From Halogranum rubrum (GTDB lineage Archaea > Halobacteriota > Halobacteria > Halobacteriales > Haloferacaceae), in NCBI RefSeq assembly GCF_900114455.1, contig NZ_FOTC01000001.1, positions 831,058 to 895,057 on the forward strand: a DNA stretch of 64,000 nt. The letters run 5' to 3'. Every line of letters starts with the position of its first letter. Position 1 is the stretch's first letter. Below the pieces are notes generated by a model. That model was not told the origin of the DNA. It saw nothing but the letters and a program-made list of their open reading frames with translations, and made no database searches. Of this stretch, positions 1 through 64,000 are shown in pieces. Position numbers and translations under genes: made by a program.

Positions 1-263
1 ACGTCGTCCTGCGTCGAGACCTGTCCCTCGACGGCGTAGCCGTAGATGGTGTCGGTCGACTCGAGGTCGGACCCCCAAACCTCGCTACTCGCTTCGAACT
101 CGAAGCGCGTCACCGGACCGGTTCCTTCGACGACGAGTTCACGCTCGTCTCCATCACTGGCCGCACTGACGGCACCCGTAGTTCCTCCCACTACAGTGGC
201 AGCAGAGAGTCCTTTCAACAGTGCTCGCCGCGAGACATATCGTGAAGACGATGATTCTTCCAT
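1..263 (-). CDS. Tat-exported protein, N-terminal part only
   Basis: The gene runs off the left edge; only the first 87 residues are visible. The N-terminus is a twin-arginine signal (SRYVSRRALLKGLSAATVV) followed by a small-residue region ending near SAAS, so the product is exported folded, probably soluble or wall-associated. The mature start (ELVVEGTGPVTRFEFEASSE) resembles short haloarchaeal exported proteins of unknown role; I do not recognise a family. A TATA-like element (gtttattat on the + strand, about 287-295) lies about 25-30 nt before the start, fitting a leaderless message. The DNA around the start is more AT-rich than the rest of the window. Confidence 0.75.
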   Translation of the reverse strand, partial: MEESSSSRYVSRRALLKGLSAATVVGGTTGAVSAASDGDERELVVEGTGPVTRFEFEASSEVWGSDLESTDTIYGYAVEGQVSTQDD

Positions 264-506
264 ACTTGGATGTAACGGGGGATGGTGTTTATTATGAAGA
301 AGATAAGTAGGGAGAGACAGTCACTTTCTTATCTATAACTGATTGGATTTGTCTAAACAACGTTATCGATACAGTATAACAGAACCATGGTTTTCAGGCG
401 GCTCAGAACCGTGAAAAATATGTTCTGCATTCCCATAACTACCTACTAAGGTATGATTTTTGTCTATACGCTTATGTGTCAGAAACTCATTTGAAAGAAC
501 AGCGCG

Positions 507-1526
507 ATGAGATACCGAAGTCAGGTCGAACTGAACGAAGGGTGCAAGCGTTTGGCCAGAGAGGTGTGTAACACGTACGACCTCGTCGTGGGTATTCCTC
601 GAAGTGGTATCCAACCGGCCAGTCTCCTCTCACTGTATCTCGACCTCCCCCTCTCGGACGTCGAGGGGTTAACGGAACGACGCATAATGCAGACTGGAAA
701 ACGCTACGACGGTAACGTCGACTTCGAAGAGATTCGACGCGTGCTCGTCGTCGACGACAGTGTCAACTCGGGTCGCCAGATGCGAGAGACCAAAGCCCGC
801 ATCGAGGAGATGAACCTCGCTGACATCAATGTCGACTACGCGGCCGTCTTCGTCACTCCGACTGGAGTGAAGTTCGTCGACTACTGGTGGGAAGTCGTCG
901 ACATGCCACGGGTCTTCGAGTGGAACATCCTTCATCACCCGAAACTTCGAAACTTCTGTGTCGACATCGACGGCGTCCTCTGCCGGGACCCATTTCCGGA
1001 AGAGAACGACGATGGCGCGAGATATCGGACGTTCCTGGAAACCGTCGACCCGGAGTACGTGCCGACGAAGCGAATCGGCTGGTTGGTGACGTGCCGCTTG
1101 GAGAAGTACCGCGAAGAGACCGAAGCGTGGCTTCAGAAACACGGTATCGAGTACGACCATCTGGTGATGATGGACCTCCCCGACAAGGAGACGCGCCACG
1201 AGTTGAGTAACCGAAGCGAGTACAAAGCGGCCGTGTACGAGGACACCGGCGCAGAGTTGTTCATCGAGAGTTCGGCGAAGCAGGCGACGGAGATTGCACG
1301 TCTGACCGGCCAACTCGTCTACTGCATCGAGACGAACGGGATGGTCGACGCCACCACCGAGTACACCAAAGTGCCTACCGAGACATACTACTCCGTCGGG
1401 CAACGAATCGCCCACTATCTCGGACGGTTTTCGCGAAACCCGGTCGGGTTCGCTCACCTCGCGATTCAGTATCTCACGACGACGGTACGGAGCAGATTCG
1501 CGCTGTTCGCCGACGAACTCGATTGA
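507..1526 (+). CDS. Phosphoribosyltransferase-HAD phosphatase fusion protein
   Basis: A 339-residue two-domain protein. Residues 1-145 form a type I phosphoribosyltransferase domain: the PRPP-binding loop is clear (VLVVDDSVNSGRQM, residues 79-92) and an early GIPRSG loop is present (29-34). Residues 150-270 look like a HAD-type phosphatase with motif I CVDIDGVLCRDP (151-162; nucleophile Asp153, acid Asp155). The hydrophobic C-terminus (RFSRNPVGFAHLAIQYL) may contact the membrane. Proteins with this pairing are often annotated only as orotate phosphoribosyltransferase-like and can occur near surface polysaccharide genes, but there is no such gene here, so the substrate is unknown. The upstream 240 bp is AT-rich. 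Start is ATG; no alternative fits better. Confidence 0.85.
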   Translation: MRYRSQVELNEGCKRLAREVCNTYDLVVGIPRSGIQPASLLSLYLDLPLSDVEGLTERRIMQTGKRYDGNVDFEEIRRVLVVDDSVNSGRQMRETKARIEEMNLADINVDYAAVFVTPTGVKFVDYWWEVVDMPRVFEWNILHHPKLRNFCVDIDGVLCRDPFPEENDDGARYRTFLETVDPEYVPTKRIGWLVTCRLEKYREETEAWLQKHGIEYDHLVMMDLPDKETRHELSNRSEYKAAVYEDTGAELFIESSAKQATEIARLTGQLVYCIETNGMVDATTEYTKVPTETYYSVGQRIAHYLGRFSRNPVGFAHLAIQYLTTTVRSRFALFADELD

Positions 1527-1631
1527 GTCGATTGAGTCGACTGAGCCGATTAGTTCGACAGATTTGGCTGCGTTGACCGATCCCCCTGGCCGGGGGATAC
1601 GTTGATTACGTAGAGTAGGGAACTTCGTCAC

Positions 1632-1976
1632 ATGGAGAGAGTTCCACTCGACGCAGTCGAATCGACAGAGGCAGTGCCCGGCGTCCATCTCGCACAGCTT
1701 GCTGCCGGTGAACAGATGAGCGTCCAGCACTTCCACATCGAGGCTGGCGAAGACGTCCCAGTCCACAGCCACCACCACGAGCAGACGGGCTACATCGTCG
1801 AAGGTGAACTGACGTTCCTCGTCGGCGACGACGGCGAGGAAGTCGTCGTCGGACCCGGTGACTCCTACGCTATCGCCGCCGACGAAGTCCACGGTGCGGA
1901 GAATCGCGGCGACGTCGACGTGAAGGGTGTCGACATCTTCAGTCCGCCACGAACGAATCCTGACTGGCAGGAGTAA
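1632..1976 (+). CDS. Small single-domain cupin protein
   Basis: A 114-residue cupin_2-type beta-barrel. Motif 1 is HSHHHEQTGYIVEGE (three His and the Glu form the usual metal site) and motif 2 is GPGDSYAIAADEVHGAEN, which gives the fourth His. Nearly the whole protein is this fold, so it is a cytosolic metal-binding enzyme or sensor; substrate cannot be told. The ATG is about 100 bp after the preceding gene, and the AT-rich segment before it (gttgattacgtag) is the likely promoter. It does not appear co-transcribed with the binding protein that follows 75 bp later. Confidence 0.85.
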   Translation: MERVPLDAVESTEAVPGVHLAQLAAGEQMSVQHFHIEAGEDVPVHSHHHEQTGYIVEGELTFLVGDDGEEVVVGPGDSYAIAADEVHGAENRGDVDVKGVDIFSPPRTNPDWQE

Positions 1977-2051
1977 CGTCTCTTCGGACAGTAGGCGGTC
2001 GTCGTACGACACATCGGAACGTCTTTGTGCGTTTCGGCCTGCCTAAACCCC

Positions 2052-3293
2052 ATGAACGAGGAACGGACCACGCCGACGCGGCGCGACTATCTGAAAGGAG
2101 GGAGCGCGCTCCTCGCGGGCAGTGTACTGGCCGGTTGTCTCGGCGGGAGTCAGGGTGACTCGTCGACAACCGAGGCTGAGTCGACGGCGGACACCACGAA
2201 CGGAACGTCCGAGACGTCCGAGTCGACCGAGAGCGGTGCGTCGTCGCCGTACTCGGTGACGATGTCGCCGATGGGTGACGTCGAGTTCGACGCCGTCCCC
2301 GAGGACGCCTTCGTCGTCTTCCCGCAGTACGCCGACATGGCCGTCGCACTCGGCCACGGAGACGCGGTCAACAGCGTCTACGTCCCCGAGATGTCCGGGA
2401 AGACGATGAACACCTACTACGACCGACTCGACGGCGTCTCCTTCGAGTGGGAGGGACTGCCCGACCCGCTCGCCGAGGGGATGAGCAAAGAGCAACTCTA
2501 CAGTCTCGACAGCGACGTCCACTTCGTCGACCCGGCGTACGTCTCCACGCAGGACAACTGGGACCAGTCGGACCTCGACGACATCTCGTCCAGCGTCGGT
2601 CCGTGGTTCGGAAACTTCTACAGCGGGACGAACAACGGCGTCCCCGAGGGGTACAGCGAGAACTACGAGTTCTACTCCCTGTGGGACATGTTCGGGAAAG
2701 TCGCCGACGTGTTCCAAGAGCGAGAGCGCTATCAGGCGCTGCAGGAGATTCACGCGAACGCCATCTCCACCATCGAAGAGAACCTCCCGCCGAAAGAGGA
2801 GCGCCCGACGGCAGTTCGGGTGACGATGGGTGAAGAGCAGTTCTACACCTACCACCTCAACAAACCCGGCTACTGGCTGGCCGACACTCGGCCGCTCGGC
2901 GCGAACGACGCGTTCTCCGAGGAGGAGTGGCCATCGCTGTGGGGAACCGTCGACTACGAGACGATGCTCGAAGCCGACCCCGACGTGATTCTCCATCTCT
3001 GGGGTGTCGCACCGGACTACTACATCGACGGCGTCCGCGAGAAACTGCAGAATCACCCAGTCGGCAGCGAACTCTCGGCCGTGAAGAACGACCGGGTCTT
3101 CGCCGCCGGGATGCGCTATCAGGGCCCCATCATGAACCTGTTCCAGTTAGAGATGGGCGCGAAACAGCTCTACCCCGACCAGTTCGGCGAGTGGCCGGGC
3201 TACGTCCCCGAAGAGCCGTACCCGGAGATTCCGGCCGAAGAACAGCTGTTCGACCGTGAGCGACTGGCGAACGTCGTCAACGGCGAGTTCTGA
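2052..3293 (+). CDS. Tat lipoprotein, metal-chelate ABC transporter substrate-binding protein
   Basis: A 413-residue extracellular binding protein of the TroA/BtuF (Peripla_BP_2) type, which delivers siderophore-iron, heme or cobamide to an ABC importer. It starts with a Tat signal (TRRDYLKGGSALLAGS) and a lipobox with the cysteine of LAGCLGG, then an acidic Ser/Thr-rich linker, then the binding fold, including the typical late segment VKNDRVFAAG. I chose the ATG at 2052, which places the RR 9 residues in; an in-frame start at 2025 would only add residues before the signal. No permease or ATPase gene lies beside it, so partner genes must be elsewhere or shared. Confidence 0.87.
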   Translation: MNEERTTPTRRDYLKGGSALLAGSVLAGCLGGSQGDSSTTEAESTADTTNGTSETSESTESGASSPYSVTMSPMGDVEFDAVPEDAFVVFPQYADMAVALGHGDAVNSVYVPEMSGKTMNTYYDRLDGVSFEWEGLPDPLAEGMSKEQLYSLDSDVHFVDPAYVSTQDNWDQSDLDDISSSVGPWFGNFYSGTNNGVPEGYSENYEFYSLWDMFGKVADVFQERERYQALQEIHANAISTIEENLPPKEERPTAVRVTMGEEQFYTYHLNKPGYWLADTRPLGANDAFSEEEWPSLWGTVDYETMLEADPDVILHLWGVAPDYYIDGVREKLQNHPVGSELSAVKNDRVFAAGMRYQGPIMNLFQLEMGAKQLYPDQFGEWPGYVPEEPYPEIPAEEQLFDRERLANVVNGEF

Positions 3294-3380
3294 ACGCGCT
3301 TCGAGCATCCGCTCACGGGCTTCGAGTCTGTTTTTCGAAAGAAGAAAACGGCAGAGAGCAGTTTGCAGTTTCTGGGCGTT

Positions 3381-3434
3381 CGAGAAGTTGGGTTTAAGCC
3401 AACTTCTCGATGTCTTCGCGGCTCTGCCGCGAAG
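3381..3434. terminator. Double hairpin between convergent genes
   Basis: Two strong inverted repeats lie back to back between the convergent binding-protein and isocitrate dehydrogenase genes. The first has an 11-bp perfect stem, cgagaagttgg (3381-3391) with ccaacttctcg (3399-3409) and a 7-nt loop. The second has a 9-bp stem, cttcgcggc (3414-3422) with gccgcgaag (3426-3434) and a 3-nt loop. A bidirectional terminator or mRNA 3'-end stabiliser is the simplest reading. The segment aacttctcgatg also resembles the coding 3' end of the dehydrogenase gene (gcttctcgatgttct). Confidence 0.6.
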
Positions 3435-3448
3435 GGTAGAAAAGCGGT

Positions 3449-4708
3449 CTACGAGAGCTTCTCGATGTTCTCGACGACGGCGTCGGCGAACTCGCTGGTC
3501 GCGAGTTTGTTGCCGCCTTCGATCTGACGGTGCAGGTCGTACGTGACGTCGCCCGAGGAGATGGTCTCCTCGACGGCGTCCTTGACGAGCTGACCGGCGT
3601 CCTTCCAGCCCATGTATTCGAGCATGAGGCGACCAGAGAGGATCATCGCGGTCGGGTTGACCTTGTCCTGACCGGCGTACTTGGGTGCGGAGCCGTGAAC
3701 CGGCTCTGCGAGACAGCGGGCGGTACCGAAGTTGGCACCGGGAGCGATGCCGAGACCACCGATCTGTGCGCCGGCGGCGTCGGACATGTAGTCGCCGTTG
3801 AGGTTCATCGTCGCGATGACGTCGTAGTCGTCGGTTCGCGTCAGGAGCTGCTGGAGCATGTTGTCCGCGATGCGGTCCTTGACGACGATCTTGTCCTCGG
3901 GACGCTCACCGTCGTACTCCTCCCAGAGTTCGTCCTCGGTGATGGTCTGGTCGTACTCCTCTTCTGCGACCTCGTAGCCCCAGTCACGGAACGCCGCCTC
4001 GGTGAACTTCATGATGTTCCCCTTGTGGACGAGGGTGACGGACGGTCGGTCGTTCTCGATGGCGTAGTCGATGGCCTCGCGGACGAGACGTTTCGAACCG
4101 AACTCCGTGATCGGCTTGATGCCGATGCCGATGGGACCGTCGTGCATGACGTCGTCTTGACCCATCTCGTCTTCGACGAACTCCTTGACCTGCTGGACTT
4201 CGTCGGTACCGGCTTCCCACTCGATGCCGGCGTAGACGTCTTCGGTGTTCTCACGGAAGGTGACCATGTCCATCTTCTCCGGCGACTTGACCGGCGACGG
4301 GACGCCGTCGAGGTGGTACGTCGGGCGAACGTTCGCGTACATGTCGAGCTTCTGGCGGAGCGCGACGTTCAGCGAGCGGAACCCTGCGCCGACGGGGGTC
4401 GTGAGCGGACCCTTGATGGCGACGTTGAACTCTTTGATGGCCTCGACGGTGTCGTCCGGCAGGTTCTCGTCGTACTTGTCGCGTGCGGACTGCCCGGCGT
4501 AGACACGCATCCACGAGATGGAGCGACCCGTCGCGTCTGCTGCTGCTTCGAGGACCTTCTGTGCGGCAGGGCCGACGTCCGTCCCGATACCGTCGCCGTG
4601 GATGATCGGAATAATCGGCTTCTCGGGGACGTTGAGTTCGTCGTTGTCGTCGACCGTAATCTGCTCCCCATCCTCGGGGACTTCGACCTTGTCGTACTCG
4701 TAGCTCAT
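3449..4708 (-). CDS. icd: Isocitrate dehydrogenase, NADP-type
   Basis: A 419-residue enzyme of the TCA cycle that oxidises isocitrate to 2-oxoglutarate. The N-terminal IPIIHGDGIGTDVGP, the substrate loop around PLTTPVGAGFRSLNVALRQ, the active-site FRENTEDVYAGIEW, the metal-binding MNLNGDYMSDAAGAQIGG and the cofactor segment EPVHGSAPKYAGQDKVNP are all present in order, and length matches the family. The acidic surface is typical of haloarchaeal Icd. Transcribed alone; it converges on the binding-protein gene with the double hairpin in between. Confidence 0.97.
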   Translation of the reverse strand: MSYEYDKVEVPEDGEQITVDDNDELNVPEKPIIPIIHGDGIGTDVGPAAQKVLEAAADATGRSISWMRVYAGQSARDKYDENLPDDTVEAIKEFNVAIKGPLTTPVGAGFRSLNVALRQKLDMYANVRPTYHLDGVPSPVKSPEKMDMVTFRENTEDVYAGIEWEAGTDEVQQVKEFVEDEMGQDDVMHDGPIGIGIKPITEFGSKRLVREAIDYAIENDRPSVTLVHKGNIMKFTEAAFRDWGYEVAEEEYDQTITEDELWEEYDGERPEDKIVVKDRIADNMLQQLLTRTDDYDVIATMNLNGDYMSDAAGAQIGGLGIAPGANFGTARCLAEPVHGSAPKYAGQDKVNPTAMILSGRLMLEYMGWKDAGQLVKDAVEETISSGDVTYDLHRQIEGGNKLATSEFADAVVENIEKLS

Positions 4709-5111
4709 GAACGTTCAGGGATTTCTGGCGCGGTGTAAAAGGCCTGCCGTTCTCCGCCGCGAGCGGCAAGAATTGACGGGTTAACGGTGTGTTTGCATGG
4801 ATCATAGATGGTGCTAAGTAGCAGACGAAAAGGTACCGGAAAGAGGGTTTCGACGACGTGGTATGACCGCCACTCTCGTTCTCCAACGAGACTCGTATCG
4901 TCGCCGTCAGTATCGCACTGGCTCCTCCAAGTGATAGCGTCCGGCTTCTTTTTCGTCGCGCTCGAACCATACGTGCTTTCGACCGTCGTTGCGTGGACAC
5001 TCGTCGCCCGTTCACACTCGGTCAGCAACTTCGGACGAGAGTGAATCTTCGTTGAGGTGTGAAACCCCGTGAACCGACACGACCATCACCCACACGCCCG
5101 ACGGCGGAACC
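4709..5111. other. Intergenic stretch with a possible decayed small membrane ORF
   Basis: No convincing gene in these 403 bases. On the + strand, a frame ending at 5044 encodes a hydrophobic tail (HWLLQVIASGFFFVALEPYV) that looks membrane-spanning. A short frame from an ATG at 4863 (MTATLVLQRDSYRRRQYRTG) stops just before it in another phase. This could be a frameshifted small membrane protein gene or chance. The rest should hold the promoters of icd (reading left) and the asparaginase-family gene (reading right). Confidence 0.3.
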
Positions 5112-6032
5112 ATGCACGTTATCGTCCACGGCGGCGCAGGCGGCGTTCCCGACGAACCCGAACCCCGACAGGCAGTCCTCGACGACGCGGCCGAGGCCGG
5201 TACGACAGCGAAGACGCCGCTCGACGCCGTCGAAGCCGCGGTGAAGGTCCTCGAATCGGACGTCCGATTCAACGCCGGTGTCGGCGGTGCGGTCCAGTCG
5301 GACGGCGTCGTCCGCACCGACGCGGGCGTGATGACCTCCGACCGCGAGGCTGGTGCCGTCGCCGGGATGGACGGCGTCGAACACGCCGTCTCGGTCGCCC
5401 GCGTCGTCGCCGAGGAGACACCGCACGTCTTCGTCGCTGGCGACCACGCCGTCGACCTCGCCGCAGAGTTCGGTGTCGACACCGACGTCGACCTGTTTAC
5501 AGCGGATACGCGCACTCGGTGGGCCGACGCCGACCCACCACAGGGGAGTCCGAGAGAACACCTCCAGTGGCTCGAATCGCGGTTCGGCGGGTCAACGAGC
5601 GACCCGACCGCCGACGCTGGAGGCGACGAGGGTGCAGTCACGAACGGTGCGGACCTCTCGGACCACGATACCGTGGGAGCCGTCGCCTTCGACGGCGAGC
5701 AGTTCGCGGCCGCGACGTCCACGGGTGGGCGATGGTTCGCACTGGCCGGCCGCGTCGGCGACGTTCCGCAGATTGGCTCCGGATTCTACGCTGCACCCGC
5801 CGGTGCCGCGTCGGCGACAGGGGCGGGTGAGGACATCGCGAAAGTGACGCTCTCGCGACGTGCGGTTCGACATCTCGAAGACGGGATGAGCGCACAGCGA
5901 GCGGCCGAGACGGCCATCGACGAGTTCGGCGAGTTGACCGGGTCGTCGGCCGGGGTCATCGTCCTTGACGACGAAGGCGCGGGTAGCGCGTTCAACAGCG
6001 ACGGGATGCAGACGAGTGTGGCCCGACGGTAA
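5112..6032 (+). CDS. Isoaspartyl peptidase / type III L-asparaginase
   Basis: A 306-residue N-terminal-nucleophile hydrolase that is made as one chain and cleaves itself to give alpha and beta subunits. It starts HVIVHGGAGG; the region NAGVGGAVQSDG is the usual glycine-rich loop. The nucleophile is Thr187 in HDTVGAVAFD, and GTGG-like substrate motifs appear as STGGR. Such enzymes hydrolyse beta-aspartyl peptides from damaged proteins and L-asparagine. It stands alone, with the regulator gene converging on it 11 bp downstream. Confidence 0.93.
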   Translation: MHVIVHGGAGGVPDEPEPRQAVLDDAAEAGTTAKTPLDAVEAAVKVLESDVRFNAGVGGAVQSDGVVRTDAGVMTSDREAGAVAGMDGVEHAVSVARVVAEETPHVFVAGDHAVDLAAEFGVDTDVDLFTADTRTRWADADPPQGSPREHLQWLESRFGGSTSDPTADAGGDEGAVTNGADLSDHDTVGAVAFDGEQFAAATSTGGRWFALAGRVGDVPQIGSGFYAAPAGAASATGAGEDIAKVTLSRRAVRHLEDGMSAQRAAETAIDEFGELTGSSAGVIVLDDEGAGSAFNSDGMQTSVARR

Positions 6033-6043
6033 GCGTCCACGTC

Positions 6044-6709
6044 TTACAGTTGCCGGGCGACTGCCCGGGTCATAATCTCGGCTTCGGCCTTTCTGAGATG
6101 TTCCGCTGCCGTCGCCGTCGAACATCCGAGCGTGTCAGCGACGTCGGCGACAGAACCGTCACGCGTTGCACCGTAGTAGCCGACGTCGACGGCGGCAGCG
6201 ACTGCTTCGCGCTGTCTGGGCGTCACCCGAAGCATCGGGTCGATGGCTCCGGCGTCGTACTCGGTGGCCCGGAGAACGTCGACACGGATGTCTGTGGGTG
6301 TTCGGTCGACCGCCGCCTGGACGGCCGCGGCCGTTCCCACGAGAGAGAACACCATCGAGCGGTCGCTCCGGTACTCGACCGGTGGGACGACGACGAGGTC
6401 TCCGGCCATGTACGCGGCGATGAGTTGCGCGTCGTCGTCGCTCTGTGTCTCACGAACGTAGACGTAAAACGAGCCTTCGTCCAGAACCGAGAGATGATAC
6501 GCGTCGACCGTCTCGGCGGCGGCGAGGGCTTCGCCGTACGCGTCGGGGTCGTCACCTTCGACGTGGAATATCATCGAGTTCGACTGACCGACGTCGGGGT
6601 TCCAGTGGAGCAGTCGAGTCCGGGTGAAACCGTCGCGTCGACAGACGAACTCGTGCATCGGGTGAATCGCTGCTTCGTCCAGTTCGAGGCGGAGACGAAG
6701 TGATTTCAT
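6044..6709 (-). CDS. HTH-10 (bacterio-opsin activator type) transcription regulator
   Basis: A 221-residue protein of the family common in haloarchaea. Residues 1-150 form the N-terminal sensing region (KSLRLRLELDEAAIHPMHEF). The C-terminus is the HTH_10 domain: MLRVTPRQREAVAAAVDVGYY, then the recognition part VADVADTLGCSTATAAEHL. I chose the ATG at 6709; a longer frame to 6829 adds 40 residues without homology and crosses the divergent promoter of nuoCD. The head-to-head placement with nuoCD (112 bp between starts) makes it a candidate regulator of that gene. Confidence 0.88.
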   Translation of the reverse strand: MKSLRLRLELDEAAIHPMHEFVCRRDGFTRTRLLHWNPDVGQSNSMIFHVEGDDPDAYGEALAAAETVDAYHLSVLDEGSFYVYVRETQSDDDAQLIAAYMAGDLVVVPPVEYRSDRSMVFSLVGTAAAVQAAVDRTPTDIRVDVLRATEYDAGAIDPMLRVTPRQREAVAAAVDVGYYGATRDGSVADVADTLGCSTATAAEHLRKAEAEIMTRAVARQL

Positions 6710-6820
6710 CGAGTGAACATTCACGTGCTGACATAAAAGACGCTCACTTGTGTGGCAAAACGACCACCAGTTTCTCGTGTGAATCACCACGTGGCGCACT
6801 CCCGAGCGTCCGACGACATC

Positions 6821-8476
6821 ATGGCCCACCCACAGCTCTCAGCCGACACAGGTTCGACAGTCTCCGACGGCCTTTCGGCCCTCCTCGACGAGTACGTACT
6901 CTCTCGCGACGACCACCTTCACGCTCCCGGGTTCGTGATCCGACCGGACGACGTGCAGGACGTCCTCTTCGAACTCCGCGACGAGGCGGGGTTCGACCAC
7001 CTCTCCTGCGTCACGGCTCAAGAGTACGAGACACACTACGAGACGGTCTATCACCTCAAGCAGTACGACGACCCCACCGAGGAGGTGAGCGTCGTCGTCC
7101 CGACGGCCAAAGACGACCCAGTGAGCCAGTCTGCAGAGGCAGTGTTCCGGACCGCAGACTGGCACGAGCGGGAAGCCTACGACCTCGTCGGTATCGAGTA
7201 CGCCGACCACCCGGACCTCCGGCGCATCCTCCTCCCGGAGACGTGGCAGGGCCATCCTCTCTCGATGGACTACGAGCAGGACCGCCCGCAGGTCGTCCCG
7301 TTCCGCGAGAACGCCAATCCGCTGGAAGACGACCACTCGGGCGACGGGGGAGACACGATGTTCCTCAACATCGGGCCGCACCACCCGGCGACTCACGGCG
7401 TGCTCCACGTCGAGGTGACGCTGGACGGCGAACAGGTCGTCGACTGCGACCCCGACATCGGCTACATCCACCGCTGTGAAGAGCAGATGTGCCAGCAAGG
7501 GACGTACCGCCACCAGATTATGCCGTATCCCGACCGCTGGGACTGGGGAGGCGGGGGCCTGCTGAACGAGTGGGCCTACGCCCGAACCGCCGAGACGCTC
7601 GCCGGAATCGACGTGCCCGAGTACGCACGGGTGATTCGAACGATGAGCGCGGAACTCAGTCGAATTCTCTCGCACTTCCTCGCGGTCGGTGCGTACGCCC
7701 TCGACGTCATCGGCGACTTCACGGCGACGTTCATGTACGCGATTCGTGACCGCGAACGGGTCCAGAACCTCCTCGAAGACCTCACCGGTCAGCGTCTGAT
7801 GTTCAACTACTTCCGCCTCGGCGGTGTCGTCTGGGACCTCCCGGTTCCACGGACGGAGTTTCTCGACAAGGTACGCGCGTTCACTGACGACCTGCTGCGG
7901 CGACTGGAAGAGTACCACGACCTGCTGTCGAACAACGAGATTCTCCAGATTCGCACCGTCGAAACCGGCGTCTTACCCGAAGACGTCGCGAAGAGTTACG
8001 GCTGTACCGGCCCGGTCGCTCGCGGGTCCGGCATCGACTACGACCTGCGCCGTGACGACCCCTACGGCTACTACGGCGAACTCGACTGGAACGTCGCCGT
8101 CGCAGACGGCTGTGACAACTTCGCGCGTCTCCTCGTTCGCCTCCGCGAAATCGAGGAGTCGGGGAAAATCGTCAAACAGTGTGCGGACCTGCTCGAAGAC
8201 TGGCCCGAGGAGGACCGGACGATTCAGGCGAACGTTCCTCGGACGCTCAAGCCCGAGGACGACACCGAAGTCTACCGCGCCGTTGAGGCGGCGAAGGGTG
8301 AACTCGGCATCTACATCCGTTCGGACGGCACTGACTCGCCCGCGCGGTTCAAGATTCGCGGCCCCTCCTTCTCGAATCTCCAAGCGCTCCCGGAGATGGC
8401 CGAGGGCGGGTACGTCCCGGACTTAATCGCGTCGCTCGGGAGTCTCGACACCATCATGGGCGAAGTCGACCGGTGA
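6821..8476 (+). CDS. nuoCD: NADH dehydrogenase-like complex I subunit CD, stand-alone copy
   Basis: A 551-residue fusion of the 30-kDa (NuoC, about 1-165) and 49-kDa (NuoD, about 180-551) subunits of the membrane-arm-linked quinone reductase. Seen: GPHHPATHGVLH with the quinone-site His, GYIHRCEEQMCQ, SRILSHFLAVGAYALDV, GPVARGSGIDYDLRRDDPYG, and the C-terminal FSNLQALPEMAEGGYVPDLI. The usual DRxDY motif reads DRWDW, so the tyrosine known to hold the quinone head group is Trp242. No other nuo gene is adjacent, although haloarchaeal nuo genes normally form one operon, so this is probably a second, divergent copy. The start at 6821 was preferred over 6752, which overlaps the divergent promoter. 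Confidence 0.9.
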   Translation: MAHPQLSADTGSTVSDGLSALLDEYVLSRDDHLHAPGFVIRPDDVQDVLFELRDEAGFDHLSCVTAQEYETHYETVYHLKQYDDPTEEVSVVVPTAKDDPVSQSAEAVFRTADWHEREAYDLVGIEYADHPDLRRILLPETWQGHPLSMDYEQDRPQVVPFRENANPLEDDHSGDGGDTMFLNIGPHHPATHGVLHVEVTLDGEQVVDCDPDIGYIHRCEEQMCQQGTYRHQIMPYPDRWDWGGGGLLNEWAYARTAETLAGIDVPEYARVIRTMSAELSRILSHFLAVGAYALDVIGDFTATFMYAIRDRERVQNLLEDLTGQRLMFNYFRLGGVVWDLPVPRTEFLDKVRAFTDDLLRRLEEYHDLLSNNEILQIRTVETGVLPEDVAKSYGCTGPVARGSGIDYDLRRDDPYGYYGELDWNVAVADGCDNFARLLVRLREIEESGKIVKQCADLLEDWPEEDRTIQANVPRTLKPEDDTEVYRAVEAAKGELGIYIRSDGTDSPARFKIRGPSFSNLQALPEMAEGGYVPDLIASLGSLDTIMGEVDR

Positions 8477-8515
8477 AGAGCGAAGAGCGAAGAGAGGAGA
8501 GACAGACCGAACCGT

Positions 8516-10900
8516 TCAGGGCTGGCCGTCGGTGAACGTGTCCCGAAGGTCGACGCCCGACTCGCGTCGGCGGTCACGTGACACCCGAGTTGGCTCCTCT
8601 TCGGGCACCGAGTCTTTTGCCCGATGCATCAGTCGCCGGTGCGTGTTGCGGACCGGTTCGTCGTCGTCGGGACGGAGTTGCTCGTAGTTGCCGTCGGCGT
8701 CCATCTGCCAGCGTTTGCAGTTGTCCGTGAGCATGATGTCGAGAACCGTCTCTAACTCCTCGCGGATGTCCGAATCCTCGACGGGGGCGACGGCTTCGAC
8801 CCGCCGGTCGAGGTTCCGAGTCATCCAGTCGGCCGACCCGATGTAGTACTCGGAGTCGCCCTGGTTGTGGAAGTAGAAGATACGCGAGTGTTCGAGGAAT
8901 CGGCCGACGATGCTGTAGACGTCGATGTTCTCGCTCACACCTTCGATGCCGGGGCGAAGTCGACAGATGCCGCGGACGATCAGGTCGATGTCGACGCCGG
9001 CCATCGACGCCTCGTACAACTCGCGAACCATCCGTGGGTCCTCCAGCGAGTTCATCTTGGCGACGATACGAGCGTCTCGTCCCTCGCGAGCGTGCTCGAC
9101 TTCCCGTTGGATGAGACGGACGAAGTTCTCACGCAGGTTCTCCGGGGCGACGAGCAGTTTTCGGTACTGCTCGTGGAGCGAGTGCCCAGTGAAGAAGTTG
9201 AACAGTTTGACGAGGTCCTGTCCGATGTCGCGGTCGGACGTGATGAGACCCAAATCGACGTAGGTCTTCGCCGTCTCCGAGTGGTAGTTCCCGGTGGCGA
9301 TGTGCGAGTACAACTGGACGCCGTCGTCCTCTTCGCGGACGACGAGCGCCGTCTTCGAGTGCGTCTTCAGTCCGATGGTTCCGTAGGCGACGTGGATGCC
9401 CTCTTCCTCTAAGCGTTTGACCCACCGAAGGTTGTTCTCCTCGTCGAAACGTGCCTTCAGTTCGACCATCACGGCGACCTGTTTCCCGTTCTTCGCGGCG
9501 TCGATGAGGCTCTCGATAACTTTTGAGTCCGCCGCTGTCCGGTAGATGGAGGCCTTGATGGCGAGGACGTCCGGGTCGTTGGCGGCGGCGTCCAAGAACC
9601 GATGAACCGTCTCGTCGAACGACTGGTACGGGTGGTGGACCAGCACGTCGTCGCGTTTGATCTCCGCGAAGAGGTCTTCGGGACTCTCTCGGTCGGCGCG
9701 AGCGAATCGCGGATGGACTTGCGGTGTCCACGAGTCGAGTTTCAACTCGGGTCGGTCGAGTGTCATCAGGTCGAAGAAGTCCCGGTAGTCGAGGTGGCCG
9801 TCGAGTTCGAACACCTCGCGCTCGTCGACGCCAAGTTGGTCGACGAGGAGTTGTCGCGCCTCGTCGGGCATGTCGGAGGCGACTTCGAGGCGAACGACCG
9901 TCGCGAACCGACGCTGTCGGAGGACGTCTTCGATGACCTCGATGAGTCCCTCCGCAATCTCCTCGTTCCGCCTGACCTCCGCGTTCCGCGTGACACGAAA
10001 GAGGGAGGTGTCGACGACGTCGACGTTCGGAAAGAGGAGGTCGAGGTTCGCCTCGACGACCTGTTCGAGTGGGACGTACGTCGTCTCGTTGTCGTCGGTA
10101 CCAGCGTCGTCGAGATAGCGCTGCACGACGTCGTCGATTTTGACGAACCGCGGTCGGTTCTGCGGAATCTTCACCCGCGAGAACTTCAGGTCGTCGTCCG
10201 TCTCCTCGTCTCGCGTGACGACGGCCAGCGAGAGACTGAGATTCGAGATGAACGGGAACGGGTGGGCTGGGTCGAACGTCAGCGGCGTCAACGTCGGGAG
10301 GACGGAACTCTCGAAGTACTCACGGAGCGCCGTTTGCTCGTCACCGTCGAGTTTCTCGTGGTCGACGATGTGTATTCCCGCCTCGTCGAGTGCGGGTTTC
10401 ACGTCCTCGTGGTAACACTGGTTCTGCGTCTCGAACATGTCGTGGGCAGTCGAGAGAATCTCGTCCCACTGTTGTTCGGGCGTGCGTCCGTCGGGTGTGA
10501 GTTCCGTCACGCCCGCGTCCATCTGTTGTTTGAGCCCCCCGACACGTTTCATGAAGAACTCGTCCATGTTCTGGGTGAAGATGGCGAGGAACTTCACGCG
10601 CTCTAAGAGCGGGTTCCGGTCGTCGATAGCCTCGTGGAGGACGCGTCGCTGGAAGGCCAGTTCGCTCAGTTCGCGGTTGAGATAGAACTCGGGTGCGTGG
10701 AGGTCGACCGGTTCGGCGTCGTCGTCGACGGTGTCGGCTTCGACGGTCTCAGCGTCGTCGACGGTCGAGTCGTTCTGTTCTTCGCGCTCGACTCCGGTTC
10801 CGTCGGTGAGAGCGGTTCGAGACGAGTCGGTCGCCTCTGCGTTCGAGTCGGTCGGCGTCGATGCAGTCTCCTCGTCTGTCGGAATCTCGTCGTCAGTCAT
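8516..10900 (-). CDS. ppk1: Polyphosphate kinase 1
   Basis: A 794-residue enzyme that builds polyphosphate from the gamma-phosphate of ATP. After an acidic 75-residue extension comes the PPK1 N domain (FYLNRELSELAFQRRVLHEA), the head domain, and two phospholipase-D-like catalytic domains: DVLAIKASIYRTAADSKVI, the autophosphorylated histidine in YSHIATGNYHSETAKTYVD, and YFHNQGDSEYYIGSADWMTR near the end. It is longer than bacterial PPK1 (about 690) mainly because of the acidic N-terminal tail and a polar C-terminal tail. It lies 15 bp downstream of the phosphatase gene in the same direction, so the two are probably one transcript. Confidence 0.95.
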   Translation of the reverse strand: MTDDEIPTDEETASTPTDSNAEATDSSRTALTDGTGVEREEQNDSTVDDAETVEADTVDDDAEPVDLHAPEFYLNRELSELAFQRRVLHEAIDDRNPLLERVKFLAIFTQNMDEFFMKRVGGLKQQMDAGVTELTPDGRTPEQQWDEILSTAHDMFETQNQCYHEDVKPALDEAGIHIVDHEKLDGDEQTALREYFESSVLPTLTPLTFDPAHPFPFISNLSLSLAVVTRDEETDDDLKFSRVKIPQNRPRFVKIDDVVQRYLDDAGTDDNETTYVPLEQVVEANLDLLFPNVDVVDTSLFRVTRNAEVRRNEEIAEGLIEVIEDVLRQRRFATVVRLEVASDMPDEARQLLVDQLGVDEREVFELDGHLDYRDFFDLMTLDRPELKLDSWTPQVHPRFARADRESPEDLFAEIKRDDVLVHHPYQSFDETVHRFLDAAANDPDVLAIKASIYRTAADSKVIESLIDAAKNGKQVAVMVELKARFDEENNLRWVKRLEEEGIHVAYGTIGLKTHSKTALVVREEDDGVQLYSHIATGNYHSETAKTYVDLGLITSDRDIGQDLVKLFNFFTGHSLHEQYRKLLVAPENLRENFVRLIQREVEHAREGRDARIVAKMNSLEDPRMVRELYEASMAGVDIDLIVRGICRLRPGIEGVSENIDVYSIVGRFLEHSRIFYFHNQGDSEYYIGSADWMTRNLDRRVEAVAPVEDSDIREELETVLDIMLTDNCKRWQMDADGNYEQLRPDDDEPVRNTHRRLMHRAKDSVPEEEPTRVSRDRRRESGVDLRDTFTDGQP

Positions 10901-10915
10901 TCCTGTCTCGTTCTC

Positions 10916-11623
10916 TCAGTGCTGGACGAGCATCGAGTTCGGTTCGACGAACTTCGAGTCTTTCCGCTCTTGGACGGTCCGCCCGAGGTCGACGGCGACG
11001 AGTTCCTCGGCGTGCCAGTCGTAGGCGGTCAGTTCGCCGCCGTAGACACATCCGGTGTCGAGACCGAGTGCGTAGTCGGCGATGGCGGGTTCGCGCATCA
11101 CGGTGTGGCCGAAGAAGACGTGGGCGGGCCCCTCGTACTCCTCCCACCAGAACGGGCGGTCGTAGCTCCCGCCGTCGGCGAGCGAGCGGGTGTTCTGCAG
11201 GTCGTCGACCGTGTGGTCGTCGAGGTCCATCCGGGGGTCTACACCGCCGTGGACGACCAGTGCGCCCTCCCACGAGATAGCGACCGGGAGGTTGCGAATC
11301 CAGTCGACGTCCTCCTCTGTGAGGTCGTCGACTTCTTTGGTGCCCTTGATGATCTTCTCCTCGTTGTTACCGCGAATCGAGATCATGTTCGGCGACGACC
11401 GAACGAGGTCGACGACGCCGTGGTTGTCCGGTCCCTTCCGGATGAGGTCGCCGACGAACACGACGAGGTCCTCGTCGCTGGGGTCGAGTTCGTCAAGGAG
11501 CGTCTCGAGTTCCGACAGACAGCCGTGGACGTCGCCGACGACGTAGATGTCGTCCCACTCGTTGACGTTCACGCGCTGGTGTTGTGCTTCGATGGACGCG
11601 TTGAATCGAGGTAGTCCGGACAT
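10916..11623 (-). CDS. Calcineurin-like metallophosphatase (PrpA/ApaH type)
   Basis: A 235-residue phosphoesterase of the PPP family. The metal and phosphate ligands are all visible: DVHGCL (GDVHG at about 31-35), GDLIRKGPDNHGVVDLV, IRGNNEEK, and later VVHGGVDP plus FGHTVM. Members dephosphorylate phosphoproteins or cleave dinucleoside polyphosphates such as Ap4A. It is the first gene of a unit with polyphosphate kinase (15 bp gap), suggesting a shared phosphate or stress function. Start is ATG at 11623; the divergent methionine aminopeptidase gene begins 197 bp away. Confidence 0.9.
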   Translation of the reverse strand: MSGLPRFNASIEAQHQRVNVNEWDDIYVVGDVHGCLSELETLLDELDPSDEDLVVFVGDLIRKGPDNHGVVDLVRSSPNMISIRGNNEEKIIKGTKEVDDLTEEDVDWIRNLPVAISWEGALVVHGGVDPRMDLDDHTVDDLQNTRSLADGGSYDRPFWWEEYEGPAHVFFGHTVMREPAIADYALGLDTGCVYGGELTAYDWHAEELVAVDLGRTVQERKDSKFVEPNSMLVQH

Positions 11624-11820
11624 AGGGCTGTTCTCACTCCATCAAGTCGCTCAGACGGATAAAACGTTGCTAGGATAACTCCCACGTGCTATATAGACAC
11701 GACCGGATATCGAAACGGTCGCCACCGACCCGCATCGCCGCCGACAAATACGAGGACACAGCGGCGTCGAGAGGGGTCGATGCCGGAACCTCTTTGCCGC
11801 CTTCGACGGTAACAGGAGCC

Positions 11821-12714
11821 ATGAGCATCGGACCCCTCGACGACGAGACGGTCGATAAGCATCGACAGGCCGGCGACGTACTCCGCACCGTGATGGACGA
11901 AACCGCCGAGATGGTCGAACCGGGCGTGACGCATCTCGAAGTCGCCGAGTACGCCGAATCGAGAATCGAGGAACTCGCAGACGGCTGTGCGTTCCCCGTC
12001 AACATCAGCATCAACGAGGAAGCCTCGCACGCGACGCCCGCGAGAGACGACGATATCGAGTTCACCGAAGACGACATGGTCTGTCTGGATATCGGTGTCC
12101 ACGTCGACGGCTACATCGCTGACGCGGCGACGACCATCGACTTCACCGGCAACGACGAACTCGTCGAGGCCGCAGAACAAGCATTGGAGGCCGCTCTCGA
12201 CGCCGTCGCCGCCGGTGTCGACACTGGCACCGTCGGTGCCGAAATCGAGGACGTCATCCGCGGCTACGGCTACACGCCCGTGCTCAACCTCTCGGGACAC
12301 GGCGTCGAGCAGTACGACGCCCACACCGGGCCGAACATCCCGAACCGCGGCGTCGACCGGGGAACCGAGTTACAGGTCGGCGACGTCGTCGCCATCGAAC
12401 CGTTCGCGACGGACGGCCGCGGAAAGGTGACCGAGGGTGCCAAAGAGGAGATTTTCGAACTCCAACAGGAGCGGTCTGTGCGGAACCGTGCCGCACGGAA
12501 GGTGCTCGACCAGGTTACGAGCGAGTTCGACGGCCTGCCCTTCGCGTCGCGGTGGGTCGACTCCCCGCGTGCGGAGATGGCACTCCGTCGACTGAAGCAG
12601 GCAGGTGTCGTCCGCGGGTATCCGGTACTCAAAGAAGAGGACGGCCGACTCATCAGTCAGGCAGAACACACCGTCATCGTCACTGAAGATGGGTGTGAAA
12701 TCACGACGGAGTAA
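11821..12714 (+). CDS. map: Methionine aminopeptidase, type II
   Basis: A 297-residue cytosolic metalloprotease that removes the initiator methionine. Metal ligands are in DIGVHVDGYIADAATTIDF (two Asp), the His of NLSGHGVEQYD, the Glu of AIEPFATDG and the Glu of SQAEHTVIV. The insert typical of type II enzymes lies between the last two. I chose the ATG at 11821 (MSIGPLDDETVDKHRQAGDV), where archaeal homologs start; the upstream in-frame extension to 11686 runs through the promoter. Single gene. Confidence 0.95.
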   Translation: MSIGPLDDETVDKHRQAGDVLRTVMDETAEMVEPGVTHLEVAEYAESRIEELADGCAFPVNISINEEASHATPARDDDIEFTEDDMVCLDIGVHVDGYIADAATTIDFTGNDELVEAAEQALEAALDAVAAGVDTGTVGAEIEDVIRGYGYTPVLNLSGHGVEQYDAHTGPNIPNRGVDRGTELQVGDVVAIEPFATDGRGKVTEGAKEEIFELQQERSVRNRAARKVLDQVTSEFDGLPFASRWVDSPRAEMALRRLKQAGVVRGYPVLKEEDGRLISQAEHTVIVTEDGCEITTE

Positions 12715-12817
12715 AATTACTACTGTAACCGTTTATCAGTCACTCCATCGCTGATGACGCGTCGGCCACGTCGAGATCGCGGCCGTCGCTCTCGTGTAGT
12801 AGTTCGTCGACGACGAC

Positions 12818-13018
12818 TCAGGCGTTGTTCATCCGCTGCGTCGTCTCCGTCTGACATTCCATGCAGGTCGACACGCGGTACGGTTCGCGTGAGAACTCTG
12901 CGTTCTCCGGTTTCGAGCTCTCTGTTCGGAGCTCCACCCTCACTTTGTGGAGCGTATCGCGTGCGCATTCCGAGCAGCCTTCTGTAACTCCGTCAAGGTC
13001 GGATGGTTGCGTTGCCAT
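12818..13018 (-). CDS. Small zinc beta-ribbon protein (DUF7835-like)
   Basis: A 66-residue protein with two CxxC knuckles, CSECARDTLHKV (Cys15, Cys18) and STCMECQTE (near residue 52), the layout of a single zinc ribbon. Haloarchaea have many such short CxxC proteins, and this one matches the DUF7835 type. Function is unknown; nucleic-acid or protein binding is the usual guess. It is convergent with map and divergent from the HIT gene. Confidence 0.8.
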   Translation of the reverse strand: MATQPSDLDGVTEGCSECARDTLHKVRVELRTESSKPENAEFSREPYRVSTCMECQTETTQRMNNA

Positions 13019-13234
13019 AGCATTCTGTGGGACTCGCGGAGACCGAATAAAGGGAAACCTCCGTCCCGGAAGATTTCAACCGTTCATCGCAAGACGGCGG
13101 CGACCTCGATTGCGCAAACTCGCTGAGAATCGCGTAGAGGGTTTACGAACGTCCCTGGTGGCGCAACGACAGTATATCTATCACTTAGCAGGGTAATAAT
13201 CGGCACAAACACCCCCAGTGGACAGGTTGAAACG

Positions 13235-13249
13235 GTCACTCGAAGTGAC
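13235..13249. promoter_or_regulatory. Short inverted repeat just before the HIT gene
   Basis: gtcact (13235-13240) and agtgac (13244-13249) form a 6-bp stem with a 3-nt loop, ending 6 nt before the HIT start codon. It could be a repressor site at the transcription start or a 5'-end hairpin. Low complexity makes chance possible. Confidence 0.3.
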
Positions 13250-13255
13250 TGAACT

Positions 13256-13798
13256 ATGGACCAGATATTCGCTCCGTGGCGTATCCAGTGGGTCGAACGC
13301 GACGACGACGAGGAGACTATCGACGGTTGTCCGTTCTGCGTCCTCCCCGAACGTGACGACGACCACCAGTCACGTCTCGTCGCTCGCAGCGAACACAGCT
13401 TCGTCCTGTTGAACAACTACCCCTACAACCCCGGCCACGCGATGGTCATCCCGCGTCGACACACCGGTGACTTCACCGACCTCTCCGACGACGAACTGCT
13501 CGACCACGCGCGACTCAAGCAGCGAACACTCGACGCACTGCGCGAGGCGATGGGTCCCGCCGGTTTCAACGTTGGCGAGAACCTCGGTGACGCCGCCGCT
13601 GGTGGCTCTATCGGCGACCACCTGCACACCCACATCGTCCCTCGGTGGGACGGTGACACGAACTTCATGCCCGTCCTCGGTGACACGAAGGTCATCGTCG
13701 AAGCGCTCGACGACACGTACGAGCGACTGCATGCGGCCTTTGCCGACCAGTCGGAGACGAGCGTCCCCGACGAGACGAGCGCCGTTCACGTCGACTGA
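13256..13798 (+). CDS. HIT family hydrolase / Ap4A phosphorylase-like protein
   Basis: A 180-residue histidine-triad protein. The N-terminal zinc-type knuckle CPFCVLPE is followed by the core LLNNYPYNPGHAMVIPRRH and the triad GDHLHTHIVPRW. The closest type is the longer HIT branch that includes archaeal and actinobacterial dinucleoside polyphosphate hydrolases or phosphorylases (start MDQIFAPWRIQWV is typical). Likely acts on Ap4A or AMP-conjugates in the cytosol; exact substrate not determinable. The next gene follows after 73 bp. Confidence 0.92.
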   Translation: MDQIFAPWRIQWVERDDDEETIDGCPFCVLPERDDDHQSRLVARSEHSFVLLNNYPYNPGHAMVIPRRHTGDFTDLSDDELLDHARLKQRTLDALREAMGPAGFNVGENLGDAAAGGSIGDHLHTHIVPRWDGDTNFMPVLGDTKVIVEALDDTYERLHAAFADQSETSVPDETSAVHVD

Positions 13799-13871
13799 CT
13801 CGTCGTCGTCTCGAAGGAACCTCGACCGAACCCCGAAGCGTCTTTGAGTTCCCCGGTCGAATCACGTGACG

Positions 13872-14828
13872 ATGGACCGAAAGGCGACGGTCAGACGCGT
13901 GGGGCTGCTCGTCCTCGTAGCTAACGCGCTCCTCGCCGCCGTCAAGGGCGTGGCGTGGCTCTCAACCGGGAGTCTCGCCGTCCAATCAGAGGCTGTCAAC
14001 AGCCTCGCCGATACGGTGTACAGTCTCGTCGTCTTCGCCGGTCTCTACCTCACTACCCAACCGCCGGACTTCGAGCATCCGCACGGCCACGAACGCATCG
14101 AACCGTTCGTCTCGCTGTTCGTCGCCGTCGGCGTGTTTGCCGCTGGTGGGGCGGTACTCTGGCAGTCGGCGACGACGGTGCTCTCGGGCACGTACACGGG
14201 GTCAGACAACCTCCTCGCCGTCGGCGTGCTCGTCTTCGGAGCCGTCGCGAAGTATCTGCTCTACCGGTACTGTCTCGACGTCGGCCAAGAACAGCAGTCT
14301 CCGGCCCTCGTCGCCACCGCTCTGGACAACCGCAACGACATCCTGACTGCGACTGCGGCGCTCGTCGGCGTCGTCGGCGCAGGTCTCGGCTACCCGGTAC
14401 TCGACCCGCTGGCGGCGGGGGTCGTCTCGTTCGGCATCCTCTACACGGGCGTTGAAATCGTCCGCGACAACGTCAACTACCTCGTCGGGGCCGCCCCGCC
14501 AGAGGAACTCCGCGCTAAAATCGTCCAGCGAGCGCTGTCGCATCCGCAAGTACAGGGTGCACACGAGGTCATCGCCCACTACGTCGGCCCCGAAATCGAC
14601 GTCAGCCTCCACATCGAAGTCGAAGGTGACCTGACGCTGCTCGAAGCACACCGTATCGAGACGGACGTCGTTACGTCCATTCGAGAGTTGGACGCCGTCG
14701 ACGACGTGTTCGTCCACGTCGACCCGAAGGAACTCGGCGAGTGGAAGACGGACAAAGAGACGGACCGACTGGCGAACTTCGGTATCGGCGAGTCACCGGT
14801 CGAACGGCCGACGCAGAAGAATCGGTAA
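13872..14828 (+). CDS. CDF cation efflux protein, predicted manganese type
   Basis: A 318-residue cation diffusion facilitator with six membrane helices and a cytoplasmic C-terminal domain (about 210-300, with ALSHPQVQGAHEVIAHYVG). The transport site is Asn43-x3-Asp47 in helix 2 (SEAVNSLADTVYS) and Asp152-x3-Asp156 in helix 5 (ALDNRNDILT), an N-D-D-D set. Zinc CDFs normally have H/D-rich sites, whereas N-D-D-D is known from manganese exporters such as MntE, so export of Mn2+ is my inference. HPHGHERIE supplies the conserved loop. A GTG at 13866 is an alternative start. Confidence 0.9.
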   Translation: MDRKATVRRVGLLVLVANALLAAVKGVAWLSTGSLAVQSEAVNSLADTVYSLVVFAGLYLTTQPPDFEHPHGHERIEPFVSLFVAVGVFAAGGAVLWQSATTVLSGTYTGSDNLLAVGVLVFGAVAKYLLYRYCLDVGQEQQSPALVATALDNRNDILTATAALVGVVGAGLGYPVLDPLAAGVVSFGILYTGVEIVRDNVNYLVGAAPPEELRAKIVQRALSHPQVQGAHEVIAHYVGPEIDVSLHIEVEGDLTLLEAHRIETDVVTSIRELDAVDDVFVHVDPKELGEWKTDKETDRLANFGIGESPVERPTQKNR

Positions 14829-14885
14829 TTCCGACTCAGTACACGAGACCCAGTGGGTGTCGGAGTCGTTCAGAGAGGCCCCTTT

Positions 14886-15287
14886 TCAGGCCGCGTCCGC
14901 CGCACCCGTCTCCGAGAGGTAGGCGGTGAAGTCCGTCGTGGTGATGATGCCGACGACGCCTTCGGTGTCGTCGACGACGGGGACGTGGTGGAACCCGTGG
15001 TCGAGCATCGTCTGTGCCACCTCGTAGACGGAGTCGTTGGCGGTGGTGGTGACGACGTCCGTCGTCATGTACTCGTTGACCTCCGTCTCTTCGGCCGGTT
15101 GGCCGTCGGCGGCGAGCGTGACGAAGTCCGTCGCTGTGAGAATACCGTCGAGATGGCCAACGTCGTCGACGACGACGACGGAGCCGATACCGTGTCTGAG
15201 CATCAGGTCGGCAGCCTCCTGAATCGGTGTGCTTCGGGTGACTGTCTGAACTGGAGACGACATCAGGCGACCGACGAAAATGTCCAT
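14886..15287 (-). CDS. CBS domain-pair protein
   Basis: A 133-residue protein made of one Bateman module: CBS1 about 8-60 (VTRSTPIQEAADLMLRHGIG) and CBS2 about 72-125 (DVVTTTANDSVYEVAQTMLD). Such modules bind adenosine nucleotides, SAM or NAD and regulate partner proteins. No output domain is attached. It converges with the transporter gene and is transcribed alone. Confidence 0.9.
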   Translation of the reverse strand: MDIFVGRLMSSPVQTVTRSTPIQEAADLMLRHGIGSVVVVDDVGHLDGILTATDFVTLAADGQPAEETEVNEYMTTDVVTTTANDSVYEVAQTMLDHGFHHVPVVDDTEGVVGIITTTDFTAYLSETGAADAA

Positions 15288-15420
15288 AGGGGCTGCACTC
15301 GGGTCAGGAAGATAAGGGTTCTCACCTGTCGTTCGAACGCCGTGATTCGGTCACCGAACGTCGTACAGACGTGGTCTCACCCACGCTCACAAATATGTTA
15401 ACAGGAAATACTGGAAAAGG

Positions 15421-15517
15421 GAGATATCTGGCATCTCAGGGTCTGCAACTGTTGTTGTGCTGCTGAAACAGTGTGAACGAAACCTTACGTCGAGCATTAC
15501 TATCCCCTGAGATATCC
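15421..15517. promoter_or_regulatory. Repeats in the promoter of the HxlR gene
   Basis: The 9-mer atctcaggg (15433-15441) recurs inverted as ccctgagat (15505-15513), and gagatatc occurs at 15421-15428 and 15509-15516. The second set sits 12-20 nt before the chosen ATG at 15529, overlapping the expected transcription start. Paired operator half-sites for autoregulation by the winged-helix product is the natural hypothesis. Confidence 0.4.
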
Positions 15518-15528
15518 TTGTGTCGGAC

Positions 15529-16230
15529 ATGGCAATCGACTCAAAGGGCGGACCACCACGACCGGCCTTGGCGACCGACACCGAGCGTGAGGACGTTCGG
15601 GAGGTCGCAGAGATTCTCGCACGGAAGTGGTATCTGGACGTCCTCACACAACTCCAGCAGGACGGTCCGTATCGATTCAACGAACTCAAGCGCGAACTCG
15701 GCGTCACCCCGAAAGTCCTCACCGACTGCCTCAGCGAACTCACCCAGCGAGGGCTGGTCGACCGGACCGTCTACAGTGAATCGCCCCCGCACGTGGAGTA
15801 CGGACTCGCCGAACGGGGGTACGAACTCCAACGAATCGCCGCGGAGATGGCCGCGTGGACGGACGACCCCGACACCACGCCGACGATACTCGTCGTCGAC
15901 GCCGTCGTCTCGACGAACATCCGCTTCTCGGAGTGGCTCTCCGAGGACTACACCGTCGAACGAGTCACCGACACCGCCCATCTCGACGACGACCATCTCC
16001 ACCGCGCCGACGTGGTTCTCTATCACCACGACCCACTTCTCGCCGACGAGTCACGTCTCGTCGACCGGATTCAAGACGGGTCGCTCGACGTCGGCGTCAT
16101 CCACGTGACTGCCCACAGACGGTCGAGTACGCGGACCCACGGCCGAGCGGTCGAACTCGTCGAGCCGATACTGAAAGACGAACTCCTGCAAGCGACTCGC
16201 ACCGCCGTCGAGACTGCCGACGAGGCGTAA
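15529..16230 (+). CDS. HxlR-type winged-helix regulator with receiver-like C-terminal domain
   Basis: A 233-residue protein. Residues about 15-110 form an HxlR winged helix (AEILARKWYLDVLTQLQQDG, ELKRELGVTPKVLTDCLSEL, LVDRTVYSESPPHVEYGLAE). The remaining 115 residues look like a degenerate response-regulator receiver: a first strand TPTILVVDAVV, a central YHHDPLLAD where a phosphoacceptor would be, and a VTAH segment at the expected switch position. Ordinary HxlR proteins end after the HTH (about 110-120 residues), so this is a fusion. A GTG at 15520 is an alternative start. Confidence 0.88.
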   Translation: MAIDSKGGPPRPALATDTEREDVREVAEILARKWYLDVLTQLQQDGPYRFNELKRELGVTPKVLTDCLSELTQRGLVDRTVYSESPPHVEYGLAERGYELQRIAAEMAAWTDDPDTTPTILVVDAVVSTNIRFSEWLSEDYTVERVTDTAHLDDDHLHRADVVLYHHDPLLADESRLVDRIQDGSLDVGVIHVTAHRRSSTRTHGRAVELVEPILKDELLQATRTAVETADEA

Positions 16231-16338
16231 TCGAGTCGAGAGCGTAGAAACGTCGAAGCGCCACAGAAAGCGAGTGTAGATTTTGCAGCGTCGAGTGTTC
16301 GAGACGAATCTTCGAGTCGAGTGTTCGAGGCCAAAAGC

Positions 16339-17589
16339 TCAAACAGGCTTTCCGAACGCGTAGACGGTCTGATGAGAGGTCACTTCGACGTCGAGGAAGT
16401 CGCCGGGTTCGACGCCGTGTTCCGACGCGTTCTGCACGATGATTTGCCGATACGCGCCGTCGCGACACTTCACCGAGTCACCGGTTCCCTCCTCGACGAC
16501 GAGGACGTTCTGTGTGGTTCCAACCATCGACTCGTAGGCGTCGGCGACGATGTCCATCTTGGCCGAACTCATCTCCTTCGAGCGCTCCTTCTTGAGCGTC
16601 CCGCCGAGGCCCTTCATGTCGGCGGCGTCGGTACCGGGTCGCTTCGAGAAGCGCGTGACGTTGATCTTCTCCGGACGAACCTCCTTCATGAGCGCCATCG
16701 ACATGGCGTGGTCCTCGTCCGTCTCGGTGGGGAACCCGACGATGAAATCAGTGGAGAGCGTCCAGTAGTCGAGTCGGTCGTCGAACACCTCGACGATGTC
16801 CAGGAACTTGTCGACGCGGTGCTGGCGACGCATGTCTTCGAGCACGTCGTCGCTGCCAGACTGCACGGGGAGGTGGATGAAGTTGTAGAGCTTCTCGTTC
16901 TCGGCGAAGACCTCCACCAACTCCTCTTGAATCCCGTGGATGCCGCCGGGGTTGGCCATCCCGACACGAACGCGGAAGTCGCCCTCGATGTCGCAGATGC
17001 GGTCGAGCAGTTCCGGCAACTTCCGGTCGCCCTTGTCCCAGCCGTAGACACCGGTGTCCTGCCCAGTGATACGTAGTTCCTTCGCCCCGGCGTGGACGAG
17101 TGCGCGTGCTTTCCGGACGTTCTCCTCGACAGACGGCGAGTCGATGCGACCGGTGGCGAACTTCGTGATGCAGTACGAGCAGTTCGACATACAGCCGCGA
17201 GCGATGGGGAGGATTCCGACGGTACCGTCGAGGACGGGTTCGGTGTCGGGCGTGACGGTCGGACACTCGCCGTTCATCGCCGCCTGCGGCACGTCGTCCC
17301 AGTGCAGCACGTCGGCGTCGACGCCGGCCTCGCGGAACTCCTCGCCCTGTGCGAGTGCCATACAGCCGGTGATGATGAGGTCCGCCGTCTCTTCTTCCAG
17401 TTCCTTCGCTCGGGTGAGCATGTTCCGCTCCGTCTTCTCGACGACGGTGCAGGTGTTGAGGATGGCCACGTCGGCGTCCCCCGGCCCGCTTGCGGGGTGG
17501 TGTCCACCGTCCCGCAGGGCCTGCTCGATGTGGCGGCTCTCACCCCGGTTCGACGTACAGCCGTAGGTTTCGATGTGGTATCGGGCCAT
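16339..17589 (-). CDS. tRNA t6A37 methylthiotransferase (archaeal MtaB/CDKAL1 type)
   Basis: A 416-residue radical-SAM enzyme that converts t6A37 to ms2t6A37 in tRNAs reading ANN codons. The N-terminal UPF0004 domain carries the three cysteines of the auxiliary cluster (YGCTSN, LNTCTV, TGCMALA). The radical-SAM cluster is GCMSNCSYCITKFATGR (CxxxCxxC), and a C-terminal TRAM domain (about 355-416, ending VTSHQTVYAFGKPV) binds tRNA. Length and order match archaeal homologs. Single gene, convergent with the HxlR gene. Confidence 0.95.
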   Translation of the reverse strand: MARYHIETYGCTSNRGESRHIEQALRDGGHHPASGPGDADVAILNTCTVVEKTERNMLTRAKELEEETADLIITGCMALAQGEEFREAGVDADVLHWDDVPQAAMNGECPTVTPDTEPVLDGTVGILPIARGCMSNCSYCITKFATGRIDSPSVEENVRKARALVHAGAKELRITGQDTGVYGWDKGDRKLPELLDRICDIEGDFRVRVGMANPGGIHGIQEELVEVFAENEKLYNFIHLPVQSGSDDVLEDMRRQHRVDKFLDIVEVFDDRLDYWTLSTDFIVGFPTETDEDHAMSMALMKEVRPEKINVTRFSKRPGTDAADMKGLGGTLKKERSKEMSSAKMDIVADAYESMVGTTQNVLVVEEGTGDSVKCRDGAYRQIIVQNASEHGVEPGDFLDVEVTSHQTVYAFGKPV

Positions 17590-17714
17590 TCAGTTACCGT
17601 GAATTTCGGATGCGTGGCAAAAAGCACGACGGTCTCGGCCGTCTCGTACGGGCCAGTTTCGCACGCGAGAGGGTAACAAGACATTTATTCGGACCGTCGG
17701 TAGCGAGAGAGTAG

Positions 17715-18923
17715 ATGCCCTCCAGACGACAGGTACTCGCGAGTCTCGGTGCGGTCGGTGTCGGTTCGGCGGCGGGATGTCTCGCCTCGGTCGACCAGCC
17801 TGCACACCACACGGACGAGGACACGACGACCGACTGGCCCCTTCCGGACTTCGACCACTGGGCGACGGGCTACAATCCGAACCCGGACGCAGGTCCTACC
17901 GGTCCAGTGACGCGGCGCTGGGACCGCGACGTCCCGGCAGTGAACGGCCGGCCGGTCGTCGCCGACGGCACGGTGTTCGTCCCGACGTGGCAGTCGCTAC
18001 TTGCACTCGACGCGGGAGATGGAACGGTGCAGTGGAAACTCGGCGGCGAAGAGGGAAACAGACCGTTGTTCTCGGCGGCGGCCGTCGTCGACGGTACTGT
18101 TTACGTCAACGCCGGTTCCGACGGCGAAACCGAACCCAGTCTCCGGGCACTCGACGCCGAGACCGGCGACGAGCAGTGGCGCGTCGAACTTCGAGACTCG
18201 GTGTGGACACCACCGGCGGTCAGCTATCTCGGGAGCGACCCTCGACTCATTTTCACCGGTGACGCGTGGGGGACCGTCTACGCCGTCGACCGCCAGTCGG
18301 GTAAAATCGTCTGGACTCGTGACCTCTTCAGTGCGATTCGAACGCTCGCGGTGAAAGGTGGCCTGTTCGTCGGAACAGCGGGAGGAGAGGTGTACGCCCT
18401 CGACGAACAGGACGGACGCGGACGCTGGCGGCGAAAGCTCGGTGCCGCGATAGAGGCGCTCAGTTGCAGTCAGGGCGGCAGCGTGTACGCCGGAACGTTC
18501 GGAGGCGCAATCCGAAAACTCGGCGGGGGCCTCCACGCCGGGACGACCCGCTGGGAGTCGGCGTCGGTCTCTGCACAGAGTGCACTGGTCTACACCGGGC
18601 AGACGGTCTACGCCAACGACGGCACTAGCCTCGTCGCAGCCAACTACCGAACCGGTGAGACAGAGTGGACCGCGGGCGACGACCTGTTCTGTACTCCCGC
18701 CGCGGCCGGTGACACGTTCTACGTCGGCGGTGGCACGACGCTCTACGCCTACAAACTCGGCGGCGGACTCGGCGTCGACGACGTGCGGTTCGCTCCGACG
18801 CGATGGACGACGGAGTTAGACGGGGCGATTCACCAGGTGACCGTCGCCGACGGCGCGGTGTTCGCCGCCTCCGACGAGGGCTCGGACGGTCGGACTGCCA
18901 TCTACGCTGTCGAGTCCGCGTAA
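17715..18923 (+). CDS. Tat lipoprotein with PQQ-type beta-propeller (copy 1)
   Basis: A 402-residue exported protein. The signal is twin-arginine (PSRRQVLASLGAVGVGSAAG) with the lipid-anchored cysteine in AAGCLAS. The mature part is built of about seven repeats of the PQQ/PQQ_2 type, with the recurring pattern VYVNAGSDG...ALDAETGDEQWR and YALDEQDGRGRWRRKL. It is not an obvious quinoprotein dehydrogenase, lacking a recognisable catalytic metal/PQQ site or cytochrome domain, so a scaffold or binding role outside the membrane is more likely. First of three tandem paralogs. A TATA-like catttattc at 17679-17688 precedes it. Confidence 0.9.
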   Translation: MPSRRQVLASLGAVGVGSAAGCLASVDQPAHHTDEDTTTDWPLPDFDHWATGYNPNPDAGPTGPVTRRWDRDVPAVNGRPVVADGTVFVPTWQSLLALDAGDGTVQWKLGGEEGNRPLFSAAAVVDGTVYVNAGSDGETEPSLRALDAETGDEQWRVELRDSVWTPPAVSYLGSDPRLIFTGDAWGTVYAVDRQSGKIVWTRDLFSAIRTLAVKGGLFVGTAGGEVYALDEQDGRGRWRRKLGAAIEALSCSQGGSVYAGTFGGAIRKLGGGLHAGTTRWESASVSAQSALVYTGQTVYANDGTSLVAANYRTGETEWTAGDDLFCTPAAAGDTFYVGGGTTLYAYKLGGGLGVDDVRFAPTRWTTELDGAIHQVTVADGAVFAASDEGSDGRTAIYAVESA

Positions 18924-18962
18924 CCTGAAGACTCATTATTGAGCCGCTGAAACCCGGTATAA

Positions 18963-20069
18963 ATGCCCTCCAGACGACAGGTTCTCGCCGGAATTGGGAG
19001 CGCCGCGAGCGCCACATTTGCAGGTTGTACGACCGACAGTAGCGGCGGTGCCAGCGCCGATAAACTGACCGAGAAGTGGCGGACGGCGGTCGGCCCGGCG
19101 TCGGCGCAGGCCGTCGTCTCCGGCGAGACGCTGTTCGTTCCTGTCCACTCGGACGTCCTCGCACTGAACCGCCAGACGGGCGAGCGTCTGTGGTCGGTCA
19201 ATCGACTCACAAACCCCGGCGACCGATTGAATTACGACACCACTCCCGCCGCGGACGCCTACACCCTCTACGTCGCCGGGGGCGACAACGTAGTCCGAGC
19301 GCTCGACATCGACGACCGGTCGGTGCGGTGGGCGTTCGAGATGGCGGACCAGAGCTACGCCGCGCCGGTACTCAGTGGAAGCAACCTCTACGTCGCCGGT
19401 GGCGAGTACGTCTACGAACTCGACGCCGACACCGGCGAGATGGAGTGGTCACGGCGACTGTTCGGCGAAGTTGCTGGTCTCGCACGCAACTGGAACCAAC
19501 TAGCCGTGACGACACTCAGCGGCGAAGCGTACTCGCTCGACACCGACGACGGCACCGGTAAGTGGCGTGTGTCGCTTCCAGACACCGTCGAGTGCGCGCC
19601 CCTCGTCCACGAACAACTCGTGTTCGTCGGGTGTTGGGACGGCGTACTCTACTGTTTCGACGACCACGGGAGCGAGGTGTGGTCGACGGACGCCGGACTC
19701 GCCCACGGCCTCGCCGCGGACGACGAGCGAATTTACGTAAACAGCACGGCCGAGACGCACGGAATCAGGCTCTCCTCCGGCGACGAGCGGTGGTCGGTCG
19801 AGCACGGCGACAACTTCGTGACCGGTCTCTCGGCACCTGCTGTCGGCGACGAGGCCGTCTACGTCGGCGGCGACGCCCTCCACGCCGTCGAACCGAACGG
19901 GGGCACGGGCGTCGGCGACGTTCGATTCGGCGGGGTGCAGTTCGAGCAGTCGCTCGGCGGGGCGGTCGGGCACGTCTCGCTGGACCGCGATGGCGACACG
20001 CTCTACGCTGGAGTCCAACTGGGGGGAGGCACCTACGAGTACGTCGCGTTGGAGGCCGAGGGTCAGTGA
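18963..20069 (+). CDS. Tat lipoprotein with PQQ-type beta-propeller (copy 2)
   Basis: A 368-residue paralog of the preceding gene, with nearly the same first nine residues (PSRRQVLAG), a Tat signal and lipobox cysteine at FAGCTTD. Propeller repeats are visible as LYVAGGDNVVRALDIDDRSVR, VYELDADTGEMEWS and SLDTDDGTGKWRVSLPD. It starts 39 bp after copy 1, and a TATA-like ggtataaat directly abuts the start, so it may also have its own promoter. Its stop overlaps the start of copy 3. Confidence 0.9.
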   Translation: MPSRRQVLAGIGSAASATFAGCTTDSSGGASADKLTEKWRTAVGPASAQAVVSGETLFVPVHSDVLALNRQTGERLWSVNRLTNPGDRLNYDTTPAADAYTLYVAGGDNVVRALDIDDRSVRWAFEMADQSYAAPVLSGSNLYVAGGEYVYELDADTGEMEWSRRLFGEVAGLARNWNQLAVTTLSGEAYSLDTDDGTGKWRVSLPDTVECAPLVHEQLVFVGCWDGVLYCFDDHGSEVWSTDAGLAHGLAADDERIYVNSTAETHGIRLSSGDERWSVEHGDNFVTGLSAPAVGDEAVYVGGDALHAVEPNGGTGVGDVRFGGVQFEQSLGGAVGHVSLDRDGDTLYAGVQLGGGTYEYVALEAEGQ

Positions 20070-21247
20070 ACCGACGACGGTTCCTCGCAGCGGCGGGCAA
20101 GTCAACGAGTGTCGGCATTGCGAGTTTCGCAGGCTGTCTCGGCGGCACCGACTACGACGCCGCCGCGGACGCGGCCGGCGGCGACACCGACTGGCCGACC
20201 TTCGGCCACGACGGGCGCAACACGAACTACAACCCGCAGGGGACGGCCCCGACCGACTCGCCGAGCGAACGCTGGCGCGTCGAGAGCTATCGAACGACCG
20301 CACAACCCGTCGTCGCCGACGGAACGGTCTACGCACCGGTCGCTGCAGACGTGCTGGCAATCGACGCCAAGTCTGGCGAGGTGAAGTGGTCGGCCGACCC
20401 CGAGAACCGTGGGGCGATTTACTGGGCACCGCCGACGGTTCACGAGGGAGTCGTCTACCTCGGCGACGGGAACGAGCGACTCCGCGCACTCGACGCGGAG
20501 ACGGGCGAGATACTGTGGGAGCGTACGTTCGACGACGAGGCGTTCGAGGCCATCTACGGCGCACCGACGGTCACGCTCCGAGGAATCACCGTCGGAACCG
20601 CGGGTGGGAACGTCTACACCGTCGACCCGGCGACCGGCGAGACGGTGTGGGAGACGTCGGTGTTCGGCCGTATCGAGTCGACACTGGCGTGGGACCCACC
20701 ACTCCTCTACGCCGTCACGAGCGGTGGCGACGTCTACACGTTCGGCAGTGGTGGCCGTGGCTACTGGCACGTCGCGCTCCCCGGTATCTCCACGGCGACC
20801 CCTGCAGTCGTCGAGGGTCGATGCTACGTCGGGTGTCACGACGGCAGACTGTACGCGCTGGACCAGGGCGCAATCCAGTGGTCGACCGACGTCGGTGGGT
20901 TCGCACGGGGCGGCGTCGCCGTCGCCGACGGTCGAGTCTTCGCTACCGACGGAGTCGGACTCAGCGTCCTCGACGCCGAGAGCGGCGACAAGCGGTGGTC
21001 CGCGATGGTCGGTGAGGACGGCTACGAGACACCCGTCGTCGTCGACGACACAGTCTACGTCGGCGGCAAGAGTCTCTACGGGTTGAAGACGGGCGGCGGT
21101 GTCGGCGTCAGTCTGGCGCGCGTCGGCGAACGTCGATTCAGTCGGTCGTTCGGGGGCGGAGTCAGCCACGTCGCTGGCGGTGGTGGTCTACTCGTCGCTG
21201 GCGTCAGCGAGAACCAGGACGACCACTACGTCGTCGCCTTCGAGTGA
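20066..21247 (+). CDS. Tat lipoprotein with PQQ-type beta-propeller (copy 3)
   Basis: A 393-residue third paralog starting at a GTG that overlaps the previous stop (gtga), a sign of coupled translation. The N-terminus NRRRFLAAAGKSTSVGIAS is a Tat signal and FAGCLGG gives the lipidated cysteine. The DTDWPTFGHDGRNTNYNPQG block is the typical entry to PQQ-like propellers and matches the start of copy 1 (DWPLPDFDHWATGYNPN). The signal peptide would be lost if the GTG were not used, which is why I chose it over earlier in-frame codons. Confidence 0.9.
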   Translation: MNRRRFLAAAGKSTSVGIASFAGCLGGTDYDAAADAAGGDTDWPTFGHDGRNTNYNPQGTAPTDSPSERWRVESYRTTAQPVVADGTVYAPVAADVLAIDAKSGEVKWSADPENRGAIYWAPPTVHEGVVYLGDGNERLRALDAETGEILWERTFDDEAFEAIYGAPTVTLRGITVGTAGGNVYTVDPATGETVWETSVFGRIESTLAWDPPLLYAVTSGGDVYTFGSGGRGYWHVALPGISTATPAVVEGRCYVGCHDGRLYALDQGAIQWSTDVGGFARGGVAVADGRVFATDGVGLSVLDAESGDKRWSAMVGEDGYETPVVVDDTVYVGGKSLYGLKTGGGVGVSLARVGERRFSRSFGGGVSHVAGGGGLLVAGVSENQDDHYVVAFE

Positions 21248-21256
21248 GGAGGTATA

Positions 21257-21742
21257 CTATACCGTTTGTTCTTCGATAGGCTTGCCCGAGGACCACGTTC
21301 GACTGACGTAGTAGAGCACGGCACCTAGTTCAATCGGGAAGAGATACCAGTACCAGAACTCCATCGGAGCGAAGGCGGCGATTAGACCAAAGAGTACGGA
21401 CCAGCACACCAACAGCACAGGTTTCTCACGAGACAGCCCGTACGCGAGAATTACGAACAGGGGGACGAGAACGAATAGTTGGTCGTAGACGTAATCGGCG
21501 AAACGAGACTGTCCCGGTAAAAAGTCCCAGAGGTACCACGCGTTTACCGCGTTGGACACGACAGGAGTAGACAGCAGGAGGAACAGATGCGTCGAGATAG
21601 TGCCGTAGACGGCGAACTTTAGGTCGGTCGGACGTCCCCGACGTGTATATCGCGCGAAAAAGTACACTGGTACCAGATGGACACCGATTAGCGGTAGTAG
21701 ACTGCTGGCAATGTTCCACAGAAACTGTCCAGTAGTGGTCAC
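21257..21742 (-). CDS. Membrane protein, unknown family
   Basis: A 161-residue protein with four or five hydrophobic helices (LLPLIGVHLVPVYFFA, THLFLLLSTPVVSNAV, YDQLFVLVPLFVILAYGL, VLLVCWSVLFGLIAAF, YWYLFPIELGAVLYYV). Base composition is lower in GC than the neighbours, and codon choice is less biased, hinting at more recent arrival. It ends 9 bp from the end of the third propeller gene, convergent. I recognise no domain. Confidence 0.65.
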   Translation of the reverse strand: MTTTGQFLWNIASSLLPLIGVHLVPVYFFARYTRRGRPTDLKFAVYGTISTHLFLLLSTPVVSNAVNAWYLWDFLPGQSRFADYVYDQLFVLVPLFVILAYGLSREKPVLLVCWSVLFGLIAAFAPMEFWYWYLFPIELGAVLYYVSRTWSSGKPIEEQTV

Positions 21743-21810
21743 GAATCTGAGACACGCACCGAGCCCAGATAGAGGTGCGTACTGAGCCCAAACGCTGTTG
21801 TTGAACTTGG

Positions 21811-22449
21811 CTACTCCTCGGGGTAGCCTTCGACGATGTCCACACCGCTAGACGCACCGATTCGGACCGCGCCGACGTCGAACATCGCCATCGCCTCCTC
21901 GTAGCTTCCGACGCCGCCGCTCGCTTTGACGGGCAGGTACTCGGCCATCAGTTCGACGTCTTCGACCGTCGCGCCGCCGTCGGCGAAGCCAGTCGAGGTC
22001 TTGACCATGTCGGCATCCGCTTTTTCGGCGGCCTTGCAGGCGCGATGTTTCTCGTCGTCGGTCAGGAGCGCCGTCTCGATGATGACCTTCACCGGGATAG
22101 GGACGGTGGCGACGATTTCGGAGATTTCGGCGGTGACGGTGTCGTCGTCACCGGCTTTCAGGTGGCCGATGTTGATGACGACGTCGAGTTCGTCCGCGCC
22201 TTCGTTCCACGCGTCGACAGACTCCTCGCGTTTCGTCTCGGGCGTGTTCTGGCCGTGCGGGAAGCCGACGACGGTGGCGAGCGTGACGTCGGGAGCGTAC
22301 TCGCTGGCCTCGGCGACGTAACACGGTGGGATACAGGCGTTCATGCCGTACTCGTCGGCTTCGTCGAGGACCTCCTTCACGTCGGAGAACGTCGTCTCCG
22401 GCCCGAGGACGGTGTGGTCGATGCTGGCGGCGAACTCGTCTCTGTTCAT
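21811..22449 (-). CDS. deoC: Deoxyribose-phosphate aldolase
   Basis: A 212-residue class I aldolase that splits 2-deoxyribose-5-phosphate into glyceraldehyde-3-phosphate and acetaldehyde. Characteristic segments: the start [21 protein letters not shown], the strand [17 protein letters not shown], the [10 protein letters not shown] loop, the Schiff-base lysine in [15 protein letters not shown] or [15 protein letters not shown] (Lys of VKTSTGF), and [17 protein letters not shown]. It completes nucleoside breakdown with a nucleoside phosphorylase and a sugar kinase also present in this window. Confidence 0.95.
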
Positions 22450-22572
22450 GCACGGGGGGATGAAGTGGGCCGTGAAAGGTTCCTCGGTCCGTCCGTCTCC
22501 GCCGTTCTCGGCCCCTGTCGCCGGTCCGCGCGTCCCGTAAGGCTTTCACTGTGACGCGACGCGCGTTTTCCC

Positions 22573-23385
22573 ATGCAGATTCTTCCGGAGGGGTTCGCAC
22601 TGCCACCGCTCCCGTATCTCCTCGTCCTCCTCGTCGTCGGCGTCGGCGTCGCCGTCGGCGTTCGTACACGACGGCCGGCCGTGACCGGTGACCACGTCGT
22701 CGCACTCGCACCGTGGATGGCCGTCGGGTCGGTACTCCACGTTCTTCACGTCGTCGACGCGCTTCCGTCGATACTCGACCCGCTCGCGGGGACGCCGAGC
22801 GTCTACATCACCGTCGCGCTCCTCGTCGGCGTGGTGTGGCTAGCTGCTGACGCGCTTACCGACTCGGAGACCGTTCCCGTCGTCCTCGCCGCGACGGGCC
22901 TTCTCGCGCTCGTCCCATCGCTCGTGGCTGCCCTGCTGGTCGGACAAGGCAGAGGGTCGCTGGCAGTGACGTGGCCCGCTATCGCGCTCGTCGTCGCCGT
23001 CGTCCTCACCGGCGTCGTGTGGGTCGTCTTACGGCAGGTTCGTCCCGAAGTCGCACTGACCGGTAGTGTCGGCGTCCTCGCACTCTTCGGTCACACACTC
23101 GACGGCGTCTCGACGGCCGTCGGTCTCGAAGTGCTGGGGTTCAGCGAGCGGACGCCGCTCTCACGGGTCATCATCGAACTCGGACAGGCGCTCCCGACGG
23201 CACCGTATATCGGCGGAGCGTGGCTGTTCGTCCTCGTCAAACTGCTCGTCGCCGCCGGTGTCGTCACGCTCCTCGTCGACTACGTCCGCGAGGAACCCGC
23301 CGAGGGTTATCTCCTCCTCGGCCTCGTCGCTGCCGTCGGCTTCGGCCCCGGCGTCCACAACCTCGTCCTGTTCTCTATCGCCTGA
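22573..23385 (+). CDS. DUF63 family membrane protein
   Basis: A 270-residue, archaea-specific integral membrane protein of unknown function. The start MQILPEGFALPPLPYL and about seven hydrophobic helices follow, with conserved family segments such as GHTLDGVSTAVGLEVLGFSE and PLSRVIIELG. A histidine-containing pattern (HVLHVVDALPSILDP) in an early helix is shared by the family. Separate promoter; head-to-head with deoC (123 bp). Confidence 0.88.
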   Translation: MQILPEGFALPPLPYLLVLLVVGVGVAVGVRTRRPAVTGDHVVALAPWMAVGSVLHVLHVVDALPSILDPLAGTPSVYITVALLVGVVWLAADALTDSETVPVVLAATGLLALVPSLVAALLVGQGRGSLAVTWPAIALVVAVVLTGVVWVVLRQVRPEVALTGSVGVLALFGHTLDGVSTAVGLEVLGFSERTPLSRVIIELGQALPTAPYIGGAWLFVLVKLLVAAGVVTLLVDYVREEPAEGYLLLGLVAAVGFGPGVHNLVLFSIA

Positions 23386-23491
23386 CTGGGTCGGGTCGAA
23401 CTCGTCGGTGGGCCAGTGGACCGTCGGGCGGTCGAGCCGTCGCTCGAAATTGGGGGTGGTTTTACGACCACGCCGCTCCTGAGAGGAGGGT

Positions 23492-24358
23492 ATGCCCCGT
23501 GTCATCTGCGCCGGTCACGTCAACTGGGATATCACGCTTCGGGTGGACCACCTCCCGGTGGCCGACGGCGAGGCGGCGATTCAACACCAGACCGGCGCGG
23601 GTGGCGGGAGTGCAGCCAACGTCGCCGTCGCGCTCGCTGGGCTTGGAATACCTGTCTCACTGCTCGGGAGCGTCGGCGACGACGACCACGGACGAGCGAC
23701 GCGGCGCGAACTCGCACAGACCGGCGTCGACTGCGACCCGGTCCAGACCGTCACCGACGGCGAGACGGCCGTCAAGTACCTCATCGTCGACGGCGACGGC
23801 GAGGTGATGGTGCTGGGACAGACAGGCGTGAACGAAGCGTTCCGGTCGGGACATCTCGCAGACGAGACGCTCGCGGCCGCCGACGTGCTCCATCTCACGA
23901 GTCAACATCCCGAGACGGCCGCTCGACTCGCCGAGCGAGCGCGTGAGGCCGGTGTTCTCGTGAGCTTCGACCCCGGCCGTCGTCTCGGTCAGCGTGACTA
24001 CACCGCGACGCTGGCACTCGCGGACGTCCTCTTTCTCAACGACCGTGAGGCTGCGATGGCGCTCGACGACGTCACCGACCACGGAGCGGAGACGGTCGTG
24101 TTGAAACACGGGCCGCGAGGGGCCGAGGTCCGTGCCGGTGACGAGACGCTCACGCACCCCGGGTTTCCCGTCCAGACGGTCGATACGACCGGCGCGGGCG
24201 ACGCTTTCGCTGCAGGTTTCCTCGCCAGTCGTGTGCAGGGCGACGACGACGACGAGGCGCTGGCCGTCGCCAACGCCTGCGGTGCGCTCGCCGCTCGCTC
24301 GCCCGGTGCTCGCGTCGACGTCTCGTGGACGGCCGTCGCCGAGTTACTCGGCCACTGA
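23492..24358 (+). CDS. PfkB family sugar/nucleoside kinase
   Basis: A 288-residue kinase of the ribokinase fold. The glycine-rich entry is GAGGGSAANVAVALAGLGIPV and the signature with the catalytic aspartate is DTTGAGDAFAAGFLAS (Asp near residue 233). Substrate is not certain; ribokinase, fructokinase and nucleoside kinases share these motifs. Closeness to deoC suggests pentose or nucleoside salvage. ATG at 23492; an in-frame alternative is not apparent. Confidence 0.88.
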   Translation: MPRVICAGHVNWDITLRVDHLPVADGEAAIQHQTGAGGGSAANVAVALAGLGIPVSLLGSVGDDDHGRATRRELAQTGVDCDPVQTVTDGETAVKYLIVDGDGEVMVLGQTGVNEAFRSGHLADETLAAADVLHLTSQHPETAARLAERAREAGVLVSFDPGRRLGQRDYTATLALADVLFLNDREAAMALDDVTDHGAETVVLKHGPRGAEVRAGDETLTHPGFPVQTVDTTGAGDAFAAGFLASRVQGDDDDEALAVANACGALAARSPGARVDVSWTAVAELLGH

Positions 24359-24457
24359 GTTGCTGTTCGCCGCCGAGCCACCTATGCTACGTCTTGGCGT
24401 CTCTGGCCGACCGAGAGTCCCGTACGCTTATACGCGCTGGACGATTGTTCCGGTGTA

Positions 24458-24970
24458 ATGGGTCCGGGCAGCCTCGTGCAGGTGGCACTGCCACAGCTTT
24501 CGTTTCTCACACAGATAGCGGCAGGTGCACTCGCTGGACTGGCCGCGGCCGTCGCGATGATTCTCCCGATGAGTCGACAACCAGAGGGGTTCACGCCGGC
24601 GTACATCGCCGCGTCGGTCCTCCGACGGACCGAACCGGACGACGTGCGGTTCGTCGACGCCAACGTCACGCACTACACTGTCGGTGTCCTGGCGGGAGCG
24701 CTCTACGCGACCGTCCTCGCCTTGTCGAGTGCGCTGTTCCCCACCGTCGTTCGGATGGAGGGTATCGGACTCGTCCCGCATCTCGTCTCGGTGATACTCG
24801 TCGTCCTGTTCATCTACGGCTTCTTCGCGCACATCGTCCTCCCACGGGCGGGCGGCCGGATTTACGAGGAACAGGCGACGGCCGTTCGCGGGCAGTGGCT
24901 CCGCTCGTCGCTCGTGTTCGGGGCCGTCCTCGTCGTCGTCGGCCCCGGCCTGGTCTCGCTCGCGGTCTGA
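24458..24970 (+). CDS. Four-helix membrane protein, unknown
   Basis: A 170-residue hydrophobic protein. Helices near 13-36 (FLTQIAAGALAGLAAAVAMI), 71-92 (YTVGVLAGALYATVLALSSA), 108-130 (HLVSVILVVLFIYGFFAHIV) and 150-168 are clear. An amphipathic loop with RQPEGFTPAYIAASVLRRTE sits after the first helix. Similar haloarchaeal proteins exist without assigned function. It ends 62 bp before cofH and could be co-transcribed with it. Confidence 0.75.
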   Translation: MGPGSLVQVALPQLSFLTQIAAGALAGLAAAVAMILPMSRQPEGFTPAYIAASVLRRTEPDDVRFVDANVTHYTVGVLAGALYATVLALSSALFPTVVRMEGIGLVPHLVSVILVVLFIYGFFAHIVLPRAGGRIYEEQATAVRGQWLRSSLVFGAVLVVVGPGLVSLAV

Positions 24971-25032
24971 AGTCTCAGGCTCCGTTTCCGGGACCGACCC
25001 ACTTTTGAGCAATTGGCGTCTCAGTACGGGCC

Positions 25033-26427
25033 ATGACCGACCCGTCTGTGACCGACCTCGACCTCGACTTCGACCACGTGCCGGAGTCGGACCAGTCGTT
25101 CGAGAACGTACTCGAGAAGGCCCGCACGGGCGAGCGATTGACGGTCGCCGACGGCGTCGAACTCATCACGACCGGTACCGACCGCGAGGGAATCGACCAG
25201 CGTCGCAAAGAACTCGTCCTCGAAGCCGCCGACCGCCGCCGCGCCGAGGTAGTCGGCGACGAGGTGACGTTCGTCGCTAACCTGAACAACAACGTCACCA
25301 CCGCCTGCAACGTCGGCTGTCTGTTCTGCAACTTCAAAGACACCGCCCACCAGTTCGAGACCGGCTACGAGGCAGAACACGCCGGGTTCACGAAGACGCC
25401 CGACGAGTCTCGACAAATCGTCACCGAAGCGCTCGACTTCGGCATCTACGAGGTCTGTTCGGTCTCGGGGCTGCACCCCGCCTTCGCGCTGAACGAGGAA
25501 CATCACGAGATTCTCCGAACGGGCGTCGACGACGGCGACAGAGACCTGAACTACAAACCGCCCGAGCAGTACACGACCGACCCCGGCACCTACGTCGAAC
25601 AGATGGACGCGATGAGCGTCGACGGCGTCCACCTCCACTCGATGACGCCCGAAGAGGCCTACCACGCCAAGCGCGGCACCGACTGGTCCTACGAGTCGGT
25701 CTACCGAGAGTTGAGAGAGGCGGGCCTCGCCAGCGCGCCGGGCACGGCGGCGGAGATTCTCGTCGACGAAGTGCGCGACGTCATCTGCCCCGGAAAGATA
25801 GACACGAACGATTGGGTCGAGGCGATGGAGGGGGCGATGGCCGCCGGTCTCGACACGACGGCGACCATCATGTACGGCCACGTCGAAAACGAGATGCACC
25901 GCGTGATGCATCTGAAGGTCGTCCGCGACCTGCAAGATAGAACGGGCGGAATCACCGAGTTCGTTCCGCTCTCCTTCATCCACCAGAACACGCCGCTCTT
26001 CGAACACGGCGTCGTCGACGGCGGGGCCAGCGACGACGAAGACGAGTTGATGATTGCCGTGGCACGGCTCTTCCTCGACAACGTCGACCACGTCCAGTCG
26101 TCGTGGGTGAAGTACGGCAACGCGAAGGGACTCAAACTGCTCAACTGCGGAGCCGACGACTTCATGGGCACCATCCTCTCCGAGGAGATTACGAAGCGTG
26201 CTGGCGGCCAATACGGCGAGTACCGCACGTTCGACGAGTACGTCGACATGATTTCGGCCATCGGCCGCCCGGCCGTCGAACGGTCGACCGACTACCGACA
26301 GCGCCGCCGAATCGACCCGGACGACGGGCCACACGGGCCGACGCTCGGCCCTCGTGCCGACGGGTCGCCGATGCTCCGAACGGGCCACCGCGACGGCGGG
26401 AGCGACTCCGCGCACGCAGACGACTGA
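25033..26427 (+). CDS. cofH: F420 precursor FO synthase subunit 2
   Basis: A 464-residue radical-SAM enzyme that, with CofG, makes the deazaflavin FO of coenzyme F420 from tyrosine and a flavin precursor. The cluster motif is ACNVGCLFCNF (CxxxCxxC, near residue 92). Other family marks are NLNNNVTTACN, GLHPAFALNEEHH, VDGVHLHSMTPEEAYHAK and TATIMYGHVE. The last 40 residues (from about RRRIDPDDGPHG) are a polar tail not needed for the fold. cofG is 2.2 kb away on the other strand and cofC a further 1.7 kb on. Confidence 0.95.
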   Translation: MTDPSVTDLDLDFDHVPESDQSFENVLEKARTGERLTVADGVELITTGTDREGIDQRRKELVLEAADRRRAEVVGDEVTFVANLNNNVTTACNVGCLFCNFKDTAHQFETGYEAEHAGFTKTPDESRQIVTEALDFGIYEVCSVSGLHPAFALNEEHHEILRTGVDDGDRDLNYKPPEQYTTDPGTYVEQMDAMSVDGVHLHSMTPEEAYHAKRGTDWSYESVYRELREAGLASAPGTAAEILVDEVRDVICPGKIDTNDWVEAMEGAMAAGLDTTATIMYGHVENEMHRVMHLKVVRDLQDRTGGITEFVPLSFIHQNTPLFEHGVVDGGASDDEDELMIAVARLFLDNVDHVQSSWVKYGNAKGLKLLNCGADDFMGTILSEEITKRAGGQYGEYRTFDEYVDMISAIGRPAVERSTDYRQRRRIDPDDGPHGPTLGPRADGSPMLRTGHRDGGSDSAHADD

Positions 26428-26485
26428 TTTTGGCACCTCCTTCCCGCCAACAGAGCCAAATTCGTCCCGCCCCGAGTGACGACCG

Positions 26486-27034
26486 ATGATGAGTCCGACT
26501 CACACGGCGATGGGTGTCGTTCTCGCCGTCCCACTGCTCGCCGTCGCCCCGGAGTTCGCCGTCGTCGGCGCGCTGGCGGGTATCGCGGGTGGCATCTTCC
26601 CCGACCTCGACCTCTTCGTCGGCGAACACCGCCGAACCCTCCACTTTCCGGTCTACTACTGGCTCTTCGCGCTCCCTGTGTCCGTCGTCGCCGCCGTCCA
26701 ACCGACCACCCTCACCGTCGCGCTCGCACTGTTCGCGCTCTCGGCGGCGGTTCACTCCGTCGTCGACTGGTTCGGCGCCGGTCCCGAACCGCGGCCGTGG
26801 GCCGACCCGTCGAATCAGGCGGTGTATCTCCATCCGAGTGGCCGATGGCTCGCACCCAAACGGTGGATTCGGTACGACGGCGCGCCCGAAGACCTGCTGC
26901 TCGCGGGCGTCCTCTCGGTGCCCGGCCTTCTCGTCTTCGACGGGACGGTTCGGACGCTCACCGTCGTCGGCCTCGTCGTCGGCGTCGTCTACACGGTGGT
27001 CCGGAAGCGCGTCCCCGACTACGTCGACATCTGA
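26486..27034 (+). CDS. Membrane-bound metal-dependent hydrolase (YdjM/DUF457 type)
   Basis: A 182-residue protein with 4-5 membrane helices. Conserved metal-ligand candidates are the His of SPTHTAMGV, the Asp pair of GGIFPDLDLF, the His of RTLHFPVYYW and the HSVVDWFGAG segment. The family is named for bacterial YdjM; its substrate is not firmly known. Two ATG codons (26486 and 26489) are possible starts. Lies 58 bp after cofH in the same direction. Confidence 0.85.
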   Translation: MMSPTHTAMGVVLAVPLLAVAPEFAVVGALAGIAGGIFPDLDLFVGEHRRTLHFPVYYWLFALPVSVVAAVQPTTLTVALALFALSAAVHSVVDWFGAGPEPRPWADPSNQAVYLHPSGRWLAPKRWIRYDGAPEDLLLAGVLSVPGLLVFDGTVRTLTVVGLVVGVVYTVVRKRVPDYVDI

Positions 27035-27106
27035 GTCGCTCCCGTGTCGCTTCCGGCGGTGACCCCAAGCCGTCAGAGCCTTTCGGAGGCCCCTCGAAGT
27101 CGAGCC

Positions 27107-27514
27107 ATGTTCCGCGGACGTTTCAGTCTCGAAGACCTCGCCCAGCAGGTCGTCGGCGGCTTTCTGCTCGCTGGGCCGTTCGTCGTCACCGAAGAGGTGT
27201 GGAATCTCGCGAAGTCGATGAACTGGCTCCAAGCCGGGGTCACGGTCTGTCTCGTCCTCGCAATCGGCTACGGGACGCTGTACCGCGCGGACGAGGACCG
27301 AGACGCCGATGAAGAGGGCCACGTCGCGGGCATCCCCGCACGGTTCGTCTCGCTCGTCGCCGTCTCGTATCTCTCCGTCGTCGTCCTCGCGTTCGCCTTC
27401 TCCGCATCGACGGTGTTCACCGATAGTTCGCCCACGACGACGACGTTCAAGGCGGTCAGCATCGGGTCGGTGTTCAGCGTCGTCGGCGCGGCGACGGCCG
27501 ACAGCGTGTTCTGA
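27107..27514 (+). CDS. DUF2391 family membrane protein
   Basis: A 135-residue integral membrane protein with four helices. The start MFRGRFSLEDLAQQVVGGFL and FVVTEEVWNLAKSMNW are the family signature; an acidic loop (EDRDADEEG) sits after helix 2. I chose the ATG at 27107; an upstream in-frame ATG at 27044 adds 21 residues without family support. Function unknown. Confidence 0.82.
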   Translation: MFRGRFSLEDLAQQVVGGFLLAGPFVVTEEVWNLAKSMNWLQAGVTVCLVLAIGYGTLYRADEDRDADEEGHVAGIPARFVSLVAVSYLSVVVLAFAFSASTVFTDSSPTTTTFKAVSIGSVFSVVGAATADSVF

Positions 27515-27595
27515 CTCCTCGTCGCCGTCGCTGGCGAGTGTAAAAAAACGAAAGACGAGAGGCGAGAGTCGAAACGCGAGACTCGCGAGATGTGG

Positions 27596-28498
27596 TCAGT
27601 CGTCGGAAGTGGTCGTCGCCTGGTCGGCTTTGAGACCATCGACTTCGATACCGCCGGTGAGTTGCGTGTGCGGGTACGGCATGTCGATTGCCTCGGCGTC
27701 ACAGCGTTCCTTGACGGCCTGAACGAGTTCCGAACGCGTCTTGACGAAGTCTGCGCGGTTCGGGTTCGCAATCCAGAATCGCGTCTGCAGGCCGACGTAG
27801 GAGTCGGCGAGTTCGGACACCCGGATGGACGTCCCTGGGTCGTCGAGGATGTCGGGGTGTTTGGCCGCTTCGTCGAGGATGACCTCCTTCGCGTGGTCGA
27901 TGTCGTCGTCGTAGCCGATACCGAAGACGAACTTCTGGCGGAGTTTGTCGAAGGCGACCGGGTTCTTCAGCGCGTTGTTGGCGAGGTCACCGTTGGGGAC
28001 GGTGATGAGTTCGTTGTCGAACGTCTTGAGTCGCGTCACCCGCAGGTCGATGTCTTGGACGCGACCGGTGATGTCGCCGACCTCGATCCAATCGCCCACC
28101 TCGAACGGGCGGTCCTTCAGGATGAAGATGCCGGCGACGAAGTTACCGAGGAGGTCCTGTGCGGCGAACCCGACGGCGAGGGCGACGGCCCCGCCGAAGA
28201 CGCCGAGTGCAGCGATGAAGCCGCCGAATCCGGCGAGCGTCAGCGCGATGGTCAGCGCCAGCACCCAGACGACGACGCTCATGAGACTGTCGGCCAGACT
28301 CTGCACGCTCGGGTCGTGTCCCCGCGTGGCGAGGACGCGCTTTACGACCGGCGTGAGGACGACTTTCCCGACGAGGAACACGGCGATGAACCCGACGAGG
28401 AACGTGACCGCCGGGATGACGAACTCCTGAACGAGTACTCCCTGTTCGGGGATGACTTGGAGTGGAACGACACTCTCCGGTGTGAGAGACGACGACAT
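27596..28498 (-). CDS. mscS: Small-conductance mechanosensitive channel, MscS type
   Basis: A 300-residue channel that opens under membrane tension to release solutes during osmotic down-shock, a plausible need for a halophile. Three N-terminal helices are followed by the pore helix region GFGGFIAALGVFGGAVALAV and GFAAQDLLGNFVAGIFI. The beta domain is GDWIEVGDITGRVQDIDLRV, and a C-terminal alpha/beta domain follows. Start at 28498 (MSSSLTPESVVPLQ); an upstream ATG at 28549 adds 17 polar residues. Convergent with the DUF2391 gene. Confidence 0.93.
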   Translation of the reverse strand: MSSSLTPESVVPLQVIPEQGVLVQEFVIPAVTFLVGFIAVFLVGKVVLTPVVKRVLATRGHDPSVQSLADSLMSVVVWVLALTIALTLAGFGGFIAALGVFGGAVALAVGFAAQDLLGNFVAGIFILKDRPFEVGDWIEVGDITGRVQDIDLRVTRLKTFDNELITVPNGDLANNALKNPVAFDKLRQKFVFGIGYDDDIDHAKEVILDEAAKHPDILDDPGTSIRVSELADSYVGLQTRFWIANPNRADFVKTRSELVQAVKERCDAEAIDMPYPHTQLTGGIEVDGLKADQATTTSDD

Positions 28499-28604
28499 GG
28501 CTGTCCCCTTCTTAGGACACCCGTCGCTTGAATGCACCGGCCTGAACACGGGGGCGGCGGCGACCTACACCTCCGGTTTCGGAAGAAGTTGCCGGGTTCC
28601 CCGG

Positions 28605-29720
28605 CTACCAGCCGTCGACCAGCGAACGGTAGCGGCGGCCCGCCTCGTCGTCCGCCGTGAGTGCCGCTCGGATGCGGTCCGACGACCACACCCAGTCGTC
28701 GTCGCTCGCGTCGGGCGAGTCGGGGAGGAATCGGTCGTACACAGGGAGACGTTCACCGAGCGGAACGCCCGCCTCGTCGGCGATGTCGTGTAGTTCTTGT
28801 AGGGCAGGCCACTCGTAGTCGGGGTTGATGTAGTCGTCCGTCACCGGCGAGACACCGCCTAAGTCGTCGATACCGCAGTCGAGTAGGTCTCGCGCGGGCG
28901 CGAGGTTCGGCGGCACCTGCACCGAAATCTCCTCGGGGAGACAGACACGGGCCATGGCGACGACACGGCGCATCGTCTCCAAGGAGGGGCTCTCGTAGTC
29001 CGAGCGTTCGTTCGGGACGACGTTCTGGACGATGACTTCTTGAATGTGGCCGTACCGTTCGTGGAGTTCGCGGATGGCGAGGAGGCTCTCGGCGCGGTCA
29101 CGCCAGTCCTCGCCGATGCCGACGAGGATACCGGTGGTGAACGGTACGCTTGCGCGACCCGCCGCGCGGATGGTGTTCAGTCGCTGGCCGGGCGTCTTTC
29201 GGCGGTTCCCGGAGTGGGCGGCCACGTCCGCCGTCGTCTCCAGCATCACGCCCATGCTCGCGTTCACCTCGCGGAGACGCTCGAACTCGGATTCTTCGAG
29301 GTCGCCGGGGTTGCTGTGCGGGAGGATTCCCACCTCCAGCGCCATCTCACAGACTTCGCACAGGTAGTCGACGATGGAGTCGTGGCCCCACTCGTCGAGT
29401 TGGTCGTGAATCTCGGTGTAGCGCGCGTCGGGCTTGTCGCCGAAGGTGAACAACGCCTCCGTACAGCCAGCGTCCGCACCCAACTGTAGCTGCTGGCGAA
29501 CCTGCTCGGGCGACATGAGCGACGCCTGTCCGGGGACGTCGTAGTAGGTGCAGTACGTACACGTGTAGCGGCAGGCCGTCGTCAGCGGCAGGAAGATGTT
29601 CCGCGAGAAGGTGAGTGCGGGGGCCGCCTCGACGTCGTCCGGCGTAACCGACAGCAGCGGCTCGACGTCGGATTCGGAGAACTGGATGTCGATGTCGTAC
29701 TCGTCTGCCGCCGGGAACAT
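28605..29720 (-). CDS. cofG: F420 precursor FO synthase subunit 1
   Basis: A 371-residue radical-SAM partner of CofH. The cluster motif is ACRYTCTYCTYYD (CxxxCxxC, near residue 50). Family marks include TEALFTFGDKPDARY, LPHSNPGDLEESEF, MGVMLETTADVA and NLAPARDLLDCGIDDLGG. I chose the ATG at 29720, which begins MFPAADEYDIDIQF; the frame stays open upstream but crosses the divergent promoter of the next gene. Single gene on the minus strand. Confidence 0.95.
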   Translation of the reverse strand: MFPAADEYDIDIQFSESDVEPLLSVTPDDVEAAPALTFSRNIFLPLTTACRYTCTYCTYYDVPGQASLMSPEQVRQQLQLGADAGCTEALFTFGDKPDARYTEIHDQLDEWGHDSIVDYLCEVCEMALEVGILPHSNPGDLEESEFERLREVNASMGVMLETTADVAAHSGNRRKTPGQRLNTIRAAGRASVPFTTGILVGIGEDWRDRAESLLAIRELHERYGHIQEVIVQNVVPNERSDYESPSLETMRRVVAMARVCLPEEISVQVPPNLAPARDLLDCGIDDLGGVSPVTDDYINPDYEWPALQELHDIADEAGVPLGERLPVYDRFLPDSPDASDDDWVWSSDRIRAALTADDEAGRRYRSLVDGW

Positions 29721-29853
29721 ACCACTGCTCCTCACTGGAGTGGCAAAAGCACTCCCGTCGAGCGACTGTCGGGTGGCAACTGGTTCGTCGACGACTTCAG
29801 CGACCGGGCCCGCGGTACGGTTATCACGGGTGCAACCGAAGCCACATCGAACG

Positions 29854-30174
29854 ATGATCAAACTCGTCATCACGCTCGAACGGAAAGCGGGCAGTAGCTT
29901 CGAGGAGTTCAAAGAGTACTACCTCGACGAACACGTTCCCATCGCCGAAGACATCACGAACCTCCAGAAGTACACCGTCGCGTTCGCGTTGAGCCCCGAC
30001 AAGAGCGAGTACGACGCCGTCGCCGAACTCTACTTCGACGACGTCGCCGCGATGCGAGAGGGGATGGACTCGGAGGCGGCCGGAGCAGCACTCGAAGACA
30101 TCCCGAACTTCGCCGACCCGGACGCCGGGTTCACCATGGCCACCGAAGAGTTGGTGCAGGTCGACGAGACGTAA
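29854..30174 (+). CDS. EthD domain protein
   Basis: A 106-residue ferredoxin-fold (dimeric alpha/beta barrel) protein of the EthD type. Marks: KLVITLERKAGSSFEEFKEY, YLDEHVPIAEDI, and YDAVAELYFDDVAAMREGMD. EthD-like proteins occur in redox and ring-cleaving pathways and often form dimers binding small hydrophobic ligands. It is divergent from cofG (133 bp), so a shared promoter region is possible, but a role in F420 biology is only a guess. Confidence 0.85.
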   Translation: MIKLVITLERKAGSSFEEFKEYYLDEHVPIAEDITNLQKYTVAFALSPDKSEYDAVAELYFDDVAAMREGMDSEAAGAALEDIPNFADPDAGFTMATEELVQVDET

Positions 30175-30381
30175 CCAGATTCTTCGTCCCCTCGACACAG
30201 TGCGCACACCTCCATCAGCGCCGTCGCTCCGCAGGCATCGGCCAACAGCTATTTGTACAAATTCTGCATTTCCAGACTGTCTTGCAGCAACTTCGGAGGA
30301 ATTTGGGTCTCAGTTCGGAAAACGCATTTTGATAGTCACGGACTCGATTGAATCGTGTCCCACGGGGCACGGTCGACACCA

Positions 30382-31164
30382 ATGCCTGAGAACGACAACA
30401 CCGACACGACCGGCAAGACAGCCGACGAGACCGTCCGAACCATCACCGAGACCGCACGCGACCACCTCTCGTCGCGTCGAACGTTCCTCGCGGGAACCGC
30501 CGCAGTCGGCGGCGCATCGCTCGTGGGGTCGACGGGAACCGTCCTCGCTGACCACGAAGGAGAGTCCGGAGAGTCCGGAGAGTCCGAGGGGTCCGGCGAC
30601 GGCGACGGGTCGAGCGGCGGGATGGAAGAGAAAGAGGGTCCCTCGGACCTCGACATCCTGAACTACGCGCTGACGCTCGAACACCTCGAAGCAGAGTTCT
30701 ACGCGCAGGGGCTGGAAGACTTCAGTGACGAGGAACTGATGAACGCCGACATCCTCTGTGACCGCTTCTGTATGGAGGCTCGCGAGAAGCTTCCCGACTA
30801 CGTCCGAACGGTCGGCGAACACGAGGCCACACACGTCGAACAGCTGACCGCAGTCGTCGAGCAGTTGGGAGGAACGCCCGTCGAAGCAGCCGAGTACGAC
30901 TTCGGCTACGAGGACGCCAGCGGCTTCTACGAGACGGCGTCGGCGCTGGAGAACACCGGCGTCGCCGCCTACGCCGGTGCCGCACCAGCAATCGACAATA
31001 AGGAGATTCTCAGTGCCGCGCTCTCGATCCACAGCGTCGAAGCACGCCACGCCGGAACGGTGAACCTCTACAGCGGAGCGTCGCCGTTCCCGGACGCCTT
31101 CGACCAGCCGAAGGGGATGGAAGAGGTCGTCGAAATCGCGAGCCAGTTCATCGTCTCCGAGTGA
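30382..31164 (+). CDS. Tat-exported ferritin-like domain protein
   Basis: A 260-residue protein. Tat signal about 30-60 (SSRRTFLAGTAAVGGASLVG), then an acidic/serine repeat linker (GESGESGESEGSGDG), then a ferritin-like four-helix domain starting DLDILNYALTLEHLEAEFYA. The E..H pairs (ALTLEHLEAEFYA; GEHEATHVEQL; HSVEARHAG) are candidate iron or manganese ligands. Relatives are the desiccation-related Ferritin_2 proteins. ATG at 30382 chosen; a GTG at 30355 adds 9 residues. Likely a cell-surface metal-binding or oxidative-stress protein. Confidence 0.88.
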   Translation: MPENDNTDTTGKTADETVRTITETARDHLSSRRTFLAGTAAVGGASLVGSTGTVLADHEGESGESGESEGSGDGDGSSGGMEEKEGPSDLDILNYALTLEHLEAEFYAQGLEDFSDEELMNADILCDRFCMEAREKLPDYVRTVGEHEATHVEQLTAVVEQLGGTPVEAAEYDFGYEDASGFYETASALENTGVAAYAGAAPAIDNKEILSAALSIHSVEARHAGTVNLYSGASPFPDAFDQPKGMEEVVEIASQFIVSE

Positions 31165-31348
31165 GCGAACGACTCCGGGCAAGGGGGACAACCGGTCGTC
31201 TGGGAGGGCGGCCATCGCTCGACGACGAACAGCCGAATCGACGCCATACAACTGTGGTTGCGAGCCACTACCTTCATCGGTCGACCCGTCCAGCACTTTT
31301 TCGAGCTGTCGAACACTCCGTAGACAGCGACCGCTGTCGGTTTTCGGC

Positions 31349-31395
31349 ACTCAGTTCTCGACTCTCAGCTCTTAACTCTCAGCTCTCGGCTCTCA
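31349..31395. repeat. Short pyrimidine-rich direct repeats between convergent genes
   Basis: actctcagctct occurs at 31361-31372 and 31375-31386, with degenerate copies on both sides (actcagttctcg, cggctctcac). The array lies between the convergent ferritin-like and cofC genes, in a 250-base gap with no other gene. It may be part of the 3' ends of these messages, since pyrimidine tracts serve in archaeal termination. Confidence 0.45.
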
Positions 31396-31414
31396 CATCT
31401 GGACGCCACGAGCG

Positions 31415-32053
31415 TCAGTCGCGCCGGACGCCGACACGACCGCCGGTCGAGTCGAGGTCGAAGCCAGCGTCGACGAGCCACTGCGTCGTGTCGCCGTCGC
31501 TGTGGAGCAGTACTTCGACGAGGTCTGTGGGTTCGTCGACGTCCGTGGCGAGTCGAAACGAGTCGACCGTCTCGACGGACGCACCGACGTCGCGAGCGAC
31601 GTGGAGATGGTCACGGTACGAGACGCCGTGGTAGTCCACGCGGAAGTCGGCGTGACGCACGACGAGTGCGTTCGTTCCGCCGCCGCGGCCAGGCGCGATG
31701 ACGATTTCCGAATCGACGGCTGTCAACCGCTGCAGCGATTCGCGTGTCGCGAGCGGGAGGTCACTCATCACGACGGCGACTGGGACGTCGGTTTCGCTGA
31801 GAACGCTGTTGACTGCAAGAGAGAGTGGCCTGTCGTCGACGACGACCGGTGTGTCACGGAGAATCTCGTTGCCGGTTGAGTCACTTTCGAACGGGGCCGT
31901 CGCCAGCACGACGGGGTCGTGGCCCGCGTCGTGGACGACGGCGAGGACGTCGTCGAGCATCGCTCGGGCGAACGTTCGGCGCTCGTCGGGAGAGAGAACG
32001 GACGAGAGCCGTGTCTTCGGCTGCTCGGCGGCGAAGGGGACGACGACGCGCAT
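31415..32053 (-). CDS. cofC: 2-phospho-L-lactate guanylyltransferase
   Basis: A 212-residue nucleotidyltransferase that activates 2-phospho-L-lactate (or PEP) with GTP to build the F420 side chain. Motifs: MRVVVPFAAEQPKTRLSSVL, with the nucleotide loop lysine; VAVVMSDLPLAT with the metal-binding Asp; and VIAPGRGGGTNALVVRHADF. Third F420 gene in this 7-kb stretch. The start lies 44 bp downstream of the stop of the next gene, so it may be the tail of the cetZ1 unit. Confidence 0.94.
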   Translation of the reverse strand: MRVVVPFAAEQPKTRLSSVLSPDERRTFARAMLDDVLAVVHDAGHDPVVLATAPFESDSTGNEILRDTPVVVDDRPLSLAVNSVLSETDVPVAVVMSDLPLATRESLQRLTAVDSEIVIAPGRGGGTNALVVRHADFRVDYHGVSYRDHLHVARDVGASVETVDSFRLATDVDEPTDLVEVLLHSDGDTTQWLVDAGFDLDSTGGRVGVRRD

Positions 32054-32097
32054 ACTGGCGCTACGAAGAGTAGAAGATAAGGAGTTGGTATCTCGAC

Positions 32098-32892
32098 TCA
32101 GCCGAGTTTGTCGTAGGAGTCCTGCTGAGAGCGGTACCAGAGGACACCGCCGACGAGGACACCGACGACGAGCAGACCGCCCACCGCGTAGAGGGCGAGC
32201 TGCATCGTCTCGTCGGACTGTTTAGCCGAGTCGGCCTGCGACTGTGCCTCGTTTCCGAGTTCGGTCGCGAGTTCGAAGTCCTCAGGACCGTTCGCGTTGT
32301 TGTACGCGCTGACGGCGTTGTCGAAGGTCTTCTCCGCCTGCTGGCTGTTCGCGCTGTCGACGGCCGTAGCGGCCGAGTCGAGCGTCTCACGGGCCGACGC
32401 ACTCTCTTCCGTGTAGTGGTGCGCCCGCCACGTCTCCAGTTCTGTACTCGACCCACCGTCACGGGCCTGCGTCAGTGACATCAGCAGGAACTGTTGGGCG
32501 GGGTCGTAGCTGTAGTTGTCCACTTTGGGGACCGTCCCCGTGACCTTCACCTTCACCTCGTTCACGTCGTCTTCGGCGGCGACGTCGACGGACATGTTCG
32601 TGCCGTCTGCGGACTGTTGGTCGAGTTTCGACCCGGTCTGGTCGTAGCTCGTCACGGTCCACGTGACGTCGGTGAGGTTCGTCTCACCTTGGAGCGTCCA
32701 CGACTCCAACTGCGGGTTCTTGTACAGTTCGTCCAGCGTCACCGTCGCGCTCACCTGACTGCCGACTTCGGCCTCCTCGGGAACGTCCGAATCCGCGACC
32801 GAGACGGCGGCCGCTGGGGCCGCCACCGCGGTGAGGAGGACGAGGCAGGCGACAAGGAGTTTAGAAGAGTGATTCAAGTTCGTCCTCGTCAT
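32098..32892 (-). CDS. Exported one-TM surface protein, unknown, downstream of cetZ1
   Basis: A 264-residue protein with a Sec signal (LLVACLVLLTAVAAPAAAVS), an ectodomain with a beta-rich first half (TVTLDELYKNPQLESWTLQG...) and an Ala/Ser-rich helical second half. A C-terminal helix follows (LALYAVGGLLVVGVLVGGVL) with a short basic/polar tail, so the bulk is outside. Its start overlaps the last 32 bases of cetZ1, implying coupled translation. A gene at this place is conserved in my memory of Haloferax order (cofC, this gene, cetZ1). Function unknown; the linkage makes cell-shape or envelope involvement plausible. Confidence 0.82.
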   Translation of the reverse strand: MTRTNLNHSSKLLVACLVLLTAVAAPAAAVSVADSDVPEEAEVGSQVSATVTLDELYKNPQLESWTLQGETNLTDVTWTVTSYDQTGSKLDQQSADGTNMSVDVAAEDDVNEVKVKVTGTVPKVDNYSYDPAQQFLLMSLTQARDGGSSTELETWRAHHYTEESASARETLDSAATAVDSANSQQAEKTFDNAVSAYNNANGPEDFELATELGNEAQSQADSAKQSDETMQLALYAVGGLLVVGVLVGGVLWYRSQQDSYDKLG

Positions 32893-34042
32893 CGTGGATG
32901 AGATTGTCGAGATTCGTCTCGCTCTCTTCGTTGATTTCGTCGATGTTCTCCTGGGCCTCGATGGCTACCTGCTGGAGCTCTTTGATGCGGGGGACGTTCG
33001 TCACGCCCGACAGGAGGATGACACCTGCGACGAACCCACTCCCGGTGACGGGGTAGTCGCCACCACGGACTTCCATGCTCCCGGTCTGCTCCTCGAGCCA
33101 CTTCCGCCCGCGCTCTATCCCTTTTCGATTGAGGTAGGCCGGCGGACCGGCCATGACGAGCAACGCACGCTCTGCACCCTCGATTTCGCACGGGAGGGTG
33201 AGACGACCCAGTGCCGCCTTCCGGACGAGACTCGTGATGCGGTTCGTCGTCCGCGCCGTGTCGAGTCCGTCGTCTTCCTTCTTACTCCCAGTCAACCGCG
33301 AGAGGAGTCCACCGGAGTTCTGCACCTCCTCGACCTCTTCGCGGGCGTAGCCGACGGTAGAGACACCGCCGCCGGCGAGCGTGTTGATGATCTCACTGGA
33401 GTCGACGACGCTCTCTGCGACTTCCCCGCCGGTGACCTCACCGGCCCCGAAGAGGATACCGAAGCGCTTGACAATCTCTTCGTTGATCTCGTCGTAGCCG
33501 CCTTGGACCGACTCGCCGGTCTTTCGCCACGAGTCGTTGTCGAACACGAGGAGGTTGTCCACCTCGCGGACGAACGTCTGGAACGACCGCGCCGCGTTCA
33601 GGGTGTAGATACCACCCTCGTCGCTACCTGGCAGGACGCCGAGACCGTAGACGGGTTCGGTGTAGATGCGTTTCAGGTGTTTCGCGAGAACGGGTGCGCC
33701 GCCGGAGCCAGTGCCGCCACCGAGTCCGGAGACGACGAGGAACGCGTCGACTTCGTGGACGGGGACGGAGTCGATTGCGCCCTGTACCTCGTCGACGTCT
33801 TCCTCGGCGACTTCGGCACCGAGTTCGTTGTCGGCACCGACGCCGTGGCCTTTGACTCGCGACTGTCCGATGAGAACTCGCTTCTCCTCGGGGATGTGCG
33901 AAAGTCCCATCAGGTCGGCTTTCGCCGTGTTGACCGCGACGGCGGCCTTCACGATACCCGAGTTGTGCCGCTTGTCGTACTCGACGAACTTGTCGACGAT
34001 CTTCCCACCGGCTTGGCCGAATCCGATCATCGCCAGCTTCAT
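32861..34042 (-). CDS. cetZ1: Tubulin-like cell-shape protein CetZ1
   Basis: A 393-residue FtsZ/tubulin-superfamily GTPase of the archaeal CetZ group. Motifs: MKLAMIGFGQAGGKIVDKF (T1), GVGADNELGAE (T2/T3), the nucleotide signature SGLGGGTGSGGAPVLAKHL, and FDNDSWRKTGESVQGGYDEI. The M-loop region lacks tubulin features, and the conserved CetZ1 C-terminal end DDEDELESLF is present. CetZ1 controls rod development and motility in Haloferax. A Gly-rich variable loop (NSGGLLSRLTGSKKEDD) sits mid-protein. First gene of a unit with the one-TM protein and probably cofC. Confidence 0.96.
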   Translation of the reverse strand: MKLAMIGFGQAGGKIVDKFVEYDKRHNSGIVKAAVAVNTAKADLMGLSHIPEEKRVLIGQSRVKGHGVGADNELGAEVAEEDVDEVQGAIDSVPVHEVDAFLVVSGLGGGTGSGGAPVLAKHLKRIYTEPVYGLGVLPGSDEGGIYTLNAARSFQTFVREVDNLLVFDNDSWRKTGESVQGGYDEINEEIVKRFGILFGAGEVTGGEVAESVVDSSEIINTLAGGGVSTVGYAREEVEEVQNSGGLLSRLTGSKKEDDGLDTARTTNRITSLVRKAALGRLTLPCEIEGAERALLVMAGPPAYLNRKGIERGRKWLEEQTGSMEVRGGDYPVTGSGFVAGVILLSGVTNVPRIKELQQVAIEAQENIDEINEESETNLDNLIHDDEDELESLF

Positions 34043-34329
34043 TGTTGTATTCCCCTCGTCATTGGGTGAACCCCAAGTGGATGGGGAAGATAAATTTTGT
34101 GATGGGAGAAAGTCTTGATGTCCTGAATATTGGGTTCAAAATCAATAGACGGCGATGAGTTTAGGAGCCTGCAAAACTGGTCGAAATGTGAGACCCGTCA
34201 CACGCGTTATTTCTCGTTTCTTGTGGGTTAGCGTCGGCGCTAACCAGGCAGTTACTAGGGGTACGGTGTGAGTTGGCAAAATCGCAAGACTGAGGCGCAA
34301 TTAGCTAGTTAAAACGGCAAACTTGTTTA
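34043..34329. promoter_or_regulatory. AT-rich upstream region of cetZ1 with two inverted repeats
   Basis: No gene in these 287 bases, which are notably AT-rich. For cetZ1 (leftward), a TATA-like element reads gataaatttt on the + strand near 34088-34097. An inverted repeat, ttggg (34062-34066) with cccaa (34072-34076), lies at the expected transcription start. Farther up, a perfect 8-bp stem, ggttagcg (34226-34233) with cgctaacc (34238-34245) and a 4-nt loop, could be an operator for cetZ1. It lies well upstream of cetZ1, and the neighbouring gene ends at 34330. Confidence 0.5.
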
Positions 34330-35211
34330 TTAGTTTAGATAGGCCGAGAGCGTTTTGAGGTCGGCTTCCGCGCGGTCGAACGCGCCGACGTCGTTGTCGC
34401 TCGTCGTGTTGTCGAACTTCAGCGACCGGTACTGGTCTGAACCCATCGGGAACCCCGGTAGCATCCCCCCGATAGAGAGGCCGACGCCGGCGAGACCCAT
34501 CGGGACAGGAACGACCGTCACGGACCGTCCGTCGGCACCGTGTGCGAGTTTCGCCACTTCGGCGAGTGTGAGTCTCTCGGGACCACCCACCTCGTAGGTC
34601 TTGCCGACGTGCGCGTCGTCGTCGAGTGCATCTGCCAGCATCGGGACGAGGTCACCGACCCAGATGGGTTGGAAGCGCGTCTTCCCGCCGCCCGGTAACG
34701 GCGTGACGTATGGCGGTGCGAGTTTCTTCGTGAAGGAGACGAACTCCCCACCCTCGCCGAAGACGACGGAGGGGCGGAAGATGGTCCACTTCAACTCCGA
34801 CGCCTGCACGACGTTCTCGGCTTGCCCCTTCGCACGGATGTACGCCGTCGGTCCGTCGGGGTCGGCGCCGAGCGCACTCATCTGAATAAACCGCTTCACG
34901 TCGTGTGCTTCGGCGGCTTTGACCGCGTTCTCGGTCCCGCCGAGGTGGATTTCGAGATGCTTCTGGTCGCCACCTTTCGGTTTGAAGAGCGGCGACAACG
35001 CGACGAGGAAGATGACGGCGTGCTGCCCTTCGAACGCGCCTTCGATGCTGTCGTAGTCGGTCACGTCGCCGGAGACGGTCTTCACACTGTCCGGGAGTTC
35101 GTCGTCCTCCGGATTGCGCGCGAGAACCGTCACGTCGTGGCCCCGGTCGACGAGTTCACGGCTCAGGTTCGTCCCGATGAAACCACTGCCACCGATGACC
35201 AGAACTTTCAT
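34330..35211 (-). CDS. NAD(P)-binding epimerase-like protein (NDUFA9 type)
   Basis: A 293-residue atypical short-chain dehydrogenase with the nucleotide loop VIGGSGFIGTNLSRELVDRG. The middle lacks a full YxxxK catalytic pair, as in NDUFA9/NmrA-like members. Segments IFRPSVVFGEGGEFVSFTKK, PIWVGDLVPMLADAL and YEVGGPERLTLAEVAKLAH are typical of that branch. Probably a cytosolic NAD(P)-dependent regulator or reductase. ATG at 35211 chosen over one at 35316. Confidence 0.88.
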   Translation of the reverse strand: MKVLVIGGSGFIGTNLSRELVDRGHDVTVLARNPEDDELPDSVKTVSGDVTDYDSIEGAFEGQHAVIFLVALSPLFKPKGGDQKHLEIHLGGTENAVKAAEAHDVKRFIQMSALGADPDGPTAYIRAKGQAENVVQASELKWTIFRPSVVFGEGGEFVSFTKKLAPPYVTPLPGGGKTRFQPIWVGDLVPMLADALDDDAHVGKTYEVGGPERLTLAEVAKLAHGADGRSVTVVPVPMGLAGVGLSIGGMLPGFPMGSDQYRSLKFDNTTSDNDVGAFDRAEADLKTLSAYLN

Positions 35212-35348
35212 ACTAAAGATATCTCGGGGAACGGACGTAAAGCTACCGCGGTGATGCGGCGGAGTCTGCCGGTTTCGGTCGGTATAGGGGTCGTGTCCGG
35301 TGACGGGGGCTATCAAGGTTTAAGCCGTCGCCCCCGGGTGTTCACCGT

Positions 35349-35951
35349 ATGCTTGTCACGCTCGAAGGACTCGACGGCAGCGGTAAATCGACTGTCTGGG
35401 AGGCGCTTCACGACACCTACCCCGACGCCGTCTTCACCCACGAACCGACGGAGTCGTGGTACGGTGACGCCGTCAACCGGGCTATCGAAGACGACGACGC
35501 CGACCCGCTGGCGACACTCTTTCTCTTCACCGCCGACCACGCCGACCATCTCTCCAGCGTGGTTCGACCGGCCCTCGACGACGGCGAACTCGTCATCTCC
35601 GATAGGTACTCCGACTCGCGGTTCGCGTATCAGGCGGCGAGTCTCACCGACTCCGACCTTAGACGCCCGCTGGAGTACATCCGAGGGATTCACACTGCCT
35701 TCTCTCGCTCCCCCGATGCGACCATCTACCTCGATATCGACCCCGAGACGGCCGCGGCCCGGAGCGGTGCGACCAACAAGTTCGAACAGGCTGGCTATCT
35801 CGCACAGGTCCGTTCGAACTACGAGCGACTCATCGAGGCCGAACCCGAACGGTTCGTCCGCATCGACGCCACCCAGTCACCCGAAGAAGTCATCGACGCC
35901 GTGGAACTGGCGCTCGAACGGCTACTCGACAGCGACACGTCGGGCGAGTAA
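35349..35951 (+). CDS. tmk: Thymidylate kinase
   Basis: A 200-residue P-loop kinase that phosphorylates dTMP to dTDP for DNA synthesis. P-loop: [16 protein letters not shown]; the DR[YHF] motif is [12 protein letters not shown]; the dTMP site is in the [12 protein letters not shown] segment; the LID follows [17 protein letters not shown]-like caaggtttaag about 25 nt upstream implies a leaderless message. It borders the replication origin described next, a functionally fitting place but possibly coincidence. Confidence 0.94.
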
Positions 35952-36073
35952 CGAGTCCTCGGTCGATTCGGCGCTCCTGTATCCCACGATGAGCAGTCGC
36001 GTGGAATCGGGGAACGCAACGGTCGATGGACGAGGGACAACGAGTAACGAACGAACTGTGCGAGTGTACGAGT

Positions 36074-36462
36074 GTGTGAGTGCGGGTTTCCGCTGTAAAT
36101 CGGGCGAGAGTGAGGTGGCATTTTCGAGCACGCCAACGAGTCGAGACGAGAGTGAAGAGTCCAAGTGCACGTTTCCGCTGTAAGTCGAGAGACGAGTGCA
36201 ACGAGGTAGGGTGACGTGAGTATACGACATCTTCGGTCCGGTTGAAAAAGAAGAAGAAAAAGAGAGAAACGTAGCCGAGAACCACCGAGAAACCAGTAGA
36301 CGACGTGCCAACGTCGTCAAAGAGAACCACAGTAATCTGTCGTGGTTAAGGGAGAGTGTGAGTGCGGGTTTCCGCTGTAACTGGCGAGTGGAGGACGACA
36401 GCTCGAACGGCCAAGGAAAAGAGTATATAAACAGCCAATTTCGGTGGGCGTTTCCGCTGTAA
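36074..36462 (+). repeat. Left set of origin boxes (4 direct copies)
   Basis: Exact tttccgctgtaa at 36087-36098, 36172-36183, 36369-36380 and 36451-36462. Copies 1 and 3 share 25 identical bases (36074-36098 and 36356-36380), extending left as gtgtgagtgcggg. Copies 2 and 4 have gtgcacg and gtgggcg in that place. The G-rich flank on the same side of every core suggests a two-part recognition site, like the core plus G-tract of other archaeal boxes. Confidence 0.9.
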
Positions 36463-36545
36463 AACTTTATCGTACGCTGTTCTAGATGGCATTCAGTCTC
36501 TAGCGTGAAAAGAAATTCGAAAAGTATATCATACAAATACAGATG
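36415..36545. other. AT-rich putative unwinding element
   Basis: This segment is far richer in A and T than the rest of the window, with stretches such as gagtatataaacagccaatt and gtatatcatacaaatacaga. It begins inside the last left box and ends at the purine-rich tract. Position between the inverted box sets fits a duplex-unwinding element. Confidence 0.65.
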
Positions 36546-36665
36546 GACTAGAACTAGAGTACGACTAGTAGAGAAAGTAGAGAAGAGAAGGTAGAGAGTA
36601 AAGAGTAGAAGAATGAGACAGTGATGAAGTGAAGCCAGTAGGGAAACGAGGGTGAAGGTACAATT
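36541..36665. other. Purine-rich tract in the origin
   Basis: About 120 bases of strong strand asymmetry: the + strand is mostly A and G (for example gtagagaaagtagagaagag and similar runs). A shorter tract, aaaaagaagaagaaaaagag, lies at 36244-36263. Such tracts are easily melted or can form unusual DNA structure, and may extend the unwinding region. Confidence 0.6.
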
Positions 36666-36816
36666 CGAGAGGAGACTGATAACGAGTGAACAGAGTGGTC
36701 TACGGGCCGAGAGTGGCGTGGATGAGTCTCTTTCGGGAACTGTCTCGTTGGTCTCTGTCGAGGATGCTCGACACCCAACTCCCGGCGTGCCATGCCGACC
36801 GGTCTGTTCGCTCCGA

Positions 36817-37204
36817 TTAGAGCGGAAACGTGCACGCACGCTCTCGATGTAACCGAGAGACGTACGTCGGTCTTACAACGGAAACGCGCACTCGCTCACT
36901 TCTACCGCCGCTTATTCACCGTCACTCGCCCGTCGTCACCGACCTGCCACCACCCGCCGTCGTTCACTATCACCAACTCGACGTCGCTCCTAGCGAGGGA
37001 CATCTGTCGTGTTCAGAGACGGACCCGACACCCCTCACGCCACCACTCCTTAGAGCGGAAACACGCGCGTCCACACTCGATACCGTAACTTCACAGACGC
37101 CGACGATAGAGCGGAAACGTCGACAGGGGTAGTGCGCGTCTTTCCGTTCTAACGTCCCGTACCGGACGCCACTGTACGATTGAACAGACGAGTTACAGCG
37201 GAAG
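36817..37204 (-). repeat. Right set of origin boxes (mostly inverted)
   Basis: Copies of ttacagcggaaa with one or two changes: ttagagcggaaa 36817-36828, ttacaacggaaa 36873-36884, ttagagcggaaa 37050-37061, atagagcggaaa 37106-37117, and ttacagcggaag 37193-37204. One copy faces the other way, tttccgttctaa 37141-37152. Cores are followed by c-g-c-g-c-a-c-rich flanks (cgcgcactcgctcac after the second), the complement of the left-hand gtgagtgcggg. Confidence 0.85.
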
Positions 37205-37250
37205 GGCGCATATAAACACTCAAGAGTATCGGCTGAGGCTGAGAGAACTG
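37193..37250 (+). promoter_or_regulatory. orc1/cdc6 promoter containing an origin box
   Basis: The last box (37193-37204) ends six bases before a clear TATA element, tataaa at 37211-37216, and the start codon is at 37251. The box therefore lies where the BRE and upstream activators sit, so initiator bound to it should block or modulate its own transcription. Confidence 0.7.
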
Positions 37251-38465
37251 ATGGGCGATATCTCCAACTATTTCGAGGGGGTCACGACGGTCTTCCGGAA
37301 CAAAGACCTCCTCCAAATCGACCACGTCCCCGACAACGAGCGTCTCATCATCGGCCGGGAGAGTCAGTTGAACGCGCTCGCCACTGGTCTGCAACCGGCC
37401 GTCGAGGGGCAGAAGCCGAACAACGTCCTCATCTACGGGAAGACGGGGACGGGCAAGTCTCTCTGCTCGAAGTTCATGGCTCGCCAATTGGTCTCCGCCG
37501 CCTCCGAGAACGACGTCTCCGTCGGCGTCGCCTACGTCGACTGCTTTCAAGACTCCACGGAGTCGCAGGTCATCCGCTCGCTCGGGTCGACTATCAACGA
37601 CCAGGAAGTCACGGACGAGACGTTCCCCGCCAGCGGTGTCTCCACGTCGGAGTGCTACAAGCGTGCCTGGCGCGTCATGGACGATCTGTACGACGTCGTC
37701 GTCGTCGTCCTCGACGAACTCGACAAGATGGACGACCCAAACTCGGCGCTGATGAACCTCTCGCGGGCCGCCGAAGCCGAGAAGATTCAGTCCTGCAAAC
37801 TCGGCATCATCGGTATCAGCAACAAACCGCGGTTCAAGGACCGACTGAACGAGCGTGCTCGCTCCAGTCTCTGCCAGCGTGACTTCGTCTTCCCGCCGTA
37901 CGACGCGAACCAGATCGAGAAGATTCTCGAAGCGCGTGACGGCGCGTTCAAAGACGACGTGCTCGAACCGGGCGTCATCCCCCGCGCCGCCGCCCTCGCC
38001 GCCCGGGAACACGGCGACGCGCGGAAGGCAATCGACATCCTGCGCACCGCGGGTGAAATGGCACAGGAGGAGCAAGCAGACACGGTCCGCGAAGGTCACG
38101 TTGACGCCGCACAAGTGCAGACCGAACGCGACCACCTCATCGAGGTACTAGCGGAACAGCCACCACACTCTCGCTACGTCCTGAAGTCCGTCGCGCTCCT
38201 CGACCAGCAGATGGACGACCGGGCGGTCAAATCGAGCGACGTCAACCAACTGTACCGCCAAATCTGTACCGAACAGTACAGCTCTGACCCCCTCTCGTGG
38301 CGTCGCGTGCGTGACCTCCTGCACGAACTGGAGTTCCTCGAAATCATCGAACGCAAGCGGAAAGGCGCGGGCCGCGGCGAGGGTGGCTACATGGAGACGC
38401 ATCTGCTCGACGCCCCGGAAATCGTTATCGACGCCTGCGACGCCATCGAGTCCGACGGTCGGTAA
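37251..38465 (+). CDS. orc1/cdc6: Orc1/Cdc6-type replication initiator
   Basis: A 404-residue AAA+ ATPase with a C-terminal winged helix. Walker A is IYGKTGTGKSLCSKF, Walker B is VVVVLDELDKMDD, sensor 1 lies in GIIGISNKPRF, and the initiator-specific insertion DRLNERARSSLCQRDFVFPP follows. The winged helix (about 320-404) includes RRVRDLLHELEFLEIIERKR. It binds the boxes upstream and loads the MCM helicase. The start MGDISNYFEGVTTVFRNKDL agrees with the TATA position. Haloarchaea have many orc genes; I cannot tell which numbered paralog this is. Confidence 0.96.
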   Translation: MGDISNYFEGVTTVFRNKDLLQIDHVPDNERLIIGRESQLNALATGLQPAVEGQKPNNVLIYGKTGTGKSLCSKFMARQLVSAASENDVSVGVAYVDCFQDSTESQVIRSLGSTINDQEVTDETFPASGVSTSECYKRAWRVMDDLYDVVVVVLDELDKMDDPNSALMNLSRAAEAEKIQSCKLGIIGISNKPRFKDRLNERARSSLCQRDFVFPPYDANQIEKILEARDGAFKDDVLEPGVIPRAAALAAREHGDARKAIDILRTAGEMAQEEQADTVREGHVDAAQVQTERDHLIEVLAEQPPHSRYVLKSVALLDQQMDDRAVKSSDVNQLYRQICTEQYSSDPLSWRRVRDLLHELEFLEIIERKRKGAGRGEGGYMETHLLDAPEIVIDACDAIESDGR

Positions 38466-38565
38466 CGCCGTTTTTCCTTCGCTCGATTTGTCCTTTCCTC
38501 GACTCTCTCAACTCTCTCGGCTCCAACTCCACGGGCCTTTATTCACCCACCTCTTTCTCTCGCCC

Positions 38566-39183
38566 ATGAACCCGGACGACAACCATCACGGATGGGCGAA
38601 CCGCTCCGGCGACTTCTCGCCCGCCTACTACGCGGAAATCGGCCCGAACGAGGTGAGCGAGACGCTCGTCACCGTGTTCGAGCATTTCGCTCCTGACGAC
38701 CCCGCTATTCTCGAAATCGGCTGTAGCTCCGGCCGACACCTCGCCCACCTGCTGGACCACGGATACGAGGACCTCACCGGCATCGACCTCAACGACGAGT
38801 CGTTCGAGGTGATGGCCGAGTACCACCCGCAACTGGCCGAGACGGGAACGTTCCTCGCGGGTGCCATCGAAGACTTACTCCCGGAGTTCCCCGACGACAA
38901 GTTCGACGTCGTCTACTCGGTGGAGACGCTCCAGCACGTTCACCCCGACGACGAGTGGGTGTTCGAAGAAGTCGCTCGCGTCTCCTCGGACATCGTCATC
39001 ACCGCAGAGAACGAAGGTAACAGTCCCCAGCGCGGGCGGAAAGGCGCAGAAGTGAGTTACGTCAACGACGACTTCCCGCTCTTTCACCGCAACTGGAAAG
39101 ACGTGTTCTCGGATATCGGTCTCGCCCAACTGCTCTGTGAACCGGGGAAGCGAGACACGGTTCGCGTATTTCGCGGGCTCTGA
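38566..39183 (+). CDS. SAM-dependent methyltransferase (class I)
   Basis: A 205-residue enzyme with the SAM loop ILEIGCSSGRHLAHLLDHG (motif I) and GIDLNDESFEVMAEY (motif II). DVVYSVETLQHVHPDD (motif IV region) follows. The glycine-rich E/DxGxGxG is altered to EIGCSSG, as in several small-molecule or tRNA methyltransferases. Substrate unknown. Start at 38566 (MNPDDNHHGWANRSGDFSPA); 100 bp after orc1/cdc6, same direction. Confidence 0.87.
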   Translation: MNPDDNHHGWANRSGDFSPAYYAEIGPNEVSETLVTVFEHFAPDDPAILEIGCSSGRHLAHLLDHGYEDLTGIDLNDESFEVMAEYHPQLAETGTFLAGAIEDLLPEFPDDKFDVVYSVETLQHVHPDDEWVFEEVARVSSDIVITAENEGNSPQRGRKGAEVSYVNDDFPLFHRNWKDVFSDIGLAQLLCEPGKRDTVRVFRGL

Positions 39184-39266
39184 TACCGCTGTCTCACGCG
39201 TTTAGCGTACACTGACGACTACCGCACACCGGAGATATTTGTGTCGGTCGTGAGAACCGAGGACAC

Positions 39267-40949
39267 ATGACGTGGTACGTCTCCGTTCCGACCGAGTCCT
39301 ACGAGGTCGCTCGCGACGAGTTCTCGTGGGCGTTCCCCGACGGCTACAACGCGGCGACCGACTTCCTCCGTAAGCACGACCACGCCGACGACCGGACCGC
39401 GCTCTCGCAACTCGCCTCGGACGGCACCCGCGAGGCGTACACGTTTGCCGACCTCGACCGACGGTCGGACCGAGTCGCCAACGCACTCCGTGCTCGTGGC
39501 GTCGACCGCGGCGACCGGGTCGCCGTCTTCGTCCCGCAGAAACCCGCGAACGTCCTCACCCACCTCGCCTGCTGGAAGTTAGGTGCCGTCTCGCTTCCGC
39601 TCTCGATTCTCTTCGGCGAGGAGGCACTCCGCTACCGACTTCGAGACAGCGAGACCACCGTCGTCGTCGCCGACGAGAGCGTCCTCGACACCGTCGTGGC
39701 CGCCGCCCCCGACTGTCCCGACCTGACGCACGTGCTGACGGTCGACGCTGACGCTGACGGCACTCCCGCGCCGTCCGACCGCGACACCGACGACTCGACG
39801 ACGTGGGACCGATTCGCCGCCGTCGTCGACGACGCCCCATCCGCGTTCGACGTCGCCGACACCGACCACGAGACACCCGCAATCGTGATGTACACGAGCG
39901 GAAGCACCGGACCGCCGAAAGCTGTCCTCCACGGTCACGGCCTCTGGGCCGGCCACTGTCCGGCGTTCTCGATGTACTTCGAACACGAGGTCCACGCCGA
40001 CGACGCGGTGTTCTGGACGCCCGCAGATTGGGCGTGGATCGGCGCACTCGGCGATCTCGTCTTTCCCGCGTGGCACTACGGCCAACCGGTCGTCGGCCAC
40101 CCGATGGGGAAGTTCGACCCCGAGCGCGCCTTCGAGATTCTCGCCGAGTTCGACGTGACCCACACGTTTCTCCCGCCGACGGCCATCCGGATGATGATGA
40201 GCGTCGACGACCCGACCGGCCGGTTCGACCTGTCGCTGCGAGCCATCTGCTCCGGTGGCGAACCGCTGACACCCGAGATTCTCGACTGGGCGGCGGAGTC
40301 ACTCGGCGGCGTCGCTGTCAACGAACTCTACGGCCAGACGGAGGCGAACCTCCTCGTGACCAACTGCCAACAGTGGTTCGAGGCGCAACCGGGAAGCATG
40401 GGAAAGCCCGTCCCTGGCCACGACGTCGCCGTCGTCGACCCGGAGACGGGCGAGCGACGACCGACGAGCGACGTCGGAGAGATTGCGGTCCGACGCGACG
40501 GCGACCCGGTCGTGTTTCGGGAGTACCTCGACGACCCGGAGAAGACGGCCGCCACGACGGTCGGCGACTGGCATCTCACCGGTGACCTCGGCGTCGAAGA
40601 CGACGACGGCTATCTCTGGTTCAAGTCCCGAGACGACGACCTCATCATCACCAGCGGCTACCGGGTCGGTCCGGGCGAGGTCGAACAGGTACTGCTCGAA
40701 CACGAGGCAGTCGAGCAGGTCGGCGTCGTCGGAGTTCCGGACGAGATGCGCGGAGAGGTTGTCAAGGCGTTCGTTCAACTCGTTCGACCGACCGGCAGTG
40801 TGACCGCCGCCGACGCGATACGCGACGAACTGCGTGACCTCGTTCGGTCGCGCCTCGCGAAGTACGAGTACCCGCGCGAAATCGAGTTCGTCGACGAACT
40901 CCCGCAGACGACGACCGGAAAGATTCAGCGTCGGAAGCTACGTGAGTGA
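39267..40949 (+). CDS. Acyl-CoA synthetase, AMP-forming
   Basis: A 560-residue adenylate-forming ligase that activates a carboxylic acid with ATP and loads it on CoA. Motifs: IVMYTSGSTGPPKAVLHGHG (A3), NELYGQTEANLL (A5), WHLTGDLGVEDDDGYLWFKS (A7), YRVGPGEVEQVLLEH (A8) and the catalytic lysine of TTTGKIQRRKLRE (A10). Similarity is highest to the acetate/medium-chain branch (start WYVSVPTESYEVARDEFSW). Substrate chain length unknown. Single gene. Confidence 0.93.
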   Translation: MTWYVSVPTESYEVARDEFSWAFPDGYNAATDFLRKHDHADDRTALSQLASDGTREAYTFADLDRRSDRVANALRARGVDRGDRVAVFVPQKPANVLTHLACWKLGAVSLPLSILFGEEALRYRLRDSETTVVVADESVLDTVVAAAPDCPDLTHVLTVDADADGTPAPSDRDTDDSTTWDRFAAVVDDAPSAFDVADTDHETPAIVMYTSGSTGPPKAVLHGHGLWAGHCPAFSMYFEHEVHADDAVFWTPADWAWIGALGDLVFPAWHYGQPVVGHPMGKFDPERAFEILAEFDVTHTFLPPTAIRMMMSVDDPTGRFDLSLRAICSGGEPLTPEILDWAAESLGGVAVNELYGQTEANLLVTNCQQWFEAQPGSMGKPVPGHDVAVVDPETGERRPTSDVGEIAVRRDGDPVVFREYLDDPEKTAATTVGDWHLTGDLGVEDDDGYLWFKSRDDDLIITSGYRVGPGEVEQVLLEHEAVEQVGVVGVPDEMRGEVVKAFVQLVRPTGSVTAADAIRDELRDLVRSRLAKYEYPREIEFVDELPQTTTGKIQRRKLRE

Positions 40950-41037
40950 GAGACGGATGCAGAAGAGAGAGTAGGCCACTGGAGAACCGAGCGAGTTAGC
41001 GAGCGACGAGAGCCAAGCAGGTGAGCGAGCGCTGCTG

Positions 41038-41358
41038 TCACCGCGTCTCCGGCAACTCGTACTCGTCGGGCGACGGAATGTACAGCACGTCGATGGTGAA
41101 GCCGAGTGCGAGCGGCATCCCGATAGCCAACCCGAGGAGTGACGGTGTCCCGAGCGTGAGTCCGCCGCTGATGCCGAGTACGCCGAAGAACACCAGCGTC
41201 GTCACCCCCAGTACGAGCGGGATGAGGAGCAACGCGTAGATGACCGACCCCCACTGCGTCTTCAGGCGGATGCGAAAGAACCGTGTCATCACGGCGGCGA
41301 TGAGCGTGTGAATCGCGAGGACAACCCCGAGGAGGACGAGGCTGATGACCGAGACCAT
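41038..41358 (-). CDS. Small three-helix membrane protein
   Basis: A 106-residue protein with about three membrane helices (SVISLVLLGVVLAIHTLIAA, VIYALLLIPLVLGVTTLVFF, SLLGLAIGMPLALGFTIDVL) and a short polar tail, YIPSPDEYELPETR. Homologs with this tail are widespread in haloarchaea without assigned function. ATG at 41358 chosen because the upstream extension overlaps the start of the divergent dehydrogenase gene. Confidence 0.75.
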   Translation of the reverse strand: MVSVISLVLLGVVLAIHTLIAAVMTRFFRIRLKTQWGSVIYALLLIPLVLGVTTLVFFGVLGISGGLTLGTPSLLGLAIGMPLALGFTIDVLYIPSPDEYELPETR

Positions 41359-41485
41359 AGGCGTGTTAAGCGACCGGTCGACTTTGCCCTGTCGGAAGCC
41401 GAACGGATATCTCGTCCGTCCGTGACCTCTCTCCCGTCGTCGCGTTCCCGCCTGATTTATCACTGTCGACCGTGACGCATCGGCC

Positions 41486-42535
41486 ATGTACCGATGTATC
41501 GGCGAGCGGTCTCTCGACGAGACGGGCGTCTCCGTCGACGAGGCACGCGCGCTCTTTCGGGATATGGTCCGCGTCCGTCGGTTCGACGAGCGGTCGTTGG
41601 CCCTCCAGCGCCGTGGATGGATGAGCGGTTATCCCCCGTTCAAGGGACAGGAAGCCTCGCAGGTCGGTGCCGCCCACGCGATGGCCGACGACGACTGGCT
41701 CTTTCCGACGTACCGTTCGAACGCGCTCCAACTGGCGCGCGGTGTCCCGCCCTCCGACATCTTCCTCTTCCGACGTGGCCACGCGGAGTATCACTCCGAG
41801 CACGACGTTCCGGTGTTCCCGCAGGCCGTCCCCATCGCGACGCAGATTCCGCACGCCACCGGCGCGGGGATGGCTCGCAACTACACGGACAACGACGAGG
41901 CGATGCTCGTCTGCTTCGGCGACGGCGCGACGAGCGAGGGCGACTTCCACGAAGGGCTGAACTTCGCGGGCGTCTTCGACGCCCCAGCCGTCTTCTTCTG
42001 TGAGAACAACGGGTGGGCTATCTCGCTTCCACAGAACCGACAGACTGCCAGCGACTCCATCGCGGTCAAAGCCGAAGCCTACGGGATGGAAGGCGTCCAA
42101 GTCGACGGCAACGACCCGCTGGCCGTCTACAAGATGGTCGAAGACTGTCTCCGGAGTGCTCGCGAAGGAAATCCGGTGCTCGTCGAGAGTCTGACCTACC
42201 GGCAGGGTGCACACACCACCGCCGACGACCCGAGTCGCTATCGCGACGAAGACCCGGACGTCCCCGAGTGGCGCAAGCGTGACCCGCTGGACCGGTACGA
42301 GGAGTACCTCCGCGAGCAGGGTGTCGTCGACGACGAGTTCGTGGAGTCCGTGTACGAAGAGGCCGACGAGGAACTCGCCGCCGCAGTGAAGAAAGCGGAG
42401 TCCGTCGACGACCCGGACCCCGCGGAACTGTTCGACTCCGTCTTCGCAGACGCGCCACCGAGCCTTCGGAAGCAAGAGGCGGAACTACAGGACTTCCTCA
42501 CGCGACACGACCCGCAGGAACTCGACTTGAGTTAA
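41486..42535 (+). CDS. 2-oxoacid dehydrogenase E1 alpha subunit, orphan
   Basis: A 349-residue thiamine-diphosphate protein of the pyruvate/branched-chain 2-oxoacid dehydrogenase alpha type. The TPP motif runs GDGATSEGDFHEGLNFAG...NNGWAIS, and the substrate region GYPPFKGQEASQVGAAHAM and phosphorylation-loop region SLTYRQGAHTTADDPSRYR are present. An active enzyme needs the E1 beta, E2 and E3 subunits; none is adjacent, unlike the usual gene order. It may pair with subunits encoded elsewhere. ATG at 41486 is 127 bp from the divergent membrane gene. Confidence 0.92.
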   Translation: MYRCIGERSLDETGVSVDEARALFRDMVRVRRFDERSLALQRRGWMSGYPPFKGQEASQVGAAHAMADDDWLFPTYRSNALQLARGVPPSDIFLFRRGHAEYHSEHDVPVFPQAVPIATQIPHATGAGMARNYTDNDEAMLVCFGDGATSEGDFHEGLNFAGVFDAPAVFFCENNGWAISLPQNRQTASDSIAVKAEAYGMEGVQVDGNDPLAVYKMVEDCLRSAREGNPVLVESLTYRQGAHTTADDPSRYRDEDPDVPEWRKRDPLDRYEEYLREQGVVDDEFVESVYEEADEELAAAVKKAESVDDPDPAELFDSVFADAPPSLRKQEAELQDFLTRHDPQELDLS

Positions 42536-42544
42536 CGCCGGCGT

Positions 42545-42922
42545 TCAGGGATACTGTCCCGTGACGACCTGTCCGACCCGAATCGTCGCCATCGCGCCGA
42601 GAAATCCGAAGATTCCGGCAATCGTCGGTGTCGGGACGAGAGCGAACAACGCTTGACCGAGTAGACTGGCGACGAAGATAGCTACAAACTGGGCTCTCGA
42701 CGGCGTCGACCGACCACGGACACGCGTGAGTCCGTCGCTCCACATCCCGACGACGCCGAACAGCGACCCGAGAGCACCGAAGAGTGCCCCCTCGACGCTC
42801 AGTAGCACATCCCACGCCGTGACGATGGGAGTGACAACACCGATAAGCACGACGCTGCCCGCGTAGAACAGAAGTTCGCGTCTGACTCGTGGGTGAGAAC
42901 GGTTGGACTGTGTGGAGGGCAT
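42545..42922 (-). CDS. Four-helix membrane protein, unknown
   Basis: A 125-residue hydrophobic protein with four predicted helices (LLFYAGSVVLIGVVTPIVTA, EGALFGALGSLFGVVGMW, AQFVAIFVASLLGQALFALV, IAGIFGFLGAMATIRVGQVV). Its end lies 9 bp from the E1-alpha stop, convergent. No domain recognised. Confidence 0.7.
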   Translation of the reverse strand: MPSTQSNRSHPRVRRELLFYAGSVVLIGVVTPIVTAWDVLLSVEGALFGALGSLFGVVGMWSDGLTRVRGRSTPSRAQFVAIFVASLLGQALFALVPTPTIAGIFGFLGAMATIRVGQVVTGQYP

Positions 42923-42996
42923 CTACCGTTCGAGAGAGCGGGATGTCGGATAAGTGACGTGGTCGCTCGGACGGGCTTCACTTCCCACCACCTCAC

Positions 42997-43230
42997 TCAG
43001 TCGTCGAGCGAGATGTAGGTCTTGGCGTCGTCGACGCCTTTCAGCCCTTGGACGTCGCTCGAAGACGTCTTCAACACGTCGTACACCTCGTCGGTGTCGA
43101 GTTCGGCGATGATGTCCCAGTCGCCCGCGACGATGTGGGCTTCCGAAATCTGTGAGAGGCCACGGATGGCGTCGACCAGTCGTTCGGACTCTCCGGCGGC
43201 GGTCTTCACCATGATGAACGAGTGAACCAT
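42997..43230 (-). CDS. Stand-alone Lrp/AsnC ligand-binding (RAM) domain, copy 1
   Basis: A 77-residue protein that is only the effector-binding alpha/beta domain of Lrp regulators, with no DNA-binding part. The pattern VHSFIMVKTAAGESERLVDA...EAHIVAGDWDIIAELDTDEV...DDAKTYISLDD matches the domain end to end. Such stand-alone RAM domains bind amino acids or combine with full Lrp proteins. Divergent from trkA (106 bp) and a paralog of the gene after trkA. Confidence 0.87.
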   Translation of the reverse strand: MVHSFIMVKTAAGESERLVDAIRGLSQISEAHIVAGDWDIIAELDTDEVYDVLKTSSSDVQGLKGVDDAKTYISLDD

Positions 43231-43336
43231 GACAGTGTGGTACACTCCAGCATGGCAAAAACCTTGCTCCAGCGTAGAGATGGTGTCCATAGCTATCGGG
43301 GTAAAGTTATTCACCTCCCCTGTCGTACGGTGTGCC

Positions 43337-44023
43337 ATGCGGTTCGTTATCATAGGCGCGGGACGGGTGGGTCTTCGTACGGCACGTGTCTTGCGTGAAG
43401 AGGGCCACGAGGTAACGCTCATCGAATCGAACACGGACATCGCAGAACGCGCCCGAACCGCCGGTTTCGAGGTCATCGAAGGCGACGGCGCGCACGAAGC
43501 GACGCTCGAACAGGCTGGTGTCGACGAAGCGGACGCCGTCGGCGCACTCACGGCAGACCTGAACGTCAACTTCGCAGCCTGCATGATTGCGAAACACCAC
43601 GGCTGTCGGACCGTGATGCGCATCGACGAAGACTACCGCGAGGAGATTTACCAGAAGTACGCCGACGAAGTCGACGAAATCGTCTACCCCGAGCGACTCG
43701 GTGCCATCGGTGCGAAGAACGCACTACTCGGCGGGTCGATTCGTGCAATCGCCGACATCGCTCAACATCTGCAGGTCATCCTCTTCACCGTCACCGAGGA
43801 GTCGCCGATGAACGGCTACACCATCAGTGAAGTCGCACTGCCGGCACAGGCCCGCATCCTCGCGTTCGGTAAGGAGGACGTTCCCATGGGGATTCCGCTC
43901 CCCGACGACTCGCTCGAAACGGGCGACAGACTCGCCGTCCTCGCGGACTTCTCGGTCCTCGACGAGGTCCGTCAACTCCTGGTCGGCCAAGAGAGTGCAG
44001 CAGTGGCGATGGGAGGTGAGTGA
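43337..44023 (+). CDS. trkA: TrkA-type potassium uptake regulator
   Basis: A 228-residue cytosolic subunit controlling a K+ channel or symporter (KtrA-like, single module). TrkA-N (RCK) domain 1-130 with the nucleotide loop VIIGAGRVGLRTARVLREEG and IEGDGAHEATLEQAGVDEAD. The TrkA-C domain is about 140-215 (LFTVTEESPMNGYTISEVAL). Potassium uptake is central to salt-in haloarchaea. No membrane subunit is adjacent. ATG at 43337 chosen, as the nucleotide-binding strand begins at once. Confidence 0.92.
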   Translation: MRFVIIGAGRVGLRTARVLREEGHEVTLIESNTDIAERARTAGFEVIEGDGAHEATLEQAGVDEADAVGALTADLNVNFAACMIAKHHGCRTVMRIDEDYREEIYQKYADEVDEIVYPERLGAIGAKNALLGGSIRAIADIAQHLQVILFTVTEESPMNGYTISEVALPAQARILAFGKEDVPMGIPLPDDSLETGDRLAVLADFSVLDEVRQLLVGQESAAVAMGGE

Positions 44024-44025
44024 AC

Positions 44026-44256
44026 ATGGTCACAGCGTACATCATGGTCAAGGCGAACACCGGCGAAGCAGACCGTCTGAAAGGCGAGATAGAGGCGCTC
44101 GACGGCGTCACCTCTGCACACATCGTCGCCGGCGACGTCGACTTCATCGTGAAAGTCTCCGTCGAGACGCCCGCAGAGGTGAAGAACATCGTCGCGGACC
44201 ACATCCAAGCGATCAGCGGCGTCGAAGACACCCAGACGTACATCTCGATGGACTGA
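44026..44256 (+). CDS. Stand-alone Lrp/AsnC ligand-binding (RAM) domain, copy 2
   Basis: A 76-residue paralog of the gene at 42997: VTAYIMVKANTGEADRLKGE...SAHIVAGDVDFIVKVSVETP...GVEDTQTYISMD. Its ATG is 2 bases after the trkA stop (a GTG overlapping the stop at 44020 is the alternative), so it is translationally linked to trkA. Together the two RAM proteins bracket trkA on both sides. Confidence 0.88.
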   Translation: MVTAYIMVKANTGEADRLKGEIEALDGVTSAHIVAGDVDFIVKVSVETPAEVKNIVADHIQAISGVEDTQTYISMD

Positions 44257-44312
44257 GTCGGTCGCCCGCGTCACCGCTCTTCGTCTCTGTCGTATTATCG
44301 TTCGAATCCAGC

Positions 44313-44361
44313 AACTCAGTCGACGCCGGTAACTCGATTGACACCGGTAACTCAGATCACC
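44313..44361. repeat. 18-bp tandem repeat, 2.7 copies
   Basis: aactcagtcgacgccggt (44313-44330), aactcgattgacaccggt (44331-44348) and a partial third unit aactcagatcacc (44349-44361). The array lies between convergent genes. It is too short and imperfect for any defined element. Confidence 0.5.
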
Positions 44362-44369
44362 CTAAGTCG

Positions 44370-44873
44370 CTACGGTCGACTCGTGCCGCTGCCGCCTGAC
44401 TGCCGAGCAGTGTCGATGATGGACGTCACGGGGTCGGTGTACTCGTAGCCAGGGATGATTCCTTGGACGAACGTCCCTTCGACGTAGTCGATGACGGCAC
44501 CGGCATCGTCGGCACCGCGGCGTTCGTTGATGTCGGCAAAGGAGACGGTGACGACGGCGTGTCGGCCAGTTCGTTCGACGGTCGGGTCGAGATCGTGACC
44601 GGCGGCGGTGACGTCACCGATATCTTCGATTCGGAGAGCGAACGTCTCGTACCAGCCGTCTTCGACGACGTCGGCGACGTGGTCCTCGGTCACTTCGTCG
44701 AGTAGTGGGACACGGACGGTGACGTGAAACTGGACTCGCCCGTCGTCGACTGCGTCGACGTCGACGACGCCCTCGAACGGCGTCGCGATTGACTCGTAGC
44801 GACCTTTTTCGACTTCTTCGAACGCGTTGTGGTCGCGGAAGGCGCGACCCACCCGGTCGGGCAGTTCGGACAT
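44370..44873 (-). CDS. DUF5813 family protein
   Basis: A 167-residue haloarchaeal protein. The beginning SELPDRVGRAFRDHNAFEEV, the centre VQFHVTVRVPLLDEVTEDHV and the end segment IIPGYEYTDPVTSIIDTARQ match the family; no catalytic motif is evident. Soluble, acidic. ATG at 44873 chosen; the frame is open further to 44993 but crosses the divergent promoter of the next gene (131 bp apart). Confidence 0.82.
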   Translation of the reverse strand: MSELPDRVGRAFRDHNAFEEVEKGRYESIATPFEGVVDVDAVDDGRVQFHVTVRVPLLDEVTEDHVADVVEDGWYETFALRIEDIGDVTAAGHDLDPTVERTGRHAVVTVSFADINERRGADDAGAVIDYVEGTFVQGIIPGYEYTDPVTSIIDTARQSGGSGTSRP

Positions 44874-45004
44874 ACCTCGATGCAGGTGTTCGCCGACCAA
44901 AAGCGCGCTGTGTTCGAGTCGGTGGGTAGCCAGCACTCGCTCCCGTGGTCGCGTGAGAGTTCCGACACGGAACGCATTTACCGCCCTCTGCACTTCTCGG
45001 GAGT

Positions 45005-45289
45005 ATGGTACAGACCGAACAAAGCAGTGTTAGCCGTCTCGTCGAACTCCTCGATGGCCGCCTGAAGCAGTCTGAGTGGGAAATTCTGACGACGCTGGCC
45101 GCTGCGGACGGACCGCTCACCATCGACGAACTGGCCGAAGAAACCGGATACACCGAACGAACAGTCAAGAAGCGTGTCGGTACGCTCGAAGACCAACTCC
45201 ACGGCGGAACGCTCCTTCGTCGCGACGACGACGACAACCCCGTGCTGCATCCGCAGTTCGCTCGCGCGGTTCGTAGCTACTCCTCCTGA
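45005..45289 (+). CDS. Small winged-helix DNA-binding protein
   Basis: A 94-residue protein that is essentially one HTH of the TrmB/MarR kind: EWEILTTLAAADGPLTIDEL then AEETGYTERTVKKRVGTLED, followed by a short wing (GTLLRRDDDDNPVL). A transcription regulator with no ligand domain. Divergent from the DUF5813 gene. Target unknown. Confidence 0.83.
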   Translation: MVQTEQSSVSRLVELLDGRLKQSEWEILTTLAAADGPLTIDELAEETGYTERTVKKRVGTLEDQLHGGTLLRRDDDDNPVLHPQFARAVRSYSS

Positions 45290-45430
45290 ACGGCGAGTCG
45301 TACCCACAGGAACTCGAGACGTGACTCGTCTGCCAGCTGAAACTACCCCGAATTGGGCCGCACTCCCAGGTAAGACGGACTGTCGCCCCAACTTTGCGGC
45401 ATGCTTAAGTATCCTTGGCGACTGGTTGTA

Positions 45431-45540
45431 AGTGACGCTTCGCTTTGGAGGGCCGAAGCGTCAGCGGGGACCAATTCAGGGCGGCAACGGCTACGCGATT
45501 CTCTTTCCCGCGTGGCCTGCCTATCCCTTTCGTACACTAC
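45431..45540 (+). ncRNA. Candidate structured small RNA with its own promoter
   Basis: A TATA-like cttaagtat at 45404-45412 predicts transcription from about 45431-45435, exactly where structure starts. Stem 1 is 10 bp: tgacgcttcg (45433-45442) with cgaagcgtca (45454-45463), 11-nt loop. Stem 2 is compound: aggg (45478-45481)/ccct (45525-45528), ggca (45483-45486)/tgcc (45518-45521) and ggctacgcg (45489-45497)/cgcgtggcc (45509-45517, one G-U pair). No open frame here looks like a real haloarchaeal protein. Two-hairpin shape and an ACA at 45534-45536 recall an H/ACA guide, but I could not match known haloarchaeal rRNA targets. Confidence 0.4.
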
Positions 45541-45652
45541 AACTCGACTGACTCGTACGCCCGAGTCTGTGTTTTCGTCGACACCCCTCACTATCGCTCC
45601 CACTGCAGAGTGTCTCTCCCGGCCCTCGACTCTCGGTGGGTTTACCCTCGCG

Positions 45653-45844
45653 TTACTCGGTCGGTGGGTTGCGGACCATCCCGTCGAACAGCGCGACGCT
45701 CGCGACGAGCGAACTGACGCCACTCGCGAGATAGAGTGGAATCGTCGAGAGTACACCGGCGACACCGCCAGTCAACAGTGTCGCTCCGACGACGAACAAA
45801 ATCAAGTCGAACCGCGTGGGTGCTGCCGGCGGAATCAGACTCAT
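45653..45844 (-). CDS. Small two-helix membrane protein
   Basis: A 63-residue protein: SLIPPAAPTRFDLILFVVGA then two helices (LILFVVGATLLTGGVAGVLS and LYLASGVSSLVASVALFDGM) and a short tail. This two-helix pattern is common among short haloarchaeal membrane proteins. ATG at 45844 chosen; an upstream ATG at 45892 would add 16 residues. Function unknown. Confidence 0.7.
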   Translation of the reverse strand: MSLIPPAAPTRFDLILFVVGATLLTGGVAGVLSTIPLYLASGVSSLVASVALFDGMVRNPPTE

Positions 45845-46039
45845 CGTTTCTAATGAGATGTAATTACGCCAGGAATGTGTATCTTGTGGCATCGCCACGG
45901 TTCGCCGCCGTCGACGACGAGCAGTCGTCGCCGTCGTTATCGGAAAACGACACGTAAGCGTAGCCATCTCTCACTGTCACAGCCGAAACGGTTCGTTAAC
46001 CCGTTCGTCGATACGAACCACGGCGAACCAGTTATCCGC

Positions 46040-46162
46040 CTAATCGGCGGCGACACGTTGCATCTGTACCCGACAGCGCAGACACGTCGGTGGTCCTTCG
46101 AAGGCATCCGCTCGGGAGACGCTCACGGTACAGGACGTACACTCGTAGGTGGTGAGGTGCAT
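46040..46162 (-). CDS. 40-residue zinc-finger microprotein
   Basis: An ORF too short for routine calling: MHLTTYECTSCTVSVSRADA, then FEGPPTCLRCRVQMQRVAAD. Two CxxC knuckles (Cys8/Cys11 and Cys27/Cys30) are 15 residues apart, the spacing of a single zinc ribbon. Small CxxC proteins of 40-60 residues are frequent in haloarchaea and several are expressed and functional. It stands alone with no obvious partner. Confidence 0.65.
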   Translation of the reverse strand: MHLTTYECTSCTVSVSRADAFEGPPTCLRCRVQMQRVAAD

Positions 46163-46563
46163 CGGTGAATCTCTGTCGACGACCCTAATCGGCGGGTCAC
46201 CACGACACTGTTCTTTCGCTGGTTGGCCAGTAAGTTATTGGCTCGATAACAGACGCACTGCCCTTCGTCTTTCTCGGGGACAGTCGTAGGTTCGCAACGT
46301 TTTTGCAACGACAGAATGTTTCTTTACCTGCCTACCGTCCGGTGGGCGCCAAGGAGGGATGGATGAGCTCCTATACGGACCCTCCTTAGAGGCGAGGCGT
46401 CGCCGTGGCGTTTCTCTGCATATCTCGATGTCCACGAGCCGACTCTTCCGTCTTGTTCCGACGTCGGGTCGGCGCTGTCACCCGTTTTCTGCGGTGTCGG
46501 CGGAGTTTCGTTCTTTCACTCTGTCTGCACTTCCGGCTCCTCACGTTGCTCGTCGTCAGAAAG
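46163..46563. other. Intergenic region with two hairpins near tRNA-Leu
   Basis: About 400 bases without a convincing protein gene. A hairpin with an 8-bp stem, aaggaggg (46353-46360) with ccctcctt (46382-46389), is followed by ggcga/tcgcc (46393-46406). The first AT-rich stretch (46290-46330, with cgtttttgcaacg) could be a promoter reading right. The right part must hold the 3' flank of the tRNA. Whether the hairpins belong to an RNA is unclear. Confidence 0.35.
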
Positions 46564-46648
46564 TGCGAGGGAAGGGATTTGAACCCTCGAATCCCTACGG
46601 AAGCGGGTCTTAAGCCCGCCGCTTTTGGCCTAGCTCAGCCACCCTCGC
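46564..46648 (-). tRNA. tRNA-Leu (anticodon UAA)
   Basis: An 85-nt tRNA on the minus strand. Acceptor GCGAGGG pairs with CCCTCGC. The anticodon stem GCGGG/CCCGC holds the loop CTTAAGA, giving anticodon TAA. A long variable arm marks a type II tRNA, and the T arm loop is TTCAAAT. The discriminator is A and CCA is not encoded. No intron. Confidence 0.97.
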
Positions 46649-46708
46649 GAGCCGCACGTGTCCGTTTTCCACACCGACGCAAGTGGTTTTCGATAGCTCG
46701 CCGGGAAC

Positions 46709-47047
46709 TTACCAGTCGACGCTCAGTGTTCCGTCGCCGTGGGGGTTCGGAGCAATCTCCTCGTCGGTCCGCCGGTCGATGACGTGGATGACGCCTCTGT
46801 CTTTCTTCGCCGGGCAGACTTCGGCCGCTCGAACGTTCTCTTCCAGTTCGTCCTCACCGAAGAAGTAGCTCTTGGGCTTCGCCAATCCGCTCGCGAGGTC
46901 CATCTCCCAGTTGTCGGCCACCTCGGCGCACTTGCCCGCGCCGAAGCATTTGTTGGCCTCGAAGATGATCTTGTAAGGCTTCTCTTCGACCGGTGGGGCG
47001 TCCGCGGAGCCGAAGTCGCTCGGTTTCTTGACGCCGTCGTCGCTCAT
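46709..47047 (-). CDS. Ferredoxin, three-cysteine single-cluster type
   Basis: A 112-residue small electron carrier. The cluster motif is NKCFGAGKCAEVA with only two of the usual first three cysteines (Ala replaces the second), then VCPAKK, so three ligands are visible, as in [3Fe-4S] or incompletely ligated ferredoxins. It follows the siroheme decarboxylase gene by 45 bp on the same strand. A role as electron donor in heme synthesis or a reductase is therefore plausible but unproven. Confidence 0.85.
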   Translation of the reverse strand: MSDDGVKKPSDFGSADAPPVEEKPYKIIFEANKCFGAGKCAEVADNWEMDLASGLAKPKSYFFGEDELEENVRAAEVCPAKKDRGVIHVIDRRTDEEIAPNPHGDGTLSVDW

Positions 47048-47092
47048 TGTCCGAGCGAAGGGGGTGGTCGAACTTTCCTCTGTCGGTCTGCG

Positions 47093-48136
47093 CTACTCGT
47101 CGCTCGCGACGAGTTCCTCGTACTGCGCGCCGGTCTGTTTCAGCGTCGCCGTCGAGTAGAGACGCTCGTGTTCGAAGGGAAGATAGTCGCTCGCCAACTC
47201 GTCTATCTTCTCGTCGACTGCCTCGGCCTCTCGGCCGTGTATCATCGTAAAGAGGTTGTACGGCCAGTCCTGCTCGGGCCGTCGCGGGCGGTGGTAACAA
47301 AGTGTCACGTACGGCAGTTCGCCGACCGACACACCGCGTTCGTCGAGTTCGTCGTCTGGGACGTTCCAGACGACCATGCAGTTGTTGTGGAAGCCGGTGA
47401 CGACGTGGTTGACGACACAGCCGATGCGCTTGATGCTCCCGTCGTCGAGGAGGCGGCGCACCGCCACGAGCACGTCGTCGACGTCGGCGTCGAGCGTCTC
47501 GGCGATGTCGTGATAGGGCGTCAGCGACAGCGGAAAGCCGTCTTGAATCTCGACTAGTAATTCGGCTTCCAGCGTCGAGAGACTCCCTTTCGCGTCCTCG
47601 CTGATACGCGTCGCACTCACGTCGGTGTGTTCGAGGCTCTCCCGAGCAAATCGGTCGGCGTTGACGACGGGGAACTCCAAGTCGATGTAGTAGTCCGTCA
47701 GCATCGGAAGGTTGAGCACCGCACACCCGGTTCGCTCTTCGATCTCGTCGAGGATTCGGTCGCGCGTCTCTCGCGACCCGGCGGTGACGACGAACCACAT
47801 GTTCCACTCGTGGTCGCGGCGGTAGTTGTGGTTGACCTGTCGGTAGTCGTTGATTACCGCGGCAACCTCCTCGAAGCGGTCTTCGGGCGCTCTCACGGCC
47901 GCGAGTGTCGAACTGCCGATGACCGGTGGGTTCAACACCGCGCCGAATCGGCGAAACACGCCGTACTCTCGCAGTCGACGGACGCGTTCGAGCGCCTCCG
48001 ATTCGTCGACCCCTAACCCCTCTGCGACGACCCGAAACGGTCGCTCGACGACCGGAAACCCGCTCTGGTACTCGTCGATGAGTGTGGCGTCCACGTCGTC
48101 CAGCCCCGCTCGCCAGTCGTCGTCCAGCGCACTCAT
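47093..48136 (-). CDS. ahbAB: Siroheme decarboxylase, fused AhbA-AhbB
   Basis: A 347-residue protein with two tandem Lrp/AsnC-like halves. The first (about 10-165) has VERPFRVVAEGLGVDESEAL and YRRDHEWNMWFVVTAG. The second (about 185-330) has LTPYHDIAETLDADVDDVLV and the typical CYHRPRRPEQDWPYNLFTMI. AhbA and AhbB, normally separate, remove two carboxylates from siroheme in the alternative heme pathway of archaea. ATG at 48136 chosen because the upstream frame is the divergent promoter. Forms a unit with the ferredoxin. Confidence 0.88.
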   Translation of the reverse strand: MSALDDDWRAGLDDVDATLIDEYQSGFPVVERPFRVVAEGLGVDESEALERVRRLREYGVFRRFGAVLNPPVIGSSTLAAVRAPEDRFEEVAAVINDYRQVNHNYRRDHEWNMWFVVTAGSRETRDRILDEIEERTGCAVLNLPMLTDYYIDLEFPVVNADRFARESLEHTDVSATRISEDAKGSLSTLEAELLVEIQDGFPLSLTPYHDIAETLDADVDDVLVAVRRLLDDGSIKRIGCVVNHVVTGFHNNCMVVWNVPDDELDERGVSVGELPYVTLCYHRPRRPEQDWPYNLFTMIHGREAEAVDEKIDELASDYLPFEHERLYSTATLKQTGAQYEELVASDE

Positions 48137-48312
48137 TGTCTGTCCTAAGGAACGGCCGAAGGTACCCTTTTCGGGTCGACACGGCCGAGTTGACGATTCG
48201 CCGCCGTACAAATCGGTACTCCCTCGAAATCGACGCTCCCGCGAACTCGGTTCGTGCGCGCGGTGGTCTCGCAAACGGGACGCTTTTGCGTCGTCCTCTC
48301 CAACGCGCAGGT

Positions 48313-49380
48313 ATGTCGAAGACGACCGACGAGTTCGGAGAGTGGCCGCTGAAGCGCCTGATGACGGAGGTCTGTGGGACGGGACCGAAGTCGGCCGAGG
48401 ACCTGACGCGCGAGCAAGCACAGGAGGCGATTCGTCGCATCTTCGCCGGCGAACCCGACCACACGACGCTCGGCGCGTTCTTCCTTGCGAACCGCTGGAA
48501 GCACAACAACGCCGAGGAACTCGCCGCCTACACCGACGTGATGTGCGAACACGTCGACTACGCCGAACCCGACTGCGACCCCGTCGACTGCGGGGCCAAC
48601 TACGACGGGAAGGGCGAGACGGCGATTCTGGGTGCCGCCGCGGGCATCGTCGCCGCCGCGGCCGGGACGCCCGTCGTTGTCCACTCCGGTGACCGCGTCC
48701 CGACGCAGAAACAGGACTCGTACAAGCACGTCCTCGACGAACTCGGCGTCGCCACCGAACTGACACCCTCGGACTCTGCCGAGATGGTCGACGAGACCGG
48801 GTTCGGCTTCTACTACCAACCGGCGTTCAACCCCGTCGTCGACGACCTGTGGGAACGCCGCGACAACATGGGCGTCCGAACCTTCCTCAACACCATCGAG
48901 ACGCTGGCGAACCCCGCCAACGCCGACGTCCACCTCGGGTCGTTCTACCACCTCGCGTTCGCGAAGAAGGTGACGGACACGTTCACCGAATCCGAACACC
49001 ACGACCTACACCGCATCATCATGTTCCAGGGGATGGAGGGCTACGACGACATCCGCCCCGGCTACACCAAAGTGGCTGAATGGACGGACGGCGAGTTCAC
49101 CGACTACGAGATAGAGACGCCGAACTACGGGATGGACTTCGAGACCGAAGACCTCGAAGTGAACCCCGACGACGTCGCCGGCGACTCGGCGAAGATTACG
49201 AGAGAGGTGCTCGCGGGCGACCGTGAGGACCACTTCGCCGACGCCGTCGCACTGAACGCGGCGTTCCGTATCTACGCCCGCGAAGACGTCGACGACCTCG
49301 AAACCGGTCTCGAAAAAGCCAGAGAAGTCATCGCCGACGGCAGCGCCGAAGCCGTCCTCGAAGACCTCCAGTCGTTCTAA
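48313..49380 (+). CDS. TrpD2-like anthranilate phosphoribosyltransferase homolog
   Basis: A 355-residue member of the anthranilate phosphoribosyltransferase/nucleoside phosphorylase III fold. The start EWPLKRLMTEVCGTGPKSAE is family-like. The PRPP motif GTGGD of true TrpD is replaced by GANYDGKGETA; HSGDRVPTQKQDSYKHVLDE and NPVVDDLWERRDNMGVRTFL follow. This branch (YbiB/TrpD2) is not proven to act in tryptophan synthesis, and no trp gene is near. ATG at 48313 was chosen for the family N-terminus. Confidence 0.82.
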   Translation: MSKTTDEFGEWPLKRLMTEVCGTGPKSAEDLTREQAQEAIRRIFAGEPDHTTLGAFFLANRWKHNNAEELAAYTDVMCEHVDYAEPDCDPVDCGANYDGKGETAILGAAAGIVAAAAGTPVVVHSGDRVPTQKQDSYKHVLDELGVATELTPSDSAEMVDETGFGFYYQPAFNPVVDDLWERRDNMGVRTFLNTIETLANPANADVHLGSFYHLAFAKKVTDTFTESEHHDLHRIIMFQGMEGYDDIRPGYTKVAEWTDGEFTDYEIETPNYGMDFETEDLEVNPDDVAGDSAKITREVLAGDREDHFADAVALNAAFRIYAREDVDDLETGLEKAREVIADGSAEAVLEDLQSF

Positions 49381-49422
49381 CTCGACTGTTGAGTTCGGAT
49401 TTCCCGAACTCCGACTACGCGA

Positions 49423-50427
49423 CTACGGTTCCAACACGACGCGGAACCGCGCGTCACCCTCTATCATTCTGTCGTACGCTTCTTGGGTATCGTCCAGCGA
49501 GTAGGTCTCGATTTCGGGAGCGATGTCTCGAAGCGCGCTGAACTCCAGTGTGTCCTGCGAGTCACGGGCGTGACCCGAGGGCCATCCACTCACGCCGTTT
49601 CGGCCCATCACGAGACTCTGCAGCGAGACGTCGATTGGCTCGCCGGGGATGCCGACGGCGACGAACTCGCCGTCGATACCGAGACCGTCGAGCACCGACT
49701 CGACGGCGTCGGCGTTCGGTGCGGTACCGAGGATGACTTTGGCGCCGCCGAGTTCCTGTAACTCCTCGGCGGGGTCCGTCGCCTCCGAGTCGACGTAGTG
49801 GTCCGCACCGAGTTCGAGCGCGAGGTCCTTCTTCTCGGTTCCGCGAGAGACGGCGACCGTCTCGAACCCGGCGGCGTGGGCGTACTGGAGACCGAGGTGC
49901 CCCAACCCGCCGACACCCAGCACGGCGACGAGGTCGCCCGGTCGAGCGTCGCTGTTCCGGAGTGCGTTGAACGTCGTGATACCCGCACAGAGCAGTGGTG
50001 CGGCGTCGACGGCGTCGAGGTCGTCGGGAATCGCCGCCAGCGCCTCCTGCGGGGCGGTCATGTACTCGGCGTAGCCGCCGTCGTAGGAGATGCCCGTTAC
50101 TTTGGCGTTCTCACAGCTGATGAAGTCGCCGCGGCGACACGGTTCGCAGGTGAAGCAGTGACCGCCGTGCCAGCCGACACCGACGCGGTCGCCTTCCGAC
50201 CACGCTTCGACGTCCTCGCCGACGGCGTCGACGTGTCCGGCGATTTCGTGGCCCGGAATCCGCGGAAACTCCAGTCCCGGCCACTGGCCCTGTACGACGA
50301 AGGCGTCGCTGTGACAGATGCCGCAGGCGTCGACTTCCACGCGAACCTCGTCGGCCGCTGGTTCCGGGACGTCGACGTCGACGACTTCGAACTCGCCACC
50401 TGATTCGGTGATGCGTGCTGCTTTCAT
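49423..50427 (-). CDS. Zinc-dependent alcohol dehydrogenase
   Basis: A 334-residue medium-chain dehydrogenase. Catalytic zinc ligands are in CGICHSDAF and PGHEIAGHV; structural zinc ligands are the four cysteines of CFTCEPCRRGDFISC. The nucleotide fold is VLGVGGLGHLGLQYAHAAGF. The family oxidises or reduces primary alcohols and aldehydes with NAD(P). Convergent with the TrpD2-like gene; single gene. Confidence 0.94.
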   Translation of the reverse strand: MKAARITESGGEFEVVDVDVPEPAADEVRVEVDACGICHSDAFVVQGQWPGLEFPRIPGHEIAGHVDAVGEDVEAWSEGDRVGVGWHGGHCFTCEPCRRGDFISCENAKVTGISYDGGYAEYMTAPQEALAAIPDDLDAVDAAPLLCAGITTFNALRNSDARPGDLVAVLGVGGLGHLGLQYAHAAGFETVAVSRGTEKKDLALELGADHYVDSEATDPAEELQELGGAKVILGTAPNADAVESVLDGLGIDGEFVAVGIPGEPIDVSLQSLVMGRNGVSGWPSGHARDSQDTLEFSALRDIAPEIETYSLDDTQEAYDRMIEGDARFRVVLEP

Positions 50428-50557
50428 GACTCGTCAGAGAGACGGTCGCCGGCACAATCAGCGTTGGTGTGGCGGTCATCTGTTCTCACCCGACAGCCGT
50501 GTGAGTGACACCCACACCGTCAGAACGTACTTGTGCGGTCCAGCGGAATCTCGGCTG

Positions 50558-51319
50558 ATGCCCGTTCCGAACCTCCGGGAGAAGGTCGACCATCAGTCGG
50601 TCACGTCACCTGCGACAGTCCTCGACTACAGAGACCAGACCGACCTCGACCCCGCACCCGAGACGGTCGTCCTCTCGTATCAGCGCGCAGTCGCCGAACA
50701 CGTCCGAGTGAGTACCGATACGACGACACAACCACACGCTGGTTCGTCGTGGGACCTCCACGCACTCGACGACACCGACGGCCGAGTCGCCGTCGCCGAG
50801 GGGTTCGGTATCGGCGCGCCGATGACAGCAATCGTGATGGAGCGACTCCTCGCCCACGGGACAGAGCGGTTCGTCGTCGTCGGCCACGTCGGCAGCCTCC
50901 AACCCGACGTCCGTCTCGGCAGTGCCATCGTCGCCGACGGCGCGATTCGCGACGAGGGGACCTCGTATCACTACCTCCCCGACGACGAACCAGCGCGTGC
51001 GACGCCCGCCGTCCGAGACCAGTTGGTCGACGCGGCCGAGCGAGCGGGAGAAGAGACACGCGTCGGCCCGACGTGGACGACCGACGCGCTCTATCGAGAG
51101 ACAGCGGTCGAAATCGAACACTACCGCGACGAGGGGGTGCTCGCCGTCGACATGGAGGCGGCGGCCGTCTTCGCCATCGCACAGTTCCACGGCGTCGAGG
51201 CCGGTGCGTTGTTCACCGTCAGCGACCACCTGACGACCGACGGCTGGGAGGCACACTTCGACGACACTGCCGAACATCTCGTTCGACTGCTCGACGTCGT
51301 CAGCGAGACGGTCAGTTAG
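50558..51319 (+). CDS. Nucleoside phosphorylase (uridine phosphorylase type)
   Basis: A 253-residue enzyme of the PNP/UDP superfamily, releasing bases and ribose-1-phosphate from nucleosides. Marks: GFGIGAPMTAIVMERLLAHG, VVGHVGSLQPDVRLGSAIVA and the specificity segment GVLAVDMEAAAVFAIAQFHG (the Met-Glu contact the sugar). With the sugar kinase and deoC elsewhere in the window it can feed pentose salvage. ATG at 50558; divergent from the dehydrogenase gene. Confidence 0.92.
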   Translation: MPVPNLREKVDHQSVTSPATVLDYRDQTDLDPAPETVVLSYQRAVAEHVRVSTDTTTQPHAGSSWDLHALDDTDGRVAVAEGFGIGAPMTAIVMERLLAHGTERFVVVGHVGSLQPDVRLGSAIVADGAIRDEGTSYHYLPDDEPARATPAVRDQLVDAAERAGEETRVGPTWTTDALYRETAVEIEHYRDEGVLAVDMEAAAVFAIAQFHGVEAGALFTVSDHLTTDGWEAHFDDTAEHLVRLLDVVSETVS

Positions 51320-51333
51320 TCAGTCGTCGGTGG

Positions 51334-52299
51334 TCAATACTCGTCTGTCGGCATCGCCACGCCGACGAGCGACTGCCCTGCCGTCACCGTCGCCTCGCGC
51401 GCCACCGAGTAGAGAATCCCGTCGTCGTCGGCTTCGACCTCCTGCAGCACTTCGTACGTCGTCGGGTCGTAGACACGCCCGAGGTGGTCACCCGGTTCGA
51501 CAGTTCGACCGAGTTTCGCGTCCGAGGAGGAGTGAAACAGCCCCGAACGCTCCGCTTTCACTCGACCGAGATGGTTCCGCGCAGTCGTCTGCTCGGCGGG
51601 TACGTCGGGGTCGCCGGGGAGCATATCGAGTTCGCGGAGCACGTCGAGCAGTCCGCGGACGCCGGTTTCGATGGCCGGTTCGACGAGTTGCTTGTTGTGG
51701 GCGAGTTCCGGCGTTATCGACGGAATCCCCGCACGCGTCGCGGCGACGCGGAACTTCCCGCCGAAGTTGCGCTCCTCCCACTCCACGTCGGCGTCGTCGC
51801 CGGCGCGTTCGGCCAAGAGCAGGTCCGTCCCGAACGCCTGCGCCAACCGTCGAGAGTCCTCGTCGCCCGCGAGATAGACGGTGTGGGTGAGCATCTCCGG
51901 ACTGCCCGTGTGGAGGTCGACGATTGCGTCAGCGTCGCTGGCGAACTCCCAGAGTTTGGCAGCCATTCGCTCGTGGAGGGTCCCGTCTGCATCGCCCGGC
52001 CAGACGCGGTTCATGTTCGAGTTGGCCGAGTCGAGCGACTCCGGAGTCGTGTAGGAGACGCGGTCGAACGTCAGCGGGTCGGCGACGGGGACGGCGACGA
52101 CGCGCCCAGCGAGTTCGTCGTGGTCGAGTCGGTCGTGAAACCGCCGAAGCGTCTCGGTTCCGTTCACCTCTCGGCCGTGCTGTGCGGCCTGCACGTAGAG
52201 CGTCGGTCCGGGGTCGTCCCCCTCGTAGGTGTGAATCGTCGTCTCGATGGAGACGCCAGACGGGAGACCAGCGAGTGCGATTCGTTCGGCAGTGTGCAT
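51334..52299 (-). CDS. AstE/AspA family zinc deacylase
   Basis: A 321-residue zinc carboxypeptidase-like hydrolase related to aspartoacylase and succinylglutamate desuccinylase. Zinc ligands: QHGREVNGTE (His and Glu) and IVDLHTGSPE (His). The SNMNRVWPGDADG segment is the conserved substrate loop, and a C-terminal barrel follows. Likely deacylates an N-acyl amino acid; exact substrate unknown. ATG at 52299; 61 bp downstream of the transporter gene on the same strand, so a transporter-hydrolase unit is possible. Confidence 0.87.
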   Translation of the reverse strand: MHTAERIALAGLPSGVSIETTIHTYEGDDPGPTLYVQAAQHGREVNGTETLRRFHDRLDHDELAGRVVAVPVADPLTFDRVSYTTPESLDSANSNMNRVWPGDADGTLHERMAAKLWEFASDADAIVDLHTGSPEMLTHTVYLAGDEDSRRLAQAFGTDLLLAERAGDDADVEWEERNFGGKFRVAATRAGIPSITPELAHNKQLVEPAIETGVRGLLDVLRELDMLPGDPDVPAEQTTARNHLGRVKAERSGLFHSSSDAKLGRTVEPGDHLGRVYDPTTYEVLQEVEADDDGILYSVAREATVTAGQSLVGVAMPTDEY

Positions 52300-52360
52300 A
52301 GTGCACTCGTTGTGCGCGCCTGTCTTGTACGTGTTCACCGAGGAGACGAAGCGAACGGAA

Positions 52361-53347
52361 TCAGTCGTCTGCAGGCGCCTCCGTCGCCTTCGACGCCGAA
52401 TCCGACCGAGAGAAGTAACTCGCCAGTGCCGGGCCGGTGACGTTGTGCCAGACGCTGAAGAGTGCCGGTGCGAGCGCCGCCGTCGGACTGAAGAAGGCTG
52501 TCGCGAGCGCGACGGCCAGACCGCTGTTCTGGAGGCCGACTTCGAACGTGCAGGTTCGGACGCGGTCCTCGGGCATCCCGGCGAGTCTCCCGACGCCGTA
52601 GCCCGCACCGAGGCCGATGGCGTTGTGCGCGACGACGGCCACGAGGACGGCCGCGGCGGCGCTCAGGATGTTGTCGACGTTGAGGCCGACGACGGCGGCG
52701 ACGATGGCGACGATGGTGGCGACGCTGATGACGGGAAACAGGTCGAGACCGACTTCCGCGAGGGTCGGGGCGTACTGGTCGAGGATATATCGGAGCACGA
52801 ACCCGAGGACGACCGGGATGAAGACGATTTGGACGATACTGGTGAACAGACTCAGAAACGTCACTTCGAGCGTCTCGCCGGCGAGGAGGACGACCCACGC
52901 GGGCATGACGAGCGGTGCGGCGAGCGTCGTCACCGTCGTGATTGCAACGGAGAGCGCGACGTCGCCTTTCCCGAGGTAGGCCATCACGTTGGACGCTGTC
53001 CCGCCGGGTGCGGCACCGACGAGGATGACGCCGATGGCGAGTTGCGGCGGGAGCGAGAGCACGACGGTCAGTCCGTAGGCCGCGAGCGGCATCACGACCC
53101 ACTGCGCCACCGCGCCGATGGCGACGTCACGCGGGTTCGCGGCCAGTCGCTGGAAGTCGACCGGTTGGAGCGTCAGCCCCATACCGAGCATGATGAGACC
53201 GAGGCCCGGCGAGATGAGTCCACGGTCGGCAATCCACGTGAACAGACTCGGTCGGACGAGCGCGAAACCGGCGAAGAGTAGCACCCAGACGACGAAGTAC
53301 CGACTGGCGTACTGGCTCACTCTGCTGACGATGCTGGTTCCACTCAT
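52361..53347 (-). CDS. BASS family sodium:organic-anion symporter
   Basis: A 328-residue transporter of the bile acid:sodium symporter superfamily, with nine or ten helices. Diagnostic segments: PGLGLIMLGMGLTLQPVDFQ, ILVGAAPGGTASNVMAYLGKGDV (sodium site), and FEVGLQNSGLAVALATAFF. In prokaryotes these move organic anions such as pyruvate, pantoate or sulfonates. ATG at 53347 (MSGTSIVSRVSQYASRYFVV) chosen over an earlier one at 53443. Confidence 0.93.
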   Translation of the reverse strand: MSGTSIVSRVSQYASRYFVVWVLLFAGFALVRPSLFTWIADRGLISPGLGLIMLGMGLTLQPVDFQRLAANPRDVAIGAVAQWVVMPLAAYGLTVVLSLPPQLAIGVILVGAAPGGTASNVMAYLGKGDVALSVAITTVTTLAAPLVMPAWVVLLAGETLEVTFLSLFTSIVQIVFIPVVLGFVLRYILDQYAPTLAEVGLDLFPVISVATIVAIVAAVVGLNVDNILSAAAAVLVAVVAHNAIGLGAGYGVGRLAGMPEDRVRTCTFEVGLQNSGLAVALATAFFSPTAALAPALFSVWHNVTGPALASYFSRSDSASKATEAPADD

Positions 53348-53540
53348 CGTGTCCCTCCGTCGCGGAGTTCCACTGTGTCGAGTCCGATCATCTGTGTCGA
53401 ATGCACTCGTCGAACGAACTAGTGAGTCTTGCTGATTCAGCAACTCTCTCGTCTCTCACAACCGCTTCTCACCGGCGGCGAGTCGACGACACTCGGCGCA
53501 CGTCAGCAAGGTTTTCACCCCGGGCCACCAGTGACCGCAC

Positions 53541-54074
53541 ATGGCAGACAAAGAGAACCCCGACAACCCGACGGCGGTCGTTCACACCAACAAAGGCGAC
53601 ATCACGCTCGAACTGTTCGAGGAGCGCGCACCGCGCACCGTCGAGAACTTCGTCGGCCTCGCGACGGGCGAGAAGTCGTGGACCGACCCCGAGACGAACG
53701 AGAAAGTAGAGGACGAACCGCTCTACGAGGACGTCATCTTCCACCGCATCATCGACGACTTCATGATTCAGGGTGGGGACCCGACCGGCACCGGCCGCGG
53801 CGGCCCCGGCTACGAGTTCGACGACGAGTTCCACGCGGACCTCAGCCACGAGGGTGCAGGTACCCTCTCGATGGCGAACGCCGGCCCGAACACAAACGGC
53901 TCGCAGTTCTTCATCACGCTCGGCGCGACGCCGCACCTCGACGGGAAGCACTCCGTCTTCGGTCGCGTCATCGACGGGATGGACGTCGTCGAAGAGATCG
54001 GCTCGGTCCCGACGGACCGTAACGACAAGCCGATGAAGGACATCGTCATCGAGTCTATCGACATCGAGCGATAA
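53541..54074 (+). CDS. Peptidyl-prolyl cis-trans isomerase, cyclophilin
   Basis: A 177-residue cyclophilin. Active-site segments are [21 protein letters not shown] (Arg, Phe, Met, Gln of the site), [20 protein letters not shown] and [20 protein letters not shown]. No signal peptide, so cytosolic protein-folding helper. Length is family-typical. Single gene. Confidence 0.95.
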
Positions 54075-54221
54075 CCGCTCGACGACTGCCCGACAACCGT
54101 TCGATAGCTCTCCCACAATCACGTTTTCTGTACCGACCGTTCGGTTCGGTGGTGTTGCGGTTCGATATAAACGACCGCGACAACGCTTATCCTCGTGTGT
54201 GTCAGATAGTCACACGCATAG

Positions 54222-54569
54222 ATGTTCGAACAGTTCTCAAGCGGCTACTATCTCGGCGAGATGTTCGTCGAACCGCACGACTGCGAGGGTGCGTTCATGC
54301 ACCGCGCGGACCACGAGTTGGTCAACAAACAGCTGTACGCCTCCGGCGAGGGTGTCGAACGCCTCGACACTCCGCTCGTCATGAAACTCGGCGGGACACA
54401 CTTCCCCGTCCTCGGCGACGACGGTATCCCCGCGGGCACACTCGTCGTCCCGCGCACCGTCGCCTCCGACGACAGCCTGCCGACCCGCCGAGAGGTGTTC
54501 CTCGCGAAAGCCGAACGCGCCTCCGAACTCCTGCGCTATGCAGGATACGAAGTCGGTGACGCCGCCTAG
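54222..54569 (+). CDS. DUF5802 family protein
   Basis: A 115-residue haloarchaeal protein: FEQFSSGYYLGEMFVEPHDC at the start, a central GGTHFPVLGDDGIPAGTLVV and an acidic/basic C-terminus. No known function. A TATA-like cgcttatcc around 54185 and a small inverted repeat (gtgtg/cacac) just before the ATG suggest a near-leaderless, possibly regulated message. Confidence 0.82.
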   Translation: MFEQFSSGYYLGEMFVEPHDCEGAFMHRADHELVNKQLYASGEGVERLDTPLVMKLGGTHFPVLGDDGIPAGTLVVPRTVASDDSLPTRREVFLAKAERASELLRYAGYEVGDAA

Positions 54570-54607
54570 ACAGGAGAGTAAAGGTCCCCGGCGGTGAGCG
54601 TACGACC

Positions 54608-55504
54608 ATGCTCGACGAGTTGCTCGGCCGTGCGGAGTTGAAAGCCCGCATCGAGGAGTTAGAGGAGGAGAAACACCACCTCGAACGCCGTGCCGAAGCC
54701 GAAGAGGAACGCCGCGCCGACGCCGTCAGCGCCCGGCAAGACGCCGAAGAGCGGGTCAACCGACTCGAAGACCGCATCGAGGAGCTACAGGACCGAGTCG
54801 ACCGTCTCGGAACTGAAGAGGAAGCAGTCGACTTTCGCGGCGTCGAGACGGTTCGTGGAGAACGCCTCGACGACGTGCTCGCTCGTCTCGATAGCGTCGA
54901 GACCGGTCCCGAAGGCGCACTGACCGCGATGGTCGACGACGACGCTAACGACGTCCCCGACGCCGTCCGTGCCGCTCTCGGCGACCACGCGCCACTCGTC
55001 GGGCGGGCGGCCCCGTGTCTCGTCTACACGGACGACGCTGGCCTCGTGAGCGCCGCACTCGCCCCCCCGCTGGCACCCGACCCGTTCGTCGAGTGGGACC
55101 AAGGGTTCAGTATCGAGGAGTCGTGGTTCCGCCCCACCGGGACCTTCGGCTTCGCACTCGTTCGCTCGGACCTGTTCGCACTCGGCGTCTACGACGGGAG
55201 CGACCTGCAGAGTTCCGAGACGTTCGAGACGGACGTGATGAACAAACACTCCAAAGGCGGGTTCTCGCAGGCACGCTTCGAGCGCCGCCGCGACCAGCAG
55301 GTCGACGACCACCTCGACGAGGCCGAAGAGCGCATCGCCGAACACGACGTGGACACGCTCATCGTCGTCGGTGAGCGCACCGTCCTCTCTCGGTTCCGCG
55401 AGACGGCCGACCACCTCGCCACCGTCGACGCCAGCGGCGACCCCGACGAGGCGTTGGCACAAGCGTTTCACGAGTTCTGGACGACTCGGCTGTACAAGCT
55501 CTGA
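54608..55504 (+). CDS. Vms1/VLRF1-type peptidyl-tRNA hydrolase
   Basis: A 298-residue protein. Residues 1-75 are a charged coiled coil (RAELKARIEELEEEKHHLER). The rest is an eRF1-like release domain (VLRF1): strand FGFALVRSDLFALGVYDG, the catalytic loop HSKGGFSQARFERRRDQQ with Gln221 taking the role of the GGQ glutamine, and the tail VVGERTVLSRFRETADHLA. In yeast, Vms1 releases nascent chains from stalled 60S subunits. The coiled coil may contact the ribosome. It lies 38 bp after the DUF5802 gene. Confidence 0.88.
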   Translation: MLDELLGRAELKARIEELEEEKHHLERRAEAEEERRADAVSARQDAEERVNRLEDRIEELQDRVDRLGTEEEAVDFRGVETVRGERLDDVLARLDSVETGPEGALTAMVDDDANDVPDAVRAALGDHAPLVGRAAPCLVYTDDAGLVSAALAPPLAPDPFVEWDQGFSIEESWFRPTGTFGFALVRSDLFALGVYDGSDLQSSETFETDVMNKHSKGGFSQARFERRRDQQVDDHLDEAEERIAEHDVDTLIVVGERTVLSRFRETADHLATVDASGDPDEALAQAFHEFWTTRLYKL

Positions 55505-55508
55505 GACG

Positions 55509-56036
55509 TCAGAGCCGGTCTGTGTCGACCACTAGTTGGTGACGGAGTGGCTCGAAGCCGAACTTCTCGTAGAAGGCGAGTGCGCGCTCGTTGTCGACGT
55601 CGACGTCGAGCGTCATCTCCGCACAGCCGACGTCGCGCGCTCGCTCGGCGGCGCGGGCCATCAACTCGCGGGCGAGTCCCGTGCCGCGATACGCTTCTCG
55701 GACGTAGATGTCGCCGACGACGAGCCGTGTCGGTCGGTCGAAGACCGACGGTGTCTCGTCGACGCCGGTCGCGACGAATCCGGCGAGTTCGCCGTTACCG
55801 GCAGCGAGGTCGGAACTCTCCGACGCGCCGTCGACGGCGACCCACAGCCGATAGTGGTCGTCTGCGAGTCGGCCGAGGCGGAACTCGACCTCCGCGTCGA
55901 CGATCTCCTCGTCGGGGGCGTCGACGAGCGCGTGGCTCTCGACGACCGCTTCGAGAGCACGGTGGAACGGGAGCCACAGTTCTTCGGAAAAGCGACGAAC
56001 GGCAGCCTCGTCGGCGGGGAGCGGATGTAGGTCCAT
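55509..56036 (-). CDS. GNAT acetyltransferase
   Basis: A 175-residue N-acetyltransferase. The acetyl-CoA loop is REAYRGTGLARELMARAAER (R/QxxGxG/A form), followed by TLDVDVDNERALAFYEKFGF and the C-terminal strand. Residues 60-110 form the core sheet (LAGFVATGVDET, RLVVGDIYVR). Substrate unknown. Transcribed away from dgcN, 128 bp between starts. Confidence 0.9.
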   Translation of the reverse strand: MDLHPLPADEAAVRRFSEELWLPFHRALEAVVESHALVDAPDEEIVDAEVEFRLGRLADDHYRLWVAVDGASESSDLAAGNGELAGFVATGVDETPSVFDRPTRLVVGDIYVREAYRGTGLARELMARAAERARDVGCAEMTLDVDVDNERALAFYEKFGFEPLRHQLVVDTDRL

Positions 56037-56164
56037 ACGTCACGTATCTGTTGGAGAACGACCACGTTAAATGCGGCTCTCTTCAGTCGGTTATCACGAT
56101 ACGAAAGCACGACACCCGGCCGCATCGGTTCGGTTTTTTATCCCCGCTTTGCGTTGCCCCGAGT

Positions 56165-57199
56165 ATGAGCGAATCCAGCCGACGAATCGCGATTCTCGCC
56201 CACGAGAAGTTCCCCGAGCGCGCGAAGACTGCGACGGGCATCATCCGCTACAGCGACGACGATGTCGTCGCCGTCCTCGACCGCGAAAGCGCAGGAGACC
56301 ACGTCTCGGACCATCTCTCGGGCGTGCAGGACGCGCCCATCGTCGACTCCTTCGAGGACGTCGACGAGGAGGTCGACGCACTCGTCATCGGCATCGCGCC
56401 CATCGGTGGCGGCTTCGAGGACTCGTGGCGCGCCGACGTCCGCGCGGCGCTCGAACGCGGCGTCGACGTCGTCGCGGGCCTCCACTACTTCCTGAACGAC
56501 GACGAGGAGTTCGTCGAGCTAGCGAACGAGAACGGCGCGGAACTCGTCGACGTCCGCAAGCCGAGCGACGACCTCACGGTGAGTCAAGGTATCGCCGACG
56601 AAGTCGACGCTGACGTGGTTCTCACGGTCGGCACCGACTGCTCGGTCGGCAAGATGACCGTCTCACTCGAACTGATGCAGGCCGCGAGGGACCGCGGCAT
56701 CGACGCGGAGTTCATCCCGACCGGCCAGACGGGCATCATGATTGCCGGGTGGGGCAACCCCATCGACCGGGTCGTCTCGGACTTCACGGCCGGTGCCGTC
56801 GAAGAGATGATTCTGGAGAAGGGTGACGACCACGACGTGCTGTTCGTCGAGGGACAGGGCAGTATCGTCCACCCGGCGTACTCCGCCGTCACCTGCGGTA
56901 TCCTCCACGGCGCGATGCCTGACAAACTCGTCCTCTGTCACGTCGCCGGCCGCGAGGCCATCCACGGCTACGAGGACACCGCCATCCCGCCGCTGTCGGA
57001 CTACATCGACCTCTACGAGCGACTGGCCGCGCCGGTCCACGAGACGGGCATCTTCGCGGGTGCCATCAACACGTCCAGCGTGGACGACGACGTGGAGGCG
57101 GCCGCCGCTGTCGACGACTACAGCGACGCCATCGGCGTGCCGGCGACCGACCCCATCCGGTTCGGGGCCGAGGAAATCCTCGACGGGTTGGGCTACTGA
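56165..57199 (+). CDS. dgcN: D-glutamate N-acetyltransferase DgcN (DUF1611)
   Basis: A 344-residue protein of the DUF1611 family: Rossmann-like N-terminal half (RRIAILAHEKFPERAKTATG, IGIAPIGGGFEDSWRADVRA) and a P-loop-like C-terminal half (LTVGTDCSVGKMTVSLELMQ, DVLFVEGQGSIVHPAYSAVT). DgcN acetylates D-glutamate; its partner DgcA racemises the product, a route described in marine bacteria and reported for halophilic archaea. Its stop overlaps the start of dgcA (atga), so translation is coupled. ATG at 56165 chosen; the long upstream frame is non-coding. Confidence 0.87.
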   Translation: MSESSRRIAILAHEKFPERAKTATGIIRYSDDDVVAVLDRESAGDHVSDHLSGVQDAPIVDSFEDVDEEVDALVIGIAPIGGGFEDSWRADVRAALERGVDVVAGLHYFLNDDEEFVELANENGAELVDVRKPSDDLTVSQGIADEVDADVVLTVGTDCSVGKMTVSLELMQAARDRGIDAEFIPTGQTGIMIAGWGNPIDRVVSDFTAGAVEEMILEKGDDHDVLFVEGQGSIVHPAYSAVTCGILHGAMPDKLVLCHVAGREAIHGYEDTAIPPLSDYIDLYERLAAPVHETGIFAGAINTSSVDDDVEAAAAVDDYSDAIGVPATDPIRFGAEEILDGLGY

Positions 57200-58239
57200 T
57201 GACGCTGACGACCGAGTTCGAGTGCGTCGAACTGCCCTTAGCGGACGCGTTCACCATCTCCCGCGGGACCCAAGAGACGGCCGAGAACGTCGTCGTCCGA
57301 ATCTCCGACGAGGCCGGAATGACCGGCGTCGGTGCGGCCGCACCCTCCGTCCACTACGGTGAGACGGCAGACACCGTCGAGGCGGTGCTCCCCCGACTGC
57401 TCGCCGTCGTCGAAGCCGTCGACGACCCACACGCACTGGCGCACGTCGAGCGTCGCCTGCGCGAGACGGTCAACGACAACCCGGCCGCCCGCGCCGCCGT
57501 CAGTATCGCACTGCACGACCTCGCCGCGAAACGACTCGGTGTCCCTCTCTATCGGATGTGGGGTCTCGACGCCGAGCAGTCGCCGAAGACCTCTTTCACC
57601 ATCGGTCTGGACACCGTCGAACGCGTCCACGAGAAGACGGCCGAAGCCGTCGAAGCGGGCTATCCGATCTTGAAGATCAAACTCGGAACCGACCGCGACG
57701 AGGAGTTGTTGGAGGCCGTCCGCGACGCCGCTCCCGACGCGACGCTCCGCGTCGACGCCAACGAGGCGTGGACGCCGCGTGAGGCGGTCCGGAAGTGCGA
57801 GATGCTCACCGACTACGACGTCGAGTTCGTCGAACAACCCGTCCCCGCCGAAGACCCGGAGGGGCTGAAGTTCGTCTACGAGCGTTCTCCACTCCCCATC
57901 GCGGCCGACGAGTCCTGTGTGACGCTCGAAGACGTCCCGGCCATCGCCGACCGCGTCGACATCGCGAACCTGAAACTGATGAAGTGCGGTGGTCTCCGCG
58001 AAGCGACTCGGATGGCGCACACCGCGAAAGCTCACGGGCTCGAAGTGATGCTCGGCTGTATGGTCGAGACGAACGCCGCCATCGCCGGTGCGTGTCACCT
58101 CGCACCGCTGCTCGACTACGCCGACCTCGACGGCGCGCTCTTGCTCGACGACGACGAGTACGACGGTATCGACCTCACGGGCGGTGAGATTCGACTGGAC
58201 GCGCTCGGTCGAAGCGGAACGGGTGCGCAGAAACGGTAG
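57199..58239 (+). CDS. dgcA: N-acetyl-D-glutamate racemase DgcA / dipeptide epimerase
   Basis: A 346-residue enolase-superfamily enzyme of the muconate lactonising branch. Catalytic elements: the base lysine pair KIKLG (near residue 157), DANEAW (Asp ligand), FVEQPVP (Glu ligand), ADESC (Asp/Glu ligand), and the second-face lysine in NLKLMKCGG, then the capping loop GCMVETN. The context with dgcN points to N-acetyl-glutamate racemisation rather than Ala-Glu dipeptide epimerisation, which cannot be excluded from sequence alone. Confidence 0.88.
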   Translation: MTLTTEFECVELPLADAFTISRGTQETAENVVVRISDEAGMTGVGAAAPSVHYGETADTVEAVLPRLLAVVEAVDDPHALAHVERRLRETVNDNPAARAAVSIALHDLAAKRLGVPLYRMWGLDAEQSPKTSFTIGLDTVERVHEKTAEAVEAGYPILKIKLGTDRDEELLEAVRDAAPDATLRVDANEAWTPREAVRKCEMLTDYDVEFVEQPVPAEDPEGLKFVYERSPLPIAADESCVTLEDVPAIADRVDIANLKLMKCGGLREATRMAHTAKAHGLEVMLGCMVETNAAIAGACHLAPLLDYADLDGALLLDDDEYDGIDLTGGEIRLDALGRSGTGAQKR

Positions 58240-58282
58240 CGACGAGACGGACCGAGACCGAGAAGACGGACTGTAACCGCCG

Positions 58283-59137
58283 TTACTCGGCGCTCTTCTC
58301 TTCTTCGGCCTCGCGGAGTTCTTCGAGTTCGGCCTCTACCTCCTCGTCGTCGACGTCGGCTTCGATGTCTTCGAGGTCGGCGTCGGCGCTTGCGTCGGCA
58401 CTCTCTGTGTCGGCGTCTGCCGTCTCCTCGGGAGCGGTACCTTTCCCCATCTCGGCTTTCAACGTCTCCAGTTCGGAGTCGACTTCGCTGGCACTCCGGC
58501 CCGCATCGAGTTCGCGGTCGATGGAGTCCTTGTCGGAGAGTGCGTCGTCGAACGCCCCGGTGTCTTGGAGTTCGTCCATCGCGGCCGAACGGGCCTCCAT
58601 CTCGTCGGTGCGTTCTTCGGCACGCTCGATTGCACTGCCGACGTCGGCCATCTCGTCGCCGACGCCGGACATGGCTTCGGAGACACGTGAAGAGGCTTCG
58701 GCGGCCTCGTAGCGGGCCTTCATCGTCTCTTTCTTCGTGCGGAACTCCTCGATACGGCCCTGTAGTTGGTTCTTCTTGTCGACCAAATCGTCCTGCGTGG
58801 ACTGGAGTTGCGCTATCTGTGAGTCCAACTCCTCGATTTGGTTCATCTTCGAGTTCTTCTTCTCTAAGGCCTGTCGGGCGAGGTCTTCTCTATCTTGCCG
58901 GACAGCCTCACGTGCCTGTTCGTTGTGTTTTTCGACGTTCTCCTCCAGTCGGCGCTTCTGAATCTCGAGGCGCTTCTTCTGGGTCGTGAGGTCTGCGATA
59001 CCCTGTTTGACCTGCTGGAGTTCGTCGCGCATCTTCTCGTAGGAGTAGTCCAACGTCTCTGTCGGGTCCTCCGCTCGGTTGAGGATGGCGTTGATTTTGG
59101 AGCGGATGACGTAGGACGTACGCGAGAGGATTCCCAT
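58283..59137 (-). CDS. pspA: PspA/IM30 (ESCRT-III-like) membrane-remodelling protein
   Basis: A 284-residue, almost entirely helical protein. The N-terminal amphipathic helix GILSRTSYVIRSKINAILNR, then long coiled coils (about 30-180: IADLTTQKKRLEIQKRRLEE) typical of PspA/Vipp1, and a 90-residue acidic tail. It would bind and protect the cytoplasmic membrane under envelope or ion-gradient stress. Divergent from the alpha/beta hydrolase gene (53 bp between chosen starts). Confidence 0.9.
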   Translation of the reverse strand: MGILSRTSYVIRSKINAILNRAEDPTETLDYSYEKMRDELQQVKQGIADLTTQKKRLEIQKRRLEENVEKHNEQAREAVRQDREDLARQALEKKNSKMNQIEELDSQIAQLQSTQDDLVDKKNQLQGRIEEFRTKKETMKARYEAAEASSRVSEAMSGVGDEMADVGSAIERAEERTDEMEARSAAMDELQDTGAFDDALSDKDSIDRELDAGRSASEVDSELETLKAEMGKGTAPEETADADTESADASADADLEDIEADVDDEEVEAELEELREAEEEKSAE

Positions 59138-59190
59138 ACCCCGTACTTGTGCACGCCGACCTTAAAACCTCACGCGAGGAAGCTGTCGAT

Positions 59191-59799
59191 GTGAGTGAAA
59201 CCATCCTCCTCCCCGGCACGCGCGAGACCAAAGCGACCCTCGACGTCGCCGAGAGCGACGGCCCCGACGCCGTCGTCGTCGCGTGTCCACCGCACCCCCA
59301 ACATCGCGGCCACCGCGGCGACGAACGACTCGTCGCCGTCAGCGACGCCCTCGGCGAGCACGGTATCGACTGTCTGCGCTTCGACTACGGGGCGTGGGAC
59401 GAAGGTCGAGGCGAACGAACCGACGCGAGACACGCCGTCGAGTGGGCACACGAACGGTACGAACACGTCGCACTGTTCGGGTTCAGTTTCGGCGGAGCCA
59501 TCGCGCTGCTCACGGCCGCCGACGTGGGTGACGACGTGGCGGCGGTCAGTGCGCTCGCTCCCGCCGGACAACTCGTCGTCGACGGCGACGACGCGCTCTG
59601 GGCGTTAGACCATCTCGACGTGCCAGTCCAAATCGTCTACGCGACCCGCGACGACACGGCCGAGTGGGAAGCACTCGTCGAGCGCGCGCGGAGCCACGGC
59701 TACGAGACGGTCGAACTGAGCGCCGACCACTTCTTCGTCGGCCAAGCGCCGAAAGTCGCCACTCACGTCACAGAGTTTCTGTCGCACCACCTCGACTGA
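59191..59799 (+). CDS. Alpha/beta hydrolase
   Basis: A 202-residue hydrolase. The nucleophile elbow is LFGFSFGGAIALLTAADV (Ser), the acid is in VQIVYATRDDTAEWE, and the histidine is in LSADHFFVGQAPKV. It resembles the short esterase/lipase-like group with an N-terminal CPPHPQHRGHRGD loop. The GTG at 59191 (VSETILLPGTRETK) was preferred because the upstream GTG at 59149 is only 11 bp from the pspA start. Substrate unknown. Confidence 0.85.
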   Translation: MSETILLPGTRETKATLDVAESDGPDAVVVACPPHPQHRGHRGDERLVAVSDALGEHGIDCLRFDYGAWDEGRGERTDARHAVEWAHERYEHVALFGFSFGGAIALLTAADVGDDVAAVSALAPAGQLVVDGDDALWALDHLDVPVQIVYATRDDTAEWEALVERARSHGYETVELSADHFFVGQAPKVATHVTEFLSHHLD

Positions 59800-59891
59800 C
59801 CGGCGGACCCGGTCAGCCGAGACGAGCGCTATCGCTTATGAATAGTTGCGTTCGTATGCCGATACCGTTAGAGAACAGCTGAAATCCGAGT

Positions 59892-60086
59892 TTAAAGTCG
59901 GGTCAGGTTCTTCGCGCGCGGACCCTTTGCGGCCTGCTCGATCTCGAATTCGACTTCCTGGCCCTCTTCGAGGTCCGGGCCGCCGATGTCTTCCATGTGG
60001 AAGAACACGTCGTCGTCTGCGTCGTCCGTCGAGATGAAACCGTAGCCGCCGGTGTCGTTGAAGAAATCAACTTTACCTTTTGCCAT
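59892..60086 (-). CDS. cspA: Cold-shock protein
   Basis: A 64-residue CSD protein: AKGKVDFFNDTGGYGFISTD (RNP-1), then DDDVFFHMEDI (RNP-2), and EGQEVEFEIEQAAKGPRAKN. It is the standard single-domain RNA chaperone, binding single-stranded RNA. The short start MAKGKVDFF is preferred; an upstream frame adds 25 unrelated residues. Confidence 0.95.
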   Translation of the reverse strand: MAKGKVDFFNDTGGYGFISTDDADDDVFFHMEDIGGPDLEEGQEVEFEIEQAAKGPRAKNLTRL

Positions 60087-60220
60087 TGCTCTTGAACACA
60101 ACTGCTCCCACCGGATAACCCTTCCGAAGGGAGTACGCCCGGGAAAGACCTTCCCACTCACGGGCGAATTCGGCGGTGCTCACTGGTGTCGACGACAAAC
60201 TGTGCACGTGGGGGGAGAAC

Positions 60221-60550
60221 TCAGTTGTATCCGCGCCAGCGCTTCCCACACTCTTGGCACTTGAAGAACCGCGTCGGCGGTTCGTCGGCGGCCCCGGTCT
60301 GCTTGATTGTGTACCACGCCTTCCCGTGGCCACAGTCGTCACAGACGACGTCGCTCGCCGTCGGTTTCCCTTCGAAGTCTGCGCCCTCCTCGGTTTCGAT
60401 GAGTTCGTCGCCTGACTGTTCCTCGGTCGAGACGAACTGCGCGGCCAAGTCGTCGTCGCGGTCGCTGGTGCCGTCACAGTCGTCGTTTGTGCACACCATC
60501 GCTCCGTCCTGAGAGACCATCATGGTGCCACACTCGTCGCAAAACTGCAT
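60221..60550 (-). CDS. tfs: Transcription factor S
   Basis: A 109-residue transcript-cleavage factor that rescues backtracked archaeal RNA polymerase. N-terminal zinc ribbon: QFCDECGTMMVSQDGAMVCT. C-terminal ribbon: CDDCGHGKAWYTIKQTGAAD and EPPTRFFKCQECGKRWRGYN, with the Asp-Glu pair that enters the active site (ADEPP). ATG at 60550 starts with the ribbon. It is the last gene of a three-gene leftward unit (gap 50 bp). Confidence 0.95.
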   Translation of the reverse strand: MQFCDECGTMMVSQDGAMVCTNDDCDGTSDRDDDLAAQFVSTEEQSGDELIETEEGADFEGKPTASDVVCDDCGHGKAWYTIKQTGAADEPPTRFFKCQECGKRWRGYN

Positions 60551-60600
60551 GTCCTCGGGAATTTGCCTTCCAGCCACAAAGGTCACTCGGCGTCGTCGTC

Positions 60601-61104
60601 TCAGTCGTCGACCATCGGACAGTTCCGCACACGGAACTCACCGACGGAGACGACTTCGACGATGTCCGTTCCGTCGTGAGTGCAGGTGGCGTCCGGCGGC
60701 GCGCTGAAGTGTGGACATCGCTGGCAGTACTCGCGCTTCGGGACCACGTGTTCTGTGACGTCGCTCGGTGACTCCACCTCTTCGACCATCGATGGCGTCT
60801 CGGCGTCGGCGCTCCGAGTCGTCTCGGCGTCGGCGTTCTGGGCCGTCTCGGCGCGTCCGGTCCGTTCGACCTGCCCGACCGACGCCACAGCATCGTCATC
60901 GTCGTCTGCGCTGTCGGTCAGTAGGTCTTCCCACAGTCGCTCTCGGTCGACACTGTCGACGTCGACCTGTTCGAACACGGCCTCTCGCTCGCTGGCCGTG
61001 CCGTTCTCCCGATTCGCGTTCCGTTCGCGTACCTCTCGTGCCAACTCGTCTAACGGCGCTGCGTCGTCGGTCGGCGCTGATTCTTTTTCGCTGTCTTCAG
61101 TCAT
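60601..61104 (-). CDS. Acidic protein with C-terminal zinc-binding cysteines
   Basis: A 167-residue protein: a long acidic disordered region rich in Asp, Glu, Thr and Ser, then a short domain YCQRCPHFSAPPDATCTHDG...VRNCPMVDD with four cysteines and a histidine arranged as a zinc site. It overlaps the upstream coiled-coil gene by 8 bases and precedes tfs. Known in haloarchaea as a conserved hypothetical. Linkage with tfs suggests an information-processing role. Confidence 0.75.
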   Translation of the reverse strand: MTEDSEKESAPTDDAAPLDELAREVRERNANRENGTASEREAVFEQVDVDSVDRERLWEDLLTDSADDDDDAVASVGQVERTGRAETAQNADAETTRSADAETPSMVEEVESPSDVTEHVVPKREYCQRCPHFSAPPDATCTHDGTDIVEVVSVGEFRVRNCPMVDD

Positions 61105-61903
61105 CGCCGTTCTCCGAGTGAGTGTGTTCGCTCGGTGGCGACGTGGTCTCTCCGTCGAGGGCGGGCGGGTCGCCGACCGTGAGGGTGGCGGAACCGAAGA
61201 ACCCACGCGCGGGTTCGACGTCGACGAATCCGCGCTCACAGTGCGGACATTGGGGGACGGAGAGCAAGCCGAGGTGGACCGTCGAGTCACACCCGGCGCA
61301 CGTCGCGTCGGTGATACTCTGTCGGTTTGCCTCGCGTTTGAGGTCGACAGCAGCGGTGTGTCGTTCCATCGTCGCTTCGAGTGCTGCCGTTCGGTCGCGG
61401 AGGTCGACGAGCGTGTAGGCGAGTCGAGTCACGTCGTCGTCGAGGTCGTCTGTCGTGTCGCGGAGGTAGGTCAGCACCTCTTCGTAGTTCTCGAACCCTC
61501 GGTCGAGACGGTCCCCGAGACCACCGATGCGGTCGAGTGCCTCCGTCGCCGTCGCACCTGCCGTGTCGACGCGGTCGGCGAGGCCCGGGTGACCGTGTTC
61601 CGTCGGTGCTTTGGTGTCGACCTCGCGTTTCACTTGGACGAGACGAGAGCGAACGTCGTCGATCTTCGTGTCGACGTCGTCTTCGACTGCCGCGAGGCGG
61701 GTGTCGAGGCGGTCGACCTCTTCGGTCAACTGCTCCCGTGTCCCGTCGGCGTCGTCGAGCGTCTCGCGCTCCCCTTCGAGGATGCGATACGCGGCCACGG
61801 CACGGACCAAGAGGTCGTCGCGGTCGACCCCGTCTTCGCTGGCCTGCTGGTCGAGCCACGTGTCGAGGTCCTCGGGTAGCGTCTCGGCCTGCTCTCCTGA
61901 CAT
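61097..61903 (-). CDS. Coiled-coil protein with zinc ribbon
   Basis: A 268-residue protein. A possible ribbon-helix-like N-terminus (LPEDLDTWLDQQASEDGVDR DDLLV region), a coiled coil (about 40-180, with EQLTEEVDRLDTRLAAVEDD), and a zinc ribbon (DATCAGCDSTVHLG, VPQCPHCERGFVDV, CxxC pairs 18 apart) before a polar tail. First gene of the unit with the acidic zinc protein and tfs; an 8-base overlap with the next gene implies coupled translation. No enzyme motif. Confidence 0.78.
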   Translation of the reverse strand: MSGEQAETLPEDLDTWLDQQASEDGVDRDDLLVRAVAAYRILEGERETLDDADGTREQLTEEVDRLDTRLAAVEDDVDTKIDDVRSRLVQVKREVDTKAPTEHGHPGLADRVDTAGATATEALDRIGGLGDRLDRGFENYEEVLTYLRDTTDDLDDDVTRLAYTLVDLRDRTAALEATMERHTAAVDLKREANRQSITDATCAGCDSTVHLGLLSVPQCPHCERGFVDVEPARGFFGSATLTVGDPPALDGETTSPPSEHTHSENGDD

Positions 61904-62017
61904 CTGTGAACAGCTATCTCTCTGTAGACTTAAACATTGTCTGCGAAGAGAGACTGTCGGCTCCGTTTAGGGACGGGTCGGTCACTCACCGAATCAGCGA
62001 GTTAGCGAATCAACGCA

Positions 62018-62854
62018 TCACCGAATCTTTCGGACGTCGCTCACGTCGAAGCCGCCTTCGTTTATCTCCGTCTCGAAGCGAACGATGTTCTCCGACTCGA
62101 GACGCGAGAGCACACCGCGGAACGACCGGACGACCATCGTTCGCGCCCGCTGTGACCCGCCGGACTCCCACTCGAACTGGAGCGTTCCACCCGCGGCGTC
62201 CATCAAGTGACCGAGTTCTCTCGCGTCGAGCGTCTCGAGGTTCACCAGCGCGATGATGAGGCCGTCCCACTGGTGGGACGCTTTCATCAGCCCCCGCATC
62301 ACCGTCGCGACTTCCGTCCACGTCACGTCGTCGCCGATGGTCCCGATGAGTTCGGTGATAGAGTCGATGAGTACGAGGTTCCCCGCGGCGTGTTCGGAGA
62401 GATAGTCACCGAGCGCCGAGACGACGCCGTCGCGGTTCTGCTGCGAGCCGAGGTCCTGCAACGACGTCGTCTCGTCCATGTACCAGTCGCGCGGAATCGG
62501 ACTCAACTGGAAGTACTCGGGCGAGAAGTCGCGGAACTGGATTCGGTCGACGGCGGCGTCGACGATTTCGTCGGTCATCGTGTAGGCCAGTTCCTGCTCG
62601 ATGTAGTCGCGGTCGGCGGTGAACGAGAGGTAGTGTATCTCCGGTGGAATCCGGGCGTCGTCCGCGAGGTCACCGTAGTGCAAGTCGAAGCGCTCCGGGT
62701 CGGCGTGTGCGAGGGCGTTCATCGCGGCGCTCGTGTACATGAACTCGCGTGCCCCCGCGCCCGCTTCGCCGACGAGCAACACGACGTTTCCGGAGGGAAC
62801 TCCCCCACCGATGATGGAGTCGAGTCGTGGGACGCCGAAGGGGATGGTAGTCAT
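62018..62854 (-). CDS. KaiC/RadA-like ATPase homolog with degenerate P-loop
   Basis: A 278-residue RecA-fold protein of the haloarchaeal HTR-like/RAD55 group. Start TTIPFGVPRLDSIIGGGVPS is typical. The Walker A place reads GEAGAGAREF (residues 29-38), with Ala35 where the catalytic Lys should be. Walker B-like: NLVLIDSITELIG. The end (FETEINEGGFDVSDVRKIR) is short. It may bind but not hydrolyse ATP, or serve as a structural or signalling partner. Single gene. Confidence 0.85.
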   Translation of the reverse strand: MTTIPFGVPRLDSIIGGGVPSGNVVLLVGEAGAGAREFMYTSAAMNALAHADPERFDLHYGDLADDARIPPEIHYLSFTADRDYIEQELAYTMTDEIVDAAVDRIQFRDFSPEYFQLSPIPRDWYMDETTSLQDLGSQQNRDGVVSALGDYLSEHAAGNLVLIDSITELIGTIGDDVTWTEVATVMRGLMKASHQWDGLIIALVNLETLDARELGHLMDAAGGTLQFEWESGGSQRARTMVVRSFRGVLSRLESENIVRFETEINEGGFDVSDVRKIR

Positions 62855-62970
62855 GGAACTGTCTGTTCGGGCAGACCGTATAGTGGTTGCGCCGCTGGTG
62901 GCGTCACGGACGCTACAGAGTCACGACCGAGCGACGAGTCGAACTCGGGGGAACCTGGGAATCTGTACAC

Positions 62971-63399
62971 TTACCGGGCGATGAGTAACACTCCGACAGC
63001 AGCGAATACGAGACCGAGGATTTTGCTCGCCGTGACGTCGTCCCCGAGGATTGTCATCCCGATGAGCGCCGCCACGACGAAGTACATCGCGCTGACCGTC
63101 GACACAGTCGTCGCCGTTCCCACGGAGAGACCCACGTAGGTCGAGATGAGGCCAATCGAGACGAACACCCCGGCAACGGCCGCGAGCAGTCCACCCCGCG
63201 GGGTGACGGCGAGCGACGCGTCGGAGAGGAAGACGTAAACCACGGTGAGTGTCGTCGCAACGACGTACGAGATAGCAGCGGCAGTCCTCGGGTCGATCGA
63301 ATCGGATGCAGCGTCCCCGAGGACCAGCCAGATACCCCACGCGACCATCGTAATCGCCCCGAAGAAGACCCCCGGTCCCGCCTCTGAGAAGTCAATCAC
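62971..63399 (-). CDS. EamA-type small transporter (half-size)
   Basis: A 142-residue membrane protein with five helices, one EamA/DMT unit; such half-size members work as dimers. Helices: VFFGAITMVAWGIWLVLGDA, AAAISYVVATTLTVVYVFLS, GLLAAVAGVFVSIGLISTYV, VSTVSAMYFVVAALIGMTIL and ILGLVFAAVGVLLIAR. The GTG at 63399 (VIDFSEAGPG) was chosen; an ATG at 63510 would add 37 polar residues. Substrate unknown. Confidence 0.8.
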   Translation of the reverse strand: MIDFSEAGPGVFFGAITMVAWGIWLVLGDAASDSIDPRTAAAISYVVATTLTVVYVFLSDASLAVTPRGGLLAAVAGVFVSIGLISTYVGLSVGTATTVSTVSAMYFVVAALIGMTILGDDVTASKILGLVFAAVGVLLIAR

Positions 63400-63533
63400 G
63401 TAGCAGGCGGTCGCCCCCCGTGGAGTAAGTGCTTCTGCTTGTCGAGTGGTCGTTCGGGTAGTTAGGGTTGTTCGTCCGAACGCAACTGTCTCTCGTTGCC
63501 ACTCGACCACCTAAGCCACTCGAGCAGTTCTCC

Positions 63534-64000
63534 TCACTCCACACGTGCGCCGACGTTCCGGCCACGGGCGACGAACGCGCGGCCGCCACCGACGGCGTCC
63601 AGTGCGTCTTCACCCACCTCCACGGCAGCGTCGGCGTGCGTCTCGTCCGTCACGCCGTAGACCGCCGGGCCCCACGATGACTGCCCCGCTCCGTACACCG
63701 CAGGCGACTCGGCGAGTCGTTCGACCAGTTCACCGACTGGTGGGCGGTAGACGCCACCCTGTTCGTCGGCGTACCACGCGCCGTTGAGTCGTCCGACTTC
63801 GGCGACGGCCTCGCCGAACCGCTCGGCCGACCCCGTCGCGACGGCGGGGAGGAGTCGCCGCGCGAGGATGCCAGCGATTCGGTCGGCGATAGCGGGGTCG
63901 GCGCGTTCGACGACGGAGCGCATGCTGGCGTCCTCGTCGTCGCCGCTCCGGCCGGGGTCGGCGTCCGGCACGCAGACGAGAAACCGCCAGTCGTCGGGGA
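63534..64000 (-). CDS. Beta-RFAP synthase-like GHMP protein, C-terminal part
   Basis: The gene continues past the right edge; 155 codons are visible. DDWRFLVCVPDADPG, then LARRLLPAVATGSAERFGEA, and the signature YGAGQSSWGPAVYGV match beta-ribofuranosylaminobenzene 5'-phosphate synthase (methanopterin pathway, first step) and its haloarchaeal homologs. The GHMP kinase N-terminal half is outside. In haloarchaea the product may serve a folate/pterin analog; this is not certain. Confidence 0.82.
   Translation of the reverse strand, partial: PDDWRFLVCVPDADPGRSGDDEDASMRSVVERADPAIADRIAGILARRLLPAVATGSAERFGEAVAEVGRLNGAWYADEQGGVYRPPVGELVERLAESPAVYGAGQSSWGPAVYGVTDETHADAAVEVGEDALDAVGGGRAFVARGRNVGARVE

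Follow-up and report, generated by a model that had tools for sequence, protein, structure and literature searches.

Replication origins that lie beside orc/cdc6 genes in haloarchaea have been sorted into families (Wu et al. 2012, PMC3528665), in which inverted ORBs surround an AT-rich element directly 5' of orc1/cdc6 and the ORB family follows the Cdc6 family. Initiators are specific to the adjacent origin (PMC3936714), and it is known from earlier work on haloarchaea that each initiator clade has its own box (PMC3528665, PMC3936714). The ORBs of Wu et al. were recognised by a G-string (PMC3528665), a halophile-specific element at the ORB end that is essential at oriC1 of H. hispanica (PMC3936714, PMC4010727). 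Such origins are recognised by several inverted repeats around an AT-rich element, by direct adjacency to an intact orc1/cdc6 gene and by a box type shared within an initiator clade, the G-string being a further, descriptive feature of haloarchaeal ORBs. In a published model chromosomes acquire origins along with their initiators (PMC3528665, PMC4441112), and many of the origins predicted in haloarchaea lie dormant or show no activity in wild-type cells (PMC4595724, PMC3528665). Halogranum was outside the study of Wu et al. 2012 (PMC3528665).

The window analysed here is a 64 kb stretch of contig C6 (1.66 Mb) from a draft assembly of Halogranum rubrum (4.57 Mb, 17 contigs). Its original prediction described an origin with ten copies of one repeat, arranged as inverted sets around an AT-rich centre directly before an orc1/cdc6 gene, and the layout proved to be of this kind (Table 1). 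A search of the window with TTACAGCGGAAAC at two or fewer mismatches gave 12 matches versus 0.56 expected by chance (100 shuffles, largest 3), and 9 of the 12 fall inside the box-bearing stretch at 36086-37205, which ends 45 bp 5' of the orc start codon; the tenth predicted copy is weaker, having three mismatches. All four 5' copies read on the minus strand and the 3' ones on the plus strand except for the weak one; the AT content between the two sets was taken from 100-base windows starting at 36451-36551. The exact sequence TTACARCGGAAAC is found six times in the 4.57 Mb genome, five of these in the origin region, and no second copy of the region was found elsewhere in the same genome.

Table 1. 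Features of the putative origin and its immediate neighbours (window coordinates; distances are from the orc start codon)
Feature	Position	Strand	Remarks
tmk (dTMP kinase)	35349..35951	+	TIGR00041 above cut-off; conserved upstream neighbour, outside the origin; syntenic with cetZ/SDR in other genera
Intergenic region, putative origin	35952..37250		Present in three Halogranum species
Box 1, TTACAGCGGAAAC	36086..36098	-	Tail CCGCACTCACACACTC
Box 2	36171..36183	-	Tail GTGCACTTGGACTC
Box 3	36368..36380	-	Tail CCGCACTCACACTCTC
Box 4	36450..36462	-	Borders AT-rich centre
AT-rich centre	36451..36650		58-65% AT; candidate duplex-unwinding element
Box 5, TTAGAGCGGAAAC	36817..36829	+	
Box 6, TTACAACGGAAAC	36873..36885	+	
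Box 7, TTAGAGCGGAAAC	37050..37062	+	
Box 8, ATAGAGCGGAAAC	37106..37118	+	-145; position fixed in three species
Box 9 (weak), TTAGAACGGAAAG	37140..37152	-	-110; inverted partner of box 8; position fixed in three species
Box 10, TTACAGCGGAAGG	37193..37205	+	-58; beside TATA-like ATATAAA at 37210-37216
orc1/cdc6 initiator, 404 aa	37251..38465	+	Intact AAA+, lid and winged-helix domains

The initiator gene matches TIGR02928 (E=2e-121, 405 bits), contains Cdc6_lid and Cdc6_C, and its product is homologous to the structures 2v1u_A and 2qby_A. It is 98% identical to the protein of H. amylolyticum, two genomes of the genus encode it at 97-99% identity and, within Halogranum, identities are 96-99%. The inverted pair at -145/-110 and the box at -58, which abuts the TATA-like element of the orc promoter, keep the same distance to the start codon in all three Halogranum species, and 36 of the 38 loci examined across the initiator clades have a box no more than 80 nt from the orc start. 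These fixed, promoter-proximal positions suggest that the initiator autoregulates its own promoter through the nearby boxes.

How the box relates to known types was judged from the other initiators. At least eight box types are present in this genome alone: the initiators L002, L003, L004, L005 and L007 are accompanied by the repeats TTTGCAGCGGCAACGnGGGGTGT, TTTCACCGGAAACnnGGTGTG, TTACGCTCGAAACGTGGGGTGTG, AACGTCGGAAACGTGGGGTGGGGG and AGCACTGGAAAC, respectively, L006 by TTACATTCGCGA..GGTGTGTG and L011 by a repeat of the type CAAACCGCTGTG..GGGAGGGT. No adjacent box array was recognised at three further homologues, L012, L008 and L009, the last two being scanned only for the GGAAA core. Initiators of other genera at 51-54% identity to the Halogranum protein have TTTCACCGGAAACnnGGTGTG boxes. 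Sister initiators at 53-57% identity, from many genera and partly on megaplasmids (for example, Halorussus limi NZ_CP096661), have WTACAGCGG(C/A)A(A/C)C followed by GGGGTGTG. In a maximum-likelihood tree, which contains several long branches, the Halogranum initiators form one clade (100/100) that is joined with the ACAGCGGCAAC clade (100/100), and this grouping agrees with the half-box TTACAGCGG that Halogranum and sister boxes have in common. The grouping of boxes by initiator clade across haloarchaea, proposed earlier as a check, was borne out: box type requires seven changes on the initiator tree, which is the minimum, versus a mean of 16.4 after shuffling, and none of 200 shuffles was as low. 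The three Halogranum species have one common box type, so that the box type is shared within the initiator clade. The sequences thus support the distinct box/initiator pair that had been proposed, with the box following the initiator clade in three species, but the box is not unrelated to known types, being derived from the sister-clade box.

The likeness to the sister origins (Halohasta, Haloprofundus, Halarchaeum, the Halorussus limi megaplasmid and others) extends to a proximal box at about -60, whereas their boxes, of the form WTACAGCGG(C/A)A(A/C)C-nGGGGTGTG, usually have GGCAAC or GGCACC and their genomic locations are different. A box wholly unlike known types was ruled out by these sister boxes with the same core. 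The ORB TAACAGCGGAAACAGTGGGGTGGGGGGGT of H. lacusprofundi Hla_3512 and H. walsbyi HQ2959A (PMC3528665) has nearly the same 13-base core, a likeness seen from box sequence alone, but it carries a long G-string. H. hispanica oriC1-cdc6A and oriC2-cdc6E and H. mediterranei oriC2 to oriC4 are comparable as initiator-specific chromosomal origins, with later-gained origins beside the ancestral oriC1, although oriC1 of H. hispanica requires G-strings (PMC3936714) and lies at a different locus.

The main difference is in the tail of the box. From 25 boxes of the three Halogranum species the consensus is TTACAGCGGAAAC n CGCrC ... CACwCTC, with tail positions 14-16, 18, 24 and 26-27 conserved at 1.1-1.6 bits. 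One G-string test, which also scored GGTGTG, was applied to all three box groups and found a G-string in 0 of 25 Halogranum boxes versus 90 of 116 sister boxes (78%) and 83 of 115 TTTCACC boxes. The tail composition is reversed as well, with C at 0.48 and G at 0.19 in the Halogranum boxes and G at 0.46 and C at 0.17 in the sister boxes. The original prediction had noted a gtgagtgcggg-type flank, which is seen as described, and the lack of a TTCCA..GGAAAC core with G-tract; TTCCA and the G-tract are indeed absent, but GGAAAC is present. Judging from these sequences, we take the Halogranum box to be derived from the sister ACAGCGG(C/A)A(A/C)C + G-string box, the G-string having been swapped for the C-rich tail nCGCrC..CACwCTC. 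A promoter-proximal TTACAGCGGAAAC box that lacks a G-string is already seen in some sister origins (L236, L237), and the Halogranum type may have evolved from such a box. Fifteen positions that are invariant in both other initiator clades differ in the Halogranum initiator; the changes are mostly conservative and spread out, with a slight concentration at 160-180 and 280-300, and this comparison of invariant positions in three clades named no residue that would explain the loss of the G-string.

Boxes without a G-string were also seen elsewhere. In the same genome, the region 5' of the orc gene of L007 (G000:C15:42108-46241) has G-string-less AGCACTGGAAACgaCACTCTCTCTG boxes with a CACTCTC tail like that of the window boxes. 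Orphan arrays of TTACAGCGGAAACGTrCACTy in inverted sets, likewise without a G-string, are present in a genus of another family at L131:6472-6888 (G084:C2:331471-331887) and L132:7322-7565 (G108:C78). For about 6 kb around these arrays there is no intact initiator gene, with a short orc remnant about 5 kb off in L132, and this box was not seen at any Orc homologue that was checked in the two genomes, which suggests a relic or a trans-acting origin.

The same plan is found in H. amylolyticum, where the AT-rich centre (L017:2760-2850) is stronger, and in the third Halogranum genome (L023); box number, orientation and tail are kept across the three species despite diverged spacers. Seven genomes of other genera (G029, G012, G008, G035, G026, G003 and G084) preserve the whole order cetZ-SDR-tmk-PDH-trk and lack orc there, with a tmk-PDH gap of about 0.35-0.8 kb, and parts of this order, again lacking orc, are retained in further genera. 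The closest initiator homologue outside Halogranum is 57% identical, and no intermediate was found among 392 genomes of the order. Since the ori-orc unit is missing from the conserved tmk locus of other genera, it was probably gained by the Halogranum ancestor between tmk and the pyruvate-dehydrogenase-like gene, which fits the published model of joint origin and initiator acquisition (PMC3528665, PMC4441112). The same distribution, in which other genera lack the unit beside tmk and only Halogranum has homologues above 57%, tentatively speaks against identity with oriC1, the ancestral archaeal origin, which is marked by an initiator of the universal Orc1 clade in a conserved context. The CetZ tubulin-like gene of the block conserved across genera is at 32861-34042 (minus strand), two genes 5' of the origin. 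Methyltransferase and AMP-dependent synthetase genes 3' of orc (38569-40949) are also present in H. amylolyticum and were not found behind orc in the Halogranum genome G002; the region behind the origin is thus variable within the genus.

Taken together, the locus is very probably an initiator-specific, Orc1/Cdc6-dependent chromosomal origin, a replicator-initiator pair gained by the Halogranum ancestor. The adjacent Orc1/Cdc6 would bind the boxes of both inverted sets, melting would take place in the AT-rich centre and MCM would be loaded there; through the -145/-110 pair and the -58 box the initiator would regulate its own promoter as well. Counted against an origin are a weak GC-skew signal, the dormancy of many predicted haloarchaeal origins and the absence of the G-string that is essential at H. 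hispanica oriC1 (PMC3936714). The general archaeal definition of an origin makes no demand for a G-string, however, and the Halogranum origin is thus a variant rather than a non-member. Proximity to an rRNA operon was looked for with a 16S model, which gave no match in the draft assembly.

Firing in wild-type cells is less certain than the identity of the origin. It may be dormant or vestigial, with boxes and initiator kept, no normal firing and the initiator serving another role or as a back-up, which we consider possible but rather doubtful. Dormant origins with the same layout are known, namely H. mediterranei oriC4-cdc6H (PMC4595724) and H. hispanica oriC4/oriC5 (PMC3528665), recent gain, as it probably took place here, has been proposed to accompany dormancy (PMC4595724, PMC3528665), and GC skew over 1.59 Mb has a weak local maximum at the origin, rank 47 of 734 positions. 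Active use is indicated, however, by box number, orientation and tail kept in three species while spacers diverged, and by initiators that are 96-99% identical. Dormancy overlaps with the preferred reading, since a chromosomal origin gained with its initiator does not require wild-type firing.

The fixed -145/-110/-58 boxes beside the promoter, and the capacity of ORB-rich regions to titrate Cdc6 (oriC2D, PMC3936714), could also mean that the boxes serve chiefly as an operator and titration array regulating orc and not as a start site. We regard this as very improbable because inverted sets that span 1.1 kb and enclose an AT-rich centre form an origin layout that exceeds the needs of a promoter, and replication from the same layout has been demonstrated in other haloarchaea (PMC3528665). 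Even less credible is a recently captured plasmid or viral replicon that is still mobile, which the partly megaplasmid-borne sister initiators (Halorussus limi NZ_CP096661) might bring to mind: the same locus with chromosomal neighbours on both sides is found in three species. A viral origin was dropped when the search for a viral relative found none, and a plasmid copy of the origin was dropped as plasmid DNA matches, among those listed, span only the orc gene at 66-70%. A plasmid or viral replicon is possible as ancestry and unlikely as the present state.

Box/initiator pairing was known, and what is newly added to the chromosomal origins of haloarchaea is the G-string-less box variant. As the G-string is published as halophile-specific and essential at one origin, the Halogranum boxes are a real if modest exception. 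Whether they represent a G-string-independent class of haloarchaeal box, its tail rewritten as a C-rich CA-repeat of opposite strand composition with a co-evolved initiator, is in our judgement evenly balanced. If so, the halophile G-string, though supposed to be essential, can be exchanged, and origin searches that demand it would overlook such origins. The two sister initiator clades, having a common left half-box and in one case a tail of opposite strand composition, form a natural experiment, and comparison of both initiators could reveal the residues that recognise the G-string and whether it is dispensable. The locus would also provide a case in which a chromosome acquired an origin at an exactly delimited site within otherwise conserved surroundings.
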